From NCBI GenBank assembly GCA_001771815.1, contig MEPU01000004.1, positions 124,001 through 188,000 on the forward strand: 64,000 bases of DNA. Reading direction: 5' to 3'. The notes beneath the pieces were generated by a model. That model had not been told where the DNA came from and ran no database searches. It saw only the letters and a program-made list of their open reading frames with translations. The position numbers and the translations under genes are program-made. Below, one piece after another: positions 1 to 64,000 of the stretch. Position 1 is the first letter of the stretch; the number at the start of each line of letters is the position of its first letter. This stretch comes from Bdellovibrionales bacterium RIFCSPHIGHO2_01_FULL_40_29. GTDB lineage: Bacteria; Bdellovibrionota; Bdellovibrionia; Bdellovibrionales; Bdellovibrionaceae.

Positions 1-1354
1 GCTTCTTCTCAGCACGAATTCGAATTTCCTTTAATAAATCATCCACCTGGTTTTTAACGGGTCTGATTTCAATTTCTGGATCCACCAATCCTGTTGGACG
101 AATAATTTGTTCAATGATAAGTCCTTCTGATTTTTCCAATTCATAGTTCGCTGGAGTTGCCGAGACATAAACAACTTTATCCATCATCTTTTCAAATTCT
201 TGAAAATTCAAAGGCCGATTATCCAATGCCGATGGCAGCCGAAACCCATGCTCGACCAACGTGGATTTTCGAGATCTATCACCTCGGTACATTCCGCCAA
301 TTTGCGAAACTGTCACATGAGATTCATCAATAAATGTGATAAAATCTTTAGGGAAATACTCTAATAAAGTGGGTGGCGGTTCACCGGGACTTCTCCCAGT
401 CAAATGCCGGGAATAGTTCTCGATCCCTTGGCAAAAACCAATTTGCTCCATCATTTCAATATCATAATAGGTCCGCTGTTCCAGGCGCTGGGCTTCTAAA
501 AACTTGACCTGAGTGTTTAATTCTTTAAGACGCTCCTGCAATTCAACCTGGATGGTTTGAATGGCGCGTTTAATATTATCATCACCTGTTGCATAGTGCG
601 ATCCAGGATAGATTCCAATTTGATCCACTTCCTCTAAAATTCGCGCGGTTAAAGGATCAATCCAACAAATTTTTTCAACAAAATCACCAAAGAATTCAAA
701 TCGCAGTGCTCGATCTTCTTCGTAAGGTGGAAAAACTTCAACGACATCACCCCGAACCCGAATCGTCCCACGCGAAAAATCCACATTGTTACGATTGTAC
801 TGAATTCGAATAAGCTCTTTTAAAAAATCATCCCGTTTTAATTTGTCCCCATTCTTTACAAGAATCATCATGCCTTCATAGGCTTCTGGCGAACCTAAAC
901 CATAAATACATGAAACCGAAGAAACAATAATCACATCTCGTCGATCAAATAAAGATCTGGTCGCCGAGTGTCGCATCCGATCGATTTGCTCATTGATTGC
1001 AGAATCTTTCTCAATGAACGTGTCTGAACTCGGAATATAGGCCTCAGGCTGATAATAATCATAATATGAAACAAAATACTCGACTGCATTTTTAGGAAAT
1101 AACTCTTTAAACTCGGCATACAACTGGGCTGCCAATGTTTTATTCGGCGCCAGTACAATTGCTGGAACATTCATTTCAGCAATCACATGAGCCATCGAAA
1201 AGGTTTTACCACTGCCCGTGACACCCAATAGAGTTTGGTGTTTCAGTCCTTTTTTGAAATTTTCAATCATCGTTTGAATGGCCGCAGGTTGATCACCTGC
1301 AGGCTTAAACTCTGAAATCAGTTCAAAATTTTTCTGAAACGTTTTCTTGGCCAC
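1..1354 (-). CDS. uvrB: UvrABC excinuclease subunit B (3' end outside window)
   Basis: DNA-damage recognition helicase of nucleotide excision repair, which receives DNA from UvrA and recruits UvrC. About 451 N-terminal codons are visible. The reading frame shows the Walker A loop GVTGSGKT, the UvrB beta-hairpin region [12 protein letters not shown], the IDESH helicase motif and the following VSATPA segment. The start is best placed at a GTG whose G is the last base of the cysS stop codon (TAGTG), giving [10 protein letters not shown], close to the start of known UvrB proteins. The 1-base overlap suggests coupling to cysS. The C-terminal helicase half and UVR motif lie beyond the window edge. 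Confidence 0.96.
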
Positions 1355-2823
1355 TACTTAACCACTTCCCAAAAGCTTCCCGTTGGTAAATCACTGACTG
1401 CAATATTCATGTCGGTTAATTTTTTCCGAAGTTCATCTGATCTTGCAAAATCTTTTGCCAACCGAGCCGCAGCTCTTTCTTGCACTAGCTGATCTACAAG
1501 GTCTCGGGAAACTCCTGATTTTTTTAAAAGCTGATTATCCAAAGAGGTCAAAAAATCTGACGCTGGCTGTTGAAATAAACTCAATAGACGTCCAAATGTT
1601 TTAATAAATGCAATAAACTGTTCACACTGACTTTGAGTCGTTGGAATCGGCTTCATGCCCCGTTTGTTTTTTGCATTAAATCCGCGAATCACATCAAACA
1701 TCACAGCAAAACCGGCTGGAGTTCCAAAATCATCATTAAACGCCTCCATGATTTTTTGCCAAGCTAGCGTCAATTCAGTCTCAAACTTCTCGTCCTTTTT
1801 AGCCTCACCAGTGCATGTTGCCAAAACTGTCTCTGCCATAGCCAATGCAGAATAGACACGGGCTAGGCCTGATATTGCTCGATCAATGGCCTCGACGCCA
1901 AATTCAGCGGTACTGCGATAATGCACAGTCAGCATCATCCATTTGTAAATTTCTGGATGCTGATCTTTTAAAAAATCCCGTAGCGAAATAATATTCCCAA
2001 TCGATTTGGACATCTTCGCACCATTGAATTGAATCATATTCCAGTGCATCCAATACTTAACAAAGGTTTCCCCTGTACAGCCCTCAGACTGAGCAATTTC
2101 ATTTTCATGATGTGGAAACATCAAATCCAAACCGCCACCATGAATATCAATTTGATTTCCAAATAACGCGTGAATCATGGCTGAACACTCAATATGCCAT
2201 CCTGGACGACCAGCGCCCCATGGTGATGGCCAATTTGCTTCTTCGGATTTTGCTGATTTCCACAAGGCAAAATCCAATGGATTTTTTTTCTTCTCATCAA
2301 CTTCAATACGAACTCCTGATTGCAACTCTTCAGGTTTACGTCCTGAAAGCTTTCCGTAATCTTTAAAATCAGAAATTGAATAATTCACATCCTGAGCCTG
2401 ACCAACACCTGAGGTGACATAGGCTTTCTTGTTCTCAATCAACTGAGAAATCATTTGAATAATTTCTGGCATATGATCTGTGACTTTAGGATTGTAATCA
2501 TGTGGAGTCAGTCCCAGCGATAAAAAATCTTTCTTATACTCTTGAATATAAAACTCGGAAATCTCTTTGGCTGTTTTCTTCTCAACCACCGCCCTATTGA
2601 TAATTTTATCTTCAACGTCCGTAAAATTCAGCGCATACTCGACTTTATAACCAATGTGCTCCAACCAATTTTTTACAAAATTAAAAAAAACAGGTCCTCG
2701 AAAATTTCCAACATGCAAATAATCATAAACCGTAGGACCACAAACATAAATCGAGACTTGTCCCGGTTTAATGGGTTTAAACTCTTCTAATTTTTTTCCT
2801 AGGGTGTTGTAGATTTTTAACAT
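1354..2823 (-). CDS. cysS: Cysteinyl-tRNA synthetase
   Basis: Class I aminoacyl-tRNA synthetase charging tRNA-Cys in the cytoplasm; 489 residues, normal length. The zinc ligand Cys28 lies in YVCGPTVYD, followed by the HIGH-type signature HVGN (residues 37-40). The second zinc-binding segment is ECSAM with [15 protein letters not shown], and the KMSKSIG loop follows. The start ATG overlaps the end of gltX by 7 bases and the stop overlaps the uvrB start by 1 base, so gltX-cysS-uvrB look like one transcription unit reading leftward. Confidence 0.97.
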
Positions 2824-4310
2824 TTTGCCAAAGCCTTTTCCGCACGAGTCAGTATTGATTTTTTAGACAATAACGGAACCAAAATCTGCAACTCCGTGCC
2901 ATGTGGTTTTCCAATCAATGCAATTCGAATAGGGAAAAATAAATTTTTCCCTTTCTGGGCTGATTTATTTTTCACTTCATCTTGGATTTTTAAAAAATCA
3001 GCTTCAGAAATAGTCTCTGTGGGGTGATTGGTAATGGCTTCTTTCCAAGCCATTAAAACAGGCCGCGTGGATTCCCACTTCAGAGCCTCTTCACTTTCAG
3101 GAAAAATTTCATACTTTGAATCATCTAGCGGAGTATACAGAGCCACAGCATCTGCCAGCACTTCCAACTTGGACTTAAATGTTTCAACCGACTGCATTTG
3201 CCACGATAAATCTTGAGGCAATTTCAATCCAGCAGCATCTAAATACGATGAAATAAGTTTCCATATTTGATCGTTTGGCAAAGCTCGCAAATGCTGCGCG
3301 TTCATCCATTTAAGTTTCACGCGGTCAAACACTGCTCCAGCTGGATTCAATCTCTCTATTGTAAAGGCGTCTATCATTTCTTGCAGAGTTAACAATTCTC
3401 GACCGCCAGGATCTGACCACCCCAATAACGCCATAAAATTATTCATAGCTGAAGGCAAATACCCATCGATACGAAACTGATCGCACGACACCGCCCCTTT
3501 TCGTTTTGATAATTTTTGCCGATCCTCATCCAAGACCAATGACATATGACCAAATTGTGGTACAGGCCAATTCATGCCTTCATAGATCATCAACTGCCGA
3601 AGCGTGTTCGGCAAATGCTCTTCCGCTCGTAACACATGAGAAATCTTCATCATGTGATCATCCACCACACAACAAAAATTATAAACCGGCATACCGTCCG
3701 ATCGAAGCAATACAAAATCACTAACCATATCCGAAGGAAACTTCACATCCCCACGAATCAGATCATTCAAAATATAATCTTTTTTAAGTTCTCGAGTTCT
3801 AAAACGAACAACGGCCTTTTCACCTGCAGCTAATTTTTGTAAAGCCAATGCGGGGTCCAGATTTTCATACGGAGACTGCACATGCGGTTGCTCGCCAGCA
3901 GCCTTTAATTTCTCGCGGGCTTCATCAATTTCTGCATCTGTCATAAAGCAGTAATAGGCCTTTTTTGAAGCCAATAATTCGTCAGCCACTTTTTTATAAA
4001 TAGATAAGCGCTCGCTCTGTTTGTAGGGACCGTACGCCCCCATATCCTGCAAGGTCTCAGGGTGTGGCCCCTCATCCCAATTTAATCCCAACCATTTCAA
4101 ATCAAGAATCATCATCCTCAAAGACTCTTCCGTCGAGCGAGCCTGATCGGTATCTTCGATCCGCAAAATAAATTTACCCTGATTGTGTTTTGCAAATAGC
4201 AAATTGAATAAAGCGGAACGCGCTCCACCCACATGCAGATAGCCTGTTGGAGATGGTGCAAACCGAACCCGAACCTCAGAAAACCCAGAAGACAAAACAG
4301 AAGAAGACAT
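2817..4310 (-). CDS. gltX: Glutamyl-tRNA synthetase
   Basis: Class I aminoacyl-tRNA synthetase for tRNA-Glu (possibly also tRNA-Gln if a GatCAB amidotransferase exists elsewhere). The HIGH-type signature is in RFAPSPTGYLHVGGARSA and the KMSKS-type loop is KLSKRKG. I place the start at the ATG at 4310 because AAGGA stands seven bases before it and the protein then begins close to RVRFAPSPTG as usual for the family. An in-frame ATG at 4355 would add 15 residues that do not look like GltX. Overlaps cysS by 7 bases. Confidence 0.96.
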   Translation of the reverse strand: MSSSVLSSGFSEVRVRFAPSPTGYLHVGGARSALFNLLFAKHNQGKFILRIEDTDQARSTEESLRMMILDLKWLGLNWDEGPHPETLQDMGAYGPYKQSERLSIYKKVADELLASKKAYYCFMTDAEIDEAREKLKAAGEQPHVQSPYENLDPALALQKLAAGEKAVVRFRTRELKKDYILNDLIRGDVKFPSDMVSDFVLLRSDGMPVYNFCCVVDDHMMKISHVLRAEEHLPNTLRQLMIYEGMNWPVPQFGHMSLVLDEDRQKLSKRKGAVSCDQFRIDGYLPSAMNNFMALLGWSDPGGRELLTLQEMIDAFTIERLNPAGAVFDRVKLKWMNAQHLRALPNDQIWKLISSYLDAAGLKLPQDLSWQMQSVETFKSKLEVLADAVALYTPLDDSKYEIFPESEEALKWESTRPVLMAWKEAITNHPTETISEADFLKIQDEVKNKSAQKGKNLFFPIRIALIGKPHGTELQILVPLLSKKSILTRAEKALAKC

Positions 4311-4392
4311 AGGAAAATCCTTGCTAGTTAAAGCAATTATTTTCCCTGTTTTCATCCAAAATGTAAATTAATATGCACAGACGCTAAGAAAA

Positions 4393-4887
4393 CTACTGAA
4401 CGCCAAATATGGCTTTGATTTCAGAATCAGAATTAACAACGTTATTCACTTCAGGGGCCAGATTAAGCTCCTTCAAAAGAAGATTTTTGGCTGTATCTAA
4501 CATCTTTTTTTCGCCAAAGCTCAGCTCTTTATCAACTTTCAAAACATACAGATCGCGCAAAACTTCAGCGATTTCAAACACAGAGCCTGTCTTGATTTTC
4601 TCCATATAATCCCGGTAGCGGCGATTCCATGTCTGAGTATCAATTTTTACATTCTTGTCTTTCAGAATTCCGACAACCTTTAAGGCTTCTTCTTTTGAAA
4701 TCAGAGCGCGCAATCCCACTGACTTGATATTTGCTGCTGGGATCATAATTTTCATGCCTGTTTCAATAATCAAAACAGAATAAAACTCATGCTTCGTGCC
4801 TAAAATCTCTTTGTATTCAATCGAACTGATTCGTCCGACTCCGTGACCTGGATAAACTGCATGATCTCCGACTTTAAATTGACCCAT
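4393..4887 (-). CDS. CarD/CdnL-family RNA polymerase-binding regulator
   Basis: About 164 residues. The N-terminal segment FKVGDHAVYPGHGVGRI is typical of the CarD/TRCF RNA-polymerase-interacting domain, and a helical C-terminal region (TWNRRYRDYMEKI, then EVLRDLYVL) resembles the CdnL DNA-contacting domain. Members of this family bind the RNAP beta subunit and stabilise open complexes at rRNA and other promoters. An upstream in-frame ATG at 4980 would add a hydrophobic 31-residue leader. The ATG at 4887 is preferred because AGGTGG lies 8 bases upstream and the product then begins MGQFKVGD like CarD proteins. Stands alone between a hairpin (5005-5029) and gltX. Confidence 0.9.
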   Translation of the reverse strand: MGQFKVGDHAVYPGHGVGRISSIEYKEILGTKHEFYSVLIIETGMKIMIPAANIKSVGLRALISKEEALKVVGILKDKNVKIDTQTWNRRYRDYMEKIKTGSVFEIAEVLRDLYVLKVDKELSFGEKKMLDTAKNLLLKELNLAPEVNNVVNSDSEIKAIFGVQ

Positions 4888-5004
4888 AACGTGCCCACCT
4901 TTTGGTAGATTTTCAACCACCCAAGTTATAACACTTATGACACCTGTCATCAAATTTAAAACCAGAATAATCCACTGCATGTAAAAGGTTCACGAGTGAA
5001 ATCT

Positions 5005-5029
5005 CGAGCCTATTTTGAAGATAGGCTCG
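5005..5029 (-). terminator. Strong stem-loop between subtilase and carD-like gene
   Basis: A perfect 9-bp inverted repeat, CGAGCCTAT and ATAGGCTCG, separated by 7 bases, sits 24 bases downstream of the subtilase stop. On the minus strand the stem is followed only by a short ATTT, so a classical U-tract is missing. It may be a terminator, a processing signal, or part of the carD 5' leader. Confidence 0.5.
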
Positions 5030-5052
5030 TATGTATATAGAATTACTGAAAC

Positions 5053-7140
5053 TTACTGAATTGAAACCACAACTGCAAAGGGCTGCTTTCCACTTTTCCC
5101 CATTGGCACATTCACACCTGTGACATTAATTGTAACTGCAGCACCCGCTTCGATATCGGATTGAGCAAACACATGGTTATTGATCTGATCATTTGAGCTC
5201 AATGTTTTATTTGGCAAGACAACAGACATATCCAAGTCATTCACCAAAGCTTTAGCCGCATTCAACGATCCCGGAGCATCTGTCCAAACCAAATTGACCA
5301 CCAAGCGGCCAGCTTTTGATGCAGTCACTGTTTTTGAAAAAGTCTCTCCTGTCGCCACCCCTGTTCGGTTATCAGCCATAAAAATCACAGCTTCCGTACC
5401 CATAATTTGCGCCACATTCACACGACCATAACCCTCATCATTATTTGGACGAAGTGTCAGAATCTCTTGCCCCTGGCTAGCGCCACCTTGACCATATTGT
5501 CCTGGAAACATCTCCGTCGCTGTCTGTAACACATAGGCTTTTACCAAAGCTGCTGATGGATTTGGAACCAATTTAGCCATCAACACCTGGCGAGCAATTG
5601 TCGCAGCACCTGCAACTAAAGGTGCTGACATGGATGTTCCACCTGACCAAACATAATTTGGATTGTACTCACCCCAAAGAACATTAGCCCCTGGCTGTTG
5701 AGATTTTACTGATAGAATATTTGTTCCTGGCGCAACAACATCAGGCTTAATGCGTCCATCAGCCGTTGGACCACGTGAACTAAACATAGCGATTCCGTCT
5801 TGATGGTCAGAAATTGTCGATAACGTAATCGGAGGCACTGGCCAATTATCTTTTGCTGAGCCCAATTCTCCAATTTTCTTTTGAATACCACCAGTTGTTG
5901 TGACGTTTTCACTGGCGCCAACCGTCAGAGCATTTTTTGCAGTTCCAGGAGTTCCCACTGAATTGGGATCAATACGACCATCACGGTTTTTATCCACACC
6001 ACTATTACCAGCAGCAAAGATAATCAAAAGATCTTCTTTATCAAACATCACCTGATCAACAGTGGCTGCCATTTTTTCATAAGCCCCAAAATTAGCGGCA
6101 GCTCCCCATGAATTGGTATGAACGCGTGCCCCATCGGCATACGCCTGGCTAAACATTTTTCCAAGATCAGATGGCACTGAAAGATTATTTAAAATTGGTG
6201 ACCACATCCCCTGAGCAACCATTCCCGCGGCGTAAGCCCCACCTTTAAGACGTCCAGCCGAAGCTGTTCCGCGACCAAGCACAGATCCCGCAACATGCGT
6301 TCCATGCCCCATTGGATCCGCCCATGTTTTGCCAAACATTCCGACTGCATAACCGGACTTCACAGCACTCGCAAAGTCCTGGTGAATCGCTTGAGTATTT
6401 CCAGAATCCAAACCCGTGTCTGCCATACCTACAACTTGATTTTGTCCCAGAAAATTTTGGGTCCATGCAGATTCAAAATTCATCACACGAGTTCCTGATT
6501 CAGAACCATTGATATCAGAATAATCTCCAGCCGCAAAACCGCGAACGATATCACTTTCCTGAAATTTATAATGCAAAGGTTCGATAACATGAAATGGCTG
6601 CACATGCTCCACACCAGAAATCGTCGCAGCTACTGCGATTTGACTGCGCTTCAACGTTGCCACAATCGCCGTTCCCTGAGCATTCTGAACTAAGATATTC
6701 TTTTGCTTCAACTCGCTGACAACACGGTCAAGATCTGAATTCTGAAATAAACTCAACAACACCGTTTGCACATGATCTGAAGTCACTTTAGCCAAAGATC
6801 CCAAATCCACTGAAATTTTATACTCAGATCGAAATGGTAGAATCGTTTGAATTTCAGAAAGGTTCAACGCCGCGATCAATCGAGCCGAACCACCAACAAC
6901 CAAAGTATCTTCAGGAAGATATGAAAACACTTTTAAGCCCAATTGCTTTAATGCTTTTTTATTTTTTTCAGTCACATGATTTTTAAATTGAATCATCCAT
7001 TCTGACTGATTTGAAGATGGGTCAACCGATGCGGAAATCATTCCCGCAGTTTGAATGGTTTGTGACCGAAGTTGAATTTGAGTGCCGGCATTGACTGACA
7101 GAGCAACAAGAGTTGTCAGTGCTAAAGCTATTTTAATCAT
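5053..7140 (-). CDS. Secreted subtilisin-family serine protease (S8, KP43-like)
   Basis: Exported serine endopeptidase of 695 residues. MIKIALALTTLVALSVNAGT is a clear Sec signal peptide. The catalytic triad is visible as Asp in ADTGLDSG (about residue 241), His in GHGTHVAGS (279) and Ser in GTSMSAPLVAG (503), with the oxyanion Asn in AAGNSG (379). The N-terminal 200 residues look like a propeptide. The C-terminal segment with WTDAPGSLNAAKALVNDLD resembles the beta-sandwich of KP43-type alkaline proteases. The start at 7140 has GGAGGA six bases upstream; an ATG at 7170 is less likely. In a predator such enzymes could digest prey protein (inference). Confidence 0.94.
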   Translation of the reverse strand: MIKIALALTTLVALSVNAGTQIQLRSQTIQTAGMISASVDPSSNQSEWMIQFKNHVTEKNKKALKQLGLKVFSYLPEDTLVVGGSARLIAALNLSEIQTILPFRSEYKISVDLGSLAKVTSDHVQTVLLSLFQNSDLDRVVSELKQKNILVQNAQGTAIVATLKRSQIAVAATISGVEHVQPFHVIEPLHYKFQESDIVRGFAAGDYSDINGSESGTRVMNFESAWTQNFLGQNQVVGMADTGLDSGNTQAIHQDFASAVKSGYAVGMFGKTWADPMGHGTHVAGSVLGRGTASAGRLKGGAYAAGMVAQGMWSPILNNLSVPSDLGKMFSQAYADGARVHTNSWGAAANFGAYEKMAATVDQVMFDKEDLLIIFAAGNSGVDKNRDGRIDPNSVGTPGTAKNALTVGASENVTTTGGIQKKIGELGSAKDNWPVPPITLSTISDHQDGIAMFSSRGPTADGRIKPDVVAPGTNILSVKSQQPGANVLWGEYNPNYVWSGGTSMSAPLVAGAATIARQVLMAKLVPNPSAALVKAYVLQTATEMFPGQYGQGGASQGQEILTLRPNNDEGYGRVNVAQIMGTEAVIFMADNRTGVATGETFSKTVTASKAGRLVVNLVWTDAPGSLNAAKALVNDLDMSVVLPNKTLSSNDQINNHVFAQSDIEAGAAVTINVTGVNVPMGKSGKQPFAVVVSIQ

Positions 7141-7352
7141 GGTGATTCCTCCAATAGAATTGATGTCCATAAAGACACTAAAAAGTGCACCACGGGATTT
7201 TTTTGATTGGTAGCTCTATTTGAATTTTCACTTGCAAATAACGCTTGTCGCCGTCAGCTCAAAACGATACTGTTGTCTCAATTCAAGAATTTTAATTGGC
7301 GTCCGCGTTGCACTAAATGTCTTTGATCGCCATTTCCATAAGGAGTTCTCGT

Positions 7353-7949
7353 ATGAAATCATTTTTAAGCCTCCCCCTGTTAGCCATAATTGTTACCTCA
7401 TTACTTTTCTCGGGTTGTGGCGAACGTATCACAGACGACAATATCCTGAACCCTGAACAGCACGTCGATCAATTGTCTCTCAGTAAATTTGAAAAAAATG
7501 CCTGCGCCGGAGACCAAAAACTGGTGATCAACCCCGGTGTTACCAATTTAAATTTAAATGATTTTGTAGTGACTGGGAAAGTAAAGGCCGTTGCTTTTCG
7601 CAAGGGCTCTGCGGATTGTGTGGCTCAATTTATTTTCAATGTTAACAAATTCGAAAGCAAACACTCAGCGCAAGTGAATGTCCAACCTGACCCACTCAAT
7701 CCGACTCGTCCAGATGGTGTTTTTAGTTATGAGTTTGTCATTGCAAACACTCAACCTAATACCTGCATTTCAAACGGTTCTGTCTGGCAAGTAATTAGCA
7801 CTCAGGATGTCGAAAATCTTGTGCAAATCTTTTTTAAAAATCTCAGCGAACCAAATCCTAATTCCTACATGTATTTAAGTTCTGATAAATTAATACCAAC
7901 ACAAGCGATTGCCGCGAACATGGGTCTGCTCGCGTACACGTGTCAGTAA
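7353..7949 (+). CDS. Hypothetical lipoprotein
   Basis: 198 residues beginning MKSFLSLPLLAIIVTS, with the lipobox LFSGC at residues 16-20, so a lipid-anchored envelope protein. The start at 7353 follows AAGGAG by seven bases; an upstream in-frame ATG at 7317 lacks a ribosome site and would precede the signal peptide. The mature part is not recognised. It contains cysteines spaced as for disulfides (NACAGDQK, SADCVAQF, NTCISNG, and a final TCQ). Divergent from the subtilase, and its end abuts the recG-end duplication. Confidence 0.8.
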   Translation: MKSFLSLPLLAIIVTSLLFSGCGERITDDNILNPEQHVDQLSLSKFEKNACAGDQKLVINPGVTNLNLNDFVVTGKVKAVAFRKGSADCVAQFIFNVNKFESKHSAQVNVQPDPLNPTRPDGVFSYEFVIANTQPNTCISNGSVWQVISTQDVENLVQIFFKNLSEPNPNSYMYLSSDKLIPTQAIAANMGLLAYTCQ

Positions 7950-7955
7950 AATAAA

Positions 7956-8027
7956 GATGTTTTAACCAATGCCGGCAAGTCCTGCCGGGACATAAGATTT
8001 CAGCAGCTCTTCCCGAAGTAAGGCGTG
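7956..8027. repeat. Left copy of recG 3'-end direct repeat
   Basis: 72 bases matching 11433-11504 with 7 mismatches and no gap. The matched stretch covers the last codons of recG, its stop codon and six bases beyond. The repeat ends abruptly on both sides. It marks the left edge of the accessory island. Confidence 0.9.
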
Positions 8028-8132
8028 TTTCTGAACTATCTTTGCAATGGCCTGTGCTAATCGGACTTGTATTGCGAGTTCTAAAATTTGCGTTTGTATT
8101 GTTGTAGTTACCTTTATCGTCGCCCTTTCCAC
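7962..8132 (-). pseudogene. Truncated recG 3' fragment (about 56 codons open)
   Basis: Read on the minus strand the last 22 codons give HALLREELLKSY, then VPAGLAGIG and stop, nearly the C-terminus of the intact RecG (KSYGPAALAGIG). The frame stays open upstream to a GTG at 8132, reading LELAIQVRLAQAIAKIVQK before the homologous part, which only vaguely resembles the RecG helix VARDQAFRIL. No convincing start or helicase motif remains, so I treat it as a remnant displaced from recG by insertion of the island, not as a functional gene. Confidence 0.7.
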
Positions 8133-8192
8133 CTCTGGAATTCAGAATGATCTTCACGATCTTTGATATAATTACATTATGAAGGAGAATCT

Positions 8193-8423
8193 ATGTTTTA
8201 TAGTATTAATCAAGACCCAAAGAATGGCCTTTACTACGTTTCGCCGACGCCACAGCAATGGCAAAGTCAGTTTTTAATTCAGTGTCATTCAAAAATGGAA
8301 GCCATCGAAGTCATACAGGTGCTTTGCTCCGACCCGATCAATCCGCAGACACCAATCAATCACAAAAACTTTAAGAAATTCGGCTTCCTTGGAGAAACTG
8401 AAGTTTATGTTTTTATTCGATGA
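8193..8423 (+). CDS. Hypothetical small protein
   Basis: 76 residues starting MFYSINQDPKNGLYYVSPTP, preceded by a good ribosome site (GAAGGAGA about four bases before the ATG) and an AT-rich stretch TTGATATAATTACATT that could hold a -10. No signal peptide, transmembrane segment or known motif. The only plus-strand gene inside the accessory island. Not recognised. Confidence 0.6.
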   Translation: MFYSINQDPKNGLYYVSPTPQQWQSQFLIQCHSKMEAIEVIQVLCSDPINPQTPINHKNFKKFGFLGETEVYVFIR

Positions 8424-8613
8424 GATGCCTTTATAGTCTATTAAAAGAAAATATAGTCTTTTAGGAACAAGCTTAAAAAACAATCTGCTCTTTGTAGAAA
8501 TTTATTTCTCTTTTCTCATCTACCAGCTTGACAATTTTTTCCTCTACAGAAGGAGAACTACACGAAAATAATTGTGATAAAAACTGATCTGTTGTGGGGA
8601 TCCTGAATTTTTC

Positions 8614-8635
8614 TGACACGTTTTAGACACGATGG
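8614..8635. repeat. Copy 1 of a 22-base repeated motif in the island
   Basis: TGACACGTTTTAGACACG followed by ATGG. It matches 9229-9250 at 17 of 22 positions (16 of the first 18). It stands immediately downstream of the stop codon of the 8637-9146 gene. Confidence 0.6.
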
Positions 8636-8636
8636 T

Positions 8637-9146
8637 CTATTTGGGAATGCGGTCATAGTCCCATTTCTCAATACCTTTTGAAAAAAAATACTTATCTAAA
8701 TCTGATGCCAGCTTAGGATCAATTAAGCCGAAAGACTTCATTTGTAAGAACCTGTTTTTTTTGAAAAAAATTAGATAATTTACTCGATCACCAATTATTT
8801 TAGATTTGATATATGCCAGAGAAGTAATTTTAATAGCCTCTGCTTCTGTATCTTTAAAATATTCAAAAATGATATCATCTTTAATTATGTAAGATCTGTA
8901 TCTTTCTCTGCGATATGCTATAAAAAGCAATATAACGAACAGACTGACAGCAAAAATACAATACCCTAACACGAGATTCTGCTTTAATGCTTCTGTGGTT
9001 TCGGGACGAGAATAGTAAAAAATTATAAATTTAACTATACCTAAGCCAATCAATAGAAGCATTATTAGCCTTAAATGCTGCATTTTTCCTTTAATGAAAA
9101 AATCTTTCACGTTATTAATCTCGCCGCTTGAATATCTAAAATGCAT
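8637..9146 (-). CDS. Hypothetical inner-membrane protein
   Basis: 169 residues with two predicted transmembrane helices: LRLIMLLLIGLGIVKFIIFY (about residues 26-45) and VLGYCIFAVSLFVILLFIAY (about 59-78). A basic soluble domain follows (RRERYRSYIIKDDIIFEYF). Not recognised. Its start overlaps by 11 bases a short proline-rich frame (9136-9234), and the gene is bracketed by two copies of a repeated 22-base motif, so gene plus fragment looks like a cassette. By eye it is more AT-rich than the housekeeping genes around it. Confidence 0.65.
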   Translation of the reverse strand: MHFRYSSGEINNVKDFFIKGKMQHLRLIMLLLIGLGIVKFIIFYYSRPETTEALKQNLVLGYCIFAVSLFVILLFIAYRRERYRSYIIKDDIIFEYFKDTEAEAIKITSLAYIKSKIIGDRVNYLIFFKKNRFLQMKSFGLIDPKLASDLDKYFFSKGIEKWDYDRIPK

Positions 9147-9234
9147 AACTAACCTTTGTCATTGGAGGTAGCGGAATATCTGGTTGATGCCAATTCGGTG
9201 GTGGCATCGGAGATACTGGCTGTGGAGGTGCCAC
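9136..9234 (-). pseudogene. Proline-rich C-terminal fragment
   Basis: A 32-codon frame from a GTG directly after an in-frame stop, reading VAPPQPVSPMPPPNWHQPDI and continuing to SYAF. It has no ribosome site and no upstream domain. The dense prolines and the overlap with the next gene's start suggest the tail of a larger gene lost by recombination. Confidence 0.35.
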
Positions 9235-9250
9235 GTTTTAGGCACGGAAG
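9229..9250. repeat. Copy 2 of a 22-base repeated motif in the island
   Basis: TGCCACGTTTTAGGCACG followed by GAAG. Counting the preceding G, it forms the dyad GTGCC-8 bases-GGCAC. It overlaps the start of the proline-rich fragment and matches 8614-8635 with five differences. Confidence 0.6.
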
Positions 9251-9256
9251 GTTTTA

Positions 9257-9487
9257 TTAAGGACATTTAACCTCTGACCATCCGCGATCAAATGTGCTAA
9301 TAACCCTATCATCGCCACCAGAAACATTTTTTAATTTAATATCCAATTCTTCTTCTTTACTTTGGATTTTAAAGGTTCCTTTTATCCAAGTGTGCTCCAT
9401 ACAACCACCAACATCAGAACGAACTGGAGCTATGTCACAACCTAAAATAGGTAATGAAAGAAATATCAATAAAACAATTCGCATCAT
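9257..9487 (-). CDS. Small hypothetical lipoprotein
   Basis: 76 residues: MMRIVLLIFLSLPILGC is a short lipoprotein signal with lipobox PILGC (Cys17). The mature part of about 60 residues has cysteines in GGCMEHTW and EVKCP, and a beta-rich look (GTFKIQSKEEELDIKLKNV). The start lies 3 bases after the stop of the 9491-9943 gene, so the two lipoproteins are probably translated from one message. Not recognised. The fold may be a small beta-sandwich or lipocalin-like (guess). Confidence 0.6.
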   Translation of the reverse strand: MMRIVLLIFLSLPILGCDIAPVRSDVGGCMEHTWIKGTFKIQSKEEELDIKLKNVSGGDDRVISTFDRGWSEVKCP

Positions 9488-9490
9488 TTA

Positions 9491-9943
9491 TTACCAGCAA
9501 TTTTTTAACAGCTCTGGGTCTTTTAGCGTTAATTCTCTAACTTTGCCAACGACTACTCTGTTGGAATTTTCTAAATTTTCACCAAAAACTTTTGTTTCGT
9601 TTTCAATCAAGACACTAAGTAACTTATTGTTGGCCGATGAATCACAACCCATCTTGCGAGAAAAGTTATCAAAATCATTATTACGCTCTTTATTTTTGAT
9701 GGCCCGAACTACTCCAGGCTTAAATCGGGCTAATTCCACGCCAATCTCAATTCTTAGTGGTTCGATAGACGTACACGGACTTATCTGAAAAATTGACCCC
9801 AAAAAACTGTACGGTAATGGAAGCAAAAAATCGGCATTTTCACACGCAGATTTGTTAGAAGCGAGATGCGCGCAACTCGTAATACAACAAGCTGCTAATG
9901 CTATAAAAAGATGTTTTATTGTCTTAAAATACTTAATACTCAT
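9491..9943 (-). CDS. Hypothetical lipoprotein
   Basis: 150 residues starting MSIKYFKTIKHLFIALAACC, with lipobox ITSC (Cys22 or nearby), followed by a soluble part containing cysteines at ACENAD, SPCTSIE, GCDSS and a C-terminal NCW. The ATG at 9943 follows AGGTAG; a GTG one codon earlier is also possible. The gene is first of a pair with the small lipoprotein downstream. Not recognised. Its codon use and AT content match the island, not the flanks (by eye). Confidence 0.6.
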   Translation of the reverse strand: MSIKYFKTIKHLFIALAACCITSCAHLASNKSACENADFLLPLPYSFLGSIFQISPCTSIEPLRIEIGVELARFKPGVVRAIKNKERNNDFDNFSRKMGCDSSANNKLLSVLIENETKVFGENLENSNRVVVGKVRELTLKDPELLKNCW

Positions 9944-10006
9944 CACACTACCTGCCTAAGTTGGTGCTCATCGTCACAAGCAGCATCACATTCAAAACTT
10001 ACATAG

Positions 10007-10216
10007 TTAGTAGTCGCATTTTTCTATCTTACCAATCAAGACAGCATGTTCCATTTTTCGGTTGGCCTTATCAATAGACTTTACACTTACGCAAACTGTG
10101 TACTCTCTGCATCGGCAGTCTGTGCAAACAAGACTACCTGGAGCTGCTTGATCCTCATCTATAAACAGAGTGTCCGCAACTCCACAGTGACATATAAAAT
10201 TAATTGGTATTTTCAT
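10007..10216 (-). CDS. Small zinc-ribbon-like protein
   Basis: 69 residues. CHCG (residues 9-12) and CTDCRC (about 31-36) give four well-placed cysteines plus extras, suggesting a zinc ribbon or rubredoxin-like knuckle. The rest (SVKSIDKANRKMEHAVLIG) looks like a short helix or strand. An AGAAGGAGAG ribosome site stands just before the ATG, the strongest in the island. Cytoplasmic by absence of a signal. Function unknown. Confidence 0.6.
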   Translation of the reverse strand: MKIPINFICHCGVADTLFIDEDQAAPGSLVCTDCRCREYTVCVSVKSIDKANRKMEHAVLIGKIEKCDY

Positions 10217-10255
10217 TGTGCTCTCCTTCTATGCTTAAATTATCTTTGAAAAATC

Positions 10256-10657
10256 TCATTTATTTTTTTCTGATACAATCTGATCACCAGTGAAAATATA
10301 GGTATTTATGATGCTTTTGCTAAATAATTTATAATGCATACCATCTGAATCATATTCAAAAGAGACGTTATTTTCATTTTTTAAGTCAATTTTATTATAA
10401 TTTGGAATATAGCCACATTGATGACTGCTCTTTAATACTATTAAGCCTTCATCGCTCAAAGGATATCTACCGCAAGTCTGATAAAAAAATTTAAGAGCTC
10501 TATTTATTTGATATGCACTATTCTTTATCAGATAGAAATCAGTATCATTTTTGTGGGCTGTATTAACCGCATAATAAATAAGCCCAACAAGAAGAGCTAA
10601 AATAATTGACAGTATTATTAATATTCTCATCAACAACCGTTTTTTACTATTTTCCAT
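10256..10657 (-). CDS. GspG-like pseudopilin-domain protein (orphan, copy 1)
   Basis: 133 residues with one N-terminal transmembrane helix (ILIILSIILALLVGLIYYAV). The segment INRALKFFYQTCGRYPLSDE followed by GL is the hallmark of the C-terminal domain of type II secretion major pseudopilin GspG (ALxxYxxxxGRYPTxxxGL). A later FEYDSDGMHYKLFS matches the Y-x-S-DG-xx-y end of that domain. The prepilin peptidase motif (G followed by FTLxE) is absent, so it is unlikely to be processed as a pilin. Paralog of the gene at 10730-11128. Role unknown. Confidence 0.6.
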   Translation of the reverse strand: MENSKKRLLMRILIILSIILALLVGLIYYAVNTAHKNDTDFYLIKNSAYQINRALKFFYQTCGRYPLSDEGLIVLKSSHQCGYIPNYNKIDLKNENNVSFEYDSDGMHYKLFSKSIINTYIFTGDQIVSEKNK

Positions 10658-10729
10658 AATAAATTCTCACACATTGTCACCAATAATTACTAAACAGTCG
10701 CCAAATCTTTTATGCCGCAAGAAGAAATT

Positions 10730-11128
10730 TTAGTCTTCTTGCCGTTGGAATTGCGCATTGTCAAAATAACTTTCGGTAGTGATTCTGTCTCTAAACCTAC
10801 CAACGGATTTAAGCTTAAATGTTTTTCCATCGGACTCGTAGACAAACTTGTTACCATATCCATTTTGGAATGAATCACTTGAATCGATAATTTTGGACGA
10901 GTAACATTCCGTTCCAATCTTAAGTATTATTAATCCTTCTTCTGTAGTTGGAAACCTTTCACAAAATTTATAAAAATCTTGCAATGCAAATAAAATTTTA
11001 CTTCTTCCCTTATGACTTGTTCTCATATCGGAATGCTGAATGAACAACACCAATTCAATTGCAATATATATAACGACAACAAAGGCTATCAATTTCCATA
11101 TTTTTTGAAACGCTTTATTTACCACCAT
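10730..11128 (-). CDS. GspG-like pseudopilin-domain protein (orphan, copy 2)
   Basis: 132 residues with an N-terminal membrane helix (LIAFVVVIYIAIELVLF) and the same GspG-type signature as its neighbour: ALQDFYKFCERFPTTEEGL, then GYGNKFVYESDGKTFKLKS. Cysteines in YKFCERFP and GTECYSS align with those of copy 1 (YQTCGRYP, SHQCG), so the pair may be disulfide-bonded periplasmic domains. No prepilin cleavage motif. AAGGATCTATT precedes the ATG. Its start overlaps a 40-codon frame at 11115-11237. Confidence 0.6.
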   Translation of the reverse strand: MVVNKAFQKIWKLIAFVVVIYIAIELVLFIQHSDMRTSHKGRSKILFALQDFYKFCERFPTTEEGLIILKIGTECYSSKIIDSSDSFQNGYGNKFVYESDGKTFKLKSVGRFRDRITTESYFDNAQFQRQED

Positions 11129-11237
11129 AATAGATCCTTAAAAATCGTCTGATGTTTCTATCAGCCCAGTTGTCCGCGGTGTCGCCAACATGCGTCTCTT
11201 CGATTTCTGAGAAAAATGTAGCTGCTCGATTAGACAT
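11115..11237 (-). CDS. Possible 40-residue peptide or gene remnant
   Basis: A frame beginning MSNRAATFFSEIEETHVGDT and ending RRFLRIYYGGK, whose stop lies 14 bases inside the following GspG-like gene. Composition looks protein-like but there is no ribosome site, and an in-frame stop lies six codons upstream of the ATG. It may be the tail of a lost gene. Low confidence. Confidence 0.25.
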   Translation of the reverse strand: MSNRAATFFSEIEETHVGDTADNWADRNIRRFLRIYYGGK

Positions 11238-11438
11238 GTGGTGTATACAGATGAATCAATTCTACCTGTTCAATTTGCGGTGCTTTTTCAAGGCTTAAGT
11301 TTTTTCCCATAGGTTATTATCGGATACAGACAGAAAAAATAAAGTTTGTTACTAAATTTAGCACAACAAACCAAGACGTTCGCCGCGTTTTAAAAAATCG
11401 GCGCATCCATTACTTAAGTAGTTTTCAAACGAGATGTT
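11129..11438. other. Intergenic right end of the island
   Basis: About 300 bases with no convincing gene besides the weak 40-codon frame above and a 26-codon minus-strand frame (11230-11310) without a ribosome site. The right recG repeat begins at 11433. No integrase, tRNA or clear terminator was seen. Confidence 0.4.
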
Positions 11439-11504
11439 TTAACCAATACCGGCAAGTGCTGCTGGGCCGTAAGATTTCAGTAGCTCTTCCCGAAGTAAGG
11501 CATG
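11433..11504. repeat. Right copy of recG 3'-end direct repeat (within recG)
   Basis: The intact counterpart of 7956-8027, covering the last 22 codons and stop of recG plus six downstream bases. Seven mismatches separate the two copies, several of which change amino acids (Gly to Val, Ala to Gly). Confidence 0.9.
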
Positions 11505-13526
11505 CTCTTTCTTAAGAAGCTTGGGGTCTGCAGCCAAGATTCGGAAGGCCTGATCTCTGGCAACCTTCAGCAAGTCAAAATCGCGTACTAAATTGGCCAT
11601 CTTAAACCCCGTCAAACCTGACTGTCTGGCCCCCATAAATTCACCGGGCCCACGGATCTGCAAATCAAATTCAGCCACTTTGAAACCATCATTTGTCTTT
11701 TCCATAAATTCAACGCGCTCACGGGTTTCTTGCGAGACCGCGTAACCCATGATCATCACGCAAAAACTTTTATGCATCCCCCGACCAACACGCCCTCGCA
11801 ACTGATGCAACTGCGACAATCCAAATCGTTCGGCATGCTCAATAATCATAACAGTGGCATTAGGAACATCGACTCCGACCTCGATCACAGTTGTTGAAAT
11901 CAGCGCATCGATATCATGATTTCGAAATTGCATCATGATATCGTCTTTTTCTTGAGACTTCATTTTTCCGTGCAAAAGCCCAAATCGCACTTTTGGAAAT
12001 TCGCTCTTAAGTTTTTCAAACTCGTCTGTTGCATTTTTTAAATCTATTTTTTCACTTTCCTCTACTAGGGGATAGACCACATAAGCCTGTCGCCCTTTGG
12101 TCAGATGCTCGACCATAAAATCTATAGCCTGACGTCGCTTTGACTCTGTAATCACGCGTGTTTGTATCGGCGTTCGCCCCACAGGCATCTCGTCGATAAT
12201 GGAAACATCCAGATCTCCATAGACTGTCATGGCCAATGTTCGTGGGATTGGCGTTGCTGTCATGATCAAAAAATGAGGCGACACCCCTTTATTCTTAAGC
12301 AGTCCTCGCTGAGCCACACCAAACCGATGCTGCTCATCAATAATAACTAAACCTAAACTTTTAAACTGCACCCAATCTTCAATCAAGGCATGAGTGCCCA
12401 TTAAAAAATGAGTCTCGCCAGATATAAGACGTTCTAAAATTTCTTTGCGCTCTTTTGCCTTTGTTTTACCAGTCAATAAATCGCATTTAATCCCTAACGG
12501 CAGTAAAATATTTTGGGTATTTCGAAAATGCTGTTCAGCTAAAATTTCTGTTGGCGCCATCAGACAAACCTGAAATCCAGATTCAATCGCCTTCAGGGCA
12601 GCCATAAAGCTAACGATGGTTTTGCCTGAACCCACATCCCCCTGCACCAATCGATTCATCGGCTTTCCAGATTCCAAATCAATTTTTATTTCTTGAAATG
12701 ATTTCAGTTGGGCGCCCGTCAGAGCAAACGGCAGCTGTAACTTCATTTTTTGAATAAGCAGCTCTGGATTAGAAAATGAAAAACCTTTTTCACTCTTCAA
12801 ACCCGAACGCTTTGAAGCCAGATATATTTCTAACCAAAAAAATTCTTCAAAAATAAGACGTCGATGAGCTTCTGATTTAAATTCATTATAAAGATTTCCC
12901 AAATCAGGTTCGGGGTGATGTATTTTTGTGATCGCATCTCGGTAAGGAATCAGGCCCAATTCCTTGACAATAGGATCTGATAATTTCTCTAATGGCCACT
13001 CGCTAATTTGCGCCAAAGCCGTCATAACAAGCTGATTCATTTTAGCAGAGCTCAGCCCTTCAATTTCAACATAAATTGGAATCAATGCATCTGAAAAATC
13101 CTCATCCGGCTCAATGTCTTTAATATCGGGATGATGAAACTCAATCTTATTACGATAGTTCGTCACCTTCCCCACGATACGCACTTCCGCACCTGGTTTA
13201 AAGCGATCAAAATAACCGCGATAGGGAACTCGAAAATATTTGCACCGAATTTGGCCGGAGGAATCGCGCACAATCACATCATAGATTTTTCGCGATGATT
13301 TTCCCATGTTGAATGAGGCCACTGAGACTACCGTTGCTTTCAGACTGACAACGTCATCAGGCCGAAGACTTGCTATATTTCGAGCTGCCCTGCGATCTTC
13401 ATAGGCCCGAGGATAATTTTGAATCAAGTCTTGAATTGTTTTAATCCCATTTCGAGAAAACAAGGAGCCGAGCTTCGGGCCAACTCCTTTGAGATATTGA
13501 ATGTCAGTGTCTAGACGAAGGGCCAT
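11439..13526 (-). CDS. recG: ATP-dependent DNA helicase RecG
   Basis: Superfamily 2 helicase that remodels stalled forks and branch-migrates Holliday junctions. 695 residues, full length. An N-terminal wedge/OB domain (about residues 1-230, with LKGVGPKLGSLF at the start) is followed by Walker A GDVGSGKT, the helicase box DEQHRFG, TATPIPRTLA, and motif VI QLRGRVGRG. The C-terminal end corresponds to the repeat that bounds the island, so the gene appears to have served as an insertion target. Divergent from the HD-GYP gene at 13589. Confidence 0.97.
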   Translation of the reverse strand: MALRLDTDIQYLKGVGPKLGSLFSRNGIKTIQDLIQNYPRAYEDRRAARNIASLRPDDVVSLKATVVSVASFNMGKSSRKIYDVIVRDSSGQIRCKYFRVPYRGYFDRFKPGAEVRIVGKVTNYRNKIEFHHPDIKDIEPDEDFSDALIPIYVEIEGLSSAKMNQLVMTALAQISEWPLEKLSDPIVKELGLIPYRDAITKIHHPEPDLGNLYNEFKSEAHRRLIFEEFFWLEIYLASKRSGLKSEKGFSFSNPELLIQKMKLQLPFALTGAQLKSFQEIKIDLESGKPMNRLVQGDVGSGKTIVSFMAALKAIESGFQVCLMAPTEILAEQHFRNTQNILLPLGIKCDLLTGKTKAKERKEILERLISGETHFLMGTHALIEDWVQFKSLGLVIIDEQHRFGVAQRGLLKNKGVSPHFLIMTATPIPRTLAMTVYGDLDVSIIDEMPVGRTPIQTRVITESKRRQAIDFMVEHLTKGRQAYVVYPLVEESEKIDLKNATDEFEKLKSEFPKVRFGLLHGKMKSQEKDDIMMQFRNHDIDALISTTVIEVGVDVPNATVMIIEHAERFGLSQLHQLRGRVGRGMHKSFCVMIMGYAVSQETRERVEFMEKTNDGFKVAEFDLQIRGPGEFMGARQSGLTGFKMANLVRDFDLLKVARDQAFRILAADPKLLKKEHALLREELLKSYGPAALAGIG

Positions 13527-13588
13527 AGATCCATTTCATGTTAAAATAATCTCTCCGTCAAACACGTAAAATAAGCTAGCATAATGGC

Positions 13589-14539
13589 ATGGATACTAAG
13601 GATTACTTTCGCATTCGTCTCAGTACAATTCGCCCTGACGAGCCCAGTCCGTTTGCGATCTATATTTTAATTGATGGAAAAATGATCACCTATTTAAACG
13701 AAGGTGATGTTCTAACTCCAGAAAAAGTTCAAGCACTTCATCAAAAAGATTCTGGCGAATCATTTTTTGTTTTGAATGAACGAAAAGCAATGTATCGCCA
13801 GTATATTAAAGATGCCATGAATTCCAACCTGATCACAAATGACAACAAGGCCATAATACTGCGTGAAAGCTCAATCGCTATCCTTGAAGATCTTTTTGAA
13901 AATCCCGATGTTGGAATCGCGCTCGAAGAATCCAAGCCTATCATTTCAGATCTTCTGCAGTTCATGGATACTGCACCGGGCTCGATTGGAAATCTGATTA
14001 GCCTCTCAGGTCATGACTTCTACACCTACAACCACTCTTTTGATGTCAGTATTTATTCACTTGGATTGGGACAGGCTCTCGGTTTTGATAAAGCGATGCT
14101 TAGCGAGCTCGGAACAGCCTCGCTGTTTCATGATATCGGAAAAAGAAATGTCTCCATTGATATTCTCTGCAAGCGCGGTCCACTTGACGAAAATGAGTGG
14201 ATTCAAATGCGCATGCACCCACAGTTTGGACTGAAAATATTAAATGAACATCCCGGGTTATCCGATGCGGTTCGAGCCGCTTGCTATGAACATCACGAAT
14301 CCTGGTCTGGTGGTGGATATCCGCAAGATATTTCAGGCCAAGAAATTCACCCATTTGCTCGAATTGTAGCCTTAACAGATACTTACGATGCCATGACAAC
14401 GCAGCGCTCATACAACATTCCTATGAAGCCAACAGAAGCTTTAAATATGATGAAAGTGAAATTGGCGGCAAAATTTGATCCTGAAATGCTCAAAGCGATG
14501 TATTCCGTTTTATTTAAAATGGAAAAGAAAACCGGTTAG
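13589..14539 (+). CDS. HD-GYP domain protein, variant motif
   Basis: 316 residues. The C-terminal half is an HD-GYP domain: FHDIGKR, MRMHPQFG, then YEHHESWSGGGYP and LTDTYDAMTTQR. Such proteins are usually cyclic-di-GMP phosphodiesterases. The canonical HHExxDGxGYP is changed to HHESWSGGGYP (Asp replaced by Ser), so activity could be altered, though the metal-binding His/Asp set seems kept. The N-terminal about 150 residues (beginning MDTKDYFRIRLSTI, with FAIYILIDGKMITYL) resemble the uncharacterised domain often paired with HD-GYP. No clear ribosome site before the start. Confidence 0.88.
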   Translation: MDTKDYFRIRLSTIRPDEPSPFAIYILIDGKMITYLNEGDVLTPEKVQALHQKDSGESFFVLNERKAMYRQYIKDAMNSNLITNDNKAIILRESSIAILEDLFENPDVGIALEESKPIISDLLQFMDTAPGSIGNLISLSGHDFYTYNHSFDVSIYSLGLGQALGFDKAMLSELGTASLFHDIGKRNVSIDILCKRGPLDENEWIQMRMHPQFGLKILNEHPGLSDAVRAACYEHHESWSGGGYPQDISGQEIHPFARIVALTDTYDAMTTQRSYNIPMKPTEALNMMKVKLAAKFDPEMLKAMYSVLFKMEKKTG

Positions 14540-14618
14540 ATTTTTTTAACATCCAATCCTATTGACTAAACCTCACCACCCTGACTAGCCTTTGAGCTAA
14601 ACAATGATGGGGGTTTTT

Positions 14619-15026
14619 ATGAAATTATTTTCTTTGCTGATCTTGATGGCATCAACCGTGTTCGCCGCTCCAGTTCCTGGCTTACTTGGAAAATGGGAAG
14701 CCGAAAATGTCTTGATGGGACGCGGAGTAGAATTCAAATTGGATTTCGATTTCGCAGAAGATGAAATGGAAATGACTGTTCATTGTTATTTTTATGATGG
14801 TGCTTACTTGCAAACTTCTGTTCGTTCGCATGTGAACTATCGTCGTCAGGATATTTTAATTCGCCAAACTCAAGAAACCATTTCCAACGATGGCTATCGA
14901 TTTTGCCGAGCAACAGTCACACCATCACGCTGGGTCACTCACTTTGATTACCATGGCCGCATGATTCTACATATGCCAACACCTTATCAGGCTCAATTTC
15001 GATTGGTCCGTGTTTCTGATTTCTAA
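14619..15026 (+). CDS. Hypothetical exported protein
   Basis: 135 residues with a signal peptide MKLFSLLILMASTVFA ending at an AxA-like site before APVPG. The mature part begins LLGKWEAENVLMGRGVEFKL and continues with alternating strands, giving a lipocalin-like or small beta-barrel impression (inference). The ATG at 14619 is preferred over one at 14604, because the latter would place five residues before the signal and a GGGGG tract lies before 14619. Convergent with the rhodanese-like lipoprotein gene, overlapping it by 4 bases. Confidence 0.65.
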   Translation: MKLFSLLILMASTVFAAPVPGLLGKWEAENVLMGRGVEFKLDFDFAEDEMEMTVHCYFYDGAYLQTSVRSHVNYRRQDILIRQTQETISNDGYRFCRATVTPSRWVTHFDYHGRMILHMPTPYQAQFRLVRVSDF

Positions 15027-15577
15027 TTCACGCATTTCTTATCGGACCACTTCACAAAACAGTCGTCCGATTTTTTAATGATAAATTCACCTTGAAGCTC
15101 TGGACTCATTTTTAAAATCCAGGGCTCAGCACGATCCGGCTCCGCGTACCGAGCATTTTTATTTTCATTTCGAAATTCGGTCAGTGATATTCTTTCAATT
15201 CTTTCAATCTCTAACAGTTTCAAAAGCCAAGACCACTTTTTGTTCTCAATTGAATTTTTCTGTTCACCAATCAGCAATACTTTTTTACTAGGATGTAATC
15301 CCCGTCGAGCCAATCGTTCAATTATTTGCTGAATGTCGGGGTCTAAAATGCGACGTTGGGTTTTAGGATTTTTCAGAATAAGATAATCATAACTATCTAA
15401 ATTCACGCTGCCTTTAACATGGGACGACGTGTACATAAATGCCGTGCGGGTATCCACCAATACGGTCTCTGGCTTAAAGATATTAGCATCTTCTTCCATA
15501 GATTTTGTTGGCTCTTGTTTACACCCGCTGAGCACGACGATCGCACAAAATACTGAAACACCAACTACAAAGTTCAT
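15023..15577 (-). CDS. Rhodanese-like lipoprotein lacking the catalytic cysteine
   Basis: 184 residues: signal VSVFCAIVVLSGC (lipobox VLSGC), then a rhodanese-type fold with VLVDTRTAFMYTSSHVKGSV matching the conserved DxR..y..gHI.GA segment. Where active rhodaneses have the Cys loop after strand four (CxxGxR), this protein has VLLIGEQKNS, so sulfurtransferase activity is not expected. The ATG overlaps the lysS stop by 4 bases, making it the last gene of an aldolase-lysS operon. Confidence 0.75.
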   Translation of the reverse strand: MNFVVGVSVFCAIVVLSGCKQEPTKSMEEDANIFKPETVLVDTRTAFMYTSSHVKGSVNLDSYDYLILKNPKTQRRILDPDIQQIIERLARRGLHPSKKVLLIGEQKNSIENKKWSWLLKLLEIERIERISLTEFRNENKNARYAEPDRAEPWILKMSPELQGEFIIKKSDDCFVKWSDKKCVN

Positions 15578-17064
15578 GATCGATTGATTTTCATTGTTGG
15601 AAAGAAAATAATATCGCGAATACTGGGACGATTCGTTAAAATCATCACCACGCGCTCGATACCAATTCCCACACCACCTGTTGGTGGCATTCCAGTTTCG
15701 ATCGCATGCAAGAAGTCCTCATCCATAGGATGAGCCTCATCATCCACATTGCGCTTTGATTCTTGATCTTTCAAACGAGAACGCTGCTCTTCAGGATCAT
15801 TCAACTCAGAGTAAGAATTTCCAATCTCCATACACGCCGCAAAAGGTTCAAATCGTTCAACCAGTTTTTTATTTTCACGATGAATTTTAGTCAATGGGGA
15901 TATCTCGACAGGATGATCCATCACAAAAGTGGGCTGCCACAAATGAGGTTCTGCAGAAATTTCAAAAACCTTCATTTGCTTTTCACCTTTTGAAATCAAA
16001 TCCAACTTCAATGGCTTGTCAGAATGCTGTTTTAAATATTGATCCAGCGCATGTCCATCTTCGGGATCAATTTTAGCAAACTCCTTGATGCCATCCATCA
16101 CCGTCAAACGACGCCAAGGCGGAGTGAAATCAACTTCTTTGTCTTGATACATGACCTTCATAGAGCCTGTGATTTCTTGGGCGACACTTGAAACCAACTC
16201 TTCGAACTGAGTCATTTGATAATTGTAATCCGTATAGGCTTCATAAAACTCAAGCATTGTAAATTCAGGATTATGTGAGCGATCAATACCTTCGTTACGA
16301 AAATTTTTTCCCACTTCATAAACTTTATCAAAACCACCCACAATCAAGCGTTTTAAATAAAGTTCAGGAGAAATTTTCATATATAATTTCATATCCAAAG
16401 CATTGTGGTGTGTTGTAAACGGACTGGCTGCCGCACCCCCATAAATCGGTTGCAACACGGGAGTTTCAACTTCCATAAAACCACGATCATCCAAAAACTT
16501 TTTAATGGCTTTGATGATTTTTCCACGCGTGACAAAAACCTGCTTTGATTCCGGATCTGAAATTAAATCCAAATGACGATGGCGGTATTTAATTTCAATA
16601 TCTTGAATGCCATGAAATTTTTCGGGCAATGGCTCTAGTGTCTTAGTTAAAATTTGAAATTTTTTGATATAAAGCGAAAGTTCGCCTTTTTGAGATTTAA
16701 AAATGTACCCCTCAAGACCAACAATATCACCAAGATCAATCAGATCAAAGGCAATACGATCCATCTCAGATAACTCTTCAATTTTAACATAGCACTGCAA
16801 ACTGCCGGTGTTGTCCTGAATATTAAAAAAACTGGCTTTTCCCATCATTCGAAGGGTCATCAATCGACCTGCAATTCGAAATTGAGTTTCTGTTTTCTTG
16901 TCGCCTGCATTTAATGACGAAAAATCTTTTACAAGATCTTCGGTCTTTGCCGTGACATCAAAAGAATACGGATACGGATTAATTCCTTTTTCTCTTAAGG
17001 CGTGCAACTTTCGGCGCTTTTCAGCCTTAATGGGATTGTCATGAATATCGCTTATTGAACTCAT
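15574..17064 (-). CDS. lysS: Lysyl-tRNA synthetase, class II
   Basis: 496 residues, normal length. An N-terminal OB-fold anticodon-binding domain (about residues 50-150, with RIAGRLMTLRMMGKASF) is followed by the class II catalytic core: motif 2 EVGKNFRNEGIDRSHNPEFT and motif 3 GVGIGIERVVMIL near the C-terminus. Charges tRNA-Lys in the cytoplasm. Its ATG overlaps the aldolase stop by 4 bases and its stop overlaps the lipoprotein start by 4 bases, indicating coupled translation. Confidence 0.97.
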   Translation of the reverse strand: MSSISDIHDNPIKAEKRRKLHALREKGINPYPYSFDVTAKTEDLVKDFSSLNAGDKKTETQFRIAGRLMTLRMMGKASFFNIQDNTGSLQCYVKIEELSEMDRIAFDLIDLGDIVGLEGYIFKSQKGELSLYIKKFQILTKTLEPLPEKFHGIQDIEIKYRHRHLDLISDPESKQVFVTRGKIIKAIKKFLDDRGFMEVETPVLQPIYGGAAASPFTTHHNALDMKLYMKISPELYLKRLIVGGFDKVYEVGKNFRNEGIDRSHNPEFTMLEFYEAYTDYNYQMTQFEELVSSVAQEITGSMKVMYQDKEVDFTPPWRRLTVMDGIKEFAKIDPEDGHALDQYLKQHSDKPLKLDLISKGEKQMKVFEISAEPHLWQPTFVMDHPVEISPLTKIHRENKKLVERFEPFAACMEIGNSYSELNDPEEQRSRLKDQESKRNVDDEAHPMDEDFLHAIETGMPPTGGVGIGIERVVMILTNRPSIRDIIFFPTMKINRS

Positions 17065-17984
17065 AATTTTTTACCAGCAAAAGCTTCCATCACATTCCCT
17101 AATAATTCGATGGCTTCTTTTTTAGGGCGCTGAAATGCATTTCGCCCCATGATACTTCCAAAAGCACCACCTTGAGCCAACTGTTTCACCTCTTCTAATA
17201 ACTCCGGAGTACCCTTGGCCTCGCCACCCGAGAAAATCACGATGCGTTTCCCATTGAAGCAAGACTGAACCACGTGGTGGATACGATCTGATAATTTAGC
17301 AATTTTGATTCCCTGAGCTTCGTAAACTTTTTTGGCTTCAGCCTGCTCTAAATGAGCCGTTGGTGGCTTCACTTTAATAATATTTGCACCCAACTGAGCT
17401 GCAACATGCGCAGAGTATGCGATCACATCCATAGCTGTTTCGCCCTCTTTAGAAATACCTTCACCGCGAGCATACGCCCAAATAACAACAGCTAATCCCG
17501 CTTTTTTAGCCTCTCGAGATGCTTGCGCAATTTCTTCATACATTTGTTTACGATGTGAAGAACCTGGATAGATTGTAAAACCAATTCCCGCACAACCCAA
17601 ACGTAAGGCGTCATCAACAGAAGACGTCAATGCCGAGATCGGAGATTTTGAGCCATGCAAAACATCTGAATTATTTATTTTTAAAATCAATGGAATCTCG
17701 CCGGCATAATCACGCGCACAAGCCTCCAAAGCACCCAACGGAGCCGCATATCCATTGCAACCAGATTCAATGGCTAAATCAAAGTGATAAGACGGATCAT
17801 AACCATCTGGATTTTTAGCAAAACTTCGCGCGGGTCCATGTTCGAATCCCTGGTCGACAGGCAGAATAACCAGCTTGCCTGTTCCAGCCAATTTACCCGT
17901 GTTCATCAATCGTGCTAAATTCGTCAAAACACCAACGTTTTCAGCTCCGTACCAACTTAAAATTTCACGCACTCTTGGGGTCAT
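17061..17984 (-). CDS. Class I fructose-bisphosphate aldolase (DhnA/FbaB type)
   Basis: 307 residues. Cleaves or forms fructose 1,6-bisphosphate through a lysine Schiff base. LVILPVDQGFEHGPARSF at residues 37-55 is typical of the archaeal-type class I family, and the Schiff-base lysine lies in NIIKVKPP. The phosphate-binding glycine segments are GCAGIGFTIYPGSS and FSGGEAKG. AGGAG lies before the ATG. First gene of the aldolase-lysS-lipoprotein operon, and divergent from nfu. Confidence 0.93.
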   Translation of the reverse strand: MTPRVREILSWYGAENVGVLTNLARLMNTGKLAGTGKLVILPVDQGFEHGPARSFAKNPDGYDPSYHFDLAIESGCNGYAAPLGALEACARDYAGEIPLILKINNSDVLHGSKSPISALTSSVDDALRLGCAGIGFTIYPGSSHRKQMYEEIAQASREAKKAGLAVVIWAYARGEGISKEGETAMDVIAYSAHVAAQLGANIIKVKPPTAHLEQAEAKKVYEAQGIKIAKLSDRIHHVVQSCFNGKRIVIFSGGEAKGTPELLEEVKQLAQGGAFGSIMGRNAFQRPKKEAIELLGNVMEAFAGKKL

Positions 17985-18067
17985 ATTTTACTCCTGTTAA
18001 TTAACACCTCAAACTATGCAAAAAACCCAGAAGTATCAAGAGTTTGTCAGTCTTAAAAAGGTAAAAT

Positions 18068-18095
18068 TTGACTTTCCTAACACACCTGCTACAAA
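18068..18095 (+). promoter_or_regulatory. Candidate nfu promoter
   Basis: TTGACT and TACAAA separated by 16 bases. The expected transcription start falls one to three bases from the nfu ATG at 18104 and there is no Shine-Dalgarno sequence, so the message may be leaderless. Confidence 0.45.
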
Positions 18096-18103
18096 CAAGT
18101 CCT

Positions 18104-18649
18104 ATGAAAGTTACATTTGAACCAACACCCAATCCAGCCACGATGAAATTTAACTTTCATCAAAAAATTTCAACTCAAAGTGCTGAATTTCCAAACGTAG
18201 GATCCACAGAACGATCTCCCCTAGCTGCCAAAGTTTTCGGCTTCCCATGGACAGCCTCGGTTTTTATCGGCGAAGACTTTGTCACGATCACAAAGCAAGA
18301 TTGGGTTGATTGGGATGTGTTATCGACTCCACTGGCTGGCCTGCTTGGTGAACATATCGAAAGTGGCTTACCTGTGATGATGGATTTGATTGCTGCAAAT
18401 GATGAATCTGAAACTGATTCAGAAATTGTGAAGCGCATTAAGCGCACACTGGAAACTGAAATCAAACCCGTTGTGGCTTTAGATGGTGGCGATATTGTTT
18501 TTGCTAAATATGAAGATAAGAATCTGTATATCCACATGCGTGGCGCTTGTGCCGGATGTCCGTCATCACAAGCGACATTAAAAGACGGAATTGAAGTTCG
18601 CTTCAAACAACTTTTCCCTGATGAAATTAACGAAGTGATCTCGGTTTAA
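18104..18649 (+). CDS. Nfu-type iron-sulfur cluster scaffold/carrier
   Basis: 181 residues. The N-terminal Nfu_N domain starts MKVTFEPTPNPATMKF and the C-terminal NifU-like domain carries the cluster-binding CxxC in RGACAGCPSSQATLKDGIE. Such proteins carry Fe-S clusters to apo-targets. The start at 18104 is preferred because the family begins at this residue. A TTG at 18068 would extend it, but that triplet fits better as the -35 of the promoter. Overlaps the MOSC gene by 4 bases tail to tail. Confidence 0.88.
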   Translation: MKVTFEPTPNPATMKFNFHQKISTQSAEFPNVGSTERSPLAAKVFGFPWTASVFIGEDFVTITKQDWVDWDVLSTPLAGLLGEHIESGLPVMMDLIAANDESETDSEIVKRIKRTLETEIKPVVALDGGDIVFAKYEDKNLYIHMRGACAGCPSSQATLKDGIEVRFKQLFPDEINEVISV

Positions 18650-19443
18650 AAAACCAGATCTCCGATTCGAATGACTCCCGTATTTGCTGGAGTCAAGTTC
18701 ACACCGAACATCACTTTATTTCCCTCGACTTTACGAAATTCTGACAGCTTCACCAGTGTTTCTTTTGAGACAACTTTTCCTGTTTCCATATCTTGAGTGA
18801 TCACAGGACAACGGGCACACAGCTTAGGATTTTGAAATTTGACTGCACCAATTTGAATGTTTTGAAATAAATCCTCTTGAAAAGCAGCAGGGCCATCAAT
18901 CACAATATTGGGTCGGAAGCGATCCATCGCTGAAGGCTCCGTCAGCAGGGTATTTAAATGCCTCAACGAATTTTCATTTGTTAAAAGCACAGGTCTTGAA
19001 TCCGCAAACATCGTTTCCTTAACCGCATTGGTGGCTGCTGTTTTTAAATCGCGAAAACTCTGGGCCTGATAGCGAACCAGCTTCACTGTCTTAGACAGAA
19101 AATCAGAAATAGCTTCATTGATATCTTTGGTTTCAATCCCTGCCAGAAATGTATCATTCCAAACAGTCACTGGTTCGACATGGGCGCATGAAACTGTCTG
19201 ATCAATGAGAACTTTGTTAGATCCCATGTACAAATGCAGATATGGTCCCTGAATGGACGTTTTAATTTCAGCAAGACGAGGCTCTGTCCTTCGAGTGATA
19301 AAATGATTGTCCTGATCAACAATCATCCAACGCCGATCATTTTCAGGTCCCGTAGACCCAATCGGCATTTCCGTCAGCTCAATGCCGCGGCACGATTTCA
19401 CAGGATAAATCCAAAGCCCCGTGACTCGCGCCAACGTATCCAT
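18646..19443 (-). CDS. MOSC domain-containing protein (MOSC N-terminal barrel type)
   Basis: 265 residues. The N-terminal barrel begins VTGLWIYPVKSCRGIELTEM and the MOSC domain contains RFRPNIVIDG and PKLCARCPVITQD, where the cysteines match the conserved Mo-cofactor-related Cys of the YcbX/mARC group. These enzymes reduce N-hydroxylated compounds with molybdenum cofactor. The gene follows the deoxyhypusine-synthase-like gene by 2 bases and is last in the tatD operon. Confidence 0.85.
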   Translation of the reverse strand: MDTLARVTGLWIYPVKSCRGIELTEMPIGSTGPENDRRWMIVDQDNHFITRRTEPRLAEIKTSIQGPYLHLYMGSNKVLIDQTVSCAHVEPVTVWNDTFLAGIETKDINEAISDFLSKTVKLVRYQAQSFRDLKTAATNAVKETMFADSRPVLLTNENSLRHLNTLLTEPSAMDRFRPNIVIDGPAAFQEDLFQNIQIGAVKFQNPKLCARCPVITQDMETGKVVSKETLVKLSEFRKVEGNKVMFGVNLTPANTGVIRIGDLVF

Positions 19444-19445
19444 GA

Positions 19446-20414
19446 TTACATTCCCATGATGTAATAAAACATCAAAGGCGCCACAATCGAGGCATCTGAT
19501 TCGACGATAAATTTAGGTGTATCGATCGCCAGCTTTCCCCACGTGATTTTTTCATTTGGAACAGCGCCTGAATAAGATCCATAAGACGTTGTTGAATCTG
19601 AAATCTGACAAAAATAACTCCAAAGTGGAACATTTGAATGCCCTAAATCTTGAGACAGCATAGGCACAACACAAATTGGGAAATCTCCGGCAATACCACC
19701 ACCAATTTGAAAAAAACCAACTTTGCTTTTTGTCGCCGTTGCCATATACCACTCAGCCCAGTACATCATGTAATCAATCCCAGATTTAACTGTGCGTGAG
19801 CTTTTGATATCACCCTTGATGATATGGCCTGCAAAAATATTTCCAGTCGTTGAATCTTCCCAACCTGGTACAATAATAGGTAGATTTTTTTCTGCCGCAG
19901 CTAAAAGCCAAGAATTTTTAGGATCAATTTGATAGTACTGCTTTAATTTTCCAGAAAGTAAAATCTTATACATGTATTCGTGTGGAAAATAACTTTTCCC
20001 TTCTTTTTCAGCATTCTGCCACTCTTCTAGAACAGCTTTTTCAATCCGACGAATCGCTTCTTCTTCAGGGATACATGTGTCCGTCACTCGGTTAAGATGA
20101 CGCTCCAAAAGTTTTTGTTCATCTTCTGGAGTCAAATCACGATAATTTGGAATTCGCACATAGTGATCATGAGCCACCAAATTATAGATATCTTCTTCTA
20201 AATTGGCGCCTGTGCATGAAATCGCATGTACTTTATTCTGACGAATCATTTCAGCTAATGACAAACCCAACTCGGCAGAGCTCATGGCTCCGGCCAAAGT
20301 GATTAACATTTTCCCACCTTGATCCATCAGGTCCTTGTAGCCTTTTGCACCATCGCGCAGGGCCGCCGCATTAAAATGTCGATAGTGATGATCAATAAAA
20401 TTCGTAATGTTCAT
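19446..20414 (-). CDS. Deoxyhypusine synthase-like aminobutyl transferase
   Basis: 322 residues of the deoxyhypusine/homospermidine synthase family (NAD-dependent aminobutyl transfer from spermidine). Seen: GGKMLITLAGAMSSAELGLS, SCTGANLEEDIYNLVAHD, GGGIAGDFP and the catalytic-lysine segment KITWGKLAID (Lys294, matching human Lys329), followed by VESDASIVAPL. Bacteria lack eIF5A, so the substrate is probably a polyamine or an unknown acceptor. The ATG overlaps the 49-residue gene's stop by 4 bases. Confidence 0.9.
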   Translation of the reverse strand: MNITNFIDHHYRHFNAAALRDGAKGYKDLMDQGGKMLITLAGAMSSAELGLSLAEMIRQNKVHAISCTGANLEEDIYNLVAHDHYVRIPNYRDLTPEDEQKLLERHLNRVTDTCIPEEEAIRRIEKAVLEEWQNAEKEGKSYFPHEYMYKILLSGKLKQYYQIDPKNSWLLAAAEKNLPIIVPGWEDSTTGNIFAGHIIKGDIKSSRTVKSGIDYMMYWAEWYMATATKSKVGFFQIGGGIAGDFPICVVPMLSQDLGHSNVPLWSYFCQISDSTTSYGSYSGAVPNEKITWGKLAIDTPKFIVESDASIVAPLMFYYIMGM

Positions 20415-20560
20415 GTGCTCTCCCGAGAAATAAGTGAATCCTGCTTTTGTTTTTTATTTAATTTATACTGTTTAAACCAATGATAAAATGTCACACCCAG
20501 AACTGTCACACCCAGCAAAAATATCATCAACGCCATTCCAAAAAAAATGATGAGGCTCAT
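20411..20560 (-). CDS. 49-residue single-pass membrane protein
   Basis: Begins MSLIIFFGMALMIFLLGVTV and continues to a basic tail (FKQYKLNKKQKQDSLISRES), a single transmembrane helix with positive-inside C-terminus. Its ATG overlaps the tcdA-like stop by 4 bases and its TGA overlaps the next ATG by 4 bases, so the frame is translationally coupled on both sides, good evidence that it is real. Not recognised. Confidence 0.7.
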   Translation of the reverse strand: MSLIIFFGMALMIFLLGVTVLGVTFYHWFKQYKLNKKQKQDSLISREST

Positions 20561-21417
20561 GCGTGCAACACTTCTGTTTTGCCCGTGATTTGACGAACCA
20601 CCCACGAAGCCGCTGCCAATCCAAAAGCGCCCGTTATAAAGCTGGCATTTCCATAAACCACAGAACGGTGCATGCAAGAATGAGGATCAATCTCTCCTTG
20701 TGGACAGACACATTTAAAACCCATCCCCAGATCATAGTTCAATTCAATTGGCTCCATCGGAATTTCATCGGAATAGACGCAAGGTACTGCAAAATTACCT
20801 TTTCGCGGAAAATTGTACTCTTGACGTAGAATTTTTCTTACAGAGTGGGCCAACGGATCGACTTCTGTTTTTGCAAGATCTGAAATTTTGATGCGTGTCG
20901 GATCCATTTTAGCCGAAGCTCCCATGCTGGCGATCACATTTATTTTTCGTATCACACACTCGTTAATCAAATGAGTTTTAGCTGTTAAATTATCAATCGC
21001 ATCAATAACAAAATCAGGGTTTAAACCCAGGATTTGTTCTGCGGTGTCTTTGTTGTAAAACAAGGTCAATGGAACAATTTCTGCCTGGGGATTAATTTTA
21101 CGAAGTCGCTCAGCCATCACGTTGGCTTTTTTCTGACCAACCAAACCTTGAAGCGCGTGCAATTGGCGATTTGCATTTGTAATGCAAATCTCATCAAAAT
21201 CAATAATTGTCAGTTTTCCAATTCCTGAACGGGCCAATGATTCCGCCGCCCATGAACCCACACCGCCCAAACCAATCACCATGACATGTGAACGAAATAA
21301 TTTCTTCATCATATCGTCACCAACCAGTCGACCCATGCGATCAAAGCGACGATGCAATGTGTAGTTGTCTTCTTTAATTTCAAAGGCTTTTTTTGGCTCA
21401 ATATTTGGGCTATTCAT
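20557..21417 (-). CDS. tcdA: ThiF/E1-like tRNA threonylcarbamoyladenosine dehydratase (TcdA/CsdL)
   Basis: 286 residues. The N-terminal RRFDRMGRLVGDDMMKKLF is followed by the ATP-binding loop VMVIGLGGVGSWAAESLARS and IDFDEICITNANRQLHAL, all typical of TcdA, which cyclises t6A37 in tRNA. The C-terminal CPQGEIDPHSCMHRS is compatible with that family. The ATG at 21417 is used; an in-frame TTG at 21426 is possible. No strong ribosome site. Second gene of the tatD operon. Confidence 0.88.
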   Translation of the reverse strand: MNSPNIEPKKAFEIKEDNYTLHRRFDRMGRLVGDDMMKKLFRSHVMVIGLGGVGSWAAESLARSGIGKLTIIDFDEICITNANRQLHALQGLVGQKKANVMAERLRKINPQAEIVPLTLFYNKDTAEQILGLNPDFVIDAIDNLTAKTHLINECVIRKINVIASMGASAKMDPTRIKISDLAKTEVDPLAHSVRKILRQEYNFPRKGNFAVPCVYSDEIPMEPIELNYDLGMGFKCVCPQGEIDPHSCMHRSVVYGNASFITGAFGLAAASWVVRQITGKTEVLHA

Positions 21418-21438
21418 AGGGGTCAAAAACTAACAGAT

Positions 21439-22227
21439 TCAAGGCATTCTGAAAAGTCTTTTAAAGTTACTTGTCGAGATTTCCAAAACCTCCAAAACAC
21501 TCATTCTGCGAAGTTGGGCTATTTTTTCAGCTATTACACGTATTGAGGTTGAATTATTGGGACCAATCCACCCTTCAGGGGCCTGATCTGGCGAATCACT
21601 TTCAAGCAGCAAATAGTCCATTGGAATTTTTTCTATGCAATCCTGCAGCTTTCTATTTTTAGAAAAGGTCACGGCTCCACCCACAGAAATCAGAAATCCA
21701 CGATCCATGTATTCTTTAGCTGTTTCAAAGCCACCAGAAAAAGCATGCACCAAACCTTTTTCCGGAGGGACCCCCCAAATATCCAGGATTTGAAGTGCTT
21801 TATCGTGAGCCTGCACAATATGTAAAACCATTGGTTTTTTAAAAGCCTTGGCCAATTCAATCTGATTTTCAAAAGCATCAATTTGCCGAACCATTGAATC
21901 TTTCATGATATGGGGACGGAAATCCAAACCCGTTTCACCAAGTGCCATAGCCTGGGGAAGTTCCTTAGCCAAAAGATCCAAAGTGATTTCGCATTCGCTA
22001 TCATCATGGGCTGCCACAAAATAGGGATGAAGCCCAAAGCTCAATCCAAAATTTTGCGGAAACATTTTTTTCAATTTTTTCTGCTTGCTCCAGTCCACTG
22101 GATCCACACCACCTTGCAGAAAAAAATGAATATTCTGAGCCTCCGCAGCGCTCAAATTATTTTGAATTTCTTCAGGAGTCTTATTCCAACGAGGGTCAGA
22201 CCAATGGCAATGTGAATCAATGTACAT
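21439..22227 (-). CDS. TatD-family metal-dependent DNase/hydrolase
   Basis: 262 residues, the usual TatD length. The metal-binding motif is YIDSHCHWSD at the N-terminus, then GLDFRPH, LHIVQAHDKAL, HAFSGGFE and the final LLLESDSPDQAPEG. TatD proteins are 3'-5' exonucleases or deacylases related to DNA quality control. First gene of the operon tatD-tcdA-49 residue protein-DHS-like-MOSC, on the minus strand. Divergent from the 22357 gene. Confidence 0.92.
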   Translation of the reverse strand: MYIDSHCHWSDPRWNKTPEEIQNNLSAAEAQNIHFFLQGGVDPVDWSKQKKLKKMFPQNFGLSFGLHPYFVAAHDDSECEITLDLLAKELPQAMALGETGLDFRPHIMKDSMVRQIDAFENQIELAKAFKKPMVLHIVQAHDKALQILDIWGVPPEKGLVHAFSGGFETAKEYMDRGFLISVGGAVTFSKNRKLQDCIEKIPMDYLLLESDSPDQAPEGWIGPNNSTSIRVIAEKIAQLRRMSVLEVLEISTSNFKRLFRMP

Positions 22228-22356
22228 CGTCCCAGAATATCTCGTTTTATTATTTTAACAAGACCATTGTCAGGGTTTATTCGGCTTTACTAAGACGACT
22301 TCTAGACTCTTTGGCTATCGACATACTGCCGATAAAACAGAATCAACAGGAGTTGG

Positions 22357-23406
22357 ATGATGCAAAAAGATATTCTAAAAATGACTCTAGAAATCTCAAC
22401 AGATACTGGCTCTGTACTGCGGCCAATAGAGATAAAGCTTTCATCAGCCAAACCCACTCATCCTGAATCTGCTCCCAATGCCCCGTTTAAATACTACACG
22501 GATGCCATTATTGGATTGTGTTACCATAAACTGACTGATTTTAAATTTGTTGAACCGTCTCAAAAAAGTTTTGTCGAAGCGGCTTATCAAGAATTAAATC
22601 CCTATGTTGAGCTTTATCGCAAGTCCATGCCGCGAGTGCAATCCATGACAAAAGTAAAACCTGAGAAAGTTCTCCAGGTTGAAAACTTTGAAAAAAATAT
22701 GACCGATGTCTGGACAACTGTTTTCAAAAATGGATCTGTTGATTTTTCACAGGTGCAAAAAGTTCTTAATTTAGTCTCTGATTTTGAAAATCAACTGGGC
22801 TCACCTTTTTTATATAATTTTAGTTTGCAATTCAGTGATCGCTTTCGTGATAAGCTTACGGCTTTTTATGCGTTTCTTTTTCACTTACGCTCTGTCGTTG
22901 CCATTGATCATAATGCCTACGTAGAAGATTCTTCACTTGAAAGTGTTAAGTGCGATTCTATTTCTGATTACTTACCAAAATCAGACTACACCACAAACGA
23001 TGCACTGCTTTTTTTACAGTTTAAAAAATTAACAACTCCATTTATCAGCCACAAAGACAAAGATGTTCGCATTGAAAAATTATTGGTCCAGCCATTACAA
23101 AATGCCTTCTATCAGTATAATCACAATGCCTGTTGCTTGATCGATCAATTGCCACCGTCATTATTGAATTCGCTCTCTCCGGTTGAGCTAGAAGAAACTC
23201 TTCACCACGTGCAAATGGATTGGCTGCTGGGATCACCATCAGGAATGTTATTTAAAGTTCGTGAGGAACTGTTCGGTTTAGTTGAAGGTTATGATCATGT
23301 GTTTTGGCCGGAAACCCTTATTTTAAAACCAAAACCGGGTTCAAAACTTCAACTGGGCTTTCAAATTTCTAGTCATGATTTAGCTACTGAATCGACGGCC
23401 GCTTAA
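22357..23406 (+). CDS. Hypothetical protein, no recognised domain
   Basis: 349 residues starting MMQKDILKMTLEISTDTGSV after CAGGAG, so the start is well supported. No signal peptide or transmembrane segment. The middle region is helical (FRDKLTAFYAFLFHLRSVVA). Not recognised. Its 3' end overlaps the convergent dedA-type gene by 23 bases. Confidence 0.75.
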   Translation: MMQKDILKMTLEISTDTGSVLRPIEIKLSSAKPTHPESAPNAPFKYYTDAIIGLCYHKLTDFKFVEPSQKSFVEAAYQELNPYVELYRKSMPRVQSMTKVKPEKVLQVENFEKNMTDVWTTVFKNGSVDFSQVQKVLNLVSDFENQLGSPFLYNFSLQFSDRFRDKLTAFYAFLFHLRSVVAIDHNAYVEDSSLESVKCDSISDYLPKSDYTTNDALLFLQFKKLTTPFISHKDKDVRIEKLLVQPLQNAFYQYNHNACCLIDQLPPSLLNSLSPVELEETLHHVQMDWLLGSPSGMLFKVREELFGLVEGYDHVFWPETLILKPKPGSKLQLGFQISSHDLATESTAA

Positions 23407-24064
23407 TCCATCTCTTGTAGATGAATACCAGTGCTGCTGCCAGCAAAAGGCACAGCACCACAATTTTAAATTGCTTCAAAAAGCCTAAAATATTTTCTCC
23501 ATAATGAGCTAATAATAAAATTTGTGTTGGCACAGATATCAAGGCTGCAATGCCATCAATCAATGCAAATTTCCAAACTGGAAACTTCAACATTCCGCAA
23601 GCCATGTGCCCAGGAAATCGAATTCCTGGAGTAAATCGAAAAATACCACACGCATAGGCTCCATATTTGATCGTCCAGGCTTCAATTTTTTTACGATTTT
23701 CTTCTGATAAAATGGCACGAACTGGCTTCCACTCAAAAACTTGTCGGCCAAAGAGTCGACCAATTCCATAGATTATAAAATCAGCGGTAAAAACGGCTAA
23801 AAAAGCGACCACTGCGGCAGATTGGGCATGCACATAAGGAGCTCCGGGAAATGGCGGCGGATACTTGTCTGGATGGGCCCCCATGTAGGCTAAAATCCCA
23901 ACACTCACTAATGTGGCTTCTTCGGGAAATGGCAAACCCACCGCTGAAAGCAACATCATACCGACTAAAAAAACATACACCCAGGTGGGTTCATAGGCAT
24001 AGGGTATTAAACACGTCAGTGTGTCTTTGCTATTCATCAGACATTCGATCAGCGAAGAATTCAT
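23384..24064 (-). CDS. DedA-family membrane protein
   Basis: 226 residues with several hydrophobic helices. FRFTPGIRFPGHMACGMLKF is the DedA signature (F.R..PG.R....AG...M....F), and PEEATLVSVGILAYMG marks the N-terminal re-entrant region. DedA/VTT proteins act as lipid scramblases or undecaprenyl phosphate flippases in the inner membrane. Convergent overlap with the unknown gene at 22357-23406, divergent from the pseudouridine synthase gene. Confidence 0.9.
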   Translation of the reverse strand: MNSSLIECLMNSKDTLTCLIPYAYEPTWVYVFLVGMMLLSAVGLPFPEEATLVSVGILAYMGAHPDKYPPPFPGAPYVHAQSAAVVAFLAVFTADFIIYGIGRLFGRQVFEWKPVRAILSEENRKKIEAWTIKYGAYACGIFRFTPGIRFPGHMACGMLKFPVWKFALIDGIAALISVPTQILLLAHYGENILGFLKQFKIVVLCLLLAAALVFIYKRWIKRPSIQ

Positions 24065-24138
24065 AACACCATCATGAAGAAGAAAGGACCCAATGTTAAG
24101 CTCTTGAAATAGATCGGAACACTGTGCTAACTGTGTTT

Positions 24139-25011
24139 ATGGCTGAAATAGTAGGCGGCAAAATTAGTTCCGGAGGTTTTGAGTATGGTGTTAAACACTT
24201 TATTAACCCAAAGTCTGGTTTAATATCTGAAATTATCGCCGAAACCCTCGAGCTTGATCCTACACATATTCAATTACTCCTCGAACTTGGAGCGATCTAT
24301 ATCAACAACTCAAGACATTGCTTAGATTCACAAATTCCCAGCGAATGTCTGTTTCGAGTGCATACAAAACCTCGTCGTCACGAAGTCAATCATGACTGGA
24401 ACCAATTGATTGTCTTTGAAGATGCTGATTTTTTAGTTTTAAATAAGCCCTGCGGAATTCCCAGCCATGCCTCAGTTGATAATCGCATCGACAATTCTCT
24501 GCACCAACTTGAAAAGGCACGCAAAATAAAACTGTTCATCACTCACCGCCTTGATACCATGACAGAGGGCCTTATCGTCTACGGAAAAACGGAAAAGTTT
24601 GTTCAAAAATTCAATCAGTTGATTCAAAATCGACTGATTCAAAAAAAATATATAGCTCTGGTTGAAACCACCACCACATTACCAAAAAAATTAGTCCACT
24701 ACATGGAGAGCTCACCACGGGCCCCTAAAAAAGTAACAGCTTACTTCCAAGAAAAATCGGCGCTGTGTGAACTGGAAATTGAAAAACAAATCATCCATGC
24801 AAATCACAGCTGGATTCAAATCAATTTACTAACTGGTCGGACGCATCAGATTCGAGCACAACTGAGCGCCATGCAAGCCCCACTTATTGGGGATGGGCTC
24901 TACGGTGCTCAACAAATTTGGAAAAAAGAGAGCATTGCTCTACGAGCATTTGAGCTTGAATTTATGTGGAATGACCGCGTGTGTCTGTTCAAGCTTTCAG
25001 ATGAATTTTAA
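24139..25011 (+). CDS. RluA-family pseudouridine synthase
   Basis: 290 residues. The catalytic motif is FITHRLDTMTEGLIVYGKT (Asp of HRLD; the usual TSG is TEG here), with LLTGRTHQIRAQLSAMQ and GDGLYGA near the end. Isomerises uridines in rRNA or tRNA. The N-terminal 75 residues resemble a weak S4-like domain. The ATG at 24139 is used, with an in-frame GTG at 24124 possible; no clear ribosome site. Next to, and convergent with, the barrel gene 25021. Confidence 0.9.
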   Translation: MAEIVGGKISSGGFEYGVKHFINPKSGLISEIIAETLELDPTHIQLLLELGAIYINNSRHCLDSQIPSECLFRVHTKPRRHEVNHDWNQLIVFEDADFLVLNKPCGIPSHASVDNRIDNSLHQLEKARKIKLFITHRLDTMTEGLIVYGKTEKFVQKFNQLIQNRLIQKKYIALVETTTTLPKKLVHYMESSPRAPKKVTAYFQEKSALCELEIEKQIIHANHSWIQINLLTGRTHQIRAQLSAMQAPLIGDGLYGAQQIWKKESIALRAFELEFMWNDRVCLFKLSDEF

Positions 25012-25020
25012 TTTTCCGAC

Positions 25021-25902
25021 TTAGTACATCGAGATATTTGTCATCAACGTATAACCCGTCTCAGGCGATTTGCTTGTAAAAATTAAATCGCGAGTGTCTT
25101 GAATTCCAACGGTAAAGCTCATGTCGCGATTCGGACGGATCTCAAGCCCCAAGCCCGTTCGAATTTGTGTCGAATGATACTCGTCTTTATTTTCAGCTTC
25201 AGAACTGTTGGACCATTTTTCTTGAATCTCAAAACCAGGTTTCGCGGCAAAAACTTTATTGATATTAAAGCTCAGCTCGGCTCCGTGCTCGATATCAATT
25301 TTACTTGTTGTTCTGACTTGATTGGGACGCTTCGGATTTGAGTTATCCAAAAAAACTGTCGATCGTTGAAAATAATAACTCGGTTTTGCATAGATGCGAA
25401 AATTTGAATACTTAAGAAAACGATACTTGCCTTCAATTTCCCAACGCAACCGAGCAATCATACCACTATCTCGAGACGCATCACTTGACGGTAAATACAG
25501 ACGCAAAGATGTCGCCAGGGACGCAGCCGCTGGCAATGTATCGTCCATCAGATTGCTAAACTTAGCGACCAAAGAAAAGTCGCGAGCCCGAATTTCATTT
25601 GTCACTTCATCGCCATAAATATTACGACCAGCTGTTGAATAACCAAATGCTGGTCGAGCAGAGATCCGAAAATCACGATTAATTCGATAATTAAAAGACA
25701 GATAGTTATCAAAAAAATCCATCGAAGGATCGGCTTCACGAAACTGCTTATCAGCAAAACCACCCAAACTGAAAAGGGAAATGCTAAATGCTTTCGAAGA
25801 GCTCTCTTCTGAAGGCATTGGCGCAGTCACTGTCGAAACAGTTTCTTGGGCAAATGCTCCGATAGTGATCAAAGAAGTGAATAATACCAAAAGTGATTTC
25901 AT
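25021..25902 (-). CDS. Outer-membrane beta-barrel protein, unknown
   Basis: 293 residues with a signal peptide MKSLLVLFTSLITIGAFA ending AFA-QETV. The mature protein has alternating aromatic/hydrophobic strands such as FDNYLSFNYRINRDFRISA and FRIYAKPSYYFQR, consistent with an eight- to twelve-stranded barrel. It ends in aromatic residue Tyr after LMTNISM. Convergent with the pseudouridine synthase gene. Function not recognised. Confidence 0.7.
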   Translation of the reverse strand: MKSLLVLFTSLITIGAFAQETVSTVTAPMPSEESSSKAFSISLFSLGGFADKQFREADPSMDFFDNYLSFNYRINRDFRISARPAFGYSTAGRNIYGDEVTNEIRARDFSLVAKFSNLMDDTLPAAASLATSLRLYLPSSDASRDSGMIARLRWEIEGKYRFLKYSNFRIYAKPSYYFQRSTVFLDNSNPKRPNQVRTTSKIDIEHGAELSFNINKVFAAKPGFEIQEKWSNSSEAENKDEYHSTQIRTGLGLEIRPNRDMSFTVGIQDTRDLIFTSKSPETGYTLMTNISMY

Positions 25903-26015
25903 CGAGAGTTCTCCCCGTTAATAATTATCGTAAACAGTGACAAAAAATGTATATCACACTGCATAACCCGCTGTCTAAACTAGCACTTAAAAAGCACTTC
26001 GAATAAGGTCGTAGC

Positions 26016-27149
26016 ATGAAAAAAATACAGCTCAAAATCAAGATTTTGTTATCCTTCGTTTTAACGCTTTTATTTGTATTGGTCAGTTGCCAGTCCTCGG
26101 ATAAGGACTCTCAAAGCAACAAAAACCTGATTACTCCCGTTTCTGCACTTCAAAAGAGTGACCCCACAGAAATCTCTATCATGACCTACAATGTAGAAAA
26201 CTTATTTGATACGACTCATGACAAAGATCGCGAAGATTTTCCAAACCTTCCGCTTGCTGAAAAGTCAAAACCCGAAGTCATTGCCTTTTGTTCAGCAATC
26301 AAAAGCAACTACCGTCGTCAAGAATGTGAGCAGTTGGATTGGAACGAGAGTGTTTTAAAAATCAAATTGCAAAATGTTGCCGCTGTAATTCGGACTCTTG
26401 ATGGTGGCAAAGGGCCTGATGTCCTTTTGGTGGCAGAAGTTGAAAATGAAGCCATTTTAAAGCGCCTTGTTACCGATCAACTTGCTGAACTTGGTTATCA
26501 AACCGTTATCCTTCGCGAAGGGCCCGATCTTCGGGGTATTGATCCCGGTTTTATTTCAAAATTTCCTCTGGTAGGAAAGCCCAAGTTGCATCTGGTTCCA
26601 TACACTGAAGCGGATCCTGAGAAGCTTAAATGGGCACGCCGCTCTCGAGGAATTCTGGAGGCCACCGTTAAGCTTCCAAATAAAAAATCACTCACTTTCT
26701 TAGTTGGACATTTCCCATCTCAATCAAACCCGACAGAATGGCGGGCGCAGGCTGTTGCCTTTGCTAAAAACCTTATGGCAGAAAAAATAAAAAAAGGTGA
26801 AGCCGTTGTACTCGGGGGAGATCTCAATATCACTGAACGTGAAAATGAGTCTCATGGTTTTTTCAACAAAGAACTTTCTGAGGTGGGCTACGTTTCTCAT
26901 TTAATTGGTTGCAAACATTGCTTAGGAACTCATAGCTATAAAGGTGGATGGGATTTTTTAGATGTTTTAATTTTTTCGAAAAATTTAAAAGATGCCGGAG
27001 TTGAGCTGATTACAGACTCTTTTCAGGTTGTTCGAACTTCAGAGAATATGAAACGTAACGGAACACCACTTTCATTTGATTCAACAAAAAAAGTGATGGG
27101 AGTTTCCGATCACTTTCCACTGTACTCACGATTACGTTTACTTAAATAA
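26016..27149 (+). CDS. Endonuclease/exonuclease/phosphatase-family lipoprotein
   Basis: 377 residues. Lipoprotein signal LLSFVLTLLFVLVSC (lipobox VLVSC), then the EEP fold: ISIMTYNVENLFDTTHD, LVAEVENE, GHFPSQSNPTEWRAQA, LGGDLNITERE and GVSDHFPLYSRL carry the metal and catalytic residues Asn, Glu, His, Asp, His. A DNase or phosphodiesterase anchored to the envelope; in a predator, prey DNA degradation is possible (inference). Ends one base before the convergent lipoprotein gene. Confidence 0.85.
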   Translation: MKKIQLKIKILLSFVLTLLFVLVSCQSSDKDSQSNKNLITPVSALQKSDPTEISIMTYNVENLFDTTHDKDREDFPNLPLAEKSKPEVIAFCSAIKSNYRRQECEQLDWNESVLKIKLQNVAAVIRTLDGGKGPDVLLVAEVENEAILKRLVTDQLAELGYQTVILREGPDLRGIDPGFISKFPLVGKPKLHLVPYTEADPEKLKWARRSRGILEATVKLPNKKSLTFLVGHFPSQSNPTEWRAQAVAFAKNLMAEKIKKGEAVVLGGDLNITERENESHGFFNKELSEVGYVSHLIGCKHCLGTHSYKGGWDFLDVLIFSKNLKDAGVELITDSFQVVRTSENMKRNGTPLSFDSTKKVMGVSDHFPLYSRLRLLK

Positions 27150-28067
27150 TTATTTAAGTCGATGCAAATCAAGAACGGGGCGAGAGGCACAATCCAATGC
27201 TGTTGATTTTGTCTTTCGATTTTGAATTTCAATAGAAGAATCCGTCAAAGAAAATGTGAATCGGTCCGAAGTTTTAGCTTGAGATTTAAAGACAACTAAC
27301 CCATCAAAACGCGTGCAAGCTCCAGTTAAATCAACTGTCATTTCAGATTTTTCTGACTTTAAATTCAGCTCAAACTTGGCTTGTGCATGCTTCACATTCT
27401 TTAAGTCAAAAGAACGAAATTCTACTTTTCCCAAGGTTGCCGCATCACCATTCCAAGCTATCACAGCCAAAGTGTCGATTTTTAAGATATCTTCAAAAGT
27501 TTTTTTCCCGTTATTTACAGTCACTTCAGATAAAGCACTCACTGTTAACTGAGTTAGACCATCACCCAGATTTTTGAAAATTATCTTCTGACGAGCTAAA
27601 GCCAAAGTCAGATCCGCTTTTGAAGAGACCTCTCCGTTGCTAACAGCAAATAATTGATGAGGTAATGTCACAGCTCCAGTATCCACCAGTTCGGCGCTTT
27701 GAATTCTTCCACTGGCATCCATGGTCAAAGTGGCCACCATATCCACCTGAGAGGAGTGATTCATTTTTGCAGATTTCTGCAAACTCAAACCCTTAATGGA
27801 TTTCACTATAACTGATTCAGTTTCGCTGACGACACTGACACTGAGATTCTTCGCCGTCGCGTACTCGGGATTCATTAAAGCATTCAATAGATGAAGAGCT
27901 TCAACTTGTTTATCAAAAGCCACGAAAGACATTTTCAGTTGATCATCGATGGATTGGCTCTCAACAAAACTTCCTGTGTTGGGGCGATTTAACTTTTCAT
28001 CTTTTGGAGCACACGAGGCAAAAAGTAGAGTAGACACAACAGCAAGAACAATGTTTTTTGACGACAC
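27150..28067 (-). CDS. Hypothetical lipoprotein
   Basis: 305 residues from a GTG start preceded by AAGGAG. SSKNIVLAVVSTLLFASC ends in the lipobox LFASC. The mature part has repeated beta-strand patterns (SVVSETESVIVKSI, KAKFELN-like segments) and a two-cysteine tail (ACTRF, ALDCAS). Not recognised. Convergent with the EEP lipoprotein. Confidence 0.7.
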   Translation of the reverse strand: MSSKNIVLAVVSTLLFASCAPKDEKLNRPNTGSFVESQSIDDQLKMSFVAFDKQVEALHLLNALMNPEYATAKNLSVSVVSETESVIVKSIKGLSLQKSAKMNHSSQVDMVATLTMDASGRIQSAELVDTGAVTLPHQLFAVSNGEVSSKADLTLALARQKIIFKNLGDGLTQLTVSALSEVTVNNGKKTFEDILKIDTLAVIAWNGDAATLGKVEFRSFDLKNVKHAQAKFELNLKSEKSEMTVDLTGACTRFDGLVVFKSQAKTSDRFTFSLTDSSIEIQNRKTKSTALDCASRPVLDLHRLK

Positions 28068-28190
28068 AGAGGACTCCTTATTTAAGTCAACAAGACCCGT
28101 TTGGTATAACCCAAATGCCCTAAAATCGTCCAGTGATAGCCTATGAACTTAACCAAATCCTAATGAACCCTGTGAAAAATACAAGACTGT

Positions 28191-29333
28191 CTAACGTGTA
28201 AACACTGATAATTTAATCTTAAGCCCTTGATTTGAAAAATCAATTTGCGAACTTAACGAAAGCGATTGAAACTCAATTTTCATCGACTCAGGGTGCAATA
28301 TAATGGCTCCAGCAAGGGGCCTCTGATTTTCTAAATGCTTAAACACCTTTGGAACAGCGTCTTGTTTCAAACGAATTCCGTACGGGGGATTTGCCACAAT
28401 CCATACGTTTTCAGGAAAATCAGACGATGTCAGGCCAAGGCTATCCCTATTGAGAGTTGAAAGTTGAAATCCAATTTCAGGAAAAATTTCACGAAAGTGC
28501 TTTTCATTTTCCTGCAAATTATGAATCGCTTTTTCATCCGAATCGATTCCAATAAGTCTTATATTCTGAGGCTTCTGAATCCATCGCAAATTTTTCTTCC
28601 ATGATTCTGAATTGAAAATTTTAGGTTTATTCTTAAACTCCAACCAAGAATACTTACGATTTAAGTTGGGAGTTTTAAAACTGGCTATTTCAAAAAGTAT
28701 CGTTCCTGATCCAACAAAGGGATCTAGAAAAACATCAGATTCTAAATTGGCACCACTCTTAAATAACTGTTGCGCCATCAGGGCCGCTAAATTCTCGCGA
28801 AGAGGAGCTTCTCCGCGAAATAGAGCGTACCCACGGCGGTGTAAATTTTCGCCAGCCGTATCCAGACTGATCACAGCATTATCTTTGATGATTCGAATAT
28901 ACAGCTGCTGCTTAGCCTCATCTGAAACTTTAAAGGCTAAGCTTCCAAGTGCTTTTGTTGCTGCTTCAATCAAGTTTCTCTCGTGATTCAACCGGGATTT
29001 ACCCGTTTCAATTTTAAGTGAAATATTTTTTTCTGTTAACCATTTATCCAATGGCATTTGCCATAATTCTTTTTCAAATTGATCATAAAAACGAGCCGGA
29101 AATTTATGAATTCGTACCAACACTCGCAGGGCCAATTTTGAAAAAAGATTGATTTGATATCCCAAGTGATCAGAACATTTAAATTCCACGCCTCCGGGTT
29201 CGATATTAAGCTCTGGCAAAGGTTCACGAGTAGGTTGACCATCCAGGTCCATCATTTCAAACCAAAATGAATTCAATTCTTCAGCCAGTCGTTCTTCGAA
29301 ATGAATGGGGCAGCTTACAAAAAAAGTAGACAC
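28191..29333 (-). CDS. THUMP-domain RNA methyltransferase (RlmL/Trm-like)
   Basis: 380 residues. An N-terminal ferredoxin-like/THUMP region (about 60-160) is followed by a Rossmann methyltransferase: SAM motif FLDPFVGSGTILFEIA, LIGIDSDEKAI, and the catalytic VANPPYGIRL (NPPY, adenine or guanine N-methylation of RNA). Closest in layout to RlmL N2-guanine methyltransferase N-terminal half. Its ATG directly follows the barrel gene's stop, so it sits at the end of the operon that starts with the 35162 barrel. Confidence 0.88.
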   Translation of the reverse strand: MSTFFVSCPIHFEERLAEELNSFWFEMMDLDGQPTREPLPELNIEPGGVEFKCSDHLGYQINLFSKLALRVLVRIHKFPARFYDQFEKELWQMPLDKWLTEKNISLKIETGKSRLNHERNLIEAATKALGSLAFKVSDEAKQQLYIRIIKDNAVISLDTAGENLHRRGYALFRGEAPLRENLAALMAQQLFKSGANLESDVFLDPFVGSGTILFEIASFKTPNLNRKYSWLEFKNKPKIFNSESWKKNLRWIQKPQNIRLIGIDSDEKAIHNLQENEKHFREIFPEIGFQLSTLNRDSLGLTSSDFPENVWIVANPPYGIRLKQDAVPKVFKHLENQRPLAGAIILHPESMKIEFQSLSLSSQIDFSNQGLKIKLSVFTR

Positions 29334-30362
29334 TTAAAATCTCCAGAAAAAATCAACAAAGCCGTAATAACCATCCGTAGGATCCAACTTTAACTTTGTC
29401 ACATCTGTGGTGTTTATCGAAAGCTGAGCATGAAAACGATCATAAATCCAAATATAGGACACGAAACCACCCAGCGCCTTCTTTTCAAAATTATAATTAG
29501 GTCCAATTAAAAAACGATCCCAATTGTCTCGAATAATTTCATAACCTGATTGAAATGAACTTGATCCCAAGGCTTTGATTGCCGCCGCATCAGCAGCACC
29601 TTCCCACTTGATCAAACCGAGACTTAAAAAAATATGAGAAATCTGGGAATCCGATGAAATCGTATCCCAGTAGACGTTCAGATTGATTGTGGTTTCTTTC
29701 TCTTCAGTCAATTTAATAAAAGAGAGCCCCGTTGAAACTGTCTTATCTTCATCATCAATCACCCGCGCTTTAAAATTAAAGTTTGGTCGCCCAAATAGAT
29801 TCACTGTTAAAAATGTTCCAACAGTCAGCCAATCTTTGACTCCATAAGATAAATTTCCGAGATAATTGATCAAATACTCTTCTTCAAAAAGTGTTTGAGC
29901 CGTTTCACCAATTGCAAATCCTTGATAAAATAATGGACGGTACCGTGAGGAGACATTCGCATGACTTTTTTTAATAATAAGATCTGTCGAACCAATAAAC
30001 TCGTCATTGTATTCTGCTAGATCCATCCGGCGCACCACATCTCCGGATTGGATAAAATAGCGTCTTGATTGGCGAAGCAGGCGGGCTCGAAGTTCAAATT
30101 TATTGTTGCTGAGCTTTTTAATCGAATTGAGTTCTAAAAATCCGATGACACCCAGTTTTGAATTTTTTGAAATGACGGGTAAAATCTCGCCAACTTCCCA
30201 TCCAGACTGTTCGGAAATAGCTGTGATTTTTTGATAATCAAGAAATTTATCAACAAGTGCGGAACTCTGTACTGGATTTTCCGCAAACACATAGTCGCAG
30301 CCAAATGCTAAAATAAAAAAGGCGACTAGAGCTGAGACACCTTGGGATGATAGTTCACGCAT
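29334..30362 (-). CDS. Outer-membrane/exported beta-rich protein
   Basis: 342 residues, starting MRELSSQGVSALVAFFILAF with a signal cleaved near YVFA-ENP. The body alternates strands (LTVGTFLTVNLFGRPNFNFK, YDRFHAQLSINTT) and ends in WRF, the usual C-terminal aromatic of a barrel. The start at 30362 lies 37 bases inside the MFS gene; the longer frame further upstream does not look like coding. Not recognised. Placed between an MFS transporter and a methyltransferase. Confidence 0.65.
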   Translation of the reverse strand: MRELSSQGVSALVAFFILAFGCDYVFAENPVQSSALVDKFLDYQKITAISEQSGWEVGEILPVISKNSKLGVIGFLELNSIKKLSNNKFELRARLLRQSRRYFIQSGDVVRRMDLAEYNDEFIGSTDLIIKKSHANVSSRYRPLFYQGFAIGETAQTLFEEEYLINYLGNLSYGVKDWLTVGTFLTVNLFGRPNFNFKARVIDDEDKTVSTGLSFIKLTEEKETTINLNVYWDTISSDSQISHIFLSLGLIKWEGAADAAAIKALGSSSFQSGYEIIRDNWDRFLIGPNYNFEKKALGGFVSYIWIYDRFHAQLSINTTDVTKLKLDPTDGYYGFVDFFWRF

Positions 30363-31477
30363 ATTAAAGATAAGATTAGCGAAATAATCCCAACTCCGAA
30401 AGCATAAAATAAACCAAAATGATCTGTCAGATAACCAACACCTAAATGCATAGCAATGACGCACAAACTTTGAAAACTCAGAGCAAAAGTTATAAATTGT
30501 CGCTGAAATATCCCCGTCTGCTCGGCGATATAAGCAACACTCACCGGATAAAAAGGCGCCATGGCCATTCCCAGCAGAACAAAAAATAAGGGATGAACTG
30601 TTAATCCCAGCGCTAGACAAATGATGGATGCTAGCAAACTACTGTTTAACTGTGCCTTATAGGTCGCTGTAAATGTTCGAATTGCAAATATCAAACGACC
30701 CAGTAGAAGCATCACAAAGAAACCCGTGACGTAATAACTGGATTTCTCCAAATCCATCGCAAAGTAGGTTCGCATATACAGTGCCAGACGCGTTGAAATC
30801 ATGATTTCAGCGACAACATAAAATGCCAGCAACCCACCAAATAGCAGCAAAGCCTTTTTTGAATTTTTGTGGTTCTTTACTTTTTCAGGCGCTTGGTGAA
30901 CTTCAAACCGAGGCCGTGCTCGGTACAACGAAGCCGCCAATGCCACAATACCCGCAAAAATGGCTGTCACTAAAAATGCGGATCTCCATGAACCAAAAAA
31001 TGCTGTTGAAAAAGAAGCCACCAATGGCGCTAATAAACTGGATAATCCATAAATACCATGCAGCCCTGAAAGAGCTTTTGACTGTGAGGGCCCATCGACA
31101 CTCTCGGCCACCAACACATTCTGAGTCAGCGCCACAAGCCCCATGCTTCCACCAAACAGAGCCGCACCAACAATATACCATATATAAGTCGAAGAAATTC
31201 CCATCGTTGCAAGCCCCGCTCCCATTGCAAAAATGGAAATGCAGAGCACTCGGCTGAGTGTGTAATTTCGCAACAACGCCCCGGCAAAGATATTACCAAA
31301 AAATGCGGCCGTCGAGGCCACAGCAAAACTCAGTGAGCCCTGCGCGTTTGTTAAATTAAAAAAAAGAAGTAGTTCTGGGTACAGTGGTCCACGAATATTG
31401 TCCGACATTCCTAAGACGAACATCGCAAGACAGGCAAAACCAATGGCCCAGACTCGACGATTCATCTTGAGTCCCAT
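30326..31477 (-). CDS. Major facilitator superfamily transporter
   Basis: 383 residues with about 12 hydrophobic helices (VWAIGFACLAMFVLGMSDNI opens helix 1; AFFGNIFAGALLRNYTLSR between helices 2 and 3). An MFS antiporter-like glycine-rich helix (ALFGGSMGLVALTQNVLV) is visible. Substrate unknown. It follows the large EF-hand lipoprotein by three bases, in the same operon. Start could also be ATG at 31465 (MNRRV). Confidence 0.85.
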   Translation of the reverse strand: MGLKMNRRVWAIGFACLAMFVLGMSDNIRGPLYPELLLFFNLTNAQGSLSFAVASTAAFFGNIFAGALLRNYTLSRVLCISIFAMGAGLATMGISSTYIWYIVGAALFGGSMGLVALTQNVLVAESVDGPSQSKALSGLHGIYGLSSLLAPLVASFSTAFFGSWRSAFLVTAIFAGIVALAASLYRARPRFEVHQAPEKVKNHKNSKKALLLFGGLLAFYVVAEIMISTRLALYMRTYFAMDLEKSSYYVTGFFVMLLLGRLIFAIRTFTATYKAQLNSSLLASIICLALGLTVHPLFFVLLGMAMAPFYPVSVAYIAEQTGIFQRQFITFALSFQSLCVIAMHLGVGYLTDHFGLFYAFGVGIISLILSLICVNYHPKVSQL

Positions 31478-31480
31478 ATC

Positions 31481-33850
31481 TCAAGATCCTAGTACGGCTT
31501 TCAGTATTTTAAAAGTCTTTATAATTGTTCGACGATCGACCTCGCCCTTAAAGTTAATCAATGAGCGCTTGCCTAGGCATGGAGCTGGATTCAGATCTGT
31601 TATTCCTGGAGTGACACCATTATAAACAAGAAAAATAAATGACTCCTGAATAAGGTCCTCTTGAGAGTAGCAACCGTAACCCAACGCCTGCACCAATGGT
31701 AAGTTAAAAAGTTCCAACTGCTCTTGGGCTGTTTGTTGAGCAAACTCAGTCGCGAAATTCTTAAACCGCGGATAGGCCCAGCGAATTTCCTGATGCGAAA
31801 ATGACCAATTTCGATCCACATCAAACTGAGCATAAATGGATTCAATATAATGAAGTAAAATAGAGAAAGTACGAAGGTCTGCAGTTTCCAATTTACCTTT
31901 GGCTGCTGGATTGATTCGCGCGACATCCATCGCCTCATTATAAAATTCAGAAAAATTTTTATCATCCAGTCGATTTAAAAAACCCACAAGATACGATAAA
32001 TTATTAAAATAGTATTTATAGTTTTCTTTAAAATCTTTATATGCACAAGCTTCATTAATCCATGGATTTCCAAAAACATCTATTTCATCTTTTACCTGAC
32101 AATTGGCTTTCGTGGAAGTCACTTTCGAGAATCCCGTGACCAATTCTTGATACGTCTGGCTCCCGCCAGATGTTAAAATATTCAAATACTGAAGCGTCTC
32201 TAGAAAACTCATCTGAGTGTTTCCATCTGCTGCATATGAAAAAAGATTTGCTTCCTTAAAGCTGCGAGGCCCTGAGTTCTCGGTGCGTGGATCGAAAGCT
32301 TTTGTTTCTAAACCAAAATTTTTAAATTCAGCATACCATTTAGTCAAATCGGCTTCAGTCATCACGGCATTCCAAATGGATCGGGTCTCAAAAGCATTTC
32401 CCCAGCCAATCATCAGTTCACGCGCTAAAAATTTCACAAACACTCCGCGCGCCAGATCCTGCCAATTCTGATCCCAGATTTCTTGATTAACAGCAATGAC
32501 CATTTTATTGAATCGGTATACCACGGGGCGATCACTTAAGAATTCATTTCGCAACTCGTGAACGAATTGTAAAATTTTTGAATGCTCAGATGTCTGAGGG
32601 GCAATATCCATTTTGGCTAAAGGAACTTTAAAATCATACTTAACTAATGCCGCTTGAATTTGACTGATTGGCATTCGGCCATTCTCAGGGATTTTCAACT
32701 GATTTAGAAAACTCATATAAAGTTTGAGCGTCGAAATTTCTCGTTTTATATTAACAAAGTGAATCTTCTTTAAACCCTCAAAAACAGCTGTGTCACCTGT
32801 CGAACCTTTCTCAAAAACTCGAACTAATAACGTTCTATAGAACTGCTGCAATGTCTCGGTCTTCATTTGAATTGGTAAAATCCCCTGTTCCGCAATTTTA
32901 GCAACAAAAGGATCCATGGTTGTCGTTGAAATAATATTCTTTTTTCGAAACTGAATTGAGTTTTCAAGGATTCGAAGCCAACTTTCAATGTAGCTCACGC
33001 TTTCATTTAAAGCTGACGCATCTTTGATTTCAAATAAAACCAAACCTTGCGTATTCAACGAGTGCAGTCTTAAAATCTCTATAAAACTCTCAATGACCGA
33101 GTCAAAGTCAGACTTCGTCTGCAGAATTTCAGATCCCGTAAGCAAATTTTTAACATCCGTTGCCAAATCAACCAAACCCGCATGCTCTTCAGGAATAAGC
33201 TTTAAATGATCCACCAACAATTTAAAATCTTCAAAAACATAATCAGAACGAATCAAATGACTGGCTTCAACAAGTCGCTTTAACGAGTGTTCAAGCTGCT
33301 TAAACCCAGAAGCAATTGTTTCCTTGGTCACAACCGTGTCGGTGGCTTTTTTAAAAGTAAATAAGTGCACATACGGCAATAGCAAATGGACTTCAGGTTT
33401 TAGAATTTGAAGATACGCCCGTAATTGTGAAATCTCCGTCTTGGTCAGTTTCTGGTTATCCCCGCCCAATACCGCTGTCTTTAATTTTAAAATATCAACT
33501 GTTGCATCCCGAGAAACTTCAGCCTCTTTAATGAAAGTTTCAAAAATCTGAAATAAATCTTCACTTGAAAAGGACTGCTTATCCTGAGAACCCTCTGCTC
33601 GAACCTGAAACTCATTTAAAGTGATATCCAAGCAATCAAAAGTTTGATCAATTTCTTTCGCAGTCACCTGAGTGGTTAAAAAGAACTTCACTTTACTCGA
33701 GACATCTTTCAAACACTTTAAATTGTCATTTTTAACTTCGATAAAATTTGGCTGACTGGGTTTCCCCTCTAAAAACTTGGAACATCCTGAAAAAAACACT
33801 GCAAATGAAGCCAAAGCAGCTATGGGGAACACCTTACAATTAAAAATCAT
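31481..33850 (-). CDS. Large EF-hand lipoprotein, module copy A
   Basis: 789 residues. Signal FPIAALASFAVFFSGC gives a lipoprotein anchored in the envelope. Most of the protein is helical, with the segment LKLKTAVLGGDNQKLTKTEI recurring in related form in its paralog. A canonical EF-hand loop DVDRNWSFSHQE lies near residue 680 (positions 31787-31822). Paralog of the 40600-43737 product and, like it, preceded by and overlapping a barrel gene. Start at 33850 preferred over 33862. No known function; calcium binding is inferred from the loop. Confidence 0.8.
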   Translation of the reverse strand: MIFNCKVFPIAALASFAVFFSGCSKFLEGKPSQPNFIEVKNDNLKCLKDVSSKVKFFLTTQVTAKEIDQTFDCLDITLNEFQVRAEGSQDKQSFSSEDLFQIFETFIKEAEVSRDATVDILKLKTAVLGGDNQKLTKTEISQLRAYLQILKPEVHLLLPYVHLFTFKKATDTVVTKETIASGFKQLEHSLKRLVEASHLIRSDYVFEDFKLLVDHLKLIPEEHAGLVDLATDVKNLLTGSEILQTKSDFDSVIESFIEILRLHSLNTQGLVLFEIKDASALNESVSYIESWLRILENSIQFRKKNIISTTTMDPFVAKIAEQGILPIQMKTETLQQFYRTLLVRVFEKGSTGDTAVFEGLKKIHFVNIKREISTLKLYMSFLNQLKIPENGRMPISQIQAALVKYDFKVPLAKMDIAPQTSEHSKILQFVHELRNEFLSDRPVVYRFNKMVIAVNQEIWDQNWQDLARGVFVKFLARELMIGWGNAFETRSIWNAVMTEADLTKWYAEFKNFGLETKAFDPRTENSGPRSFKEANLFSYAADGNTQMSFLETLQYLNILTSGGSQTYQELVTGFSKVTSTKANCQVKDEIDVFGNPWINEACAYKDFKENYKYYFNNLSYLVGFLNRLDDKNFSEFYNEAMDVARINPAAKGKLETADLRTFSILLHYIESIYAQFDVDRNWSFSHQEIRWAYPRFKNFATEFAQQTAQEQLELFNLPLVQALGYGCYSQEDLIQESFIFLVYNGVTPGITDLNPAPCLGKRSLINFKGEVDRRTIIKTFKILKAVLGS

Positions 33851-35162
33851 AACTAGCTCCAATCCAAAACTGATCCAAATTTCGACTTGAATTCATATTC
33901 AAACTCGCATCGTCCAAGGTCTCTATTAATATAACATCCGACCAAAAGGCCCAAGGTCCTTTTATATTAAAACGATTATAGAAATTTATTTGCGTAAAGC
34001 CGTCGGACTGGCTGGTCGTATAGCGTAACTGAGATTCTAATTTCAGTTGCTTTAGAAAGATTTCACTGTACTTCAATTGAATCTGTACGGCTTGACGATA
34101 AAGAAATCGCTGAGTCAAACTCGGTCGATCAGGCGAGGCATCAATGCCAACTTCGGTGACTTCACCGCCACTGGTATCCATGACGGCAATACCAAATTGA
34201 AAAGGCTTAAAATGATATAGGAAGCTGGGCCCCCATGTTGTGCTTTCATTCAGTATGGGTGTGGTGGCCGAGTTTTCAAAAGTGGGTGTTTGAGGTTTTG
34301 CGTGAATCACAGATAACTGTGCAAAGCCCCACTCTTGATGATATCCAAAATCAGCAGACACTAATGTTTCATTATAAACTTTTGGAACAACATTGATTTT
34401 GACCCGAGGAGCAATCACCGCGCTGGTGTATCCCAGAGCCAATTGATTTGATGGTTTGTAACTTGCCGAAACAGTTCCAAACAGTCCTTTTTCAGCCCCT
34501 AGTCGCAACTGAATTGCAAGCAACGGACGCAAGACAACGTCTTGAGTTTCAGGTGTCTGAATAGTGTAATCAATGGGTAACTGCTGCCCTTGAATTTGAA
34601 TATTCTGAGGCGGATTATGAAACCAAGGATTTGTTTCTGTAAATTGACCTTCTTTGATTTCATAGCTTGGCCCCTGGTCTGGAATAAACAAATGGGAAGC
34701 AAACAATGTTAATCCCCAGTTTTCTTTCTGTTGGTCCCAGAATAATCCCGTCAGCCCCTGATTCTGTGGGTCCAGCGTATTCCATCGAAACTGAGGCTGA
34801 AAGAGACCTAAATTAAACTGTGAATCCAGAGCTGACCATTTCATCACTTTACGACCCAAAAAATATTTTGTGTCTTTGGAGTATTGGATTAAAAAGTAAC
34901 CCTCTCGCAGATTCAGATAACTGAGGTTTGAGTTTCCCACTGCGTACATTCCTGTCGCACTCACCATGAATAAATCAGGTGATTTTTCATTGGATCGTAA
35001 GCTAGCACCAATAAAACCAAAGCTATTCTTGTCAGGATTATCGAAGTCGGAACTGATGAAAGACAGACCATGAACTTCAATAGAAGTGATCGTCTCAGAA
35101 TGAGACATCTGAGCAAAGACAAGAATGACTACAATTGAGACATATCGAAACCATATGGACAT
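33840..35162 (-). CDS. Outer-membrane barrel protein, module copy A
   Basis: 440 residues, signal YVSIVVILVFAQMSHS-ET. The mature protein looks like a large beta-barrel and ends in Tyr-Asp-Phe. Shared with its paralog at 43727-45118: FLGRKVMKWSALDSQFNLGL, QGLTGL, and IPDQGPSYE, aligning with ILGRKIENFSFLDRQQNLGL, QGLIGL and IPNQGPQVYE. Its stop lies inside the start of the downstream lipoprotein gene (overlap 11 bases), so the two are translationally coupled. First gene of an operon running to the 28191 methyltransferase. Confidence 0.78.
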   Translation of the reverse strand: MSIWFRYVSIVVILVFAQMSHSETITSIEVHGLSFISSDFDNPDKNSFGFIGASLRSNEKSPDLFMVSATGMYAVGNSNLSYLNLREGYFLIQYSKDTKYFLGRKVMKWSALDSQFNLGLFQPQFRWNTLDPQNQGLTGLFWDQQKENWGLTLFASHLFIPDQGPSYEIKEGQFTETNPWFHNPPQNIQIQGQQLPIDYTIQTPETQDVVLRPLLAIQLRLGAEKGLFGTVSASYKPSNQLALGYTSAVIAPRVKINVVPKVYNETLVSADFGYHQEWGFAQLSVIHAKPQTPTFENSATTPILNESTTWGPSFLYHFKPFQFGIAVMDTSGGEVTEVGIDASPDRPSLTQRFLYRQAVQIQLKYSEIFLKQLKLESQLRYTTSQSDGFTQINFYNRFNIKGPWAFWSDVILIETLDDASLNMNSSRNLDQFWIGASYDF

Positions 35163-35293
35163 ACCGATAAACCTACAATGCCCATGCCTTTCGCGAGAGC
35201 CTTGAATCGAATAAATGCGCTCCTAGAAGCAATACACAGGAATTAGCACAACGAACCTAGACAGGTGCCGGATTTTGTAAATAACATGTCCTC

Positions 35294-36277
35294 ATGAAGA
35301 TCTTGATCATTCGTTTTTCGAGCATTGGTGATATGACCCAAGCGCTGAGCATTCCAGGCCTTATCAAAGCCGTTCAGCCCGAAACAGAAATTCATTTTGT
35401 GACTCGTCAAGATTATGCAGAACTTGCTCAGAATAATCCGTCGATTCATCGACTCTGGGTATTGGATAAAAATACAGGCTTCAGGGGACTTCTTCGCTTG
35501 ATCTCTCATCTGAAAAACGAAAATTTCACTCACATTTATGATGCTCATAATAATTTGCGCTCTTTTTTGATTCGCACGTTATTAATCGGACCCCAAAAAT
35601 TAGTGCGCCCCATGATGCGAATAAAGCGATTTCTCCTTCTTCAATTTCATATCAATTTATTTGAAAAACCTTTTTCAGGTCAGCGTGATCTTTTGAAGCC
35701 GCTGGAAAAATGGGGCTTCCCATTTTCATTGCCCCCGACACCACAGATTTTTCTTGATCAAAAAACTCGTGACGACTCGGCTGACCTTCAAAAAAAACAT
35801 GGACTTCTTAATTATTGTATCCTGGTGCCCTCCGCAGCCTATGAACTCAAGCGATGGCCAATGACCTCATGGCAAAAGTTAGTTCAACTTCACCCTGAAA
35901 TTCAATTCGTTGTTTTAGCTGGAAAAACTGATCTCTTTACTCATGCCTTAGATCATTTTAAGAATATTGTGAATTTAACAGGTAAAACCACACTGCTGCA
36001 GTCGGCAGGACTTATTCAATCCGCAAAAGCTGTTGTCAGTAATGATACAGGCCTTTTGCATATATCTGAACAATTGGGAATACCTGCTATTGCCTTAATG
36101 GGACCAGCTCCCTTTGGTTTTCCATCTCGTCCCAGCACGATGATCCTTGAACGAAATTTGAAATGCCGCCCTTGTAGCAAGCATGGGCAAGGCCCCTGTG
36201 TGAATCCGCGTTTTCAAGAATGCCTTCAATCAATCACCGCCGAAGAAGTTACGCAGAAATTAAAGACACTTTTATGA
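35294..36277 (+). CDS. Glycosyltransferase family 9 (heptosyltransferase-like)
   Basis: 327 residues. MKILIIRFSSIGDMTQALSI is the classic heptosyltransferase start, and VSNDTGLLHISEQLGIPAIA is the donor-binding signature. Transfers heptose to the LPS inner core in the cytoplasmic face of the inner membrane. Its TGA overlaps the kdtA ATG by 4 bases, so the two LPS-core genes are coupled. Confidence 0.92.
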   Translation: MKILIIRFSSIGDMTQALSIPGLIKAVQPETEIHFVTRQDYAELAQNNPSIHRLWVLDKNTGFRGLLRLISHLKNENFTHIYDAHNNLRSFLIRTLLIGPQKLVRPMMRIKRFLLLQFHINLFEKPFSGQRDLLKPLEKWGFPFSLPPTPQIFLDQKTRDDSADLQKKHGLLNYCILVPSAAYELKRWPMTSWQKLVQLHPEIQFVVLAGKTDLFTHALDHFKNIVNLTGKTTLLQSAGLIQSAKAVVSNDTGLLHISEQLGIPAIALMGPAPFGFPSRPSTMILERNLKCRPCSKHGQGPCVNPRFQECLQSITAEEVTQKLKTLL

Positions 36278-37503
36278 TTCATATATTTTTACTCTTTTAT
36301 AGACCTCTTTACGCCGCTTTCAAATGGATTTTAATAGCTGGTCAATCACTGTGGGGATCAAAACTCAAAGCGGCCATTGAACTCAAAGAACAACCTCTAA
36401 ATATTCCATCTTTAAAACCAGATGTATTCTGGTTTCATGCCTCGAGTGGTGAAATTGAATATGTCAAATCACTCATTCGCGAATCCAAGGTTCGATTTCC
36501 AAACTGTTCTTTAATCGTGAGTTACTCGTCACCTTCCGCAACCAAACTATTTGATTCGATTCAGAATCAAGTGGATTTTTTCTTTCCTCTGCCCTGGGAT
36601 CAACCCCGTCGCATTCAGAATCTACTGAAACAGCTTCAACCCAAGGCCTTCTTTTTTGCACGCACAGATCTGTGGTCAGAACTCATCTATCAGCTGACAA
36701 AAACACCCACAAAAATCTATATCATTTCATATAATCCCAGCTTGAACTTTTTAAATCGCCTCTGGTCGCGTCTTTTCTTATCTCATTTTTCAGGAATATT
36801 TTGCACAGAACCTTTTCAAGAAAGTATTTTGAAAGACTTAGTCACTGATCCAAAGACTGTCTCATGCCCCGGTGACACTCGATTTGACCAAGTATTTTGG
36901 CGACTTCAACAACCGACAAAAGTGCCATTTCAAATACCGACGCCTTATCTGGTTCTAGGCTCCACATGGCCCGAAGATGAAAATATTTTTACCCCTTTGT
37001 TGAATCAAATCGTCGCCATGGGTTATAAAATTGTGTGGTCACCTCATGAGATTCAAACAGCGAATATCCACCGCATCAGTTTGATTCTTCAAAAATCCAA
37101 ATTGACCTATCAAAAATTTTCAGACCTTTCGTCAACAGAAGTTGATGTGATTCTGATTGATCGCATTGGCTATTTGGCTGACTTCTATCGTCATGCCGAT
37201 GGCGCATTTATTGGTGGGTCATTCAAAGCTAAAGTTCATTCAGTCATGGAACCCCTGTGTTGCGCCATACCTGTCATCACTGGACCACATATTCAGAATT
37301 CGCCCGAAGCGATGAGGTATCACCAGATTATTATGAATGAATTGCGCGTCGTGCAGGTGACTACAAGCTCTAACGAGTTTATAGCCGCATTAGAAAAAAT
37401 CAAAACAATGCAAAAAGGTGATTTTAAAAAGCTCCTCATTGGAAATTTGGAAAAAAATCGGTATGCCACGCGACGAATTATGAACTCTATCTTCGATAAT
37501 TGA
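36274..37503 (+). CDS. waaA: 3-deoxy-D-manno-octulosonate (Kdo) transferase
   Basis: 409 residues of GT30. An N-terminal hydrophobic segment (FLLFYRPLYAAFKWILIAGQ) anchors it. FWFHASSGEIEYVKSLI contains the catalytic Glu of WaaA (SGE), and the C-terminal half holds GSTWPEDENIFTPLL and FIGGSFKAKVHSVMEPL. Adds Kdo to lipid A precursor. The start at 36274 is chosen because it overlaps the heptosyltransferase stop in ATGA; a longer frame from 36220 lies inside the previous gene. Confidence 0.92.
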   Translation: MIHIFLLFYRPLYAAFKWILIAGQSLWGSKLKAAIELKEQPLNIPSLKPDVFWFHASSGEIEYVKSLIRESKVRFPNCSLIVSYSSPSATKLFDSIQNQVDFFFPLPWDQPRRIQNLLKQLQPKAFFFARTDLWSELIYQLTKTPTKIYIISYNPSLNFLNRLWSRLFLSHFSGIFCTEPFQESILKDLVTDPKTVSCPGDTRFDQVFWRLQQPTKVPFQIPTPYLVLGSTWPEDENIFTPLLNQIVAMGYKIVWSPHEIQTANIHRISLILQKSKLTYQKFSDLSSTEVDVILIDRIGYLADFYRHADGAFIGGSFKAKVHSVMEPLCCAIPVITGPHIQNSPEAMRYHQIIMNELRVVQVTTSSNEFIAALEKIKTMQKGDFKKLLIGNLEKNRYATRRIMNSIFDN

Positions 37504-37588
37504 TCTCAACAAATCGTGTCAAACGACTGTTGGTTTGAGTCCCTGAATACTCTCACGTACAGTATTTTCTTTATATTGGAGCATCTCT

Positions 37589-38887
37589 ATGACTGACTAT
37601 AATCCGATCCGTGAAAAACCATCTGTTTCAAATTTTAAAAAAGGCGACATGCTGGTTCTTTTTGGAGAACTCTTTAACCGGGGCTATGCCAATGGTTTAG
37701 TTGAAGAGGCCACCAAACAAGGGCTCACAATTGTCAGAGCCACCGTTGGGCGTCGGGATGAAAATCAGAATCTTCGAAAACTCACACCTGAAGAAGCCGA
37801 AGTCATTCCGAAACCATTTATCAATATTCCTCTCGAAGCCGGTTTTGACTTAGAGAAAGACCAACACGGACTCACCCCTAATGATTACTTAAAAGATGTC
37901 AAACTCAGTCTATGGGAAGACGCAAAAGTTCCACTCGAAACTCTGACTTATTGTCGTGATCAAGCTCGCGCTCGTTTTAAAAAGCAAACGGCTGAGTTCG
38001 CGGCTGAAGTGGAAAAACTCATCCAGCCCGGGCAACATGTTCATTTTGCTCATTTGATGGCTGGCGGAGTCCCGCGATGCAAAATTGTAATGCCCGTGAT
38101 GAATCGTGTTTTCAAGGGTACAGGTGATCGCTATGTCCCATCACAAGTTTTCTGGGAAAGTGGAATTGGACGTTTCCTTGAAATGAATTTTCATGAAGTA
38201 ACAGCTGCAACCTTCAATACTCTTATTGAAGAAACAACGGCGTTACGTGAAAAAATCAAATCGCAAGGTGGTACAACGTCATACGTTGCCTATGGATACC
38301 ATGGAACAGAAGTCATTATTGATGGAAAATTTAAGTGGCAATCCTATGCTCCATATATTCAGGGTTGGGCCAAGTTGGATTTGGAAAATTATGCCAAGGC
38401 CTGGTTTAAAAAGGGCGTCTCCTGTTGCGTATATAATTGTCCTGAAATTTTAACCAACTCGAGTTCTGTTTTTCAAGGTATTGAAATTGGTGTTTACAAT
38501 CTGATTCGTGCTCTTGAAGTGAATAAGCCCAATTCACCCCTGACTCGAAAAATCACCGAAGACTGTCAAAAAGTTTTAAAATCTCCTGATAATTTGAAGC
38601 AAATTTTTGAAGCCGTTGATAGCTATTTTATGTCTTCAAAAACAAATTTCACAAGCCAGTTTGAAAACTGGCCGCCGCATTCACAAAAAGAACAATTGGA
38701 GCTGACTCTCAAAACTTCAGACGACATCATTCAGCTTCACCGTGATGAGAAAGTTTTAATGACTGGAACGCTGAGTGAGTTGATATTCAAAGCGTGCGGA
38801 TTCATCATGCTTCACGAAGGCAAAGCTCCAAAAAAACCAGTGGCTTGGATTGGCCACGACGCCGTTGTTACTTGCCTCGAGGAATAG
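37589..38887 (+). CDS. Unrecognised 432-residue protein
   Basis: 432 residues, start MTDYNPIREKPSVSNFKKGD after TTGGAG. The opening segment MLVLFGELFNRGYANGLVEE looks like a Rossmann-type nucleotide-binding start with GxxxxxGxxxG pattern, followed by an alpha/beta body (FAHLMAGGVPRCKIVMPVMN). No signal or membrane segment. The length and start may suit an FabMG-type enoyl reductase family, but I cannot confirm this. Tail overlaps the convergent ChaN-like gene by 20 bases. Confidence 0.7.
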   Translation: MTDYNPIREKPSVSNFKKGDMLVLFGELFNRGYANGLVEEATKQGLTIVRATVGRRDENQNLRKLTPEEAEVIPKPFINIPLEAGFDLEKDQHGLTPNDYLKDVKLSLWEDAKVPLETLTYCRDQARARFKKQTAEFAAEVEKLIQPGQHVHFAHLMAGGVPRCKIVMPVMNRVFKGTGDRYVPSQVFWESGIGRFLEMNFHEVTAATFNTLIEETTALREKIKSQGGTTSYVAYGYHGTEVIIDGKFKWQSYAPYIQGWAKLDLENYAKAWFKKGVSCCVYNCPEILTNSSSVFQGIEIGVYNLIRALEVNKPNSPLTRKITEDCQKVLKSPDNLKQIFEAVDSYFMSSKTNFTSQFENWPPHSQKEQLELTLKTSDDIIQLHRDEKVLMTGTLSELIFKACGFIMLHEGKAPKKPVAWIGHDAVVTCLEE

Positions 38888-39785
38888 CAACCCAAATAAA
38901 TTCACCCCGAGGCCCTTCTGTTTCAGAGGGTTGTATTTCATTTTGAATTTCATCCTCAGTCATCGGAATTTCTGTTCCGTCTGCTTTATAGGCTACAGCC
39001 CATAACTGCGAGATTGTGGTGATAGGGGTCTGTGGCCGACGGGCTAAAATACGATCTGCTAATCCCCCACCGTACTGAGCATGAAATTCACCCACAATAA
39101 TAACCAACACCTGGTCAGGATGATTGTTTAAAAACTGAGTGGCTTGGTAAGCCATGGCGTCATCCCAAGTGGATTGCGCCGCAAAATACCGATCCAAGGT
39201 TGGCCCCGCTGGAACGTGCATGATGCGAGCAAACCGTTCCTTATAAGAAGCTCGACCCATTTGAAATCCAGGTGGCATCAATTCTTGCTCTTCAGGAGTC
39301 AAACTTTCAACTCCGGTCTTTGCAATTTTAGAAGTTACAAAACGAGGAATATTCAACCCCAGTGTCCACTCCCCCAGTGAAATTTGAGGGAAAAGAATTT
39401 GGTCCTTGTAAAACTTAAAATCAAATCCTTGCCATTTGATTTGTTTTAAAAACTGCTCATCATTTAATTCACCCGCCAAATACTGATTTAAAAAGCTTTG
39501 ATCCGTAAAGTTCACAAACTCCATCCCAACAGAAACTTTTAATCCCTGCGCACGGAGTTGGTTTAAAACAATGATATGTTGATCTCTATGGGCTTGCAGG
39601 CCGTGGTTTTCGCCCAAAATAATAACTGTCCCAGGGGATACGTTTGAAGTGATTGCCGAGGCCTCTACAGACGCTAGCGTTCGTCCATCCATAAGACGGA
39701 CTTCGACCTGAGCTGCGACAGACAGAACTGCTGTTACTGATACAAAGAAAGGCAAAAATAGACGTAAAAACCCATTATTCTTCAT
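38868..39785 (-). CDS. ChaN/Tiki-superfamily exported protein
   Basis: 305 residues with a signal peptide (LRLFLPFFVSVTAVLSVAAQ). PGTVIILGENHGLQAHRDQH and LKVSVGMEFVNF are typical of the ChaN (DUF399) haem-binding or Tiki-like metalloprotease fold; VLVIIVGEFHAQYGGGLADR supplies the other conserved Glu and His. Haem binding in iron uptake is the role proposed for ChaN. Start at 39785 preferred for its GGGGGCTCC upstream; the longer frame from 39845 is unlikely. Confidence 0.82.
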   Translation of the reverse strand: MKNNGFLRLFLPFFVSVTAVLSVAAQVEVRLMDGRTLASVEASAITSNVSPGTVIILGENHGLQAHRDQHIIVLNQLRAQGLKVSVGMEFVNFTDQSFLNQYLAGELNDEQFLKQIKWQGFDFKFYKDQILFPQISLGEWTLGLNIPRFVTSKIAKTGVESLTPEEQELMPPGFQMGRASYKERFARIMHVPAGPTLDRYFAAQSTWDDAMAYQATQFLNNHPDQVLVIIVGEFHAQYGGGLADRILARRPQTPITTISQLWAVAYKADGTEIPMTEDEIQNEIQPSETEGPRGEFIWVAIPRGK

Positions 39786-39812
39786 TGGAGCCCCCGACTT
39801 GTTTATATTCCA

Positions 39813-39842
39813 TTGACTAGCTGCTGTAAACTTACTTATAAC
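39813..39842 (+). promoter_or_regulatory. sigma-70-type promoter for rpmG-dcd
   Basis: TTGACT (39813-39818) and TATAAC (39837-39842) separated by 18 bases, 32 bases before the rpmG ATG. The best-looking promoter in the window. Confidence 0.65.
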
Positions 39843-39874
39843 CATACTTTATTATTTTCGAAGAGGTATAGATT

Positions 39875-40054
39875 ATGGCTAAAAAATCAGGACGAATTAT
39901 AGTTACTTTAGAGTGCACAGAAGCTAAAGGCGCTGGCAAACCAGTTTCTCGTTACACAACAACTAAAAACAAGACTAAAACTCCAGGTCGTTTGGAAAAG
40001 AAAAAGTACAATCCAAACATGCAAAAACATACTGTTCATCGCGAAACTAAATAA
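39875..40054 (+). CDS. rpmG: 50S ribosomal protein bL33
   Basis: 59 residues beginning [18 protein letters not shown], with the hallmark RYTTTKNK and a basic tail ([15 protein letters not shown]). Too short to be found by long-frame searches. Only one cysteine is present, so this is a zinc-free (C-minus) L33. AGAGG precedes the ATG by eight bases. Probably cotranscribed with dcd, 12 bases downstream. Confidence 0.95.
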
Positions 40055-40066
40055 ATTTAGTCACCT

Positions 40067-40603
40067 ATGATCCTCACAGACCAAGAGATTCTTAATTATA
40101 TGGAAAAAGGGCTCATCAAAGTTGAGCCCTTTAATTTATCATGCCTCGGTACAAATTCTTATGATGTTCATCTCGGGTCAACTCTGGCTCTTTATGATGC
40201 TGATATTCTGGATGCCAAGGCTCACAATAAAATCACTCGTTTTGAAATTCCAGCAGAAGGCTATGTCTTAATGCCTGACCAGTTTTACCTGGGCGTCACT
40301 CATGAATACACCGAAACTCATGCTCATGTTCCCTTTTTAGAAGGGAAATCCAGCGTTGGGCGCCTTGGAATTGATATTCATGCTACTGCTGGAAAAGGTG
40401 ACGTGGGTTTTTGCAATCATTGGACCTTAGAAATTTCCGTCAAAAAACCAGTCCGCGTCTATGCGGGAATGCCCATTGGTCAAATCATTTACTTCGCCAT
40501 TCAAGGCGATATCATCAACGCTTACAACAGCAAACCCTCTGCAAAATACAACACCAAGACAGCTTTTCCTGTTGAATCCATGATGTACAAAAATAAATTT
40601 TAA
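40067..40603 (+). CDS. dcd: dCTP deaminase
   Basis: 178 residues. Converts dCTP to dUTP for dTMP synthesis. Signature FLEGKSSVGRLGIDIHATAG, then GFCNHWTLEISVKK with the catalytic Glu (LEI), and GMPIGQIIYF. N-terminal MILTDQEILNYMEKGLI is typical. Follows rpmG by 12 bases. The last bases overlap the convergent EF-hand lipoprotein stop by 4. Confidence 0.94.
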   Translation: MILTDQEILNYMEKGLIKVEPFNLSCLGTNSYDVHLGSTLALYDADILDAKAHNKITRFEIPAEGYVLMPDQFYLGVTHEYTETHAHVPFLEGKSSVGRLGIDIHATAGKGDVGFCNHWTLEISVKKPVRVYAGMPIGQIIYFAIQGDIINAYNSKPSAKYNTKTAFPVESMMYKNKF

Positions 40604-43600
40604 CAACCCGTTACGATTGGTTCTGGCGGTGGCCCTACACGCTTTGCTGGAGGCTCAACGGGCGTCACCGGTGGTTGCGGTGCCACAGGCTCTGCCGGTG
40701 TGACTGGTGGCTGCTGCGCCTCGGCCTTTTCTTTCTTGGCTCGGGTTTCATCTGCAATAAAGTTGAAAATCTTACCCAAATCAATACGTGTCGAAGCAAT
40801 CACCCATTTCTCAGGAGTATTGATGAAAGATAAAAACTTGAATTTTTCAGCTAATGTTTTTGGTGGTCGTGAAAACTTTAAAAGATAAATAAATGTCCCC
40901 GGCAATTGATCTTCTTTGAGTTTATACTCTGCTGTGAGCTCTTTGATGAGATCATGAAAAATCGGGAAAGCTCCCAAGGCCTCACACTTTTCTAAAACAC
41001 CATCTTTATTGGAATCATGTCGCGCATAAACCATTTCAATATACTGAAGCACGTGAGGAAATAAATCCGCATCTTCAAAGTAAACGACTTCTTTATCATT
41101 TGGAACATGGCCTGCCGCTTTAACTAAAGAGTAAAAATATTCTTTCACTTCTTGAGCAGAAAACTGATTTCGCATCTGAAGCATTTGCGGAAGATCAAGA
41201 TACGAACCAAAATAAGGGGTTGCAGGATCTTTCATGACCATTTCATTATAGTAAGTTTTCAATAAACAAAATTCCCAAACACCCGTCTTAGACGAGATTC
41301 TATCCTGCTGTGGTGGCAAGCAGGCCTCGATGATTCTTTCCTTAAGCATTTTAGCACGCGCCATTCCTGAAAGAATATGCAAAAAGATATCATGAACTTC
41401 TGTGAAATTCGCATAGAGGTCACCATTCGAAGTTGCTAAAAAGAGATTCGCTTCCATGAATCGTGCCGACATAAAGGTCTCATTACTTATATCAATCACT
41501 TCAAAATCCACGGCGATACTTTTGAACTGCTTAAATGCGACTTCTGCCTCTGTAACCGTAACACCCTTAAGTTTAGAGACACGTGACATGTCACCGGCAT
41601 AGGATCGAATGAATAATCGACTGAACGCTCGACCCAAGTTGGATTTAAAAGTATCTTTGTAGGAGTACTGCCCCAAATCTAAAGTGAGAATTTTTAAAAA
41701 ATCATGACTATTGAAATTCAATGAAATTACAGAAGAAAGGACGGTTTGTAATTCTCGCAAACTTGCTTTAACAAGAGGATCCTTCTGCGCAACCATGGCC
41801 TTGCGAATTTCAGTAAGCAAAAGAGACTTTGTTATTGTTTCTTGCTTGCCAAAAATTTCTCCGACCACTTTTTGACTGCCTATAAATCCACGCATTTCAT
41901 TCGAAACTTGCGCAAGAGCTACAGAATTAAAACCGGGGAGCACCTGGTTTCCTAATCGCCCAGCAGGATCATTCAAAAGATTTTTCCACAGCCCCTCAAA
42001 CATCATCGCTAAACTTTGATCTTTTAATTCAGTATTAATTATATCTTCTTGCTGAAGTGTCAAAATAAGTGAAATCAGCTCTTCTGAAGAGTACATTTTT
42101 GAAGATTTTAACTCTAAATTCAAAGATACCGTTTTAATTATTTTTTCAAAAATTCGATCCAAATGAGTGTAAAATCCAGGCTCATCTATTTTATAGGGAA
42201 CTGTAAAAATATTGTACTCAGTAACATGCAAAAACGCACGCGCCCCCACAACAAGTAGTGTTTTTAAATTTGTCACACCAATGGTATTGTCTTCTTCACC
42301 TGTGAGTACGGTTTTAATCGATAATGCCGCACTGTAAAGTGATTCAAAGTTCTCTGGCAATACAAGCTCTTCGCTTAATGGCCCTTTTGCCAGCTCTTGA
42401 ATTAAGATTTTCAGGTAATACAAACTATAAGGACGCTCTATCAATTCAGCCAAAGACTCAACAGCAACAAGAGTTTTGGACTCAATCGATAAAAATTCCT
42501 CAGGCGATGTTGTTGACCAGGTTAAAATTGGATTTTTGTGCCTTTGAAGGTAGTCATAGGTTTGCACCAACGTCGCAATTTGTTGAAATAATTTTGGAAT
42601 TTTAGTGCGTAATTTGGAAAAATCAGACTTTGACCAACCAATCCGACCTGAAGGACTATCCCCAAGCATCATGACCTTCAAGTGACCAATACTTTCAATC
42701 AACTGCATATTCAAAGAGAAATCAGGAAAAATTTTAACCAGTGTTTGCGTGATCTCAAAAAGCTCAAAGTTTGACAGCGTCTGGGTCTCTTTGACATCTA
42801 AGAGATTTTCAACCAATCCCGACAAATCAATCGCCATCTTTTCGTAACCGCGCCACTTTGTTTCAATATCCTGATCACTCAAATCCTTAAGGAAGTACTC
42901 ATAACGAAGAGCTTGAAACAATCCTTCGTGCAATGTGGAACCTAAGCGCTCCCATTCTGAAGCCTTTAATGAGTTGTCTCCACCAATCAAAACAGTCTTG
43001 AAGGTTTTTAAAAAGGGGCGTACTTTTTCAAAAAACTGAACAGTCTCTGATTCGCCCTTAGCAAAAATCAAAACTTCTCGAACAAAATTGAACAAATCAT
43101 CAATCAAATAGGCATTGCCCGTCTGAGCAAACTGCTGAGCTAATTTTTGCACAAATCTATTAAAATCTGTTTTCGCAATTAAAAAAAGTTTCTCTTTCTC
43201 ATCTTCACTTTCTGGATGAAATTGAGATATCCATTTGAAAGTAATAATTTTCATGGATTTATTTAGGCGCAGAATATCTGGTTTTAAGCTCGTCAGCAAA
43301 CTGACAACTTGGTCAATTTCAGTTTCGCGCACCAGAAGCGAACTGCCGCCAATCAGTGCCACTTTAAATTTCATAACCTCAGCTAAAAAAGCATCCGAAA
43401 ATGTTTTGCCGTCTTTAATAAAGTTTTTTTCAATAAACAATGCAATTTCTTTTGCGGTATAGGCATCTTTATGCTCGCCACGAATGTTCTCTTTGAATGA
43501 AATAAAAACATCCTGAAGACACTGCAATGACGATGCGACTTGCTCATCGGTCGCCTCGCCGACAGTAAAAAGTTTCAAATCTGCAATACTTGAATCCAAA

Positions 43601-43737
43601 CACGCAATGGCTTGAACTTCAGCTGTTGTTTCCGACTTATTCGCTTCTCCGATTTTAAGTCCACAACCAGCTAATGTGATCGCTGTTAACATCACAGTGA
43701 AAATTGCTTGTGACCGCAACTGCCATTTAGAAAACAT
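40600..43737 (-). CDS. Large EF-hand lipoprotein, module copy B
   Basis: 1045 residues. Signal AIFTVMLTAITLAGC (lipobox TLAGC). Helical body with at least four related segments: FKVALIGGSSLLVRETEIDQ, FKTVLIGGDNSLKASEWERL, LKVMMLGDSPSGRIGWSKSD and IKTVLTGEEDNTIGVTNLKT. A canonical EF-hand loop DSNKDGVLEKCE sits at residues 908-919 (40981-41016). The C-terminus is a proline-rich tail (QQPPVTPAEPVAPQPPVTP). Paralog of copy A (31481-33850), preceded by an overlapping barrel gene in the same order. Confidence 0.8.
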   Translation of the reverse strand: MFSKWQLRSQAIFTVMLTAITLAGCGLKIGEANKSETTAEVQAIACLDSSIADLKLFTVGEATDEQVASSLQCLQDVFISFKENIRGEHKDAYTAKEIALFIEKNFIKDGKTFSDAFLAEVMKFKVALIGGSSLLVRETEIDQVVSLLTSLKPDILRLNKSMKIITFKWISQFHPESEDEKEKLFLIAKTDFNRFVQKLAQQFAQTGNAYLIDDLFNFVREVLIFAKGESETVQFFEKVRPFLKTFKTVLIGGDNSLKASEWERLGSTLHEGLFQALRYEYFLKDLSDQDIETKWRGYEKMAIDLSGLVENLLDVKETQTLSNFELFEITQTLVKIFPDFSLNMQLIESIGHLKVMMLGDSPSGRIGWSKSDFSKLRTKIPKLFQQIATLVQTYDYLQRHKNPILTWSTTSPEEFLSIESKTLVAVESLAELIERPYSLYYLKILIQELAKGPLSEELVLPENFESLYSAALSIKTVLTGEEDNTIGVTNLKTLLVVGARAFLHVTEYNIFTVPYKIDEPGFYTHLDRIFEKIIKTVSLNLELKSSKMYSSEELISLILTLQQEDIINTELKDQSLAMMFEGLWKNLLNDPAGRLGNQVLPGFNSVALAQVSNEMRGFIGSQKVVGEIFGKQETITKSLLLTEIRKAMVAQKDPLVKASLRELQTVLSSVISLNFNSHDFLKILTLDLGQYSYKDTFKSNLGRAFSRLFIRSYAGDMSRVSKLKGVTVTEAEVAFKQFKSIAVDFEVIDISNETFMSARFMEANLFLATSNGDLYANFTEVHDIFLHILSGMARAKMLKERIIEACLPPQQDRISSKTGVWEFCLLKTYYNEMVMKDPATPYFGSYLDLPQMLQMRNQFSAQEVKEYFYSLVKAAGHVPNDKEVVYFEDADLFPHVLQYIEMVYARHDSNKDGVLEKCEALGAFPIFHDLIKELTAEYKLKEDQLPGTFIYLLKFSRPPKTLAEKFKFLSFINTPEKWVIASTRIDLGKIFNFIADETRAKKEKAEAQQPPVTPAEPVAPQPPVTPVEPPAKRVGPPPEPIVTGC

Positions 43738-45118
43738 ACTCTAAGCCTCCATAGACACGGTCATTGGCTTGCTGCTCTTGTAAGAAATGTGTCTCAGCTT
43801 GTTCTTCCTCAACACCTAAAAGATCAAAACCAAAATTGATATTCATCTGCGCCACAGCTTCATATCGTAAACTTCCAGAAAAAAGAGTGCCTTGATACAA
43901 TTGATCAAAGGTCCACGCAAATGCTGAGCTGAGGGGGCGATCGTTAACGAAAAAAAGTTCGGATTCAAATTTTATACGAAATGGGTTTTTAAATAAACTT
44001 CGCTGACTTGAAAACGTAAAAAGACTGGGACGTCCATCAGCCAGCAAATCTTTGATTTCTCCGTCGTGCAATTGAGCATAAGAAATTTCAGTCACAAATC
44101 GACGATCAAAAAAATCTGACAAATCAGTGGCTATCCATAAACCGTACATTTTTAACGGGGCTAAGAATTGCAAAGTCTCGTCCTCGAGTGCCGTCTGATT
44201 CTCGACTCGATCTTCTAAATAACTCCAAGTGGTTTTAAATCGACCGGAATCCATATTGAAATCAACAGACTGCACCTGATTGTATGTCACTACTGGCGAA
44301 AGCTTAACCTGACCAACAAAGTTGCTGGCCGTTCCAAAGGTCTCACGAGACAGAGGAATTTGATTTACTGGCTTTCGCGTGTAGGAGGCTTTCACCCACG
44401 GGCGAGTTGCTGCCTTTCCGATAAAAATAGAAATAGCACTTCCTGCATTTTTCACAATTTCATCGATTTCGTAATCTCGGATGGCGTAAATGATTTCGCG
44501 GTTTTGGGTTCCAAATCGAAATTGTGTGGGCGGTCTTTGAGCCCATCGATTTGATGATCTGATCTCGCCATCTTCTTCATAAACCTGAGGACCTTGATTC
44601 GGAATGTAATAGGGAAAGAATCCTCCATAAATCCCAAAAACTGAAACACGGCTGTTGGCATGCAAACCAATCAATCCCTGCTCTTTGTAATGAATCATGT
44701 CATTTGAAAAATAGGGATTGAACAAACCCAAGTTTTGCTGACGATCCAAAAAACTAAAATTTTCAATTTTACGACCCAAAATAATTGTATTCTCTGGCGC
44801 CCCTAAAGCACGACCAATATACAACTCGGGAACTCCATAATACGAACTCTTTGGCGTTGAAAACGTTCCAGCAAATCCGTGGGCCTTCACTAAAAAGTTT
44901 TTTGAGTCCTCAAATTGCCCTTCAATTTGGGCCTGTTGCTGAAATTTAGAGTCTGACGTTGACTCAGAAAAGTACTGAACACCATGGATTCCAGCATGAA
45001 GTGAAAAGGGCTTACTTTCAGATGTTAAAACAGCCGAAATTGAAGACACATGAGCCCCAGCTTTTAGACAAAACAAGACCGCTATGACAGACAAAGTTGG
45101 CATCAGATAATTGAGCAT
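43727..45118 (-). CDS. Outer-membrane barrel protein, module copy B
   Basis: 463 residues with signal LMPTLSVIAVLFCLKAGA. Clear paralog of 33840-35162: ILGRKIENFSFLDRQQNLGL, EQGLIGL, YIPNQGPQVYEEDGEI. Ends VYGGLEYVF with the C-terminal Phe expected of barrel assembly. Overlaps the downstream lipoprotein start by 11 bases. Start uncertain between ATG at 45118 and at 45103 (the latter lies about 15 bases after GAGGGG). Confidence 0.78.
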   Translation of the reverse strand: MLNYLMPTLSVIAVLFCLKAGAHVSSISAVLTSESKPFSLHAGIHGVQYFSESTSDSKFQQQAQIEGQFEDSKNFLVKAHGFAGTFSTPKSSYYGVPELYIGRALGAPENTIILGRKIENFSFLDRQQNLGLFNPYFSNDMIHYKEQGLIGLHANSRVSVFGIYGGFFPYYIPNQGPQVYEEDGEIRSSNRWAQRPPTQFRFGTQNREIIYAIRDYEIDEIVKNAGSAISIFIGKAATRPWVKASYTRKPVNQIPLSRETFGTASNFVGQVKLSPVVTYNQVQSVDFNMDSGRFKTTWSYLEDRVENQTALEDETLQFLAPLKMYGLWIATDLSDFFDRRFVTEISYAQLHDGEIKDLLADGRPSLFTFSSQRSLFKNPFRIKFESELFFVNDRPLSSAFAWTFDQLYQGTLFSGSLRYEAVAQMNINFGFDLLGVEEEQAETHFLQEQQANDRVYGGLEYVF

Positions 45119-45270
45119 CCCCTCTATCAACAATGGGCTGCATTTGGAGTCAATGAATTGCCGCAGAATGGCGTTTTTACGCGAAAAAAATGTAATAAAT
45201 TCTAGTGAATATTTGCGTTTCTGTGAGGGTAGGTTAATTTGATTTTTAAAACTTTTTAAGGAGTTCTCTT

Positions 45271-46077
45271 ATGAACGGTGTTGAGCAAGCCAACCAGTTA
45301 TTGCATAAAATGTGGGCAGATTATATTAAAGTCAATCCACAAGCCCAGAAGATATTCAACCTGCTCTCTCAGAATGGAGAAACCGTTGAAAATGATCATA
45401 TTGCTCTGCGGACATTCAACCACCCTCAACTGGGAATAAAATCTTTGGCGGCTCCTTTTTTAAAACAAGGCTTCGCCTTAGCAGGTGATTATTTTTTCTC
45501 AGAGAAAAAACTCTACGCACAACATTTTCAACATCCTGATCCACGCTTACCAAAGATTTTTATTTCAGAATTAGAATTAGAAAAAGTTTCGCCCTATATT
45601 CAAGAAATCGTGGCAAACTGCATCTATCAAATCGATGAGAAATCAATCCAAGATGAACATTTTAGCCTGAGTGGTCGCCACTGGAATATAAACTACAGCA
45701 CCTATCAGAAACTAGCAGCAGAAAGCGAGTATGCTTCGTGGGTCTATGCTTTTGGATTCAGACCGAACCACTTCACTGTCAGTGTCAATAAGCTGAAACA
45801 TCTAACAGAACTTCACAGATTAAATTCTTACCTGAAGGATCAGGGAATTCGACTCAACTCTTCTGGTGGTGAAATCAAAGGGACTCCTGCAGAATTACTG
45901 GAACAAAGTTCAACAATGGCCAATGAGATTCAATGGCAGTTCAGTGATGGAGTTTATTCTATACCCGCTTGTTACTATGAATTTGCAAAACGATATTCCA
46001 TGAATACAGGTGAACTGTATCAAGGCTTTATTGCCAAGTCGGCAGATAAAATATTTGAAAGTACAAATAGAGCTTAG
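45271..46077 (+). CDS. DUF1338 / HglS-type 2-oxoadipate dioxygenase-decarboxylase
   Basis: 268 residues. VENDHIALRTFNH (His43), GFRPNHFTVSVN (His167) and YYEFAKRY (Glu237) supply the His-His-Glu metal triad of the VOC-derived DUF1338 fold, and YQGFIAKSADKIFEST is the conserved C-terminus. In Pseudomonas the enzyme turns 2-oxoadipate into D-2-hydroxyglutarate (D-lysine catabolism). Strong AAGGAG before the ATG. Overlaps the convergent HD-GYP gene by 4 bases. Confidence 0.85.
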   Translation: MNGVEQANQLLHKMWADYIKVNPQAQKIFNLLSQNGETVENDHIALRTFNHPQLGIKSLAAPFLKQGFALAGDYFFSEKKLYAQHFQHPDPRLPKIFISELELEKVSPYIQEIVANCIYQIDEKSIQDEHFSLSGRHWNINYSTYQKLAAESEYASWVYAFGFRPNHFTVSVNKLKHLTELHRLNSYLKDQGIRLNSSGGEIKGTPAELLEQSSTMANEIQWQFSDGVYSIPACYYEFAKRYSMNTGELYQGFIAKSADKIFESTNRA

Positions 46078-46712
46078 GCCACACGGCGAATAATACGTTC
46101 TTGCGTCTCTTGATCACCTTGTTGCTTCCACTGCGAATGAGCTTCTAGAAAAGTGGCCGCGATCTGGGGATCGAATTGAGTCCCCTTGCAGCGTTTAATT
46201 TCGGAGTAAATCACATCATCCGGCAAACCTTTTCGATACACTCGATTTTCAGCCATAGCGTCATAGGTGTCGACCACAAGAATAATCCGAGAAATGAGTG
46301 GGATGGACTCGCCCAGAAGTTTATCTGGATAGCCCTCGCCGTCAACACGCTCGTGATGCCCTCGGACAGCCGGTAAAATTTGTTTAAAAAATGGATGAGC
46401 GCTCAGTGGCTTAATAATTTGTTCGCTGATAACGCTGTGACTTTTCATGATGTCAATTTCTTTAGGATCAAGTCGAGAAGGCTTTAGCAGAATATCTTTT
46501 TCAATTCCAATTTTTCCAATGTCATGAAGTAAACCTGAAAATTCGGCCACTTTTTGATCGTACTCATTCAAGCCAAGTTCTTTAGATAATTTACGACAGT
46601 ATTCGCCGACGCGCAGACAATGCTGATAGGTGGTTGGTTCAACACTATTTAAAGATTGCAACAACGCTCCAACGGATTCATATGCCCAATCTGGTACATC
46701 ACCCCAACTCAT
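46074..46712 (-). CDS. HD-GYP phosphodiesterase, stand-alone domain
   Basis: 212 residues, essentially only an HD-GYP domain. YQHCLRVGEYCRKLSKELGL, LLHDIGKIGI, MKSHSVISEQII, GHHERVDGEGYPDKL and DTYDAMAENRVYR contain all family motifs intact, unlike the 13589 protein. Predicted to hydrolyse cyclic-di-GMP. No sensory domain is attached. GGGGGACGC precedes the ATG. Confidence 0.92.
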   Translation of the reverse strand: MSWGDVPDWAYESVGALLQSLNSVEPTTYQHCLRVGEYCRKLSKELGLNEYDQKVAEFSGLLHDIGKIGIEKDILLKPSRLDPKEIDIMKSHSVISEQIIKPLSAHPFFKQILPAVRGHHERVDGEGYPDKLLGESIPLISRIILVVDTYDAMAENRVYRKGLPDDVIYSEIKRCKGTQFDPQIAATFLEAHSQWKQQGDQETQERIIRRVA

Positions 46713-46756
46713 GCGTCCCCCTCATCCAATTAAGATCGGAATTTTCAAACCTAGAC

Positions 46757-46785
46757 TTGAGGTTATCGAGACAAATTCTCATAAT
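46757..46785 (+). promoter_or_regulatory. Candidate promoter for the barrel gene at 46792
   Basis: TTGAGG and CATAAT with a 17-base spacer. Only six bases separate the -10 from the ATG and no ribosome site exists, which suggests a leaderless transcript. Confidence 0.5.
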
Positions 46786-46791
46786 AAAACA

Positions 46792-47475
46792 ATGAAAAAA
46801 TGCGATTTCAATCCACTGACCTTCGCCCTGCTCCTTTTGACGACAACCGTTTTGAGTTCAAATGCCTGGGCCCAGAAAATCAAAGTCAAAAAAGTCAAAG
46901 GCAATGCGGCCATTATTGAAACCTCTGTTCCATTACAAGAAGGTCAAAGTTATGATCTGCAGACCAGTCCCATATCTGCAGATGTTAATTATTCAGGTGT
47001 TGGATTCAAATCTCGACAAAATTCACTGACATTGGGTCTGAATTTTTCAATGCTTCAGGGCAGCTCCGTTCAAGAAAACTATCTTGCAGCCCAAGGCCGT
47101 TATGGTTGGAACTATTCATTCTTAGAGTTTGGAATTGCGGGAGATATTGCCTACAGCGATATCGGCACAGGCGCCACAACCGATTTTAGTCTTGGTGGAT
47201 ACTTTGATTATAATTTGATAACGAATCGAGACTTGCGGACTCTTATCTACGGCCCTTTTGCTTTGATAACTATTGGCTCCAGACAACTTGCTGCCGGTGG
47301 AAGTACAGGACTTATGAATGTGAATGCTGGTGGGTTTGTTTCTTTTTTTATGGCACAAAGCTCAACAGCTTTACGCCTTGAGGGCTTTCTGGAGCACCGA
47401 CAAATCAATGCTTCCGTTGGCCAATCGTCATTAACTGGTTTCGGCGCTCGCGGCTTGATCGTTTTTTATTTTTAA
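46792..47475 (+). CDS. Outer-membrane beta-barrel protein
   Basis: 227 residues, signal peptide FALLLLTTTVLSSNAWA-QK. After the processing site an SH3-like stretch IKVKKVKGNAAIIETSVPLQ is followed by glycine-rich amphipathic strands (FKSRQNSLTLGLNFSMLQGS) and a final IVFYF, indicating a small barrel. An upstream ATG at 46630 lies inside the opposite-strand HD-GYP gene and is unlikely. Function unknown. Confidence 0.75.
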   Translation: MKKCDFNPLTFALLLLTTTVLSSNAWAQKIKVKKVKGNAAIIETSVPLQEGQSYDLQTSPISADVNYSGVGFKSRQNSLTLGLNFSMLQGSSVQENYLAAQGRYGWNYSFLEFGIAGDIAYSDIGTGATTDFSLGGYFDYNLITNRDLRTLIYGPFALITIGSRQLAAGGSTGLMNVNAGGFVSFFMAQSSTALRLEGFLEHRQINASVGQSSLTGFGARGLIVFYF

Positions 47476-47497
47476 ACAAGCGGCTCAGGCTAAAATT

Positions 47498-48826
47498 TTA
47501 CTTGAGAAATATTTGAAATTCTTTGAGAGTCAAAAAATGACTTTGAGTCGGATAAAAATCCAAAACAGATTGAAGCATTTGATTGCGAGCGATTTCCATT
47601 TCTGTTGCTTCATGACTATCAAAATGATGCCCCAAAAATGAAAAATACAATGATCCTTTTGTGGTCGACACGATTCCCGCTAAATTAAATGCAGGGTTTT
47701 CAAATAAACGACCTGTTTTAATAACAACCTGATTTGCAAAATTAAACTCGGATTCGAAGGTTCCGTCTTGGTCATATCCTGGATTGTACAAGATATGTCC
47801 CACATTCAGCCCCTGCTGCTGAGCTTTGATATCGACATAATTCAAAACTTTTAACATGGCGACACAACTTCCAACATTATCACGCCGAAAACCACTAGAA
47901 TAATCTGCCAATCCTGACCCCGTCAGAACTTGCAAGCTTTTTGAACTCAACTTCAATTCGGATTCCTGAAATTTTTGAAACTCTTGAACGCCACCAAGAT
48001 ATAAAAACAATGCATCCGAAATATAGTTATTCGAATACACATTTAAATTCTTCAAATACTTCAAAAGTGGTGCAGATATCATTGATATTTTTTGTGAATA
48101 TGAGGTGAGTTCTAACGATGAGCGCTTTTTAGAAATAACCAATTCTGTTGAAAATGATGTTGGGATTTTCAAATTTTTTTGATGATCTAGACTCCACGCC
48201 ATCAGTCGTTGTCGAGCCGCTTGAGTTTGCGAGGACCAATTCGCTGAGTTGAGAATCAGCATTAAATTCGCAACCGATTCATTCGTCGAAATAGGAGTTT
48301 GGTTCAGTTCAATATGAGGCTGTGAAAGAACGGATAAAAAAACTCGAGTGGTCTCATCAATCACTAAGTTTCGAATTTTTCGAACTCCCCGTTCATTCAA
48401 TTGCGCCAAAAGATAAAGTATTTTCTCGATATTGAAAATAGGATCATATCCTGTACTTAAATACGCATCGATCACGCCGGGTTGTTGCGCCACAGGTTGA
48501 AAGTACAACGTGCTTTCAAATGAAAAATCAGGACCCAGTTTTTTCAAAGCCCAGGCCGTGGTGATCACTTTAGATAAAGAGGCCAAAGCATAAGTTTTCT
48601 GATCACGATATCCACTGTAGGAGTTTTTATCAGACGATAGAATTTCACAGTAACTGATGCGTTCGTCCGACTCATAAGGCAGATCTCTGGCTATTATCGC
48701 AGAGGATGATGTGTCAGGGCGCTCCGCTAACGGCGGATCCATCAGTGGCGATGATGGCCCCTGTGCCGGCGAGCATCCGGTCAATACGAAAAAAAGCAGG
48801 TTAAAAATCAGTATTATCTGAATCAT
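47498..48826 (-). CDS. Lipidated PBP4-type D-alanyl-D-alanine carboxypeptidase/endopeptidase (S13)
   Basis: 442 residues. Signal with lipobox VLTGC, so it is membrane-anchored, unusual for the family. Active-site tetrad ASLSKVIT (Ser-x-x-Lys), YSNNYISDALF (Ser-x-Asn) and VVIKTGRL (Lys-Thr-Gly), plus GSGLADYSSGFRRDN. Cleaves peptidoglycan cross-links or terminal D-Ala; predators use related enzymes to remodel prey wall (known for Bdellovibrio). Start at 48826 chosen; a second start is possible at 48835. Confidence 0.88.
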   Translation of the reverse strand: MIQIILIFNLLFFVLTGCSPAQGPSSPLMDPPLAERPDTSSSAIIARDLPYESDERISYCEILSSDKNSYSGYRDQKTYALASLSKVITTAWALKKLGPDFSFESTLYFQPVAQQPGVIDAYLSTGYDPIFNIEKILYLLAQLNERGVRKIRNLVIDETTRVFLSVLSQPHIELNQTPISTNESVANLMLILNSANWSSQTQAARQRLMAWSLDHQKNLKIPTSFSTELVISKKRSSLELTSYSQKISMISAPLLKYLKNLNVYSNNYISDALFLYLGGVQEFQKFQESELKLSSKSLQVLTGSGLADYSSGFRRDNVGSCVAMLKVLNYVDIKAQQQGLNVGHILYNPGYDQDGTFESEFNFANQVVIKTGRLFENPAFNLAGIVSTTKGSLYFSFLGHHFDSHEATEMEIARNQMLQSVLDFYPTQSHFLTLKEFQIFLK

Positions 48827-48960
48827 GCAGACCAATTTATAAGCTCTGAAAAATAATAAACAAGAGCCAACAGATGCTATTTTTCAGAAGACCGTTTTTT
48901 AAGATCTAACGATCCGAATTCTTTGACTTTTTAGTAATTTCTACAAACAATACCCAGACT

Positions 48961-49704
48961 ATGACACAAACACCTCCGCCCACTCCCAATTTACGCACTA
49001 TTTACCAATTCAAATTGGCTCAAATAATTGATCACACCCCGCAAATTCGCGAACTCTATTGCGAGCTCATCGGTAGCCCCGCTTTTACGTTTAAAGCCGG
49101 TCAATTTGTGATGCTTCACGTTCCCGTTGAAGGTGGAAAACCCGCACTTCGTGCTTTTTCACTGGCCTCAACTGATGAAAATAAAACAGGCTTTAAATTG
49201 ATTTTTAAGTTTGTTGAATCTGGAGTGGCCAGCAATTATGTTTGGAATTTAAAAGGGGATGAAATTTTACAAATGACGGGACCTTTTGGAAAAGTATTTT
49301 TTCAAGAACCGCCAACTGAACAAATTATTTTTCTGAACACAGGCAGTGGAATTTCGCAGCACTTTAGTTTTTTAGAATCTAAAATGAAGCAGTATCCAAA
49401 TTTGCACTACAAACTTTTCTTTGGTGTTCGTTATGAGTCGGATATTTATTATGAAAAAGAACTCAAACGACTCCAAGCTCATTTACCCCACTTTGAGTAT
49501 CATTATGTTTTGAGTCGACCAACGGAGTCTTGGACAGGAAAAAAAGGTTATGTCCAAGACTGCCTCAAAGACTTAGAGTACAAAACAACTCCAACCACTT
49601 TTTACATGTGTGGCAATGGCGCTATGATCAAAGACGTTAAAAAACAATTGCTCGAGATTGATGGCTTGGAAAAAAACCGCGTCTGGTCAGAGGCTTTCGA
49701 TTGA
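48961..49704 (+). CDS. Ferredoxin-NADP reductase-like flavoprotein
   Basis: 247 residues. FAD motif ALRAFSLASTD, then ESGVASNYVW, and the NAD(P) site FLNTGSGISQHFSFLES; the end contains FYMCGNGAMIKDVKKQL. Typical FNR family without an attached ferredoxin domain, so a separate redox partner is expected. An AT-rich TTGACT box lies before the gene. Coupled to the EamA gene by a 4-base overlap. Confidence 0.85.
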   Translation: MTQTPPPTPNLRTIYQFKLAQIIDHTPQIRELYCELIGSPAFTFKAGQFVMLHVPVEGGKPALRAFSLASTDENKTGFKLIFKFVESGVASNYVWNLKGDEILQMTGPFGKVFFQEPPTEQIIFLNTGSGISQHFSFLESKMKQYPNLHYKLFFGVRYESDIYYEKELKRLQAHLPHFEYHYVLSRPTESWTGKKGYVQDCLKDLEYKTTPTTFYMCGNGAMIKDVKKQLLEIDGLEKNRVWSEAFD

Positions 49705-50630
49705 TTTCGCAGTACCGTGGATTCAGTGAATATAAAAAAGCTGTTCTGCAGCTGGTTTTAGCGGGATCTATTTGGGGTCTTTCGTTTATCTGTGTTCTGT
49801 GGGCGCTCAAAGATTTTTCAACATCAACACTGATTTTCTGGAGATTTGGATTTGCATTTATCCTCGGTGAAGCGATTCTTTTTTTATTTTATCGCAAAAG
49901 TTTTTATGATTCTATTTCCGACATGAAACTTTCATTCTGGTCAGGTATTGCCCTAGGGATGTCGTTGCTGTTGCAAACCCATGGTTTACATTACACCACG
50001 GCGACAAAATCCAGTTTCATCACGTCACTGTATGTGGTCCTGATCCCATTCACGAGCTATATTTTTTACAAAAAACAGATAAAAGTATCACATATCCTCT
50101 GCGGAGCTGTTGCTTTCATAGGTATGGCATTTCTTCTTAACCTGCACACGGAACAAGATTTAAATTTTAATACCGGAGACCTTCTGACTCTGGGGTGCGC
50201 CTTCACGTCGACATTTCATATTATGTTTGTTGGTTCTGTTGCCAATCGAGTTAAAAATGGTTTTCGATTTAATACCTATCAAACATTTTGGGCCTTTTTA
50301 TTTACACTTCCATTTTTAACCTATGAAATGACAACGCAAAATATCCGCCTATGGCCTGAGACAGTGCATTTATCATCTATTCTCAGTGTTTTATTTTTAG
50401 CAATCTTTGTCACCTTGGTGGCCTTTTCTCTGCAAGTTGTTGCTCAGAAAAAACTAACCAATACAACCGCCAGCCTGCTGTGCTTGTTGGAGGCTCCATT
50501 TGCATTTATGTTTGCTTTTTTAATTTTAGGTGAAAAACTAGTCGGATATCAAATTGTAGGTATCATTATGATTTTAGGAAGCTCGTGTCTTTCGGTTTTC
50601 ATAGATAGACCCCAAGATCGAAGCCCCTAA
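49701..50630 (+). CDS. EamA (DMT) family transporter
   Basis: 309 residues with about ten hydrophobic helices in two EamA repeats; QLVLAGSIWGLSFICVLWAL opens the first and LLCLLEAPFAFMFAFLILGE closes the second. The start is TTG, overlapping the previous stop (TTGA). Substrate unknown (metabolite efflux). Convergent with the DUF475 gene, overlapping by 57 bases. Confidence 0.85.
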   Translation: MISQYRGFSEYKKAVLQLVLAGSIWGLSFICVLWALKDFSTSTLIFWRFGFAFILGEAILFLFYRKSFYDSISDMKLSFWSGIALGMSLLLQTHGLHYTTATKSSFITSLYVVLIPFTSYIFYKKQIKVSHILCGAVAFIGMAFLLNLHTEQDLNFNTGDLLTLGCAFTSTFHIMFVGSVANRVKNGFRFNTYQTFWAFLFTLPFLTYEMTTQNIRLWPETVHLSSILSVLFLAIFVTLVAFSLQVVAQKKLTNTTASLLCLLEAPFAFMFAFLILGEKLVGYQIVGIIMILGSSCLSVFIDRPQDRSP

Positions 50631-51605
50631 AATAGCGGCTCCTGTTAACGCTGTTATCCACTCTGGAAAATGAAAGAAATGATCCAGCAACATAAATAGG
50701 GCTAATGCGGCCAAAGCATAGAAGGCTCCATGCTCTAAAAATTGATACTGTTCTAATTTTTCATTATCCACTAAATATAATGTTAATCCTCGCACAAAAA
50801 AAGCACCCACGCCTAAACCAATCATAATTTCATACAGTTGTTTTGTTACAGCAAAAGCGCCAACAACTCCGTCAAAACTGAACGAGGCATCCAGCACTTC
50901 CAAATAAAGAAAAAGGCCAAAACCTGAACTCATCCATTTTATATTTTTCATGCGATCATCCCCAAGCAACTCGCTCAGACCATGAACCACCAAATAGGTG
51001 ACGACTCCATACAGTGACGACGTGATAAATGTTGATTGCACTGACGTTTCCATAAAATTGTAGATAAAAAGAATAATCATAAGAGCAACCATAATTTCAG
51101 AACTCTTCACCGTTGCAAACTTAACAAAAGGACGTTCAATAATTGCAAACCAGTGCATGTCTTTCTCAGCATTCAAGAAAAAATGCAAGGCCACCATCAA
51201 CAAGAACGCTCCACCGTAACTGCTGACTGCCAAATGGGCGTCGATCATCATCGCCGCATAGTCATCAGGTCGCTGAAGCGCCATACTAACCGAATCCATT
51301 AAACTTATTCCTCCGGCAATTGAGACAATGACAACCGGAAACAAGAAACGCATACCAAAAACGGCGATCAACATTCCCCATAATAGAAATCGCTTCTTCC
51401 AAACATCATCCATTTTTTTAATAACCGTTGCATTGACAACAGCATTATCAAAAGACAATGAAATCTCGAGCACACAAAGAAGAGCCACTGTGAACAATGA
51501 TTTAAAAAGCAAACTCAAACTTGGAGCCTGCATCCACGATAGAAGTCCAGCCAGTGCAAGACCTAAGACAAGAGAAAGAAGAGGAAATTTTATATAACGA
51601 AACAT
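50574..51605 (-). CDS. DUF475/TerC-like membrane protein
   Basis: 343 residues with many hydrophobic helices and the TerC-type motifs LEISLSFDNAVVNATV and LEVLDASFSFDGVVGAFAVT, each with SFD acidic residues inside helices. Proteins of this group act in metal (manganese or tellurite) export or resistance. ATG at 51605 preferred over GTG at 51611. Overlaps the EamA gene tail to tail. Confidence 0.85.
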   Translation of the reverse strand: MFRYIKFPLLSLVLGLALAGLLSWMQAPSLSLLFKSLFTVALLCVLEISLSFDNAVVNATVIKKMDDVWKKRFLLWGMLIAVFGMRFLFPVVIVSIAGGISLMDSVSMALQRPDDYAAMMIDAHLAVSSYGGAFLLMVALHFFLNAEKDMHWFAIIERPFVKFATVKSSEIMVALMIILFIYNFMETSVQSTFITSSLYGVVTYLVVHGLSELLGDDRMKNIKWMSSGFGLFLYLEVLDASFSFDGVVGAFAVTKQLYEIMIGLGVGAFFVRGLTLYLVDNEKLEQYQFLEHGAFYALAALALFMLLDHFFHFPEWITALTGAAILGASILGSIYENRKTRAS

Positions 51606-51722
51606 AGTCACTCATATTCCGGTATTTTTTTCTTTTTTCAATCAAAATGTATCAAGTCTATCTAACTCCTCGTCGATATCAGTTAAGACTGACGAAATGT
51701 CGATCAATGCAACGGAGGCCCC

Positions 51723-52829
51723 ATGAGTAAAGCGAATCCCAGAATCTCAATCCATCTGACATTAGCAGTCATTTCCATTATTGCTTTATCTGCTTGCAGT
51801 CGGACTCAATTTCGAAGCGTTGCTCAAGAAGCCGATAAAACTTTCGTTGCCGAACCTCCTATCGAGATTCCAATCGAAGAACCCGCTCCTCCGGCAGAAC
51901 CTCCACCACCTATCGTGATTCCCCCAGTTGAGCCTCCTCCCGCAGAACCCCCTCCTGTTGTGATTCCACCACCGCCTGTCGAGCCACCCCCGGTAGAACC
52001 GCCGCCTCCAGTTGTGATCCCTCAACCTGTTCAAAAAAATGGAGCGTGCTTGCCTAATTCGTCAACTCAACTACTAACATGTATGAATTGCATCGTTCCG
52101 ATGAATCCCCCGGCACCTCCCCAGTTTTCTGAAAAAGGACAGGCCTTTATTGATATCATGACAATTGGTTGTTCGGTTCCAAATAAAAGCGCACCTAAAG
52201 GCTACACTCCTCCAACTCGCGCGGAGTTGATCGACCGTCTGAACCGACTTTCACCAAACTTGTATCCAGATACGAGCATGTCCTCTGGGCAAAAAAATAT
52301 TGTGGCGGGATTGCGAACTGATTCCAAGTGGCAACAAAAAATATTTGGTGGTCTTTATTATCAACCACCCTATTCTGATTATTTAGAAACCTATTTTGGT
52401 GTCTCAACAAGTGAAGCTGTTCAGAGCTTATGCTACAGTGATTCTGGTTACACACCTACAAGCGCTTTACCATTGATGTCAAAAGAGTACTTGGATTGCA
52501 CTTACGAGTCTTCCTCATGTCGCGAAAAACCCGAGTACATCAAAGCCAATCGCTATCGCGATCAACTCAACCAGGCTATGAAAGAATCTGTTCGCAATCC
52601 CTACGTGGCTCCACCTCCAACGCCCTCTAAAAATTGCAAATGGGAAAGCTTTGAAGGTGATTTTGATTTAGGCGGAGAAGCTGTGCTTGCGCGATGGCTT
52701 GTAAGCCATTTTAAAGTTGGAATTGAAATTGGAACCCTGGGTGGAAAGTGTGAAATGATCACAGCTATGCCAACTGGAGCCAATCAACTTCGAGGTGAAG
52801 TTAAAATGGCTGGATATATTTGTAAATAA
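51723..52829 (+). CDS. Proline-rich lipoprotein with cysteine-containing domain
   Basis: 368 residues. Lipobox ALSAC, then a proline/glutamate stretch of about 65 residues (repeats of EPPP and PPVVIP units, about residues 43-105) likely spanning the periplasm or surface, and a C-terminal domain of about 250 residues with paired cysteines (LTCMNC, YLDCTYESSSC). ACGGAGG precedes the ATG. Not recognised. Confidence 0.75.
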   Translation: MSKANPRISIHLTLAVISIIALSACSRTQFRSVAQEADKTFVAEPPIEIPIEEPAPPAEPPPPIVIPPVEPPPAEPPPVVIPPPPVEPPPVEPPPPVVIPQPVQKNGACLPNSSTQLLTCMNCIVPMNPPAPPQFSEKGQAFIDIMTIGCSVPNKSAPKGYTPPTRAELIDRLNRLSPNLYPDTSMSSGQKNIVAGLRTDSKWQQKIFGGLYYQPPYSDYLETYFGVSTSEAVQSLCYSDSGYTPTSALPLMSKEYLDCTYESSSCREKPEYIKANRYRDQLNQAMKESVRNPYVAPPPTPSKNCKWESFEGDFDLGGEAVLARWLVSHFKVGIEIGTLGGKCEMITAMPTGANQLRGEVKMAGYICK

Positions 52830-52831
52830 TT

Positions 52832-55489
52832 TTATCTCTTGAGTAGAGACTGCAAAAACTTTGCGGTCTCGCTGCGTTTTGATTTTGCAACAAATTCCGG
52901 TGTTCCTTCAGAAACAATTTCTCCACCATAGATACCACCATCCGGCCCGATATCAATAATATGATCACATGTTTTGACCACTTCCAAATTATGTTCAATG
53001 ACTAAAACAGTATTTCCCTGATCAGTTAACTCGTGCAGCAGTTCAACAAGTTTTCGAACATCATCGAAATGAAGTCCTGTCGTGGGTTCATCCAGAATAT
53101 ACATGGTTTTGCCCGTTCCTCTCCGAGACAGCTCTTTTGATAATTTAACTCGCTGAGCTTCACCACCCGACAAGGTTGTTGAAGACTGCCCCAGGGTCAT
53201 GTAATCCAAGCCCACTTTATTTAAGGTTTCTAATTTTTTATAAATCTGAGAGTGATTTTTAAAAAAATCACAGGCCTCTTCGATATTCATATCCAAAACA
53301 TCTGCAATGCTTTTTTCTTTGTACTTGATCGCCAATGTTTCGCGATTGTACCGACGCCCACCACAAGTATCACATGTCACAAATACATCTGACAAAAAAT
53401 GCATTTCCATGCGAATTTGACCATGACCTAAACAGGTTTCACAACGTCCACCTTTGACGTTAAAACTGAACCGTCCTGGTTCAAAACCCCTCAGTTTCGA
53501 ATCTGGTAATGATGAATACAAATCTCGAATCAGTGGCAACAATCCCACATACGTCGCTGGTGTCGACCGCGGTGTTCGACCAATAGGTCTTTGACTGATA
53601 TCAATCACCTTATCAATAAATTCCATGCCTTCAATTTTTTTATAAGGTGCCGGTTGTCCATGAGAACCATAAAACTCTTGAGCTAAAATTTTATACAACG
53701 TATCGATCACCAGAGTGCTCTTACCGCTCCCAGAAACTCCTGTGATAGCCGTCAATGTTCCCAGCGGAATACTTAAAGTGACATCACGAAGATTGTTGCC
53801 TGTGGCACCCGTCAATTTTAAAATTTTCCCATTTCCCAATCGACGCTTCTGAGGCAATGGAATCTTTTTTCTACCTGATAAGTACTGACCCGTAATAGAA
53901 TTTGGATTTTTCGCCAATTCGTCAGCCGTACCAGAAGCCATCAGTTCCCCACCCAATTTTCCTGCGCGCGGTCCAAGATCCACAACGAAATCAGCATAAC
54001 GAATCGTGTCTTCATCATGCTCTACGAGAATAATTGTATTACCCCGGTCTTTAAGTTCTCCAATAATTTCCAACAACCGGTGATGATCCCGAGGGTGCAA
54101 ACCAATACTTGGCTCATCCATAACATAGGTGCATCCAATCAAAGCTGAGCCCACCTGTGTGGCCAATCGAATCCGCTGAGCCTCTCCACCCGAAAGTGTC
54201 CTGGCCTGCCTGGAAAGGGACAAATACGAAGTCCCAACACGCTTCAAAAACTCAACCCGCAATAAAATTTGCTTCATGATTTTGTCCGCGACGAGCTTTT
54301 GCTTATCTGTCCACCGTGCCCGAGGAAGCCATTCTGAAAGTTCCAACAGTGACATGTCGGAAAGCTGCGCAATGTTTTTATCATTGATCTTGATACTCAG
54401 TGACTCCTGACGAAGACGAGCCCCTTTGCAATCGGGACACGAACTCAAAACAATTTCTTCGGATTCTTCGTCGTCACTATCTTCTTTTACTTTTTGCCCT
54501 TTGTAGGAGTACTTTACTTTTTCCAGTTTTTTTCCACCGCTATCTGAGTCGGCATACTGCTCTTCTTCAATCAGATCTAAGGTACCTAAACCTTTACACG
54601 TTTCACACGCCCCGCGGGGATTATTAAAACTAAAAAGCCGCGGCTCTAAATCTGGAAAACTAAATCCACATTTTGCACATGTTGAGTGAAGTGAATAACT
54701 GATTCGCTCGCCATTCATCATCTCAATAATCACCCGTCCTGCAGCTAAACTGAGGGCGGTATTGATACTTTCACTGAGGCGGTGCTTGATGGTGTCTTTT
54801 AAAATCAACTGGTCGACCACCAAATCAATATCGTGAGTTTTTGTTTTAGCCAAACGTGTAGCCTTTTCTAATTCAATAAACTGACCATCAATTTTTGCTT
54901 TGATAAATCCTTTTTTTGCCCAGCGCTGAAACTCGGCCAAGAACTCACCTTTTTTTGCAAGTGCCATAGGGGCCAAAACATAAAACTTTGTGCCCGAAGA
55001 TTTTTTAAAAACCTCATCTACAATTTGCTGAGGAGTTTGTGATGATACTGGAATATGATGCACGGGGCATTCCGGCGTTCCCACTTTGGCAAAAAGAAGA
55101 CGTAAGTAATCATAAACTTCGGTTATTGTTCCCACCGTGGAGCGCGGATTCAGACCCACAGATTTTTGATCAATCGCAATCGCAGGACTAAGACCTGTGA
55201 CAGAATCAACGTCAGGTTTTTTAAGTTGTTCTAAAAAATTTCGAGCATAGGCTGATAAACTTTCAACATAACGACGCTGGCCCTCAGCATAAACTGTATC
55301 AAATGCTAACGAAGACTTTCCAGAACCACTTAAACCTGTAAAAACAGTTATTTTATTTCTAGGAATGGTGATGGAAACATTTTTTAAATTATGCTCACGA
55401 GCTCTCTTCACCACGATTCCATCCGGAGATGTTTCCATATCAAAAGACGGGGCAACTACAGATGAGGTTTTTTTAGAAGCTTTGGCCAT
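52832..55489 (-). CDS. uvrA: UvrABC excinuclease subunit A
   Basis: 885 residues, slightly shorter than the usual 940. Two ABC ATPase modules: TGLSGSGKSSLAFDTVYAEG and TGVSGSGKSTLVIDTLYKIL, with signatures TLSGGEAQRIRLATQ and TLSGGEAQRVKLSKE. Zinc modules CAKCGFSF with CETCKGLG, and CETCLGHG with CDTCGGRR. Binds damaged DNA with UvrB. Starts seven bases after fur. Confidence 0.96.
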   Translation of the reverse strand: MAKASKKTSSVVAPSFDMETSPDGIVVKRAREHNLKNVSITIPRNKITVFTGLSGSGKSSLAFDTVYAEGQRRYVESLSAYARNFLEQLKKPDVDSVTGLSPAIAIDQKSVGLNPRSTVGTITEVYDYLRLLFAKVGTPECPVHHIPVSSQTPQQIVDEVFKKSSGTKFYVLAPMALAKKGEFLAEFQRWAKKGFIKAKIDGQFIELEKATRLAKTKTHDIDLVVDQLILKDTIKHRLSESINTALSLAAGRVIIEMMNGERISYSLHSTCAKCGFSFPDLEPRLFSFNNPRGACETCKGLGTLDLIEEEQYADSDSGGKKLEKVKYSYKGQKVKEDSDDEESEEIVLSSCPDCKGARLRQESLSIKINDKNIAQLSDMSLLELSEWLPRARWTDKQKLVADKIMKQILLRVEFLKRVGTSYLSLSRQARTLSGGEAQRIRLATQVGSALIGCTYVMDEPSIGLHPRDHHRLLEIIGELKDRGNTIILVEHDEDTIRYADFVVDLGPRAGKLGGELMASGTADELAKNPNSITGQYLSGRKKIPLPQKRRLGNGKILKLTGATGNNLRDVTLSIPLGTLTAITGVSGSGKSTLVIDTLYKILAQEFYGSHGQPAPYKKIEGMEFIDKVIDISQRPIGRTPRSTPATYVGLLPLIRDLYSSLPDSKLRGFEPGRFSFNVKGGRCETCLGHGQIRMEMHFLSDVFVTCDTCGGRRYNRETLAIKYKEKSIADVLDMNIEEACDFFKNHSQIYKKLETLNKVGLDYMTLGQSSTTLSGGEAQRVKLSKELSRRGTGKTMYILDEPTTGLHFDDVRKLVELLHELTDQGNTVLVIEHNLEVVKTCDHIIDIGPDGGIYGGEIVSEGTPEFVAKSKRSETAKFLQSLLKR

Positions 55490-55496
55490 CTTTTTA

Positions 55497-56024
55497 TTAT
55501 TTCACTGGGGGCTTCGCCTGACAAGAAGGACATAGGCCATAAAGCTCGAGTATGTGGGATGTCAAAATGAAGCCAAAATGATCAGCGACCTGAGACTGTA
55601 GTTTTTCAATTTTAGGATTCTCAAATTCACAAATTTTACCACATGACGTGCACGTCAAGTGATCATGATGGTGCTGCGTGGTCAGCTCGTAGCGTGAGGA
55701 CTGCCCTCCCATTCGAACTTCTGTCACAAACTTTTTTTCGGCCAGATTGCGTAAAAACCGATAGACTGTTGCAAATCCAACGCTGCTATCAACGGCAGCA
55801 ACTTTTTCAAATAATTCTTGAGCCGTCACATGGCGCTCTCCAGATTGAACTTCGGCATCATGCAAACACCTCAAAATAAGCATCCTTTGTTCGGTGATTT
55901 TTAGACCCATTGCTCGAATTATCTTTTTAAAATCATCAGTTTGATTGCGTTCATCAAACTTAATAATTTCGCTTTCATTTTGTCGGGGAAGCAGATGAGA
56001 AAATGGGGGTATTGTCTTGGACAT
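55497..56024 (-). CDS. fur: Fur-family metal-dependent repressor
   Basis: 175 residues. Winged helix GFATVYRFLRNLAEKKFVTE, followed by the Fur metal sites HHHDHLTCTSCGKICEFENP and a C-terminal CPSC. The N-terminal 30 residues are longer than usual. GAGGAG precedes the ATG. A Fur-box-like palindrome 54 bases upstream suggests autoregulation. Fur is the best guess, but Zur is possible because folE2, a known Zur target in other bacteria, is the upstream gene. Confidence 0.88.
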   Translation of the reverse strand: MSKTIPPFSHLLPRQNESEIIKFDERNQTDDFKKIIRAMGLKITEQRMLILRCLHDAEVQSGERHVTAQELFEKVAAVDSSVGFATVYRFLRNLAEKKFVTEVRMGGQSSRYELTTQHHHDHLTCTSCGKICEFENPKIEKLQSQVADHFGFILTSHILELYGLCPSCQAKPPVK

Positions 56025-56078
56025 GCAAAATCTCCTCTTTAACTTGAATAAAAAAGGAAATACTAGCTGATTTGGTAT

Positions 56079-56093
56079 TGAAAATCATTCTCA
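56079..56093. promoter_or_regulatory. Fur-box-like operator
   Basis: TGAAAAT-C-ATTCTCA, a 7-1-7 dyad close to the Fur consensus TGATAATnATTATCA, situated between folE2 and fur. Confidence 0.6.
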
Positions 56094-56096
56094 ATC

Positions 56097-56957
56097 TCAG
56101 GAAAAATGGAGAAATTCCGGCCCAGTCCAGTGATGTTTTTTTAAGCAAGATGCGTTATGAGAATGCAAACTCTCGAAATGTTCACAAAATACTGAGAAAC
56201 CAAGAACCCCAGAGTTTTTTTGCAAAAAATCAGAAATAGATCGAACGGCATCTTCACAGAACATGAGGTTCTGCGCATTCAGACGAGCAAATTCCATTTC
56301 ATCCGCTCGCTTCACGCTGGTTTGCACCGGAGTTCCCAATTGATTTTCGACACCCGCAATCAATTGTCGAATCAAGCCAATGCTGAATTCTTTTAATTGA
56401 AGTTTTATTCTGGCTCGACTGCGTTGAGCATGTGGCGTTGCGGGTAATCGATCCACAGTCAAACCAACATCTCGCAGAGCCTCGACGGAAAGACCAGCCG
56501 ACTGAGGACATGTGCTCGAGTACAGGATTTCGAAACTAATCCAACGATTCATTTGAGGGGTTCTTTCGAAAATAATCTGAACCGGATAATTACGATATCC
56601 CGCTAATTCTGATTTCAAAGACACTGTTTTTGTTGGCAGCTGAAACTCAATCTTTACTGAAACTTCTGAACTGGTTTGTTCTTGAGACTTAAGACTTTCA
56701 GATAAAAAAAGTTCCACTTGTTTTTCATCCAAGTTTTTTCGCAAAAAGTATTCAAGATGAAGCTGGTAAAGGCGTGACATGTGGATGCCACGAAATCCTG
56801 GACGCAAATTAACACCAATATCCAATTGGCATGGAATCATCAAATCATCAACCAGCATGGATGACTCGATCTGGCTCATCCCAACCCAATTCAGGGCAGG
56901 CAAAGACGGATTTGTTTCAGATTGAATATCGGACGTCAATGGATTGTGAATTTTCAT
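56097..56957 (-). CDS. folE2: GTP cyclohydrolase FolE2 (type IB)
   Basis: 286 residues. RPGFRGIHMSRLYQLHLEYF and ILYSSTCPQSAGLS carry the metal/catalytic Cys region, followed by ATPHAQRSRARI. Converts GTP to dihydroneopterin triphosphate for folate synthesis and needs manganese rather than zinc in other species, being used under zinc limitation. Upstream of fur on the same strand with 72 bases between, and separated from it by the Fur-box-like site. Confidence 0.9.
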   Translation of the reverse strand: MKIHNPLTSDIQSETNPSLPALNWVGMSQIESSMLVDDLMIPCQLDIGVNLRPGFRGIHMSRLYQLHLEYFLRKNLDEKQVELFLSESLKSQEQTSSEVSVKIEFQLPTKTVSLKSELAGYRNYPVQIIFERTPQMNRWISFEILYSSTCPQSAGLSVEALRDVGLTVDRLPATPHAQRSRARIKLQLKEFSIGLIRQLIAGVENQLGTPVQTSVKRADEMEFARLNAQNLMFCEDAVRSISDFLQKNSGVLGFSVFCEHFESLHSHNASCLKKHHWTGPEFLHFS

Positions 56958-57062
56958 CGGGCTAGAGATAGCAAAAAAACAGTAAAAATGTAAGGACTAA
57001 TGTCGTGCCTATCTGCATGATTTTGTCCTCGTTCTGAGGATAAACAGCTACAATCTTAAGAG

Positions 57063-58436
57063 ATGAGCGAGAGCGAAACCCCTAAAACCCGGCTGTTTTT
57101 TTTCAAAGCGAATGCTTTTGATTTAAAGGCTGTTGAAACATACTTAACAAAACGAGATTACGATGTTCAATCGGAATCCGACCTCAAACAGGCATTGATA
57201 AAAATACTGGAATTTGAACCGGCTTTTGTTTTCATTGCATGGGATCACCCCCACGAGCGCATCCGCTCCGTTCCTAAATTTATCAATCAATCTTTAATGA
57301 CAACAATTGTTCCCTATATTCAATCTTCGTCGAGAGAGCAGCTGCGACACCTGGAAAACTCAGGTTTTTCATGCAAACTCTTTCCACCTGTATCTGGACC
57401 GGCTGTTATTCGAACGATTCTAAAAATAGAAAAAGAACAAAAACAAGTTTCACCTGAAATACAAAAAAGCGCTGCGACCTCGGATCAAGAATCACAAGTA
57501 ACAATGGTCTCGGGAACTATCAGCAAAAAATCTGAAAACTTACAAAGCTTTCTAGATGATGTGGACAAACACGCAGTACAGCTTTCTGCGTTGCCCACAG
57601 CTTCTACTGAAGATAAAAAATCTCAGATTCATATACAAAAAGGGACTCGCGGAGATCTCATAAAGTATAATAAAACCAAGTTAACCTCACTTCACACAAC
57701 TTTGACCTCTGAGGGATTAAAATCCGAATTAAAAACAGCTCTCCAGCAAGAATTTGAGAATAACGTCAAAAATCAAATTGTTGATTTAACTCAAACTCAT
57801 TTAGAAACTGAAACTGAAATTATTAGTCTGAACAATGCCGGCACACCCTTTTACAAAAAACTTCTTTGCCTTGTTGTACAAAGTGACAACTGGTGTGGTT
57901 ATCTGCTGCTGGCCAGTCAACTTCGAATCAACAATAGCGACTATCAATCCATTCTGCAAAGCTGGCTACAAAATCAGTTTATCAATATGCCTGAAATTAG
58001 CGAAAGTGATTGCTTTGAAGTTCACTTGGATTATCGCGAAGTGAATCTTAAAGATTTTGCGAAAGCGAATGCTGATTATCTCGAAATCATCAATGTTGAA
58101 AAAAATGAAATCCTGATTAGTTTTTTCTCTATCGATCCGAAGTATCTTATTTTAGAACTCAGCGAGACTTATGAAATGCTCGAAGTCCCTTTGGATATTA
58201 TTGAAACGGAAAAGAAAATTCCCATGAGTCTTTTTTTACATTTGCCCGATAATAAAAAGTACATCCTCTACACGCCCTCACACCAAATGCTTTCCACTCA
58301 ACAAAAAGTAAAACTCGCAGAAAAAAGCATCACTAAACTTTACACCCCTATCGATTTTGAAAATGAATTGCAAAAATACAAAGCCGAATCTTATCTTAAT
58401 GAATCCATTCGAAAACTAAAGAAAGTCTCATTATAA
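57063..58436 (+). CDS. Degenerate receiver-domain protein
   Basis: 457 residues. The first about 120 resemble a response-regulator receiver (TRLFFFKANAFDLKAVETYL) but the phosphorylated Asp is not at the expected place (VFIAWDHPHE). A linker of about 80 charged residues follows, then an unrecognised C-terminal domain ending KLKKVSL. TACAAT lies nine bases before the start without a ribosome site. Coupled to maf by TAATG. Confidence 0.6.
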   Translation: MSESETPKTRLFFFKANAFDLKAVETYLTKRDYDVQSESDLKQALIKILEFEPAFVFIAWDHPHERIRSVPKFINQSLMTTIVPYIQSSSREQLRHLENSGFSCKLFPPVSGPAVIRTILKIEKEQKQVSPEIQKSAATSDQESQVTMVSGTISKKSENLQSFLDDVDKHAVQLSALPTASTEDKKSQIHIQKGTRGDLIKYNKTKLTSLHTTLTSEGLKSELKTALQQEFENNVKNQIVDLTQTHLETETEIISLNNAGTPFYKKLLCLVVQSDNWCGYLLLASQLRINNSDYQSILQSWLQNQFINMPEISESDCFEVHLDYREVNLKDFAKANADYLEIINVEKNEILISFFSIDPKYLILELSETYEMLEVPLDIIETEKKIPMSLFLHLPDNKKYILYTPSHQMLSTQQKVKLAEKSITKLYTPIDFENELQKYKAESYLNESIRKLKKVSL

Positions 58437-59029
58437 TGCTACCCACTCTGATCCTGGCCAGCACTTCCAAGTATCGCGCTGAACTCATTCAAAAACTGGG
58501 AATTCCTTTTTTAACAAAAAAGCCAAATTATGATGAGGACACCGCAAAATCGGAAGGCCTGTTAAAAGGCTTTACCCCAGAACGCTTAGCTGAAGAGCTC
58601 TCGCGCGGAAAAGCGCGATCACTTGAAGGACCTAATCAAACGGTTATCGCTGGTGACCAATTGGTTCACTTGAGTGGAAAAATACTTGGCAAATCCGAAC
58701 GTTTCGACCTGGCATTAGAGCAATTATCCGCACTCCGTGGCCAGTGGCATCAGCTCATCACAGCTGTTACAATCAAAACGGCACAAAATGAATTTCACAT
58801 CAATCATGTGACTCATTTGCATATGAGACAATTGACCGACCAAGAAATTGAAAATTACCTCAGAAGCGATGCTCCGTATGATTGCGCCGGCAGCTATAAA
58901 ATTGAAAAATCGGGATTAATTCTGTTTGATGAAATAAAAACAGATGATTTTTCGGCTATACAAGGGATACCCTTAATCTGGGTTGCATCCCGCCTCAAGG
59001 AGCTTGGTTATGAGTACTTCCAAAAATAA
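58436..59029 (+). CDS. maf: Maf-family nucleoside triphosphate pyrophosphatase
   Basis: 197 residues. Start LILASTSKYRAELIQKLGIP, VIAGDQLVHLSGKILGKSE and APYDCAGSYKIEKSG are the usual Maf segments. Hydrolyses non-canonical or m7G nucleotides, or dTTP/UTP. Its start shares a base with the previous stop, and cdd begins 20 bases before its end. Confidence 0.93.
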   Translation: MLPTLILASTSKYRAELIQKLGIPFLTKKPNYDEDTAKSEGLLKGFTPERLAEELSRGKARSLEGPNQTVIAGDQLVHLSGKILGKSERFDLALEQLSALRGQWHQLITAVTIKTAQNEFHINHVTHLHMRQLTDQEIENYLRSDAPYDCAGSYKIEKSGLILFDEIKTDDFSAIQGIPLIWVASRLKELGYEYFQK

Positions 59030-59420
59030 TTTGAATCAAATGGCTTTGGCCAATATGGCTTTTTCTCATTCACCCTATTCGAACAAAAAAATCGGGGCCA
59101 GCGTGCTTCTTTCGAATGGAAAATCTTATAGTGGTTGCAACATTGAAAATGCTTCTTATGGCGGAACTGTTTGCGCAGAACGCGTGGCTATCTGGAAAGC
59201 CTATAGTGAAAATTTATCAGAAGTTAAGATTCAGGAAGTCGTTGTTGCAAGCAATGAAGCCTCTCCATGGCCACCCTGCGGCTTCTGTCGTCAAGTTATG
59301 GCCGAGTTCTGCACACCCGAAACAACGGTTCGCCTAATAAATCCTGCGGGATTGGAAATTGTGTTTATCTTTAAAAACTTATTTCCCGAAGCATTTAAAC
59401 CCGAACATCTTAATAAATAA
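59010..59420 (+). CDS. cdd: Cytidine deaminase
   Basis: 136 residues. SGCNIENASYGGTVCAERVA and PPCGFCRQVMAEFC bind the zinc and hold the catalytic Glu (CAE). Deaminates cytidine and deoxycytidine in pyrimidine salvage. AAGGAG before the ATG at 59010; an upstream frame from 58983 lies inside maf. With maf this forms a nucleotide-housekeeping pair. Confidence 0.94.
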   Translation: MSTSKNNLNQMALANMAFSHSPYSNKKIGASVLLSNGKSYSGCNIENASYGGTVCAERVAIWKAYSENLSEVKIQEVVVASNEASPWPPCGFCRQVMAEFCTPETTVRLINPAGLEIVFIFKNLFPEAFKPEHLNK

Positions 59421-59859
59421 TTTCTTCAGTTATTTTTGTTTTGAAATGATGAGTTGTTAATCGAGTGAGCTGGTTGTCGCCATCAAATACTGATGTCACC
59501 TGAAAAAGATCTCCTTTAGGACTTGTTGCGAAATCCTTTCGGATAAAAAAGACTCCGCCTGCTTCAAACAATACGCCCCAATCACGACACTCTGCAAAGT
59601 CTACTGAGACACACTCAATAGACTTTGCCTTTAATCCCACATGCAGCTGCTTGGCTTTCTTTTGTAGGAGCACCAAAATATGGGCTGCAGACAACTTTGT
59701 TGACTGCAAAACTCTATCGCAAACTGAATTCATTTGTCCCAAGTGGACCGACATTCCTGTCTTTGAATTCAGTTCCGCATGCGCCTTCACCGTGACTTGA
59801 AAATGCCAACTTCCTCTGGAATGACCCACATAAAATGGAAAAACACGCACAAAGTTCAA
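59410..59859 (-). CDS. T-fold-like protein, possibly PTPS/QueD-derived
   Basis: 149 residues. RGSWHFQVTVKAHAELNSKT followed by GMSVHLGQMNSVCDRVL resembles the tetrahydropterin synthase fold (GHnYxvxV...tGMvxDfxxL), yet the zinc histidines HGH are replaced. The other half (SVDFAECRDWGVLFEAG) could be the second strand pair. Not active as QueD by this reading. Convergent with cdd (overlap 11 bases), one base downstream of the foldase gene. Confidence 0.5.
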   Translation of the reverse strand: MNFVRVFPFYVGHSRGSWHFQVTVKAHAELNSKTGMSVHLGQMNSVCDRVLQSTKLSAAHILVLLQKKAKQLHVGLKAKSIECVSVDFAECRDWGVLFEAGGVFFIRKDFATSPKGDLFQVTSVFDGDNQLTRLTTHHFKTKITEEIIY

Positions 59860-59860
59860 A

Positions 59861-61393
59861 TTATTGCCGGCTATCCTGAATCAGTGCGGTATTCATTTCT
59901 ATTGAAGATGTTTTGCGATGGCTTTCAACCCATTGACGATACACCTCTGAGCTCTTCTGACGACTTAACATATCCATTTGTGAATTCACAACGGCTGGCG
60001 TCTTTGTGATGTCCTTGAACTTCAGTAAATACTGAGTGTCCCCTTCACGTACTAATTTTTTTGCAACTGGATTCGCCTTATTCAACTCCAGTGCTACTTT
60101 TAAACCTTGCGATGAGTTAATCACTGGCAATGCATCCTGCGAAAGATCAAAAAATCCAGTTTCCTTGAAAGACAATTTATTCTGAGAAACTAAAGAAAGT
60201 GCCTCATCCGTTTTACCCGCAGCAAGAGCTGTTTCGATTGACTTGACGACATCACTAAACTGTTCATTCTGAAGTATCTTACGAGCAATCTCAGTTTTTA
60301 CATTCTCGAGAACCGCTGATGTTGCAGGCTTCTTGTCTGTGACTTTTATGATATGAAAACCATACGATGTCTTGATTAAATCGGAAACTTTACCAACAGG
60401 TAATGTGAATGCAGCGGTTTCAAATTCTTTGACCATACGTCCTTTAGAAAAATAACCCAATTCACCATTTTTTGCCTTTGATCCTGGATCCTCACTGACT
60501 TGTGAAGCCACTTTTGCAAAGTCCTCTTTTTGTAACCGTTTTAAGATGGCTTCGGCTTTTTCTTGAGCTTTTTTAACTGATCCTTCGTCTGAACCCGAAC
60601 GAATTAAAATATGAGAGGCTTGAACTTGCTCCTCTTTTTCAAACTCGGCCTTATGAGTTGCAAAATAGTCGTTCACTTTTTGATTAAAACCAGAATCGGT
60701 AAGCGCCTTCGCAATCGCCTCTGCTGACACCATATGATTTTTTGCAAACTCAGCAGAATTCAAGGCAACATACTCAATATTGAATCGAGTGGCTTTCAAA
60801 TCACTTTCGGCAATTTTTTGCAAATCTGTGACTCCTACAGAAACCTCAAAAAGCTGACGTGAACGTTGACTGACAATATCTTGGCGAAGCTTTTTTTCAA
60901 ATTCTCCGGGCGTTAATCGGTTCGCATTCAAAACAGCTTTGTAGGCATCGGACTGAAAAACACCCTCTTTTTTAAAATAAGGCAATTCCTCCATGATTGT
61001 ATGACGGACTTCAGCATCAGTAGCAAAAATGCCCTCCTTTTCGGCAGCCTGCCATGTCACAGCTTTTGTTACTAAGCTGTTCATCACTTCACCACGAAGC
61101 ATATTTCTTTGGGTATCCATGTCAAACTGACCACCAAACAACTGAGAATAATACTGACTCAGTCTTGTTTCTTCATCTTGAAAATCTTTGATTGAAATCA
61201 ACTGACCATTAACCTCAGCCGCCGCCCCCATCGAGCTGCCACCACTTTTTCGACCAGAAATATCTGAAAGCACGAAAACCAGGATGATCATTCCAAAAAC
61301 AACGAAAGCCACGATACTTCGAGTGGAAATACCCCGTTCCGACAATCCTTTGCGAAACTTGCTGGTCAGAGAGTTTTGGTGAGATGATTTCAT
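59861..61393 (-). CDS. PpiD-type periplasmic foldase (parvulin)
   Basis: 510 residues. One N-terminal membrane helix (IVAFVVFGMIILVFVLSDIS), a SurA/PpiD-like N-terminal region, then a parvulin domain with QASHILIRSGSDEG, VSEDPGSKAKNGELGYFSKG and SYGFHIIKV. Assists folding of exported proteins at the inner membrane. No ribosome site is obvious. Divergent from mreC. Confidence 0.88.
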   Translation of the reverse strand: MKSSHQNSLTSKFRKGLSERGISTRSIVAFVVFGMIILVFVLSDISGRKSGGSSMGAAAEVNGQLISIKDFQDEETRLSQYYSQLFGGQFDMDTQRNMLRGEVMNSLVTKAVTWQAAEKEGIFATDAEVRHTIMEELPYFKKEGVFQSDAYKAVLNANRLTPGEFEKKLRQDIVSQRSRQLFEVSVGVTDLQKIAESDLKATRFNIEYVALNSAEFAKNHMVSAEAIAKALTDSGFNQKVNDYFATHKAEFEKEEQVQASHILIRSGSDEGSVKKAQEKAEAILKRLQKEDFAKVASQVSEDPGSKAKNGELGYFSKGRMVKEFETAAFTLPVGKVSDLIKTSYGFHIIKVTDKKPATSAVLENVKTEIARKILQNEQFSDVVKSIETALAAGKTDEALSLVSQNKLSFKETGFFDLSQDALPVINSSQGLKVALELNKANPVAKKLVREGDTQYLLKFKDITKTPAVVNSQMDMLSRQKSSEVYRQWVESHRKTSSIEMNTALIQDSRQ

Positions 61394-61558
61394 GTGTGAC
61401 GACTCCTTATAAAATTGTTCTTTTACAGACTTGATATGACCTCACAAATCAAATTGTTTTTCAAGGAATACTTTACCTCATAGATCTGCAATCGGATCAA
61501 TTCTTAGGCTTGAATTCTGTTCTTATTTTGCTATCGTCAGTATCAGGAGATCCACACT

Positions 61559-62434
61559 TTGAATTTTCTCAATTTTAATTTCAAAAAAGCATTTATCCTG
61601 CTTTTGATTATTTCCCTTCCTCTTATCTCGATTAACATGGAGCAAAAGAAGGTTCAAAATTCATGGTTTACTCAACCATTTAGCTTCATGGCGCAGACAG
61701 TTCAAAACGGGTTCTCAAGCCTGAGCCGCGGCGTTCGCTCGACAACAGCGCAGTATCTTAACCTGATCAATATCAAATCTGAAAATGCTCATCTTCACAA
61801 AGAAAATAGTGAATTGAAAACACGTTTAAATCAATTCAGCGAAAACCAAAATGAACTTGAACGTTTGCGAACTCTGCTTGATTTTCAGAACAATACAAAA
61901 ATGGAGCTGATTCCCGGTCAAGTGATTGGTCGCGATCTTGTTGCCGACCACAACACCATCACAATTAATAAAGGTACAAAACACGGGTTGCGGGCTGGTC
62001 AGGCTGTTTTGACTGTTTCTGGCGCTGTGGGTTATATCTTCAAACCACAATATTTCACGTCACATGTTATGCTTATTACGGATCGCTACTCCGTTGTTGA
62101 TGCTTTGATTCAAAAAACCAGATCCCACGGCATTGTCGAAGGTAAAAATAGTGAAACCTGCGTTCTTCAGTATGTTGAACGCACCGAAGATGTTAAAATT
62201 GGAGATCTTATTGTTACAGGCGGACTTGATAATATTTTCCCCAAAGGTTTTCCACTTGGCGTCGTCACTAATATCGAAAGAAAAACAAAAAGCGCTTCTT
62301 TAATTATCGATATCAAACCTGTTGTCGATTCTAATAAAGTCGAAGAAGTCTTTATCGTTAAACATGCGGCTCTCGAAAACTTTTTAGAAAAAACTGTTGA
62401 CCCACAAACGACTTCGCAAACTGGACAGCAATGA
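61559..62434 (+). CDS. mreC: Rod-shape determining protein MreC
   Basis: 291 residues from a TTG start, with CAGGAG nine bases upstream. One N-terminal helix (FILLLIISLPLISI), a coiled coil (ENAHLHKENSELKTRLNQFS), then the two beta-barrels (TITINKGTKHGLRAGQAVLT, GDLIVTGGLDNIFPKGFPLG). Organises the periplasmic side of the elongasome. mreB is not adjacent in this window. Confidence 0.93.
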   Translation: MNFLNFNFKKAFILLLIISLPLISINMEQKKVQNSWFTQPFSFMAQTVQNGFSSLSRGVRSTTAQYLNLINIKSENAHLHKENSELKTRLNQFSENQNELERLRTLLDFQNNTKMELIPGQVIGRDLVADHNTITINKGTKHGLRAGQAVLTVSGAVGYIFKPQYFTSHVMLITDRYSVVDALIQKTRSHGIVEGKNSETCVLQYVERTEDVKIGDLIVTGGLDNIFPKGFPLGVVTNIERKTKSASLIIDIKPVVDSNKVEEVFIVKHAALENFLEKTVDPQTTSQTGQQ

Positions 62435-62979
62435 GTTCTTTACGCGCTCGCTTTTACCTAAAAATCTTTTTTTTCACGGCGCTTTTTTTCGCGTTGTGTG
62501 GATTTCAAACCAGTTTCTGGCCCAATTTAATTACTCTGCTCCCATCGCCTCAGTTTTGGTTGATGATGATTTTTTTTATTTCTTTACGCTGGACTCCTCT
62601 CTTTTCCGTTTTTTATATTTATTTTTTGGGATTTTGTTTAACTCGATTCTCGCAGATTCCTCTAAAAATGGCGTGGACAACTTTGCTGACAACATTTTGT
62701 CTTCTGTCATTATTTAAAGATCGAGTTCGCCTGAGCGGAGCCCTTTCTTTTTCTTTTTTTACTTTACTAGGCAGTATTATTTTTGAAGTGAGCTATGTCA
62801 TCTTGTCTCATTCGATTGAAGTCAATCCAACATCATTTCAGTTTTTTGATCGTCTGATTCAAATCATTATGAATTTTATATTTAGCTATCCAGCCTATCG
62901 TGTGTTTGAATGGCTCGACCACGTTTTTTACGATCGACAGATTTGGTCAGCAACACCAGAACAGAATGAAGACTTATGA
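62431..62979 (+). CDS. mreD: Rod-shape determining protein MreD-like
   Basis: 182 residues, about five to six hydrophobic helices (FFFTALFFALCGFQTSFWPN, FFISLRWTPLFSVFYIYFLG) in the usual place after mreC, with 4-base overlaps at both ends. Identity rests mainly on position and membrane topology. Confidence 0.8.
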   Translation: MSSLRARFYLKIFFFTALFFALCGFQTSFWPNLITLLPSPQFWLMMIFFISLRWTPLFSVFYIYFLGFCLTRFSQIPLKMAWTTLLTTFCLLSLFKDRVRLSGALSFSFFTLLGSIIFEVSYVILSHSIEVNPTSFQFFDRLIQIIMNFIFSYPAYRVFEWLDHVFYDRQIWSATPEQNEDL

Positions 62980-64000
62980 GCGAGTATATTAGTAATCCAG
63001 ATGAGGCACGCGAGTTTCAAGGGCGCTACCGTACGCTCTATATCTTTATCATTACAATCATCAGTATTTTTTTCATGCGCCTGATTTGGCTTCAAGTCAT
63101 TCAGGGAAATGAACTGCGCCACTATTCCGAAAAAAATAGAATCAAGCAAAATAAAATACTAGCACCTCGAGGTTTAATTTTAGATCGCGAAGGAAAAGCA
63201 CTGATCGAAAATCTTCCGGGATTTGAGGTGATTGTTTCGCCACAGTATCTTGAAAGTATTAAAGATCTAGCAAACACCGTTGGGCCTATTTTAGGAATGG
63301 AGCCTCCTAAAGTTATTGAAAAAATTCAACGCAGTAAAAGATTAAATGGCCCCTTTGCGACGGTTCGCCTTAAAGACAATCTTTCCCGAGAAGAAGTTTT
63401 TCGTTTAAAACGAATTCGACTTGATACTCCGGGGCTAGAGATCCGCGAATCTATTCTCAGACATTATCCATTGAAAGAAAATGGCTCTCAGTTGTTTGGC
63501 TATGTCGGCGAAATTTCAAAAACAGAAATTCCAAAGTTAAATGCTAAATATAAAAACGAACTGATCTTTGCTCAAAGCGATATCATTGGAAAAAGCGGAC
63601 TTGAAGAACACCTCGAAAGAGACATTCGCGGCACCGATGGTGTGAGCTTCATTCAAGTGGATGCCCATGGTCGCGAAACGATCACAGAAATACCCAATAT
63701 TTACGGCGAACAAATCAAAGACCAAGAACCGACACATGGAAATAGTGCCTACTTAACCCTGGATCGAGAAATTCAAGAAGCCGCCTATAAAGCCATGTCC
63801 AGTCGGGGGCGTATCGGTGGAGTTATTGCTATGAAAAGTAATGGCGAAGTTCTAGCTTGGCTGAATACTCCCGCTTTTAATCCCAACGATTTTGCTACAG
63901 AAACTCCAACTAAAGTTTGGAATAAACTGACCAGTGATCCTTTTAAGCCTTTTCGAAATAAGGTTATTCAGGATCATTTTTCGCCCGGATCCACATTTAA
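62976..64000 (+). CDS. mrdA: Penicillin-binding protein 2, elongation transpeptidase (cut by window end)
   Basis: About 341 codons visible from an ATG overlapping the mreD stop (ATGA). N-terminal helix LYIFIITIISIFFMRLIWLQ, the dimerisation/pedestal region with APRGLILDREGKALIENLPG, IGKSGLEEHLERDIRGTDG, and the active-site SPGSTF (Ser of SxxK) at the window end. Cross-links peptidoglycan in the elongasome with MreC/MreD and RodA. Confidence 0.95.
   Translation, partial: MSEYISNPDEAREFQGRYRTLYIFIITIISIFFMRLIWLQVIQGNELRHYSEKNRIKQNKILAPRGLILDREGKALIENLPGFEVIVSPQYLESIKDLANTVGPILGMEPPKVIEKIQRSKRLNGPFATVRLKDNLSREEVFRLKRIRLDTPGLEIRESILRHYPLKENGSQLFGYVGEISKTEIPKLNAKYKNELIFAQSDIIGKSGLEEHLERDIRGTDGVSFIQVDAHGRETITEIPNIYGEQIKDQEPTHGNSAYLTLDREIQEAAYKAMSSRGRIGGVIAMKSNGEVLAWLNTPAFNPNDFATETPTKVWNKLTSDPFKPFRNKVIQDHFSPGSTF

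Follow-up and report, generated by a model that had tools for sequence, protein, structure and literature searches.

The final codons of recG are present twice in the DNA studied here, a 64,000-nucleotide stretch (the window) of a Bdellovibrionales genome, and a cluster of small, AT-rich genes separates the two copies. How did a second end of a conserved gene come to lie downstream of the first, and is it the trace of an element that integrates at this site, as the initial annotation proposed? The answer depends on three features.

11439 to 13526, minus strand: recG, intact, 695 aa, now ending in copy R (tblastn against relatives; 71-80% identical within the genus).
11432 to 11504, minus strand: copy R, the functional recG 3' end with its stop codon and 7 bp beyond (repeat D1).
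7955 to 8027, minus strand: copy T, regarded as the displaced recG 3' end, with five synonymous and two non-synonymous differences from R (repeat comparison).

A match of 72 bases with 7 mismatches (7956-8027 and 11433-11504) had been claimed, and our analysis confirmed it as a direct repeat of 73 nt between 7955-8027 and 11432-11504, again with 7 mismatches (90%). The repeat takes in the final 21 codons of recG together with the stop codon and runs 7 bp past it. A whole-genome search located this region in just two places, with E = 2.8e-22 for the second, and an identical run of 20 bp, GCCTTACTTCGGGAAGAGCT, lies near the repeat 5' end. The edges are fairly sharp. No similarity was seen past 7954/11431, the DNA downstream of the two recG ends being unrelated from 8 bp past the stop codon. 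Beyond 8027 the similarity is weak and depends on scoring (P = 0.02 to 0.26); a gapped extension to about 8073 appeared under one scoring scheme and was absent under two others. A longer repeat was consequently set aside, and we put its length at about 73 bp. We also considered a terminator role for copy T and rejected it, as no fold was more stable than those of shuffled sequences.

The DNA between the two copies differs clearly from its surroundings.

8028 to 11431, no strand assigned: AT-rich accessory insert (GC contrast with the window; missing at the same place in relatives).

This insert of 3.4 kb has a GC content of 34.6%, compared with a mean of 40.7% (sd 1.0, minimum 38.8%) for equal-sized 2750-bp pieces of the rest of the window, and lies 6 sd below it. 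Its composition is foreign-looking. The GC profile proposed as a check of the initial annotation thus bears out the description of AT-rich DNA holding small genes only (34.6% versus 40.7 ± 1.0%): it holds seven small ORFs, six of them read from the minus strand and the other from the plus strand, none of which matched a protein family above its curated cut-off. The statement that the island has no integrase also holds, no recombinase being found among the ORFs of 7171-11438.

10730 to 11128, minus strand: 132-aa membrane-anchored protein with a weak region like GspG, the major pseudopilin (PF08334, E = 7e-4, 20.1 bits, cut-off 21).
10256 to 10657, minus strand: 133-aa membrane-anchored protein with a weak GspG-like region (PF08334, E = 0.02; TIGR01710, E = 5e-4, far under cut-off).
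10007 to 10216, minus strand: 69-aa ORF with cysteine pairs, zinc-ribbon-like by eye (sequence only; no family match).
9491 to 9946, minus strand: 151-aa lipoprotein-like ORF of a family sporadic among relatives (homologues in G004, G064, G071 and G077 only).
9257 to 9487, minus strand: 76-aa lipoprotein-like ORF, its start nearly touching the end of 9491-9946 (ORF list; no family match).
8637 to 9146, minus strand: 169-aa ORF containing two hydrophobic segments (144 genomes of the class searched, none with a convincing homologue).
8193 to 8423, plus strand: 76-aa ORF with a good ribosome-binding site (ORF list; no family match).

The two GspG-like ORFs are divergent paralogues (30% identical) with hydrophobic N-termini. 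No obvious prepilin motif was found in them by eye, and the structure model of one was too poor for use (mean pLDDT 49.9). For the cargo ORFs other than this pair and 9491-9946, the searches made returned no convincing relatives, and the cargo proteins tried had none in whichever of the viral-contig, plasmid and phage collections each was run against. The homologue of 9491-9946 in G004 (L073, 7240-7616) is broken by a stop or frameshift. The one in G064 belongs to a row of small membrane ORFs that follows an Rhs/YD-repeat protein and two orphan Rhs 3' ends (L170, 1-4626); by eye this array looks like a typical Rhs displacement array, and Pfam gave no match on the pieces of it that were scanned. 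On the minus strand of the insert, a 17-bp motif, GTGNCTAAAACGTGNCA, occurs at 8614-8630 and 9229-9245, at a short and similar distance past the stop codons of two island ORFs. These are its two copies in the genome, with no others; it is absent from 13 congeners, and matches in viral contigs were taken as chance. An integron or CALIN was rejected, GTTRRRY sites being at chance level (7 seen versus 6.7 expected) in the region round copy T and the 8193 ORF (L001, about 6440-9680 of the window).

Comparison with relatives indicates what the site looked like before the acquisition.

5053 to 7170, minus strand: subtilase gene (PF00082), the ancestral downstream neighbour of recG, which it adjoins in G010, G003, G007, G016 and G024.
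7353 to 7949, plus strand: lineage-specific lipoprotein gene, absent from the empty sites too (143 other genomes of the class gave no match).

In three congeners (G010, G003 and G007) the subtilase gene lies within about 110-275 bp after recG, and in two genomes of other genera (G016 and G024) the two genes also adjoin directly. All five share the order recG, subtilase, carD, a glutamyl/glutaminyl-type tRNA synthetase gene and cysS. This adjacency confirms that the DNA was inserted relative to relatives. The predicted form of the empty site, with the 7353 lipoprotein next after recG, was found in no genome searched; relatives have recG followed by subtilase instead. The extent given for the island therefore needs amending: the 3.4-kb insert is real, but the lineage-specific DNA is wider, as the lipoprotein gene is missing from empty sites as well. 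This gene may be a separate, earlier acquisition, since its composition is host-like and it lies outside the repeat. The insert, with its atypical composition and its absence from a conserved site in relatives, qualifies as a horizontally acquired island.

In six other genomes the gap between recG and subtilase or carD is occupied by unrelated content: G002 and G008 have a photolyase, G018 an RCC1-repeat protein, G004 an aquaporin, G019 cupin and dioxygenase-like ORFs and G014 several ORFs, the names being given by eye from the sequences. The photolyase-like genes in the recG-subtilase gap of G002 and G008 are found at L074 and L076, respectively. That the gap tolerates insertions can be explained by its position between distinct genes of a conserved housekeeping cluster. 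The other inserts are not accompanied by a recG duplication, and when the 66 genomes of the family were searched with the C-terminal peptide of recG, a second copy turned up in this genome alone and in none of the 65 others. Judged by these comparisons, the gap is a flexible one rather than a recurrent att site, since a second recG end is present in one of 66 family genomes and unrelated genes occupy the gap elsewhere.

Where the two ends come from can be read from their divergence. Copy T has 9 differences from copy R over the last 69 bases but 22-31 from the corresponding recG ends in eight congeners; the nearest recG among the genomes compared is 80% identical in protein. Copy T thus comes from this lineage, being far closer to R than to any of the eight. 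T and R show seven differences in their final 22 codons (counting the stop), and five of these are synonymous, compared with an expected fraction of 0.28-0.36 (P = 0.02-0.06), a marginal test that rests on 7 sites. This bias is what one would expect of two recG ends in use in related strains, and it suggests that T and R drifted apart while each still served as a functional end of the gene in one of two such strains. The two non-synonymous changes place V and G in T where the recG of relatives has a conserved G and A, which fits T decaying a little once displaced.

We favour, with about an even chance of its being right, the reading that DNA of a related strain recombined through recG, brought its own end with AT-rich cargo and displaced the resident end. 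The repeat, the composition, the empty sites, the restriction to this lineage and the synonymous pattern are observations, whereas the origin of the donor, the direction of displacement and the mechanism are inferred, as follows. Donor DNA of a closely related strain would have carried its own recG 3' end followed by the AT-rich cargo of small envelope-type genes. After recombination with the resident recG, the working gene would have ended in the incoming copy R, and copy T would be the resident end, pushed 3.4 kb downstream and surviving as a non-coding remnant. The likeliest route would be RecA-type homologous recombination via recG combined with a non-homologous far joint, or a single crossover with a circular molecule, in either case with no dedicated integrase. 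Integration anchored by homology with an illegitimate far joint is documented (PMC3240628), and for Vibrio effector-immunity arrays and Rhs loci it has been proposed that incoming modules displace old gene ends downstream (PMC5361080). The positions of the copies count for displacement: T is the one nearer the subtilase gene, as the ancestral recG end should be, and R is part of the working gene. The presence of unrelated genes in the same gap elsewhere, with no recG duplication, indicates in addition that acquisition here needs no special integrase. Against this account, site-specific integration at the recG end would be expected to give the same anatomy, and no donor or intermediate genome was found among the genomes searched.

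In the rival reading, an integrative element would have attached at the recG 3' end by means of a tyrosine recombinase and put its own copy in place of the gene end, its integrase being since lost or acting in trans. The anatomy is that of the textbook, with the gene intact, the old end displaced and the differences mostly synonymous, and the 20-bp identical run could serve as a core. Elements that supply a replacement end to a protein-coding gene have a precedent in the dusA islands (PMC4482086). The genome encodes five tyrosine recombinases, two of which have the length and look of element integrases (395 and 382 aa, at G000:C5:66142 and G000:C10:25509; L162 and L163); a tRNA-Gly gene lies near the second (L163). 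However, all five are outside the island, the nearest being about 20 kb away and XerC/D-like by length, and in the DNA surrounding four of these genes nothing matches the repeat significantly. Nor does recG behave as a recurrent target, with a second end in 0 of 65 other family genomes; the cargo proteins tried lack homologues in viral contigs, plasmids and phages, and the claim of a site-specific element is further weakened by the other gap inserts, which carry no recG end. We therefore retain from the initial reading the insertion, the foreign composition and the displacement of one recG end out of the gene, but the site-specific element is unproven, for lack of an integrase in the island, of an attachment core, of a second recG end in 65 family genomes and of a mobile relative in the searches made. 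Recombination anchored in recG, with no integrase, explains the same anatomy. An integrative element at the recG end is conceivable but doubtful, and the DNA was probably acquired through recG-anchored recombination, not through a mobile element equipped with an integrase. A narrower version, in which a small integrase-less element is moved in trans by one of the tyrosine recombinases of the genome, with the recG 3' end as attachment site and with GspG-like and lipoprotein cargo drawn partly from a pool also present in the Rhs displacement array of a Bdellovibrio relative, is a long shot.

Two further explanations were weighed. The recG end could have been duplicated in place within this lineage, for example by slippage or by break repair that copied a short stretch; the cargo would then have been gained separately, and T would have decayed since as non-coding DNA. 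The much greater similarity of T to its own recG than to that of any relative agrees with this, as do the two changes that strike conserved residues, but five synonymous differences out of seven argue against it, and the pattern of divergence fits in-place duplication less well than an origin in two strains. We consider it unlikely. Its simplest form, tandem duplication, was set aside as the flanks of the two copies are unrelated, the downstream DNA from 8 bp past the stop codon onwards. The synonymous bias would alternatively be explained if T belonged to a small gene of its own under selection (7962-8132, 56 aa, in the recG frame). The recG frame is indeed open over 59 codons, but stretches that stay open for so long are not rare (about 1 in 10 by rough estimate), no good start signal precedes it and its upstream part has no relatives. 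Such a gene seems hardly credible.

We conclude that the locus represents an ordinary kind of horizontal acquisition, specific to this lineage, with a stranded older recG end, whose displacement through recG-anchored recombination we favour. On a small scale it lets one read how accessory genes come to be added next to conserved ones in predatory bacteria: the gene end left behind records the event and is a hint that the donor was a close relative. A further caution is that a repeat of a gene end is by itself no proof of a site-specific element. Beyond this record and this caution, it is ordinary genome plasticity.

Among known systems, the Vibrio T6SS effector-immunity arrays and the orphaned Rhs 3' ends are alike in that a new 3' end arrives with cargo and the older end is stranded downstream; there the old ends are displaced by homology-facilitated illegitimate recombination (PMC5361080). 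The recG case differs in its housekeeping anchor, in a product that is hardly changed, in being a single event rather than a string of them and in that no toxin gene was identified in the cargo. The dusA-specific islands (PMC4482086) also supply a replacement end of a conserved gene, in their case the dusA 5' end, and leave imperfect direct repeats. They, however, possess an integrase and a 21-bp conserved attachment sequence and are found in many genomes, whereas the recG locus has neither an integrase nor a second case. Finally, the recG-subtilase gap resembles the variable gaps between conserved genes known as flexible chromosomal loci, its content changing from genome to genome; what distinguishes it from an ordinary variable gap is the duplicated recG end, present only in the genome of the window.
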